From NCBI GenBank assembly GCA_018398765.1, contig JAHBMJ010001612.1, forward strand, positions 1 to 28,375: DNA of 28,375 bases, read 5' to 3'. Numbering within the stretch: position 1 is the first letter of the stretch; the number at the start of each line of letters is the position of its first letter. This document shows positions 1-28,375 of this stretch, one piece after another. The notes beneath the pieces were generated by a model. It was given only the letters and a program-made list of their open reading frames with translations, was not told the origin of the DNA and did no database searches. A program made the position numbers and the translations under genes. Source of the DNA: Chromera velia (taxonomy: Eukaryota; Sar; Chromeraceae).

Positions 1-725
1 TTATTGTCACTCAGACGCTCACATCGTTACGAGACCCCTCCCCGGGCTGCGTGGAGCACGGTCTAGGTTCGTAGCACAGAGGGGGGGCCGTGCCACGCGG
101 TAAACCATTAAAGCTAGCCAGAAGGACTCTGGACGAACAATCGCCCCCTGTCGAATGGTAACGACCCCCCCCTCTGGCCTCACCTTCCGAGTCGTGTACC
201 TCTGTAGACAGGTCTGGTTACGCTTGGCTTGATGCTCAGCTGCACTTGCCCTCTCGATATCGCAAACGGGCTGTGCCATGCGGAAGCCTTTTTTTGTGGC
301 ACGGGGGGGGGCCGTGCTGCTGCGCGGCGAAGCCGTACGGCACGCCCCCNTTCCCCCCCCCCCCTGTGCTAAAGGCATTTCACCCCCCTATATTAAGACC
401 ATCTTCGGCGCTCCTTGCATTTTCACTAGTGTAAAAAATATATCGCATTCCAATTGTATTCTTAGGAGCCGCGTACTAAAGATTATTGGAAACCTGGTTT
501 CCAAAGGGGGGGAGGACAGGTGGTTTGTAATTTATCAACCGCGTAGGTCGGACCCCCCTAGGAACCCCCTTTCCTTCAAATGATTGAAAGCGTTGCTTCT
601 ATTAAAACAGTGATCACTAAATTCAATTTGGACATCTAATGAAAATATATGTATATTACAACATTCATCAAGGGGCCTCAGGCTAAAAAAATGGCTCGCA
701 CTGAGGAGGAGAGAGGTTTCTTTTT
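1..725. other. Non-coding, homopolymer-rich left end
   Basis: I see no supportable gene here. The stretch has runs of G or C of 6 to 12 bases (for example around 80, 165, 301, 345-364, 505 and 550) and a single undetermined base (N) at 350 inside a C run, probably a consensus failure in a homopolymer. Short open frames exist on both strands but are of chance length, cross the homopolymers and match no family I know. Confidence 0.6.
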
Positions 726-1365
726 CCATCCATCCCTCCGCATTCTATTACTCAATCCATCTATCCATCCCTCCGGCCCTTACTCACTCCATCCATCCCT
801 CCCTCATTCACTCCATCAATTTATGCATCCATCTGGTGTATCTATCCATCCATCCATCTATCCATCCATCCATCCATCCATCCATCCATCCTTCAGTCCT
901 AGCCTTCAGTTACTCCCTCACTCCATCTACCCATCCCTCACCGTCCCTCCCTTACTCACTCCATGAATCCATCCTTCACTCACTCCATCACTCTATCCAT
1001 CAATTTATTCATCCCTCCCTCTCTCCCTTCCTCTATCTATCCATCCATCCGTCCGTCCATCCGTCCTTCACTCCATACATCAATCCATCCGTCACTCACT
1101 TCATCTATCTATCCCTAGATCCATCCATCCCTCATTTACTCCATCACTCCATCCATCCACCCATCCATTCCTCCTCACTCCATCCCTCTATCCACCTATC
1201 CATCCCTCACTTACTCCATCCATGCATCCCTCAATATCTCTCATTCATTCTATGATCATTCGATCCATCTATCCATCCATCCATCCACCCATCCACCCAT
1301 CTATCCATCCCTCCATCTATCCATCCATCCATCCATTCATCCATCCATCCATCCATCCATCCATC
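726..1365. repeat. (CATC)n-type microsatellite block
   Basis: About 640 bp of degenerate tetranucleotide repeat, mostly ATCC/CATC with TATC, CTCC and CACT variants. It reads open for 70 to 140 codons in several frames as Pro-Ser-Ile-His repeats. That is a product of the repeat and not a protein. Confidence 0.95.
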
Positions 1366-1465
1366 AGAGCATTGAGTGCAAAGAAAACCAACGGGGAGCA
1401 TGTATGCATGCATACATTGAGTGGAAAAAAAGGCAACGGAGAGCATTGAGTAGAAAGAGAGACAC
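1366..1465. repeat. Short degenerate tandem repeat
   Basis: Three imperfect units follow the microsatellite. Each carries GAGCAT and/or ATTGAGTG followed by an A-rich stretch and AACGG. The ATTGAGT core starts near 1370, 1416 and 1445. No coding signal. Confidence 0.6.
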
Positions 1466-2375
1466 CTTGTTCTCCACCTTGTTCTCCAGATACTAAGTCT
1501 GTCAGTCTGAGACGGTTACCCTCTCTTGGTAAACTTGGACACTTCAACACTGTTTAAGCCTGCTTTCTGCCTTGCTCTCCAACTCACTGAGTCCACTGTC
1601 CATACTTCTGCAAGAATCCGTGTGAACAGGCGATACTGCTCAGAAGAACATCGGCGAAGAAAAGGTTGCAACATACACTTATCTAAGGTGATATATAATG
1701 ATTGAGGTTTTTGTTATGTATGCCGCGTCCCCGTGTATGAGGGGTGGATCTAGCCTAGTCTGTCAAAAGGTTCTGGTTCGTCCTGTCTATTCTGAATCTA
1801 GGAACACTGCTCATTAATCACTTTTACTGCGGCTTATTTCTCAAGTGGCAGTAGAGTAGGACTCGGAGAACAACGAAAAGAGGGGAGAGGCAGGGCAAAA
1901 ACTTTCAAAAAGTTTATTTCCTTGGCAAAGGCTACCCTTTGACGGCGGAGAACAACTTTAAAGAGACCCTCCCCATTAATTTGCCCCTTATTTTCTCAAC
2001 CTTCTTTTCTTCTTTTCCTTTCATGCGCTTGCCCCCTTTTCTTTTTTTTTTTCCTTCTTGTTTGTATACAAAGAATCAATCATAAAAGGATCGCTTACTT
2101 TACGCCTTCCGAGTTAAAAGACCCAGAGAACGCTGCGACCTCCCTACTGAGAAGGCACTCAGGCTAGAAAGGCCCTCTGGTTCCCCTCCTGTTGTGATAT
2201 ATCGGTTTCAAATTGATGCTCGCGCTACGTGATGCTAGCTAGCATGCAGGCGCTGATTTTTTTTTGTGCAGCCTGCATATACATTGTGGCGACGCTGTGT
2301 TTTACACCTTGACTGCATGCGCGTTAGGTCTGACGCGTGCGTTCATCTTCGGCGCCGCCGGCATGGCCTTTAGCC
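1466..2375. other. Intergenic DNA without recognised features
   Basis: No exon, RNA gene or long open frame can be supported. It includes a T/C-rich patch around 1985-2060. Stop codons are frequent in all frames. Confidence 0.5.
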
Positions 2376-2495
2376 GCTTGTTGGCCACCTTTGGCGGCCT
2401 TCAATCAAGACATACGATTTTCTTCGGCGGCCTCTGGCCGCCTTTGATCAAGACTAAGACCATCTTCGGCAGCCTTCGATCAAGCGTAGCTTAGT
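2376..2495. repeat. Degenerate direct repeats with a GGC core
   Basis: Three imperfect copies of a GGCGGCC(T)TT-ATCAAGA word occur close together, with GGCGGCCTTC near 2391, CTGGCCGCCTTT near 2432 and GGCAGCCTTC near 2467, each followed by (A/G)ATCAAG. A similar word, ACCATCTTCGGC, recurs near 409 and 2459, so this may be a fragment of a dispersed repeat. Confidence 0.5.
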
Positions 2496-3229
2496 GTCAG
2501 GGGGGTAACACATGTACATGCAGTTTAAAAAGAATATATAATACAAGACAATGTTTCATACTCAATTAAATAATTTGAATATGGTTAACTTTTAAGTTTA
2601 AAAGCTATTAATTTGAATATTAAGCTATCAATAATCTAAAAATCAACATATTTCAACAACTCAGGAATAGGTTTCACTTGTTAAAAGTCTACGTTAAGGT
2701 CTACTAAGAAGGGTTGAGACTGAGGAGTACTTGCAGTGGTTGAACTATGGTTTAAACTAGGGTTTGAAGCCTTTCAGGGGTTGATATCGCTGATATAATT
2801 CACCTCGATTCCAAGTGACAGACTTGATCAGTATTAGAAACATCAAGCTAGTAGGCATGAGGATTTTTATAATTTAATGATCGTTCTGATTTTAAAAGAG
2901 TCTTCTATAAAGTTTTTTGGAAGCCTTTCATTTAACTTTGACTGAATTGCAACAATTCAATTAATATATGCATAATACGAACCGTTTGTTTCTTGCATCT
3001 TATTTTTTTATCCTTAAAAGGGCAATAGAGAGGATTGCATTAACTCATGACTTAATGTTTGTTCCAAAGTTACTTGGATTTTTTATTCTTCAAAAGTTAA
3101 GTTTGTCACATTGAAAAAAACTTTTTTTGTGTATCTTAATGTTGTATTCTAACTACTAGGCTATAAAAGCAAACATTGCGATGCGGGGGCAGCGCCGCAG
3201 CAGAGCGGCTTTAGACAGTTCCCTTATTA
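2496..3229. other. AT-rich intergenic DNA
   Basis: Clearly richer in A+T than the rest of the window, with stops in every frame and no repeat structure I can define. It ends at the left edge of the LTR element. Confidence 0.55.
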
Positions 3230-3626
3230 TGAACCACCTTCATTCACACCTGCCATCTGGTTTGCCTGCATCGCAAGGCAGCCTCGTCCCTAGTCGTGCA
3301 AGCAGCGCGCCGCCCCTGCACTGCCTGTCAGTTGGCCCCGAATGGCATACGTACGGGCCTATCGCATTTATTGGTGTCTAGATTTTTTTTTGTCTAGATT
3401 TTTTTTTTTTATTTATATATATTTTACTTTGTGGTTTTGTCTAGATTGATGTGCAGCGACAGATCGATCGACATGTACCTTCACACCCAAAGAGTATGAT
3501 CGTTGTCTCTGTCTTGTGATTGTACTTAGTACTGGACTGATGTTCCTCCTGACTGATGGAGTCCAACCTGCATGAATCTGTCAGCTAAGCCCACCAGTAA
3601 ATCATACACCAACATTGTTCTTATCA
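3230..3626 (+). repeat. 5' LTR
   Basis: The 397-bp left copy of the direct repeat, TGAACC...TTATCA. It differs from the right copy mainly by transitions, roughly one change per 10 bp over the first 150 bp. It carries an extra T-rich block around 3378-3445 that the right copy lacks. Confidence 0.75.
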
Positions 3627-3635
3627 TGGTAGCAG
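3627..3635 (+). other. Putative primer-binding site (initiator tRNA-Met)
   Basis: TGGTAGCAG starts at the first base after the left LTR. From general knowledge, this complements the 3' end of initiator Met tRNAs in many eukaryotes, the usual minus-strand primer for LTR elements. The match stops after nine bases. Confidence 0.6.
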
Positions 3636-3873
3636 TCCTGGTTATATGGGCATGACAGAAGGACTCCATAGAAGGTAACCTCATTGAGCAGTCAGAGTTG
3701 TATGCCTGATTTGCAGTGCAGCTGAGCCACATCCTAGAAGCTCGCTGTTTCTAATTGGTGCATCTTCATTTGTTTTGCTCTCGGGCACTCTTTTTTTGTT
3801 TCTTGGGCACTCGGCTATTTTAGTTCGGTCCTCTGACTCATTCCCGTCTCTTTTTAAGATTTCTTTCAAGAAA

Positions 3874-5362
3874 ATGACTTCCGATCTTCCTTATATTCTG
3901 GTATCCGTAGGAAATCTTCAGCAGGCCTGTGCGTTGGTCCTGATCTCTCCGGTGACTGTATATGAGGGGACGTTCTTGGACCTCCTCCGTGCAGCCAAAG
4001 AATTTTTAGAAGTCTTGTGGAGGACTTTTTTTATGGCCCATTCCGGCGCCAAGATGAAGACAAAACCGAAAAAAACCTAACAGGGGAAACGGCATTCCCG
4101 TGCCCCTTCCTCTTCCACCATTGAAGGTGCCTGTATTGTAGATGCAGTTGGGGATGAGAAGGGTGAGACTGTCGATGCAGTTGGGGGTGATAAGGGCGAG
4201 ACTACCCCTCCCTTCTCCGTTGATCCCCTGTGTTTGATATCCACCCCCCCACACAGACTTCCGTCTCCACCTCCTACAAATGTTTTAGGAGAAATTCCTT
4301 GCATCGTTGTTGAAGCCGATGCAATGCCCTCTCTTCCTTTTGTTTCTGCCTTTGCTGCTGTGTGTTAGCAGCCCCCAGCAACTGAGAATGGAAGTAGCCG
4401 TGGCTTTGCCCCTACCCCGTCTCTCAGCCCTGTACGTTCCCCTGTCTGGTGTGACAGCGTAGCAGAGCAGCCATCTCCTATGCCGCAGGAGGCGACTGAG
4501 GTGAAAGAAGAGGTACCCTCACACATAAAGGAGCATCCTGTCTTCTCCGCCTCCCAGCAACATGCCCTTCTGCCCCTCTAAGAGGAATCAAAGGAAAAGC
4601 AAAAGAATGTGCACCGCCGTATACGCAGTCGAACATGCGTGCCAGAAGAAATCTAGCCAAAAGCAGGCATCCCTGCCTTAATCCTCCTCCAGCCCCAACA
4701 TAAATCACCCAAATGCAGGGGTAACCGGGGTCCCATCTTTGTCATGCAAAGACGTCCCTCGATCTGATGACCAGCATGAAGTCATCTCGTGTACTGTAGT
4801 CGATGGAGATGGAGAGGAACTTCACTGTCCCGCCGTCCCCGCTGCACCCGTAACCGCTTGTGAACCCAAATCGTAAGCCTCCCACAGTCCCTCCAATCTA
4901 AATGACTACGTGGACCCACTACAGCCATCTGCAGCCATGACTGAGTGTGCATTTGTCTCCCCATCTCCGACTGCTCAGGTAAGAGACGAGAGCCGTGCGC
5001 CCTTTCCAGCCACCCAACAGATTGTAACTGAACCTACCAGTAGCACAGCATTGCCTTCCTCTTCTTTTGCCACGTGCATTCCAAAATGGCAGAAGAAAGC
5101 AGAAAAGCAGCAAGCTCATAAGGCGAAGAAGAAAGGAGGTGTAGATAAACTCCACTGGTGGCAATTCCAAAGTGATCTAACCGGTTGTGACACCTCTGCA
5201 TCTCCGACAGAGGATGTTCTCAAGCATCATGAAGAAGCAACAGAGACCCCAAATGCCCTTCTACCTCAATCCAGGGGTCCCCAAGTCCAAGAGTCAGACC
5301 TAGAGTCAGACGACCAGTACTGGGGAACCTTTCATGCTTCCTGGCAGACTGCGTTAAGCTAA
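3874..5362 (+). pseudogene. Degenerate internal ORF of the LTR element
   Basis: A reading frame starts at ATG 3874 (MTSDLPYILVSV...) and keeps coding-like composition for about 500 codons, broken by in-frame stops at 4078 (TAA), about 4366 (TAG), 4579 (TAA), about 4654 (TAG) and 4876 (TAA). One frame change lies around 4620-4690: the upstream part uses frame 1 and the part through 4910-5362 uses frame 2. The last 150 codons are intact and hydrophilic, with a Lys-rich patch (KKAEKQQAHKAKKK) and an acidic Ser-rich end. The upstream part has an internal duplication, VDAVGDEKGET followed by VDAVGGDKGET. I do not recognise the family. Its place inside the LTRs suggests a gag-like or element-specific protein, but there is no zinc knuckle or enzyme motif. 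Confidence 0.55.
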
Positions 5363-6101
5363 AGAGGGGGGAAAGGCATCAATCGAGAGGTGTTGCGGTA
5401 TCTTTGTCAATAAGTCAGAAGCGTAAAAACTTTTTGTCTTCTTTTGTTTGTTTTGCTGTTCTTTTGACAAGCCGATTCGTTTTTGTTTTTCTTTTTGAGT
5501 ATCTGATTCTACCGGTCTGTCTGTATTTAGTTTAGGCATTTAGTACATTGAATGCGACCTTTACGTACTGTCTAACAGTCTGTCTCTCCAGTGTCATCCC
5601 CAGTGCGGACCTCTTTTCCAACGGCATATTCCTGAATGTTTCCACAGTGACTCTATCTCTGCAATAAGCGATTCCCTCTTATATCGGCACATGTTTCACA
5701 TGCACCCACCTTGCTTTTTGTCTGGTGTAACAGTTGTTATCATGCATTCAGAGAAAAAGAATAAGAACACCAAAGTTCAAGAGGAAAGAAATTCAGAAAA
5801 ACGTCTTTCTCCTCATTTTGTCCTCTGTATTTTCTGTAGAGCCTCGCCAACGTGTGGCTATTTCCTTTTGTGTCTGTCCTCATTCTTTCTTCCTATTACT
5901 AGCCACTCCGTTTTAGCATTCCGTTTCTCCTTCTCGTTCTTTGGTCTGACTGCACTATAAGAGACCTTCGCTGGTCCCCAGTCTGTGTGGCTCAAGCGTT
6001 TTCCTCAATTTCCTTTCCCTTGAAGTTCTTTTCCTCTTCATCAGTCAACCTTTTTCGCCAGCTGGCTGCACAGCACAACCGTCAGTGAAACAAACAGAAC
6101 A
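5363..6101. other. 3' internal region of the LTR element, no gene seen
   Basis: T/C-rich DNA between the end of the broken ORF and the purine tract. Two short overlapping open frames near 5691-5960 look like chance, and their composition follows the local pyrimidine bias. Confidence 0.45.
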
Positions 6102-6157
6102 AAAAAAAGAAAGAAAGAAAGAAAGCAAGAAAGAAAGAAAGAAAAAAAGGAAAAAGG
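6102..6157 (+). other. Purine tract before the 3' LTR
   Basis: An almost pure A/G run built on GAAA repeats that ends about 10 bp before the right LTR. Its place matches the polypurine tract that primes plus-strand synthesis, but it does not touch the LTR and may have expanded later as a microsatellite. Confidence 0.4.
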
Positions 6158-6167
6158 ATGTATGTTA

Positions 6168-6746
6168 TGAACCACCTTCGTTCACACCTACCATCCGGTT
6201 TGCCTGCGTCGCGGGACAGCCTCGTCCCTAGTCGTGCAAACAGCGTGCCGCCCCTGCACTGCCTGTCAGTCGGCTCCGAATGGCATGCGTACAGGCCTAT
6301 TACATTTATTGGTGACAATTTGGTGTCTAGATTGGTGTGCAGCGACAGATCAATCGACATATACCCAAAGAGTGTGATCGTTGTCCCTGTTTTATGATTG
6401 TGCTTAGTACTGGACTGACACTCCTCCTGACTGGTGGAGTCCAACCTGCAACCTCCCTGAACCTAACTACCACTTAAAAGTTCAAGCCGCATTTTTGGAT
6501 AAGCTTGAAAGTCCACGCCGCAGGCGCGGATCATTTACGGTGTTTTGAAAGCTAAAGCCACATATCTGGACGGTGTCTTAACCGTCTATGCCACAGGTGT
6601 GGACGGTCTCTTGAAAAACGATGCCATAGATAGAGATCATCTTGATTATATTTTTTTAAGTGGCACTTAGGTTCAGGGAGGTTCAACCTGCATGAATCTG
6701 TCAGCTAAGCCAACCAGTAGACCATACGCCAACATGGTTCTTATCA
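6168..6746 (+). repeat. 3' LTR, interrupted by a MITE
   Basis: The right copy of the LTR. Taking out the inserted element and one target copy leaves about 337 bp that align end to end with the left LTR apart from its T-rich insert. The tail after the MITE (TGAATCTGTCAGCTAAGCC...) continues exactly where the left LTR does. Confidence 0.75.
6451..6682. mobile_element. MITE with 29-bp TIRs, Mutator-like target duplication
   Basis: The ends are inverted repeats: ACCTCCCTGAACCTAA at the left equals the reverse complement of the right end, and the match extends to 29 bp with two mismatches (continuing to CCACTTAAAA). The 232-bp body has no ORF. It is flanked by CAACCTGCA at 6442-6450 and 6684-6692; with one more base the flanks are CCAACCTGCA and TCAACCTGCA. 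The left LTR, which lacks the insert, carries one such copy, so the empty site is seen directly. A 9-10 bp duplication with TIRs fits a non-autonomous Mutator-like DNA transposon. The interior has loose repeats of a GAAAG...CCAC...GGACGGT word. Confidence 0.85.
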
Positions 6747-7258
6747 ACTTTTAATTGCTTAGGTTATTTTAAACTAAAATTAATTAATGCTTGTAATTTC
6801 TATGTTCTTTCTAGTTATGCTTGAGTAGCGTAGAGTAGCATACAACAATGTAGGTCATGCATGTGGTTTGTGAGGTAAATACTAAAATAAACTAGAAAAT
6901 AAAGATGATTGCAACAGACTTGAGCACGCCTCGGTTGAAATTTAGTCTGCATCTAGGTGTGCATAGTTTCCTTTCTTTCTTATGTGACAGGCCAGTATGA
7001 CCTAGGCTGTCATGGTGACAATCAGATAATTTGACGGATAACAAAACATTTTCGTGTACAGTCCTATACTCATGCATTCTAATGCATTCATTACATGATA
7101 GCCTGCAGACCAAACAATACTAATTATGTAACTAATAATGATAATCATGATGATGGTGCTGATGATGATCGCGGTAGTGATCGCGGCGTTGACTGATTGT
7201 TTTGGCATACTTATCAGCACTGTTGTGAGACTGGCAGGATCTATATAATTGAAGTGTA
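6747..7258. other. AT-rich spacer downstream of the Obg gene
   Basis: Between the LTR element and the minus-strand gene. It has a short ATGATG-type repeat around 7133-7170 and no coding signal. It should hold the Obg 3' UTR, but I could not identify a poly(A) signal with confidence. Confidence 0.5.
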
Positions 7259-7560
7259 TCAAGCTGTTCTTAATTTGTCCTTCAATGATATTTGTTCTTC
7301 TGATCTGTTTCTATCTAGCTCTTGTAGGAAGGGGCCTCTTCCTTCACCAGGACCACCTTCCTGCCTCTCCACTGGCAGCTCCTCGGTCCTCGCTGCCTTT
7401 TCTTCTGCATGTGCTCTCTGAGACTCCCTCTGCTGGACGCGTTCCAGGACCCTCTTGAGAAGAGACGAACCCGGGAGCTGCTGCACGAGCGGATGAAACC
7501 TGCAGGCCCGAGGCACCAGTCACGCGCATGTACGGGAAGACACACACACACACACACACG

Positions 7561-7603
<43 letters not shown>

Positions 7604-7627
7604 ACACAGACACACACAGACACACAG

Positions 7628-7661
<34 letters not shown>

Positions 7662-7674
7662 GGACACACAAACA

Positions 7675-7710
<36 letters not shown>

Positions 7711-7803
7711 GAGACACACACACAGACACACACACACACAGACACAGACACAGACACAGACACAGACACAGCCACAGACACACACACGCACACACACACA
7801 CAA

Positions 7804-7837
<34 letters not shown>

Positions 7838-10800
7838 ATGTACACGCCCAGAGAGAGAGAGAGAAAGAAGAGACAAGTACTGAGACAATAAGAAAGGAAG
7901 GAGGAGTGGGGTAGAGGTTGTGGCAGGCGGAGAGGTTAATGGACAGATAAGAGGGAGGGCAGGCCGAATCCCCACGTGCATTCTTTTGATTCGCCGGCAT
8001 CACTCCCTGCAGGGGGGTGCCGTTCCCCTTTGGGACGAAAAGACCCCGCACCTCCTCCGACAAACTCTCTCCGACATTCATCGCCTCTTCCAAAACACAA
8101 ATGGAAACAACAGCCGGCCTACTGACCGAAATGAGTGCCCCCCCACTCTCAAGATGTCTCCATCTGATGCCCCTGCAGCCACTAGCCCGTCGAGGCCCCC
8201 TGCAAAGGAGCGAGGGAAGGAAGGAAGGAAGGACGGGAAGACCGACAGATAGAGAGGCAGGCAGAGAGAGAAAGCAAGAGGGAAAACAAAGAGAGAGACC
8301 CATGCATCTTATCAGAATCAGAAGCAGGCCCAGAGAAGACGCCCACCATTCACTCTCAAAGGATGAATCTGACAGGGATCAAACCGCGCAGGCTGGGCAC
8401 ATTAGCGATGCGAGTTCTTCAGAGGGACACAAGGGTGACTCGGAGGTTTTCCCGCAAGCCGGAATTTGCCTACACAGTCGGGTATTTACGATCGAAAAGC
8501 CACTCCGAAGCAGGAAGGAAGGAAGGAAGGAGATGCACCAGAGACGACCAAGCGAAGCACCGGACTGTTCACGACGGAGTGTGTGAAGAGACTAAAATGA
8601 ATGTGAATGTGAATGATTGAATACATGAACAACGAGGGAATATACACACGGGCAAAACATGCAAAGAAGGGATCCAAAGATAGGCAAACAGCCCACAGGC
8701 ACCACTCTATCTCACGTGCACAACAACTGACCGAGCACCTCTAGGACCTGATAGAATCTCTCCTCGGCCTTTTCATACTGCCAGTCAGTCAAGCTGCACA
8801 TGCATGCGCACGCAAAGCAAAATCGAAATGCCACTCAACAGGAGAGCCTCGAGGAATTCTGTTTTCGCTGCAAGAACAAGGGTCCGAAAAGGCGAGAAAA
8901 AAGAAAGAGCAAGTCAAAGTGCGCAAAACAAAACCAACTTCATCTAAATACAGACCCAGCTGATCGAAGGGGACTAAAGAAATGGAGCATCCCTTCGAAA
9001 TCCCATCCACTTATTTCATTTTTTTTTTTCTGTCTTTCTTCTCTCATCCCTAACTCATCCCATGTCCCACGGAGAGGTCGGACGGACTTCGACAGAAATA
9101 ATCAGCAGCGCATCCTCGGGTCAGCAGAATGAATGTCGACCGTCCCCGGATTGCGCACAAAACGGTAAAAAAAAAGCAAAGTCCTTTCCATCGTGCAATC
9201 TCCGGCCAGACGCGGAAATACAAAGCCAGCTCAGAAGCCCAGACGAGACAGAAGGCCCAAGGGAAACACAGGAAGCAGAACGGAAGGGAAAAGAGGTAAT
9301 TGAAAGACTCACGCACTCACTCAGCTGCAAGTTCAATCTTTCGTCCCTTCAATCTCCACTCCCCTGGGCCCTCTGAGGCCACGCTGACCCTCCACTCTCT
9401 CCCCTTTTCTTTTTTTTTCTCTCTCTCCTCAGTCTTTGCAGACTCATTCTCTAAATCTATTTCTCTCTCGGCTTCCCAGCCCTCGGCCTCCAGGTCGTCT
9501 TCTTCGCCCCGACCCGCAAATCCTCCAGAATCACACGACGCAAGGAGAGTCCTGAGGGCATCACGCGCCCTTCCCCTGGGCTTCTCCCTCTGATCTCCCT
9601 CCCCGTCTTTCTCTTCCTCCCCGCTCTCTTCACTTTCCTCCCCAATGAAGAGAGACGGCCCGACCTGAAGGACGCACCATACAAAACAGACAAGGATAAC
9701 CAGGATGACAGATACAACAAAAGAAGCGGAAAAAATATGTCAAATTCTCGCGCGTGCAATCAGATCAGAGATCAGGTTTGAAGGGGAAACCTTGGAGTCC
9801 ATACTCAAAACTTGCTGCGCGAGAAAGAACCGTCAACGCCCCGCAAACCCAACCAGAACCCTAAGACTAGACAAAGGGCCCTCGGACCAACCAACCGACC
9901 AACGGACCTCTCCAACAAGACGTTCAAGTTGAAGAGCGTCTGCCATTCTGTCGTCCTCTAGGGTGTCTGTCTTGTCGAGGAGTTGCCGCAGTCGCCTCAT
10001 CAGCTCTTGGACTCCCTCTCCTGTCGCGGCAGACACGGCCAGGAGACGGCTGTGGGGAAGCACCTGGCGGATCGAAAGGGAGGGAGGGAGGGATGCGGTC
10101 GGTGCATCCATGAGAGTGTATGCAAGGAAGGAAAAAAGGTGTCGCTGAAGAGGCAGGGGAGGGGCACGGAGACTGAGACGGACACGAGAGGGGAGACGCG
10201 CATGGAAGTATGGAAGACATGCGGGTGTGAAGTAATTTCGACATCGACACGGCACGGTCGATAAAACCGAGCGCTGAGGAAGGAACTTTGCTCAGAGAAG
10301 AAAAGGAACGGGTCTTGGCATCACAGTCACAGGTACGATGCTGAAGAAAAGAAAGAAAAGAGTGATCGTGTAGTGGGATAGGAAAGGCTGATGGTCAAAT
10401 TGATCATGGATAAACAGGGAATCTTCACAAGTGACGCAGTATAAGAAGGAAGGCTTGGTCGATCAATCGCCGTCCATCAAGTCTCTTTCTTTCTTCACTC
10501 TCTCAAGATCACCACTTCTGTTCCACCCCCCTCCGTCCATTCACTCCTGCCACGCAACGCCGTGGTCTCTCTCGACTTACCCGCTTCAGTTGTTCCTCTA
10601 ATTTGCTTATTCTCTGTCTGACGAAGGGGAGGTCAACTTTGTTGATCACCACCACGTGAGGCTTCATCATCAGCGCGGGGGAGAAGAGTGCCATCTCCGA
10701 GTTGATCGCATGGAAATCCCCCACAACGTCCGGAGAGTCGCCACTGTCAGTCAAGTCACATCACACGACGAACACAGAACATTCAGACGAAAAGGGAAAG

Positions 10801-12579
10801 AAAATTCAGTAGAACATTGTCGATAGAGAGTCAACAAATTGAAAGAGCGGGGTGAAAACACGACGAAGGAGAGAGACCGCGTGTCACAAAATCAGAATAG
10901 ATTGAAAGAAAAAAATTCTTCTCGGCACAAACAACGCAGTCGAGGACAAAGACAGCCGATCCTGCGTTTTCCGATCATGTGAAGTTGACTGCTTCCTTCC
11001 CAGTCTCACTAGAGGAGCAGACAGCTCGGAACTTCTCTCATTTGTTCATTCGTTCATTCCCTGACGACCCTCTTTCCTTCTTTCATTCTTCCTTCCTTCC
11101 TCAGTGCTGGTTTTCTTTTCTCTCCTTATCTGCTCCTTGCCTGTCCTTTGTCTCCTCTCCCACCCCTCCCCCCCCAGATGTCACCACGCTTCCATTTAAT
11201 GCTTCCTCACGCGTTCGAATACGCTCAGTCTCTCCTCGCTCCATAAGGATGTCAAAACGTTGCCCGTTGTCACAAAAAACGATGGAAAACTCTTCATCGC
11301 TTGAACGTGCGCCAAAGCGCCAGCCCAATCGGTCAGTGCTGACTCACCTACCTGACGATGTGCACGATCACCCTGCACCGCTCGATATGCCTCAGAAAGG
11401 CCCGACCAAGCCCGACGCCTGAATGGGCCCCCTCCACCAAGCCCGGAATGTCCAACAGCACCAACCCCCTTCCTGCCTCCATCCCGATAGTACCGCTAGA
11501 GCTCTTCAAAGGCCCCCGACTTGCAATGCCGGGGCGCGTCCTGTGCGAGTGTGGAAACTGCAGATCCATTCACACTCATCCACCGGAGTCTTTCATACTC
11601 ATTCACTCTGAAGGACGCCCCAGGGGCGTCCGACACGACCACGATAGTCTTGCGCGCGCGCGTCTGCGTGCGTGCGTTTGCGTGGACGGAAAGAGTCGCA
11701 AGTGGAAAGGCGAGGTGCAGCGTTTCATTCGAATCCGGAATAATCATGTCAGTCAGTCAGTCAGTCAGTGAGTCAGTTAGTTAGTCAGTCCGTCATTTGC
11801 AGCAGAGAGCGAAAGCAAATTAGACAACGACTGTGAACACAGGAAGGAGAGCGATAGCAAAGCAAAGGCACGTCCACTAGACAGGACCCAACTTTGCCCT
11901 ACAAATTCCACTCTGGATTCATGCCACTATCCATCAAGGAGTTGGGGCTGAAATTAAGAAACAAACAAAGAAAGGAAAAAAGGAAGAAAGTAAAAAAAAA
12001 AAGAAGGAAAAGAAAAGCAAACAGTCGCGAGCCAAAATCTCACAGGTTGAAACTGTAGACAATTGACTTACCTGCGGAGAGAAGCTGGGGGCTCCAGAGA
12101 GTGCGGATATTTTCGAGAGACCCATTGTCTCAGCGGCCTGACTCCTCTCCACTTCTCCGGCACCCTCCTCGCTCTCATTCTCAATTGTATAGTACAGCGG
12201 AATAGGCTCACCTTCGCCTTCTCCCCCTTGCTCCCTTTGATCCTCTCCCGCGACCCCAAAGTCTTCCAAGGGAGCACCGTTTGAATCTGAGTGTGTGTTG
12301 CCGCTGACGTGGGAAGTAAAGTAGTGGGTGGGGCGAAGGTCCTTCGGTTCTGCCCTCGAGTTGATCCAGTATCCCGGGTCGCACACGCCTGCATTCACAT
12401 TCATTCATTTAATTGTGTGCAGGCAGGTAGGCGTGTTCACTTCCCGGACCGGGATGGATGCAGAAAAGAGAAGAGAAGAGACATATGGTGTAGGAAGGGG
12501 AAGATTATTCAGAGAACTCATATGGGATTCGAGAGAGAGAGGGGAAGTTACATGGGTGGGTGAACTGCCAGATAGAGGG

Positions 12580-12614
<35 letters not shown>

Positions 12615-12635
12615 TGTGTGTGTGTGTGTGCGTGC

Positions 12636-12674
<39 letters not shown>

Positions 12675-13376
12675 GAGGAAGAATCGTTTCAAACCCGCAG
12701 ATCAGACGCAGAGAGGGCCCTTCCAGTGCAATGGTTGCACTTCCGTGGATCAATTAAGAACGCAGACAGACACATCACTGAAGCAGACCTCACAAGAAAA
12801 GCAGACCAACGGAAAAAGAAGTCAGTCAGGCCCGCAACTTCCGTTTACCACCACACTAGATTGACCAACAACACCAATATTCCCTGCCAGCTTGTCTGCC
12901 TACCGATGTTGGGAATGAGTGTTGTGAAGGGATAATTCGCAATTTTTGGACGCGCGTTCGTCACCTGCAAACACGAATAGAAGGAGGGAGGTGCGGAAAG
13001 AAATAGACAGAAGGCATTTAGTGACCAGTCAGGGAAAGACAGAAAGGACGAAAAAAATCAAGAAAGGAAGACAAGACGAAACTAGAGAGACACTCAAAAG
13101 GGAAGAAATCGAAGCGGATTCCCTCACCGATACGTTTCATTCAGACAGGGAGACCTAGACGGAACACAACACGGCCAGATCCAACAAGGCAAAGGCGAAC
13201 TCCCAACAAATTATCCAGTCACCAAAAAGCCAGAGAATCGTGTTGCTGCTTCGTCTGCCTCTCTGTCCCTTGGTTAATCGGTCTGGCTTCTTGGGTCGCT
13301 CAGTGGGCTGATGTTCTCTCTGTATGCATGCCTTCCTTTCTTCTCGTCTTCCTGGCTGCCTGTTCGCTTGTCTAAC

Positions 13377-13410
<34 letters not shown>

Positions 13411-13781
13411 CTTCTTTCTGTGTTCCTCCCTGTATGTTCAATTTGTCTGGCTATATGTCTGGCTTTGCCTGTCTGGGGTTGGCGTTTGTCTTTTTTTTAC
13501 TATTATTTTTCACCACATTTCCTTCCAGCCAATCCATCATCGAGCCAACTGAACAGCAATCCAGTGACGCACGCACCAAACCAACAAAACCAACAGATAG
13601 ACAGACGGACCGACCTGGGCGAGCAACGTGGACTTCCCCGCATTGGGAATTCCGACGAGTCCGATGTCGGCACACAATCGAAGCTGCAAGACAGAAGGAA
13701 GGAAGGAAGGAAGGAAGGAAGGAAGGGAGGGAGGGAGGGAGGGAGGGAGGGAGGAAGGAAGGAAGAAAAGAGGAACGACGC

Positions 13782-13830
<49 letters not shown>

Positions 13831-15625
13831 TATATGTTTCTTCTTCTCCTGACAGCAGAACGGTCTGTGAAGGTTTCCTGACAAAGTGAAAGGACACAGC
13901 AGAAAGAAAGTTGCCAGTCGACAGGGCTTGCCTGACTGAGAAGGAAAAGAGCCCCATGAGTTCTCCCCAAAACAATTAAATGATTGGAAGGAAGGAAGTC
14001 GATCAAGAGCAGTAGACGCAGACAATAACATGAAAGTGGGTGTTGTTGTCCAGACAGCAGAAAACAGGGAAGGGTACCGTTGAGAATCCAGAAATACTAT
14101 CCCGCCTCCCGCTCAGTCTCCGTTCCCCCGCCGCAACCGGAAATCCATCCCATCATCCATCCGCAATCTATGCTGCCTCTCCTCTCCCTCCTCTCCACCT
14201 CCATGCAGTCTGTCTCCAACTCTGGCTCGGTGGACCCCAGCACCCCCCCAGCAGCTATACAGCTACTCTTCATTACAATAAAGCTCTACAAAGAGAGAGT
14301 GCGGAAGCACAAGACCAGTCACAAAACTTAAGAGACGCAGAGGAAGCCACACGAATGATCTCCTGTCTATCCTCCAAAGATATGAACGACCCAATCAGAC
14401 AAGACAAGAAAGGCAGCGCACCTCCAGTACTAAAGATCTCTTCACTCCTGCCCCAGGAGGAACGCATCGGCCACCAATGCCGCGCCCCTTCACAGAAAAC
14501 GGCTTGCCATTCCCCTGACCAGCCGCCCCTCCGCGAGCAATGACGAGTTTGTCCCCTGGATGCCTCAGACAACCTGCATGTCAGAATTCATCAAGAGATT
14601 CAAACTCCGCACATACATACAGATCGACAGTCCGGAAAGGCAAAGAAGCAGACTCAAAAGCTTGCACACCGAGGCTTAACGAGTGTGCAGGCGGCCATCG
14701 AGAAAAAACAAAAGGGTGGTCTCTTGTGTCCCCTGGAGAAACAAAAAGAAATTCTCTTGTATCTACAGTGTCTCAGACGCCCTCCTACTGTGTCCACAAT
14801 TCAATATGCACAAGCCTGTCTCTATGCGAGGAAAAGCATGCGACCATGCATGTCCTTCCGTATGATCGACCGAGTCCGTTCTACCAAACCACCCACAGAC
14901 CGACCAAGCGGCTCTCCTGTTTCCGCGCTCCGCACCGTTGTTCCTACAGGAATTCTCACGACCGTGTGCGCACCGTTTCTTCCGTTTCGATACTTTGCAC
15001 ACCCAGCTTCTCCGTTCTCTGCCACGAAGGAGGATCTGCCCCTGAAGGCCTCCAGAGTCGATGCGCTCCGGTCACAAACGAAAATCACGTCCCCGCCCCT
15101 TCCGCCATTCCCGCCGTTCCCGGGGCCTTGAGAAGTTGCAAAAGTCTTCCTTCCCTTGCGCTCCAGAAGCTTGAACGTCTTTGCACCCTCACCCCCCGTT
15201 CCGGCCTTGACAAAGACCTGCATGCAACGATGGGCATGGTGCGTGCAACCTTAGCGTAAACGTTCGAGTCTCCAAACGAGACGGCTGTCTCGCACACGTC
15301 TCCAAGGGGATCCAACGGGGTCCGGGACCGTGGACTAGACAATCTACCTAGCATTATCACAAACGCCGACCCGTGCTTCGTCGTAAAATTCGACGTCTCG
15401 AGCACTCTCTGGACGGACGGAGCCACTCGTCTCCAGGTTCAACCTCAAAGCCGTAGCGCCGTCTCCTTTGCGTTCACGCATTGTCTGAATGACACAACTT
15501 TGCCTAGGACGAAAATGGAGGCCTTCAATCCATCTACTTGCAAGGAAAGCAGCACTCTGTTGAAAGCCTTCCGCCTCCTTCCACGTGGTGAGTAAAAGAA
15601 ACACAGAGAGCACACCAAGGAACAT
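7259..15625 (-). CDS. Obg/CgtA-family GTPase, probably plastid-targeted (13 exons, 803 aa)
   Basis: Obg proteins are GTPases that help assemble the large ribosomal subunit; ObgC is the plastid form. Exons, 5' to 3' on the minus strand: 15625-15371, 15217-14905, 14573-14422, 13683-13615, 12964-12904, 12388-12072, 11557-11352, 10743-10581, 10063-9908, 9664-9321, 8793-8732, 8199-8127, 7499-7259. All junctions are GT-AG, all phases join, and the total is 2,412 nt. Residues 1-20 look like a signal peptide ([20 protein letters not shown]) followed by FQQSAAF, the bipartite plastid-leader pattern. The Obg fold runs from FYDEAR (about 80) through [14 protein letters not shown] to the GGAAGQGN motif. 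G1 is GIPNAGKST (251-259), G2 YPFTTL (274-279), G3 DIPG (425-428), G4 NKVD (492-495) and G5 SAAT (523-526). After the GTPase domain come a charged linker (565-660), an OCT domain (about 663-727, ending [16 protein letters not shown]) and a charged tail of about 75 residues. The exon 6 region is an insertion. Exons 1-9 are the surest. Exons 10-13 rest on the OCT match and phase. Confidence 0.88.
7541..7835. repeat. (CA)n microsatellite in the last Obg intron
   Basis: About 295 bp of CA repeat with CAGA and GAGA interruptions, inside the 8126-7500 intron, which joins the OCT core to the C-terminal tail. Long open frames of Thr-His or Val-Cys repeats cross it on both strands and are artefacts. 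Confidence 0.9.
11746..11795. repeat. (GTCA)n repeat in Obg intron 6
   Basis: A short GTCA/GTTA/GTGA repeat on the plus strand, antisense within the 12071-11558 intron. It has the same sequence family as the donor-adjacent repeats and the 20.7-kb satellite, but in the opposite sense to Obg transcription. Confidence 0.75.
12579..12670. repeat. (GT)n microsatellite in Obg intron 5
   Basis: About 90 bp of GT repeat with a few A and C interruptions, between the exon carrying the G2 loop and the exon carrying the insertion. Confidence 0.9.
13379..13412. repeat. (TGTC)n microsatellite in Obg intron 4
   Basis: Eight near-perfect TGTC units inside the 13614-12965 intron. The same intron opens, on the minus strand, with GTCGGTCCGTCTGTC. 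Confidence 0.8.
13690..13832. repeat. Compound purine repeat forming the pyrimidine tract of Obg intron 3
   Basis: On the plus strand: (GGAA)n, (GGAG)n, (GA)n and then (ACAG)n. On the coding (minus) strand this is about 140 nt of CTGT, CT, CTCC and CTTC repeats ending in TCTTGCAG at the acceptor of exon 4, so the microsatellite serves as the polypyrimidine tract. Confidence 0.85.
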
Positions 15626-16689
15626 TTTTTTTAAGCAACGCTTCCTGTCGGGAGACGCTTTCCCTCAATGGTGGATGGTGGGCACGCCTTGCATCTTTCT
15701 CCATCCATCCAAGCTAAGAAAGGAAGCTGTTCAACATCGCTTAACACACACTGACACTCCGACGCATATATTGAATGCAGCCTGAAGGCGAGTCAATTTA
15801 ATGTGACACTGACAGTTGATCGATCTTGTATTATTCTTGAGTTAAACCCAAGAAAAATGCAAGCAACAGTGAGTGCATGTACATAGCAGCGCAAATGCGG
15901 CGGCGCGCGTGCATGCATGGTCAAATATACGTACGCGGTATATACACGCGTACGCGCGCCGCCGCTCACCGCAGCCATCGCGCTGATTCGCACTGAGCCT
16001 TTCTAATTCTTGTGCCTTTAATTCAGGCTATATTTCAGGCTCCAATACCATCCAATACCTTCCGATCCTTTCTCTTCTCCGTGAAGTTCTCCCTAGTCTT
16101 CTCCACCTTGATCGTACCTTTCCATTACTCGAAGTTTCATAGAGGTACATTTCATGAATCAGAGAGAGGTCGTATATATACACTGCTGCGTGCCCTGCGG
16201 AGGATTGCACGAGCTTTTCATGAATTTCGTGTCAGGGCCTGAGAGTTCGTTGACAAGGAAGCTCGGAGTTGGTCAAGATTTCTCCAGCTTTCTTTACTCA
16301 CTCAAGTGCGCTGGGGCCATCCGGTAAAAACCCCGTTTGAGATCCCAGCAACGCCACGGGCACCACCTTGTGTCTCTCGCTGCCGATTTTGTGAACACCC
16401 GTGGAGGCCGGTCGTGGCAGACGGCTTGTGCCAGCCGCCGCGCATATGTTCCCGTTATGCAGTCGTACAATACTGTGGAGTACCAACGCATGTGAGTCTA
16501 CGCTGTGTTTATCACCCACGACTGTTTGCTTGCTCGCTTTGGACGTGGGTGGCTGGTTGGAAGAAGAACAGGAAGGTCTCCAAGCCGGATTTGCATAATG
16601 TTTCTGTCTGATCGAACCACGGTATGGATCGCTGAACGAATGAATGGATCGACGGGTCGACCATATTGAATGGCTGCAGGTACTCGGCC
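15626..16689. promoter_or_regulatory. Divergent intergenic region between Obg and SIZ genes
   Basis: About 1.06 kb separates the two start codons, so both promoters and 5' UTRs, and possibly an upstream SIZ exon, must lie here. It has a TATATATA word at 16172-16179, TTCATGAA palindromes near 16151 and 16217, and the inverted repeat listed separately. An open frame at 16306-16611 (plus) has no recognisable features, and I do not call it. Confidence 0.6.
15897..15965. promoter_or_regulatory. Inverted repeat with TGCATGCA in the divergent promoter
   Basis: Perfect 14-bp arms, GCGGCGGCGCGCGT (15897-15910) and its reverse complement (15952-15965), enclose 41 bp. That loop begins within the palindrome TGCATGCA (15910-15917) and has further small palindromes (TACGTA, GTATATAC). 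TGCATGCA is a known target word of some ApiAP2 factors in apicomplexans. Whether it works that way here is inference. Confidence 0.6.
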
Positions 16690-17776
16690 ATGCGGGTGGA
16701 CGATCTGAAGAACGAGTGCCGGAGAAGAAGTCGGTCAGAAGCAATGCATTTGGAAGGCGCAGAGCCGCCAGAGAGCCAGAAAGGCAGAGAGAGGGTTAGA
16801 AAGACTTCTAGAGGCAGCAGCCGCAAACAAGAGCGCGTGGAGGCGGACGCGACACGCTGGCCGAGAGCCCTTGATTCTCTTTTTACCCCGCCTCACCCCT
16901 CCATTGTTTGTCTTCGTTTGCGAAGCGCTCAACTTGCTTGTTGGCATTTGTCTCGCTCTCTCCTCTCGGTCGTCTCTCTCTCGTGCAGACAGCTGCTTTT
17001 CTTTTCGCACCAAAACTTTCCCTTTTACGGGTCTGATGAAAGGTAAGGTTGTACTGTGTTCCTCTTGTGCGTGCACATGCAGATTTGAGAGTTTCAGGCA
17101 GCAAGTCCGAGCTGGTCTCTCGTCTGATGTCCAGCCACTCGCAGCAGATCGCTACATCCGCTGTCGTTCAGCAACAGCAACAGAGGGCAGCGCAAACCGC
17201 ACACTCGCTGCAGCAACCGCATCAATCGCTCCTTGCTCAGCAGCCGTATCAAATGCAGTACTATGGGGGGGCGCCGGGCGGGGGTCTTTTGAACCAAGGT
17301 ATTCCGATGGGTGCGATGGGGGGGTACAATTACGCACAGCCTGTGCAGCTGACGATGTTGCATATGCATGGGGGAGCTAACCCAACTATGTCACCCCAAC
17401 GCCAGCCGCAGCAGCAGAGCCAACAGACTCAGCATCAGCAGCAGGTCCAGCCTCTGCCTTCCAATATTGCCACCCAGCGTTTACCCATGCAGCAGCAGGT
17501 GCAGGTCCAACACCAGCAACCCCGTCAGCTTCAGCCCCAGCCACCACCACCTGCACAGCGACAGGGTGCCCAACAACAGCAGCGTGGTCAGGTGCAGCCA
17601 CCGCAACAACGGGCATCCCACACCGCAGCCGCCGCAGGCAGTGGAGGAGGAGGGGGGGCGATAGGTCCCTCCCGGATCGGGAGCTGCATCTGCAAAGACC
17701 CTTCGCGGTCGGATTGGCTCGTCCAGTGCACAGAGTGCAACAAGAAAATGGTCAGTTTCGTGCGTGAGTGAGTGAA

Positions 17777-17850
<74 letters not shown>

Positions 17851-19931
17851 CAAATCGGACGAAAGAGATGCGGTGGTGTGGGCAGGCTTTTTTGGCGTGA
17901 GGCGAGCAGAAATCGAAAATGTTCCCCCCTAACTTTTGCGCTTTTCCCAGCCTGGCGGACAAAATTCAATGAACAGCCGATTGATTGACGTTTGCGAAGG
18001 ATCGCGCTCTCTCTTGATGCTTGGATATTTTATCTTTTTTTATTTTTCTGTCGGAGGGTTCTCTCGTTGCGTCTCTGTTCCTTTTTACGTTTGTGTGGTG
18101 ACGCCTCGGGCGACGAGTTTTGATCGGTCGAGAGACTCCATTCTCTCTCTGTCGGAGATTCATTGACATCACACGCACACAACTGCTCGATCCCTGTCGC
18201 TGCTCCCGTCAGCGTCGATGGATGGATGGATGGATGGATGAATCTTCGAAGCCTGGTTGTCCTGTCCTGCTGTGTTCTGCCTGCAGCACTTTACCTGCGT
18301 GGGATTCCCCCCTCCACGGTTCAGACAGCCGGAGGTTCCTTCTGGGTTTGTGTGCCCCCTCTGCAAGCTGAAGGACTTGGATCCGTTTATGAAGATGGTC
18401 GGTCGGTCGGTCGGTCAGAATGACAAACAAATACTCGTCTGTACATTCATCGCATAGGCATTGCCGTTTCTATCTTTTCTTCTTTTCTCCGCACGAACTC
18501 TTTCTCCTGAGCATGATTGTCAAAGGGTTTTCTACCAGGAATGCTCTTTGCCTCACTCACTCACTCCCTCCCTGCCTCCCTGCAGGTCTCCATCGGGATG
18601 GCGAAACTCGTGGAGCCGCGAGCGAGGCATCACGTAATGAGTGCCGCGTTCACACCAGTGAAATACAGCGAGAACATCAGGCTGAACGATTGGGCAGAAT
18701 TCAGAAAGTCAGTCAGCACAGTGGGGTGGGTGGAATGGCTAATGGACGGGGAGGTCAGGCGAGGAGTCTCATCATTCTTTTATTTATTTAAGGTCTAGCT
18801 TGAGAAAGCAATTCGACAGAAAGCAGGGGGGAAAGCTTCGGGAAATGCCGAAAAATCTTCTGCCGTGGCCCTCCTCTCTCTGTCTCCGTTTTGACAGTCA
18901 CATCAATGACTAGCACATGAAAGATGTTCTCATTACCTGAGCTTTGAAGGAAGGACAGGGGGAGCAACAGAGGCCCCCCCAAGCTTATCGTTGTATTCAA
19001 GTCTGCGTCGCCATCCTTCTCGCTCACTCTCTCTTCCCTCGGATTGGTCTTGGTGTGCTTTTATTTCTCTTCTCAGTCTCTTCTGCATTCTGCATTCTCG
19101 CTTTCTTCGATCGATTCAAGAGTGTTCGAAGGGATGCTCAAAGAAAGCTGCAAGCTCCTTCTGCATTCGTTTCTCTCCCCCACCCGTAGCGTGTCTGCCT
19201 TGACCCGCGTGCACGTCTGACTGCGCTTCTGTTTTGCTCCATGCATAATCTCTCTCTCACTGTTGGATGATGCGCAGCTCTGGGGGCGAGATGATGCTGT
19301 ACTGCATCAAAATGTCCACTGACAAATCCGACGCCTACAAGTGTTCCTACCCGCGTACCCTGTACGTGAGGGTGAACGACAGATCTGCTCTGGAGGTGAA
19401 GGAGCCGGTGCCGGAACGAAAGAGGAAAGACGAACCACAGTCGGTGGGTTCGTTTCGCGCCTGTCGTTTTTGCTTTTTTTGTTCGTCTTGTGCTGGTTTT
19501 ATTTCCGAACTGAAAAAAGGGAGAGGAAGAATAGCAGCGAATACAGAAAACACCAAAGCTTCATAGCACTGACGTACGGTCTCTGTAAATTCCCCTGCAT
19601 AAATAAATGAGTCAACTTTCAGACGTCGACGAGATGAACGCGGGAAAATCGCTGTTAAAAATCACTGAATGCGGGAAAGTTGTAGAACTCCTGACAGAGG
19701 AAAAAAGGAGATCGCATCAAACAAGCAAAGGAGGGCTTCATCTCACAGCCGTTTTCCACCCGTGTGCTCAAATTTAAAGCTCTTTCTTTTCTAACCTCTT
19801 TCCTGTCTGACTTCCTCCTCGCAGGTCTCTCCCTACCTGAAGGCTTCCTCTGGCAATTCGTTCCACTTTGAGTGGACGTGTGAACCGAACGTGGTCAGTC
19901 AGTCCGTCAGTCCGCACTTTCACTCACTTTC

Positions 19932-19965
<34 letters not shown>

Positions 19966-20563
19966 AGGACAGGAGGGGGGGGGGCAATAGGGGGTCAGTT
20001 AGGCAGCTAGGGACGAATCGTTCGTTCTTTCTGTTCATCTTTTTTCCTTCCGTGCTTCATCTGGAAAGCAGGCAGGGGGGCAGACAAAGAGAAGCAGCAG
20101 CGGTCTGAGGCAGCTTCACTTAGTCTCCTGTCGGGAGCGTGGCTGCAGACAGGGAGGGAGGGAGGGAGAAACTCACCCGCAAACAAAAAAAGTGGATCTT
20201 GTGTAGACAGACAGATAGTCCCCAACCGCCAGTATGCACTGCTCTCGGCCGTTTGTCCTTTGCGAATGGAAAAAGGGAAGAAAAGAAAGAAAGAAGGCAC
20301 ATGGTCTTCCCGTACGTTTCTCTCTCTGCGCCGTCTGTCCTTCGTCCATTCATCCATGGACCCTTTCATCAACCCAATCCCATCCAATTCGATACCATCG
20401 ATCCCCTTCCCTCCCTCCGGTTTTCCCTCTGCATGTTTGGTTTGTACATTCATCCATGCAGAAACACCTGCTCGTTCTCCTTGACTGCCGTCGCGAAACT
20501 GCAAGTAGCCTCGAGGTCAGTCGGTGCAGTCGCTGCAGATCCACACACACGAACGCGCGCGCA

Positions 20564-20596
<33 letters not shown>

Positions 20597-22532
20597 TAGA
20601 GAGAGAGATAGGCGGTCCCTTCCATGCCTCCAGCAGAGAACCCCCAAAAGCGTGCGACTGACTGACTGACTGAAACACTGACTGACTGACTGTGACTGAC
20701 TGACTGACTGACTGACTGACTCTGACTGACTGACTGACTCTGACTGACTCTGACTGACTCTGACTGACTCTGACTGACTGACTCTGACTGACTCTGACTG
20801 ACTCTGACTGACTCTGACTGACTCTGACTGACTCTGACTGACTCTGACTGACTCTGACTGACTGACTGACTGACTCTGACTGACTGTGACTGACTGACTC
20901 TGACTGACTGTGACTGACTGACTCTGACTGACTCTGACTGACTCTGACTGACCGACTGACTGACTGACTGACTGACTCTGACTGACTGACTGACTCTGAC
21001 TGACTGACTGACTCTGACTGACTCTGACTGACTCTGACTGACTCTGACTGACTGACTGACTGACTGACTCTGACTGACTCTGACTGACTCTGACTGACTG
21101 ACTGACTCTGACTGACTCTGACTGACTCTGACTGACTCTGACTGACTCTGACTGACTCTGACTGACTCTGACTGACTCTGACTGACTGACTGACTGACTG
21201 ACTCTGACTGACTCTGACTGACTCTGACTGACTCTGACTGACTCTGACTGACTCTGACTGACTGTGACTGACTGACTCTGACTGACTGTGACTGACTGAC
21301 TCTGACTGACTGTGACTGACTGACTCTGACTGACTGACTGACTCTGACTGACTGACTGACTGTGACTGACTCTGACTGTGACTGACTGACTGTGACTGAC
21401 TGACTCACTGACTGACTCACTGACTGACTCTGACTGACTCTGACTGACTCTGACTGACTCTGACTGACTCTGACTGACTCTGACTGACTCTGACTGACTC
21501 TGACTGACTGACTCTGACTGACTCTGACTGACTGACTCTGACTGACTCTGACTGACTCTGACTGACTCTGACTGACTCTGACTGACCGACTGACTGACTG
21601 ACTGACTGACTCTGACTGACTCTGACTGACCGACTGACTGACTGACTGACTGACTCTGACTGACTCTGACTGACCGACTGACTGACTGACTGACTGACTC
21701 TGACTGACTCTGACTGACCGACTGACTGACTGACTGACTGACTCTGACTGACTCTGACTGACCGACTGACTGACTGACTGACTGACTCTGACTGACTCTG
21801 ACTGACTGACTGACTGACTGACTGACTGACTCTGACTGACTCTGACTGACTCTGACTGACTCTGACTGACTGACTCTGACTGACTCTGACTGACTCACTG
21901 ACTACAGTTCTAGTTCTTCATTTTCGACCCGACCCGGAAGCCCTCTTTGTGGTGCGGTCCGTGTCTAGCCGTTCGTTCGCGTTGAAAGAAAAAAATTAGG
22001 CGTTGTTGTACACCCACACCTTCCAGTCTCATTGAAGTGCGTCCCTCCATTCAGAAAGAATACGAAAGCAGGGAAAATGTACTCTCATACAAACCCAGCT
22101 GATCAATATCCGACTGAGGGAAGTGAAATGATGGGCAGAACGATTCTCTTTACCCTTTGCCCGTCTCTTGTGCAGCAACACATTCGAAACCGACTTCAGC
22201 ACCCGTCGCTTGAGCAGGCACAGGACAGAGGTGGGCAAAGGGTGCAGGGAGAGCTGTTTGTCAATGTGCAGGCTCCTTTTTTTGTATGCCCTGGGCTTTG
22301 CGGGCGTGCTGACCGCATTGATTGTGATTGCGCATGTTGCCTGACGAGTTGTTTTCTCTCTCTTCCGCTTCTTATGTTCTTGCTTGCTGCTTGAGATGCG
22401 TGGCTGCGATTCTTCTTTGTGTCTGCGCTGTTTGTTTTTTCCTTTCCTCTATGCACATGCAGGATGGGGTGAGGGGAATTCTTTTTCGTGTCAAGCATTG
22501 CTCTGTCTCCCTCTCTCCCTCTCCCCCCCTCG

Positions 22533-22580
<48 letters not shown>

Positions 22581-24490
22581 GCAGTTCGGCAACTTTTGAC
22601 TCAAAAGGGCGACGATGAGGTCAGTCAGCGTTCTCTCGTCCATCCATCTCAAAGAATGGCGAACCCGTGCGTTAGAGGAACACCGCTTGGTTTTGGTTGT
22701 GACGGTGAATCGACATTTGTCCTGTCTAGCCTGTTCAGCTGAGCTCAGCTCCATATGAACGGTCCAACTTTCAATCACCTAGCTCCATCGGGTTGGCATG
22801 GCCTGGCTGGCTTCGGCGACGAGCACTCCAATCATCCTTTCTTGATTCTCTCGCTCTTGCTCGCTCTCTCTCTCTCTCTCTCTCTCTCGTTAGGAAGGAA
22901 CCTCTTGGATGAACTTAGGGGGGCTGGAGGAGCTCTCCTATCAATGTCAATAAATTGAATGATGGATGGGCGGATGCATCCATATGATCATCTTTCCTTG
23001 TTCAGATTTGGGCTTTTGATTTTCTTTTAAGTGGATTTCCTTTCATTCACTCACTTTGGTTTCTTTCGATCTTCCTTCCTTCTCTTTTCAGTGGATTTCC
23101 TTTCATTCACTCACTTTGGTTTCTTTCGATCTTCCTTCCTTCCTTCCTTCCTTCCTTCCAGGTAGAGCTTCTTGACAGGGACCTCTCTGTCAAAGTCCTC
23201 TGCCCGTACACCTGCGTCAGGTCCGTTCGTACGTACGTCTCTTTGTCCTGTCTCACCTTGCTTTGCCCTGTCTTGTCGGTCTCGAGAAGCCATCGCCTTG
23301 TCATTCGGGGAATATCTCTTCGCTTGCTCACTCCTGTTTCTAGCAGGTGGTCGAGCTGCGCACTCACTTTCCATCTTTTGGTTTGGTCTGGCACCCATCT
23401 TTTGTCTTCGTGACTTTCCCCAATATTGTGGTTTTCTTTCGTCCTTCCTTTTCCTTCCTCTTCCCTGTCTTGATCGAAACTTTCTTCCTTGGAGCGATTG
23501 GCTCGGCTCGGCTGGGCACTCTTTCTTCTCTTGGTCCTCTCTGCATGAATACGTTCGTTTTCCTGCATATCCACAGTCGGCAGTTGCAATGCGTCCCGAA
23601 GGCACATTGCGTGTGGATTTTTCTTGATAGATTTCATTGATTCATGTGCGTTTGGCACGGCAAGCTTGGTGCAGAATCAACGTCCCTGCTCGGGGCAAAG
23701 ATTGTGAACACCTCCAATGCTTCGACCTTCATGGCTTTCTGGACGTCACTTCGCGCACTTTTTTTAACAAAAGGTGGCAGTGCCCCTCGTGTCACCACCG
23801 CCTCTTCTTGAAGACAATTGTTGTCGATCCCCTCTTTCAGCGAATGCTCAAGGTCAGCCTGTTATTGGATCGAAACATTTTGGCAGTCGGATCCTTTCGC
23901 TTGTCTTCTCTCCTCGCAGTCATGCTTCCTTCCCAGCTAAGCTAGCACCTTCCTTCGTCGGGAACCGTCTCGTTCTCTCCTCCCGAGAAAGACGTCTTTC
24001 TCGTTCACTGTATCGATCAGTCAGTCATGGTCCCGCTGAGCTTCACTGGATGATGGATGGAGGTGTGGCAAGAAGTGTTTGCACTGGCTGGCTGCATGCA
24101 TGCATGCAGGACAATGAGACTCAAGATGCTGCCTTGGTAGAATTTCAGCAGGTGAGTGAGCATGGGAGGGAGGGACGCAGAGACAGACAGACAGACACAG
24201 TCAAATCTGCAGGAAGGATTTATTCTTTTCGTCCGAACCTTCATTTCTTCTAATGTTTATTATCATTCATTCCGATTGTTGCATGGCCTTTTCGGGGATT
24301 GATGGAAGGGGGCGAAATGAAAAGAAAAATCAGGAACTGAAGGGGGAGTGAGAGCACGAAAAATACTGAAGGGGGACTTATTCTCTTTGCCTTATGCTTC
24401 TTTTCACTCTCCCCTCTCGTTCCGAATGGCGCGGAAATTTTTTTCCCCTTTCTCCATTCTTTTTTTTGAGTGGCTGGCCAACCGACTTCT

Positions 24491-24532
<42 letters not shown>

Positions 24533-27374
24533 TCAGGATGGCAGTTGGAAAATCTCCCGGGGGGACGAGGGGGGGCAGTCGAGTGATGAAGAGAGCAGAG
24601 GAGTTGGGGCAGCACCCAGAGTAAAAACTGAAGAGGGCTCAGCAGCCGGGGGGCATGAGGACCCGAGGAAATTGGCTGCGTTTCAGAAGCACAATCCGAC
24701 AGTCATCGACCTCGACTCGGACGATGAGGAGGAAGAGGGGGGAGGAAAGGAAAAAGAAGCAGAGAGAGGGCCTGCTAGCAGCTCTTCTTCTTCCTCCTCA
24801 GCTTCCTCTTCGTCCGCAACTGCCGCCCTTGCATCCGCCCCTCATCGCTCCGACTTTCGTCCTGCTGCGGTGGCGCCCTCGTCCTCTGCCTCTGCAAATT
24901 GTGCAGCGCCAGCAGCATCCAGTGTCGTCCTTGTGCGGGCAGCCCCACGACGGCCCGCAGCAGACGACGACGAAGAGCCAGAACCACCTCCCGCCCCCGC
25001 GGGCTCAGGAGGTCCTCCTTCTGGCCAGCAGCAAAGCGGACAGCAGACTGAAATTCTTCATCGACAGGGAGTGGGGCGACAAGAGGAAGGCACCCTACAG
25101 CAGCGGCAGAGAGAGGGAGAAAGAGTCAACGGGGGCTGGACAGAGAAGGAGAGGGCGGCCCTTCCCGCCAACTCACTTCTTTCCTCTCATGCTTCCCGTG
25201 CGGAGGGGGAAAGAATACCGCACGGGGATGACCCTTCTTCTTCGTCTTGTCCCTCTGCTGTTCAGGCTGCCACCAGACCTCCAAATCCCAACTCAGCCGT
25301 TGGCTCACCCCCTCTACTTCCCCACCCGAACAGAGGGGCGCGCCTTGTTTTCAATCCTTCAACTGCCGAGAGATTCAGAGCGCAAATCCAACACCAGAAC
25401 CCGAACAGACACCCAGAGAACCCTATGCACGACCCCGCGACTGCCGCTGATGCACTGCCCCCGCATCTTCAGAACGGAACGAACTCCAGCAGTCCCCTTC
25501 CCCTTCACCTTTCCCCCGCGTCAGATGCAGAGAGAAAAAGAGAGAGGGGGGGGGATTCTCGTTCTCCCCTCGCATCCACACCCTCTCAGCGTTCCCCCTC
25601 CCACCAATACAGAGATGCCGACTCCATGCCCAGATCTCCCCAACCACCCCTGCTCATGCAGGAGAGACACAGGGAAGAAAACGGGAGCACCGAGAGAGAC
25701 AGAGATAAAGAAAGAGAGAGGCCACCCTGGCGAATGCGCAATCAGGGAGACCAGCCAATTCCCCAACCGTCCGCTGTTGTCACACTTTCTGTTCATCGGG
25801 GACCTCCCATTCCATTGCCCCCCTCTCAACAACAGGGGACCGGCAGCAAGAGGGCTCTGGAGAGCAGCAACAGCAACCCATCTCAGTATCCTCAGAGGTT
25901 TCACTCAAAGGGTAGTCATCCTCTTTCGCTTGTCCCCAGAGGGGCAGAGGGAGACGGGGGGAGAGGTGTTCAGGATTTTGTGTCTGGGCTCAATGGCCAC
26001 AGGCAGCAGCAGGAAGATGATAATGATGATTATGGAGATGGCGGCATCGGGGCCGAGCGTCACCCGAAGAGACATGCAGGCCCGGATTCCATTGCAGCAG
26101 AAAGACGTGCCGCCATGACAGATGGGAACCTCAGCCCGAATCCTCAACCGGGCAACGGGAGATATGGATACGGATACGGCGCCTGCCCTCCCCACAGAGA
26201 AGGAGAAGGGGACTCCTCATACTCGGGATCATCTCACATTCACCCTCGGGGGGACGGGCAGAACGCCCATCCGCCTGCTGGAGGTCATGCGACAGGTAGA
26301 GGAGGCCCCCCCGGGGGTCACTTCTACCCTCCACAGCCGCAGACGCAGACGCAGTATCAACAGCAATCCTCCATGCAAATCCATGGAGGGCGTCATGCTG
26401 GTGAGTCGGTCGGGCAATGTGCAGAAAGGAAAAAGCTTCACAAAAATATTCTTTCTTGAGGAACAAAAGAAGAGAACAGGAAAGAGACAAAGAAAGGAAC
26501 AGACGAGTCAACGAAAGAAAGTCTTCCGCACAAAATTCCAATGGAAGGAAGGACCACTTCGATCGAAGTACTCGCGGTCTTTTTTGGTTTGCTGCAACCT
26601 TTAGTGGGTCTCCAAGCATTTCAGCAAAGATATTACATTCCTTTTCCAAAATTGATCCCCCCGATTGTGCGCCTTACGGCCGCCCTGCTCTCCATGCTTG
26701 ACTGAATTTGAGCTACCTACCTTCTGAAAGTCCACTGTGGCATCGGTGAGGCTGATGAAGGAAGTGCACGATCATGAAACAAGCGCACTTATCTGTTCGT
26801 TACCGATGCAGGCGGGGCTCCTGATACTTCAGAAGATGTGGAAATGACCGGGCAGAGGCAGAGAGGGTGGGTCAGTGACCCGAAGGGGGCGGAAGGGAAG
26901 GGAAGCCTTCATTTGAGCAGGCACACGTTCGTATCCCCCTGAGCATTTTCATTTCCTTTTTTGTCACAATGCTCAGAGTTCCTGTCACTTTTTTTTTTTT
27001 TCTTGCCTTCTCTCTTTCTTTGCAATATCCAGTCTTTCATCTTTCGTCGAAAAAAACGAATGGAAAGCTGTGCAGACATTTCAAGAGAGCAGGGAGAGGA
27101 AAAAGGGCACAATGCAAAACAGGCGACGGCTCAAAACAAATTCACTGGACGAGAGGGACCCGAGTTGTAAAGAATTAAAGTGACGACGAAAGGGAACCGA
27201 ATTCATTCTGTCTTCTGCTTTCTGTCCCTCCCTCGGTCGGTCTGTTTTTGTAGTCCTCCCTTAGCCATCCATACATGTTCTCATTTCTGTGTTGGCGTCC
27301 GTGTTCACATGCGCCCCTTTTCTTTTTTTGCTGAGTGCAGATCTTCCGAGGATCCAATTTGTATCGACGACTAA
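16690..27374 (+). CDS. SIZ/PIAS-type SUMO E3 ligase, SAP-PHD-PINIT-SP-RING (15 exons, 1,183 aa)
   Basis: SIZ/PIAS ligases bring SUMO-charged Ubc9 to nuclear substrates. Exons: 16690-16729, 17083-17750, 18287-18397, 18586-18707, 19278-19443, 19825-19893, 20462-20515, 22176-22230, 22585-22619, 23162-23220, 23675-23852, 24110-24151, 24537-26400, 26812-26866, 27341-27374. All phases join (3,552 nt). The SAP domain is residues 1-30, split by intron 1. A Gln/Pro-rich stretch follows. The PHD finger has C215, C217, C229, C232, H237, C240, C259 and C262 and ends LKDLDPF as in plant SIZ1. PINIT spans about 280-410 and a helical linker follows. The SP-RING (454-500) has CPYTC, CEHLQCFD and WQCPSC, with C470, H472, C496 and C499 as zinc-site residues. 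A SUMO-interacting motif, VIDLDSDDEEEE (589-600), and a sumoylation-type site, VKTE (562-565), follow. The rest, about 570 residues, looks disordered, rich in Ser, Pro, Gln, Asn and Arg. The model ends in DPICIDD, a possible second SIM. The ATG at 16690 is the only in-frame start after the stop at 16633, but a TGCAG acceptor at 16675-16679 allows an upstream exon. Exons 14-15 are less sure. Confidence 0.87.
17778..17845. repeat. (TG)n(AG)n microsatellite in SIZ intron 2
   Basis: About 36 bp of TG repeat run directly into about 32 bp of AG repeat, some 30 bp after the GTCAGT donor of exon 2. Confidence 0.9.
18398..18417 (+). repeat. (GTCG)n repeat forming the SIZ exon 3 donor
   Basis: Exon 3 ends ATGAAGATG and the intron starts GTCGGTCGGTCGGTCGGTCA. 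Four consecutive copies of a GTCGGT donor word follow one another, so the exact splice point is repeated every 4 nt. Phase and the PHD-to-PINIT join fit the first copy. Confidence 0.8.
20656..21904 (+). repeat. 1.25-kb (GACT)-family satellite in SIZ intron 7
   Basis: The array is built from GACT and TCTGACT units, mostly arranged as CTGACTGACT. It occupies three quarters of the 1,660-nt intron 20516-22175. Variant words mark higher-order periods: GACCGAC at 21584, 21628, 21672, 21716 and 21760 (44 bp each), and GTG variants at 21264, 21288 and 21312 (24 bp each). The minus strand reads open for up to 482 codons as Ser-Gln/Ser-Val repeats only because the unit has no stops in those frames. Confidence 0.95.
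22538..22582 (+). repeat. (GT)n tract abutting the SIZ exon 9 acceptor
   Basis: A GT repeat runs into GCGTGTGCAG, the acceptor for the 35-nt exon 9. It takes the place of an ordinary pyrimidine tract, although a C/T-rich stretch lies just upstream (22498-22537). Confidence 0.85.
23031..23140 (+). repeat. 60-bp tandem duplication at the SIZ intron 9 3' end
   Basis: The unit starting GTGGATTTCCTTTCATTC occurs at 23031 and again at 23091, with about 50 bp identical in line. The first copy ends TTCTCTTTTCAG, a decoy acceptor. The second runs into (CTTC)n and the used acceptor TTCCAG before exon 10. Confidence 0.9.
24491..24532 (+). repeat. (CTGC)n tract as pyrimidine tract before SIZ exon 13
   Basis: About ten CTGC units end in CTTCAG at 24531-24536, the acceptor for the large exon 13. 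The repeat is itself the pyrimidine-rich acceptor region. Confidence 0.9.
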
Positions 27375-28375
27375 GAGAGGATGAGAAGATAGAATTTTGC
27401 TCTTTCTTTTTGTTCTTCCTTCTTTTCGTCCATTCGCTCTACGTCGTTGCGCTCTCAAGCAAGAGGATTAGGTTGAGGGTTGGGGGGGGGGGTCGCGAAA
27501 ACGGCAGGAAGAAAAAGGGAAAGCAGAAGAGTGGGTGAGCAAAGACACATCCTTGCAGTGGGAGCCACAAAAAGGACGGGAAGTTTCGGTCGGTCGGTTC
27601 GTTCGTCGGAGAGAGGCATGGAGGAAGATGAGAGCCGGTCGGCGCTGGATCAACGAAATTTGGCTGCAGCCCCAGCTTCTCCCTTCCTCCCTGTGGTTTC
27701 GTTTTCTCTTCAGATGACGAGAGGAGACGAGAACGATGAAAGACCATCCAGGAGAACGATGGATGAGTCTAGTGGATGAGTCCATTGTAGACCGAATCGG
27801 AGTAGCTATCAGACACGGCTGCATTCCTGAGATTCCTGCTGATTTTCTCTCTGCATAGACCGATCGACCTGCAGGGTTGCGTCGTCAAATATTCGATAGC
27901 GTTGAAAAATCCTAGCCGTACATGCACGTGCTTGTTGTAGTATTGTGAAACGATCGGCGGAGAAGAAATTCTCACGGAACCCCATGCAGTGTTCCTGCAT
28001 GGACGCAAACTCAATCCGGAGTGCCCTTCTTTCGTTTTTTGTCCAACAGGGCTTTTTCATGCTTTATCTCCTCTAGCCGACCCTAATTTTGGCCTTTTGC
28101 CAAGCTTCGTGCATACTGTAAATATAGACACATACAACTAGATAGGAATACGCCCAATAGAATCTTGAATAGATGCACCGCTATAACACAAACTGTATCA
28201 TTATCATCATCATCATCATACGCCATCGCCATCGGCCTATAAATCTAGCTACAAATAGGCGTCTAGCGTTCGGCGGCAACGCTTGAGGCAGTTCGGTTCT
28301 TTACAAGAGCAGTTCACTTTGATTTATACTTAATTTAAACCAAGATGCTTCTTTTCAAACTCTTCTACTTCCGGA
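27375..28375. other. Right-end spacer, no supported gene
   Basis: This should include the SIZ 3' UTR. It has a G run at 27481-27491 and a (CAT)n stretch around 28197-28220. A minus-strand frame at 27809-28060 (83 codons, starting MKKPCWTKNERRALRIEF) has mixed, protein-like composition, but overlapping open frames on the same strand and the lack of any family match leave it unproven. Confidence 0.5.

Follow-up and report, generated by a model that had tools for sequence, protein, structure and literature searches.

C at position +3 of splice donors in conserved genes of Chromera velia

In published structures, the third base of the intron (+3) lies opposite psi6 of U1 and opposite G44 of U6. 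According to passages of Parker, Fica and Simpson (2025; PMC11732430), this base is usually A or G and contacts U6 G44 only weakly, and it is debated whether the 5' splice site is set by U1 or by the hand-over to U6. The two RNAs want different letters at +3, psi6 favouring a purine whereas G44 would favour C, and because +3 faces both, a C there should weaken the U1 duplex and might base-pair with U6. A genome with prevailing +3 C and both RNAs unchanged would be a natural experiment on this choice. For the neighbouring position, passages of Parker (2023; PMC10581693) link SNRNP27 and METTL16 to +4A. In the literature that we searched, which held few subscription journals, we noticed no report of C at +3 in the lineage of Chromera velia.

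We analysed a 28,375-nucleotide contig of this alga (hereafter the window) and conserved genes on other contigs. The assembly yielded no psbA-family match from which the plastid UGA=Trp code might have been read. Judged from sequence, the predicted introns are U2-type GT-AG introns with the donor consensus G/GTC(A/G)GT, and in the conserved genes tested roughly two in three of them have C at +3.

Gene models and donors in the window

Both genes of the window were rebuilt from homology and reading phase. The first, on the minus strand, encodes an Obg GTPase (Pfam GTP1_OBG, MMR_HSR1 and DUF1967) and has 12 introns, its exons joining into one uninterrupted frame of 804 codons (stop counted) that ends at 7259. 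The second, on the plus strand, encodes a PIAS/Siz SUMO ligase with 13 introns from the SAP exon onward and 1185 codons without a stop; a 386-residue part of it matches SAP, PHD and zf-MIZ above the Pfam cut-off and PINIT below it. The introns are listed with donor, acceptor and the evidence for the join.

15218..15370, minus: Obg intron 1, GTCGGC, TGCAG; bacterial Obg match and reading phase
14574..14904, minus: Obg intron 2, GTCGGT, TGCAG; gene model and aligner
13684..14421, minus: Obg intron 3, GTGCGC, TGCAG; gene model and aligner
12965..13614, minus: Obg intron 4, GTCGGT, TGCAG; gene model and aligner
12389..12903, minus: Obg intron 5, GTAGGC, TGCAG; gene model, aligner with same donor and different acceptor
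11558..12071, minus: Obg intron 6, GTAAGT, TGCAG; open frame across a homology-free insertion
10744..11351, minus: Obg intron 7, GTAGGT, GACAG; gene model and aligner
10064..10580, minus: Obg intron 8, GTAAGT, GCCAG; gene model, B. subtilis Obg alignment agreeing (the E. coli Obg alignment chose a different donor at low margin)
9665..9907, minus: Obg intron 9, GTCCGT, TTCAG; open frame
8794..9320, minus: Obg intron 10, GTGAGT, TGCAG; open frame leading into the DUF1967 match
8200..8731, minus: Obg intron 11, GTCAGT, TGCAG; inside the DUF1967 match
7500..8126, minus: Obg intron 12, GTCAGT, TGCAG; open frame until the stop at 7259
16730..17082, plus: PIAS intron 1, GTCGGT, TGCAG; interrupts the SAP match
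17751..18286, plus: PIAS intron 2, GTCAGT, TGCAG; interrupts the PHD match
18398..18585, plus: PIAS intron 3, GTCGGT within a GTCG run, TGCAG; open frame
18708..19277, plus: PIAS intron 4, GTCAGT, CGCAG; open frame to the PINIT-like region
19444..19824, plus: PIAS intron 5, GTGGGT, CGCAG; PIAS2 alignment
19902..22138, plus: PIAS intron 6, GTCCGT within a GTCA/GTCC run, GGCAG; weak PIAS2/PIAS3 alignment spanning the intron, which contains a 1.4 kb repeat array
22231..22584, plus: PIAS intron 7, GTGGGC, TGCAG; PIAS2 alignment and gene model
22620..23161, plus: PIAS intron 8, GTCAGT, TCCAG; PIAS2 alignment and gene model
23221..23674, plus: PIAS intron 9, GTCCGT, TGCAG; PIAS2 alignment gap-free here
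23853..24109, plus: PIAS intron 10, GTCAGC, TGCAG; PIAS2 alignment and gene model
24152..24536, plus: PIAS intron 11, GTGAGT, TTCAG; FQQ/DGSW corresponds to PIAS2 FQEDGSW
26401..26811, plus: PIAS intron 12, GTGAGT, TGCAG; open frame alone, homology-free
26867..27340, plus: PIAS intron 13, donor ambiguous, TGCAG; open frame alone

The last donor may be GTCAGT at 26871 or GTGGGT at 26867 (the latter read by eye, with the frame end at 27374), and because of this ambiguity +3 is C in 14 or 15, G in 6 or 7 and A in 4 of the 25 introns. The chance probability is 0.0017 for 15 C in 25 (background 29.8% C) and 0.016 for 13 in 25. An initial annotation had described C as the dominant +3 base, with 15 C, 7 G and 4 A in 26 introns; the C majority holds, whereas only 25 introns were found, the difference probably being an extra exon near 21914-21956 that split PIAS intron 6 and is unneeded by the PIAS2 alignment. 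Its other tallies shift slightly in the rebuilt set: +6 is T in 20 and C in 5 of 25 (previously 21 and 5 of 26), and the acceptor is TGCAG in 17 of 25 (previously 19 of 26). The G that it reported at +5 of every intron is present in 25/25 window introns and in 61/63 of those kept from the protein alignments.

Donors in conserved genes and in a neutral model

Proteins were aligned to six conserved genes on six other contigs with an aligner that scored protein similarity, GT and AG only and was otherwise splice-neutral; the sample thus represents conserved genes, and the long contig was chosen nonrandomly. Five of the seven CCT loci were aligned, leaving out CCT5 (a contig-end fragment) and CCT7 (3 predicted exons). 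Outside the window, +3 was C in 39, G in 11, T in 4 and A in 2 of 56 introns (p = 9e-10 against a background of 29.8% C; p = 7e-8 against GTNNGT sites, 34.2% C), so that the predominance of C extends beyond the window. Under a stricter margin C was found in 30/45 (p = 4e-7 and 9e-6 against the GT and GTNNGT backgrounds, respectively). By contig, the proportions were 4/9, 7/10, 6/9, 7/8, 8/11 and 7/9, with cct6 having +3 C in just 4/9 introns.

In all, 71 introns were aligned, of which 8 with a margin below 3 were excluded (C 3, G 4, T 1). Among the 63 kept, purines were the minority at +3 (C 43, G 12, T 4, A 4), +4 was A in 36, and +5G (61), +6T (47) and -1G (50) prevailed, none of these having been scored as a splice signal. 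The worry raised with the initial annotation, that the choice between GT sites had favoured the pattern, is thereby not borne out, and the usual purine at +3, which would have contradicted it, did not emerge in the part of the genome sampled. When the first-choice donor was forbidden, the runner-up donors had C in 29/71 and +5 G in 27/71. The kept set includes 7 introns from an E. coli Obg alignment that is poor over a long insertion; a GTCAGG/GGAAG intron absent from the gene model and the GTAGGC intron with a different acceptor both come from it, and neither belongs to the outside-window set. The B. subtilis Obg alignment (6 introns) covers this gene once more and was excluded from the counts for that reason. 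A GTTGAC/GAGAG intron of cct3, which adjoins an X run in the reference, is probably spurious. All 25 window introns and all aligned introns are GT-AG, the only class that the aligner and the hidden Markov model (HMM) permitted; with AT donors disallowed in alignment, GTATCC donors of the U12 type numbered 0/63 and 0/25 in the aligned and window sets.

The HMM was run in stages, with donor positions +3 to +6 flat, then with +5/+6 and the acceptor learned, then with all learned. With the donor fully flat, introns having +5G showed C 24, G 19, A 8 and T 8 of 59; with +3 flat, those having +5G and +6T showed C 53, G 36, A 13 and T 12 of 114, and all 181 introns 38% C. The fully learned, and hence non-neutral, model gave C 91, G 63, A 26 and T 12 of 192. 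The HMM supports the same direction, with a C excess weaker than in the homology introns.

Base composition was rejected as the cause: C follows GT at 29.8% of unmasked sites and at 27.5% (homology introns) or 21.5% (HMM introns) of intron-interior GTxNGT sites, against 68-70% in homology donors. Avoidance of stops in retained introns (GTAA and GTGA hold TAA and TGA) was also rejected, there being no clear phase effect (+3 C in 22/31, 14/20 and 7/12 introns of phase 0, 1 and 2). Real donors in this genome would be overlooked by gene prediction trained on GTRAGT.

Period-4 introns and the origin of the C

The introns have a period of 4, and the donor starts a GTNN run that copies its letters. 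At lag 4, sequence identity reaches 0.478 over the opening 40 nt, 0.380 in the middle of the intron and 0.421 over the final 60 nt, against 0.248 in exons. The base at +3 recurs at +7 (C to C in 30/43), and that at +4 recurs at +8 (T to T in 6/6, A to A in 18/36). These copies and the strong periodicity are what would be expected if the C had a mutational origin, GTNNGT slipping to GTNN arrays and biased slippage in a repeat-rich genome fixing +3 C without selection by the spliceosome, an origin that we nevertheless consider unlikely. GTNN runs of at least 3 units were not commoner at HMM donors (35/130) than at interior GTNNGT sites (163/488), which are largely GTGT; in that set runs are thus no peculiarity of donors, in line with slippage. 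In the homology introns, by contrast, runs were commoner at donors (21/47 vs 29/120 inside). Moreover, C peaks at the donor and declines into the intron (68, 54, 46 and 38% at +3, +7, +11 and +15), and among homology donors that lack a downstream copy +3 is C in as many as 11/20 (among such HMM donors the excess is weaker, 26/66). Interiors are not C-rich after GT, and GTCA repeats are rare elsewhere: on contig C1105 the GTCA class makes up 3/130 perfect tetranucleotide repeats of at least 14 bases, while GTCT repeats (ACAG class) are common (21/130). Since the GTCA class is rare and interior GTxNGT sites are low in C, repeats in general do not explain the C.

We favour the opposite direction, in which the period-4 run would copy the donor and would not be the source of +3 C. 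As +5 and +6 again read GT, the donor would already be a two-unit GTNN tandem, which could slip and produce the downstream run.

An introner origin, with the C inherited from a single founder element copied as introns, has a precedent in the dinoflagellate Amoebophrya, whose introners have odd splice signals according to passages of PMC7789003. We regard it as highly improbable here: comparison of 219 repeat-masked introns, in which the BipA introns were counted twice because they were in both input sets, gave 18 rows with E < 1e-5, and of the 12 examined, 11 were BipA introns matching themselves and one was a 34-base match.

Position +3 between U1 and U6

The initial annotation had proposed an altered U1 or U6 interaction and a check of the U1 5' end and the U6 ACAGA box. 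A full-length U1 gene carries ACUUACCUG, and two further copies share that 5' end. A DNA search with this gene gave five U1-like copies: ACUUACC is kept in three (L002, L003, L048), one is degenerate yet has UACCUGG (L049), and one is without the 5' end (L004). U6 has seven copies above the cut-off, all with ACAGAG (six ACAGAGA, and ACAGAGT in L010), an eighth, weak match below it (L012) lying outside this count; the U5 loop is canonical. In these 4 readable U1 and 7 U6 copies, neither position 6 of U1 nor the ACAGA box of U6 shows a compensating base, and further copies may exist, as the RNA searches scored top candidates only. The proposal stands as to the clash with ordinary U1 pairing; in the copies found, neither RNA is changed where it faces +3. 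What is left of it is a shift in U1/U6 balance (C against psi6, C with G44) or a modification invisible in sequence.

A divergent U1 variant with G facing +3, absent from the assembly or overlooked, could also read these donors: only 41 of 2442 candidates were scored for U1, and the assembly may be incomplete. Given that position 6 is U in all four of the five copies where it is readable, such a variant seems very unlikely.

The U1 duplex computed with unmodified RNA comes to -9.5 kcal/mol for +3C compared with -13.7 for +3G and -13.6 for +3A. The mean number of U1-matching positions besides +3 is 5.7 for C donors and 5.6 for G donors, and -1G is present in 34/43 C donors vs 16/20 others; as these positions show no visible compensation, +3 C is unlike a weak base. 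The C might be accommodated at the level of U1 itself, through a changed U1-C or LUC7 or a U1 modification that makes +3 C acceptable or preferred, with no special part for U6. Three zf-U1 matches exceed the cut-off (the third weak; L042 and L043 were examined), and one LUC7 locus was found. The first zf-U1 protein carries I at residue 11, where human U1-C has T, and SVRK in place of GGRR. In contrast, the published passages describe U1-C as without base-specific contact and single alanine swaps at its contact residues as harmless to yeast growth. Tolerance of this kind would account for a lost purine preference and not for the C excess above the GT background, and we think it improbable.

We see an even chance that it is instead the U6 step, not U1, to which the donors are tuned, the U6 pairing being taken from published geometry. 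U1 would bind through -1G, +1G, +2U, +5G and +6U, tolerating the mismatch at +3; after hand-over, +3 C would face G44 of the ACAGA box, where a Watson-Crick pair is possible for C and impossible for A or G. Against this, the C:G44 pair is isolated when +4 A opposes A43, and the nearest-neighbour model then gives C no advantage over G, A and U (-0.1 kcal/mol each); a gain (-4.6 kcal/mol) arises for GTCTGT only, the fully U6-complementary donor, which is just 4/63 of those aligned. More tentatively, and with somewhat less confidence than in tuning to U6 as such, we propose a lineage-wide switch of +3 from U1-optimal to U6-optimal with both RNAs unchanged, donors seeding GTNN runs that would regenerate spare donors every four bases.

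Within the GT...AG class to which the aligner and HMM were confined, these introns share with canonical U2-type introns +5 G, +6 T, -1 G, a preference for +4 A, a pyrimidine-rich 3' end with CAG and canonical U1, U5 and U6 genes. They differ in the base at +3, which is C in roughly two of every three introns tested in conserved genes, with A/G in the minority, and in the TGCAG acceptor and the period of 4. The U5-loop and U6-ACAGA donor classes, as passages of Parker, Fica and Simpson (2025; PMC11732430) present them, share the framework of a hand-over to U6 in which +3 faces G44; however, the U6 class there is GURAG, whereas here +3 is C, and the 63 introns show no exon-intron seesaw (-2A in 23/43 C donors vs 15/20 others, p = 0.17). 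The switch from +4A to +4U in Saccharomycotina, described in passages of PMC10581693, is likewise a lineage change at one position with an unchanged U6 ACAGA box; it concerns +4, whereas the position here is +3, in a genome that encodes SNRNP27 and METTL16-type domains.

Donor letters in the two genes of the window

C at +3 (counting intron positions from the donor GT) dominates both genes of the window, as the initial annotation had claimed, and our rebuilt set of 25 introns matches its list to within about one intron. The letter at +3 is C in 15 introns, G in six and A in four, with one donor that could be either GTCAGT or GTGGGT; +5 is G in all 25, +6 is T in 20 and C in five, and 17 acceptors read TGCAG. 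The open frame is kept across 12 junctions in the Obg gene and 13 in the PIAS/Siz gene:

15625-7259, minus strand: Obg GTPase, 13 exons, 804 codons including the stop (Pfam)
16680 (SAP exon) to about 27374, plus strand: PIAS/Siz SUMO ligase with SAP, PHD and MIZ domains

The closest solved relatives of the window Obg are bacterial and mitochondrial Obg proteins, and an N-terminal signal-like leader is present. This leader contains AEGFQ, and we take it to resemble those of complex-plastid proteins. An insertion of roughly 120 residues stands ahead of the DIPG (G3) motif, while a long acidic segment leads up to the C-terminal domain. The PIAS/Siz model starts at its SAP exon, and a PINIT-like region scores under the Pfam cut-off. 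Intron 6 of this gene holds a 1.4 kb tetranucleotide-type array (20450-21910), GTCA-like on the minus strand, with open frames that read SQSVSQSE; it lies about 550 bases downstream of a GTCAGTCAGTCCGTCAGTCC donor run.

C at +3 beyond the window

About 0.3 Mb was sampled of a genome assembly totalling 177.8 Mb in 4040 contigs. Its low-complexity content, its long introns and the Obg leader are consistent with Chromera velia; a search of the assembly for the plastid gene psbA gave no match. A splice-neutral spliced aligner, which scores protein similarity, GT and AG alone, was run with PDB chains as references and gave 71 introns in seven genes on seven contigs, 63 of which were kept because their score exceeded that of the best model lacking that donor by at least 3 (the homology set). 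At +3, these 63 carry C in 43, G in 12, T in four and A in four; the 56 outside the window carry C in 39, G in 11, T in four and A in two, and the 45 of these with a margin of at least 10 carry C in 30, G in nine, T in four and A in two. Since neither +5 G (61/63) nor TGCAG (39/63) is scored by the aligner, their enrichment indicates that most aligned junctions are real. Runner-up donors had C at +3 in 29 of 71 cases and G at +5 in 27 of 71; this C somewhat exceeds the background, the probable reason being that many such donors sit in the same GTCN run.

The base following unmasked GT is C in 29.8%, G in 28.7%, T in 26.1% and A in 15.4%, and C rises to 34.2% when NGT comes next. Part of the missing +3 A is therefore due to the genome-wide scarcity of GTA, but base composition does not account for the excess of C.

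A self-trained HMM was also run on 226 kb, made up of the window and C1105, a contig picked as the longest then known and including 5970 N. With the donor wholly flat, 120 introns were obtained (+3 C 35%, G 34%, T 18%, A 13%), and G at +5 in just 50% of them implies that many junctions are wrong; the introns with +5 G have C in 24, G in 19, A in eight and T in eight. When +5/+6 and the acceptor were trained while +3 stayed flat, the model called 181 introns (C 38%, G 30%, A 17%, T 15%); among the 114 with +5 G and +6 T, 53 have C. The HMM is weaker evidence than the aligner, and lower in C. The commonest donor is GTCAGT in both sets (21/63 homology, 32/181 HMM).

Period-4 structure of the introns

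Aligned at the donor, the homology introns read GTCA GTC(A/T) GTC. GTC. GT.., with C at +3, +7, +11 and +15 in 68, 54, 46 and 38%, and G at +5, +9, +13, +17 and +21 in 97, 60, 57, 46 and 46%. On their acceptor side T repeats at four-base intervals out to about -29 (at -5, -9, -13, -17, -21, -25 and -29), and G occupies -8 in 48% of the 63 aligned introns. Lag-4 identity starts at 0.478 over the first 40 nt, drops to 0.380 in mid-intron and rises again to 0.421 over the last 60 nt; in exons it is 0.248. The unit that follows is inclined to repeat the donor, +3 C being followed by +7 C in 30 of 43 homology introns and +3 G by +7 G in 5 of 12 (47/77 and 22/52 in the HMM set).

GTNN runs of at least three units are commoner at donors than at intron-interior sites in the homology set (21/47 versus 29/120) and not commoner there in the HMM set (35/130 versus 163/488), so the four-base period belongs in part to the intron as a whole. 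Among 130 repeats on C1105, the GTCA class is rare (3) and the GTCT class common (21). We favour an order in which C would be preferred at the donor, GTNNGT would then slip, and a GTNN run would form.

Splicing RNAs and the U1 and U6 steps

One full-length U1 gene scores above the Rfam cut-off (79.3 bits) and carries AAACUUACCUGG. A genome search with this gene gave five U1 copies, with ACUUACC in three, UACCUGG in one and no 5' end in one. The UACCUGG copy (L049) is a 63-base U1 fragment, 100% identical to the full-length gene and preceded by an AT-rich repeat, and is apparently truncated. ACAGAG is present in all seven U6 copies above cut-off, with ACAGAGT in one; one copy sits in the other orientation in the U6 alignment (A1). 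U5 carries CGCCUUUUACU in two copies. Exon-level matches, which give lower bounds, point to one LUC7 locus, one SNRNP27 locus scoring above cut-off and, on a single contig, a METTL16-type domain. Two or more zf-U1 proteins of the U1-C type are encoded in the genome: L042 (about 1501-1611, minus strand) and L043, the latter a possible U1-C paralogue. A further match, L044, is weak.

In the passages of Kondo (2015) on this pairing, U1 psi6 and psi5 pair with donor +3 and +4, respectively. Computed with unmodified bases, the U1 duplex loses about 4 kcal/mol with C at +3. Mere tolerance of C might be expected to bring stronger letters elsewhere in the donor; no such compensation was seen in the C donors of the homology set, which fits a gain at the U6 step, where C could pair with G44. 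Against this U6 reading, an isolated C:G44 pair adjoining A43 receives no credit in the nearest-neighbour model, GTCTGT makes up 4 of the 63 aligned donors, and no exon-intron seesaw was seen in the 63 aligned introns. Tuning of the donors to the U6 step is thus our best reading, not a demonstrated one. Judged from sequence, the donor consensus deviates, really and widely, among the genes tested, with the letters unchanged in the U1 and U6 copies found, and on the same evidence we regard it as a novel form of U2-type donor.
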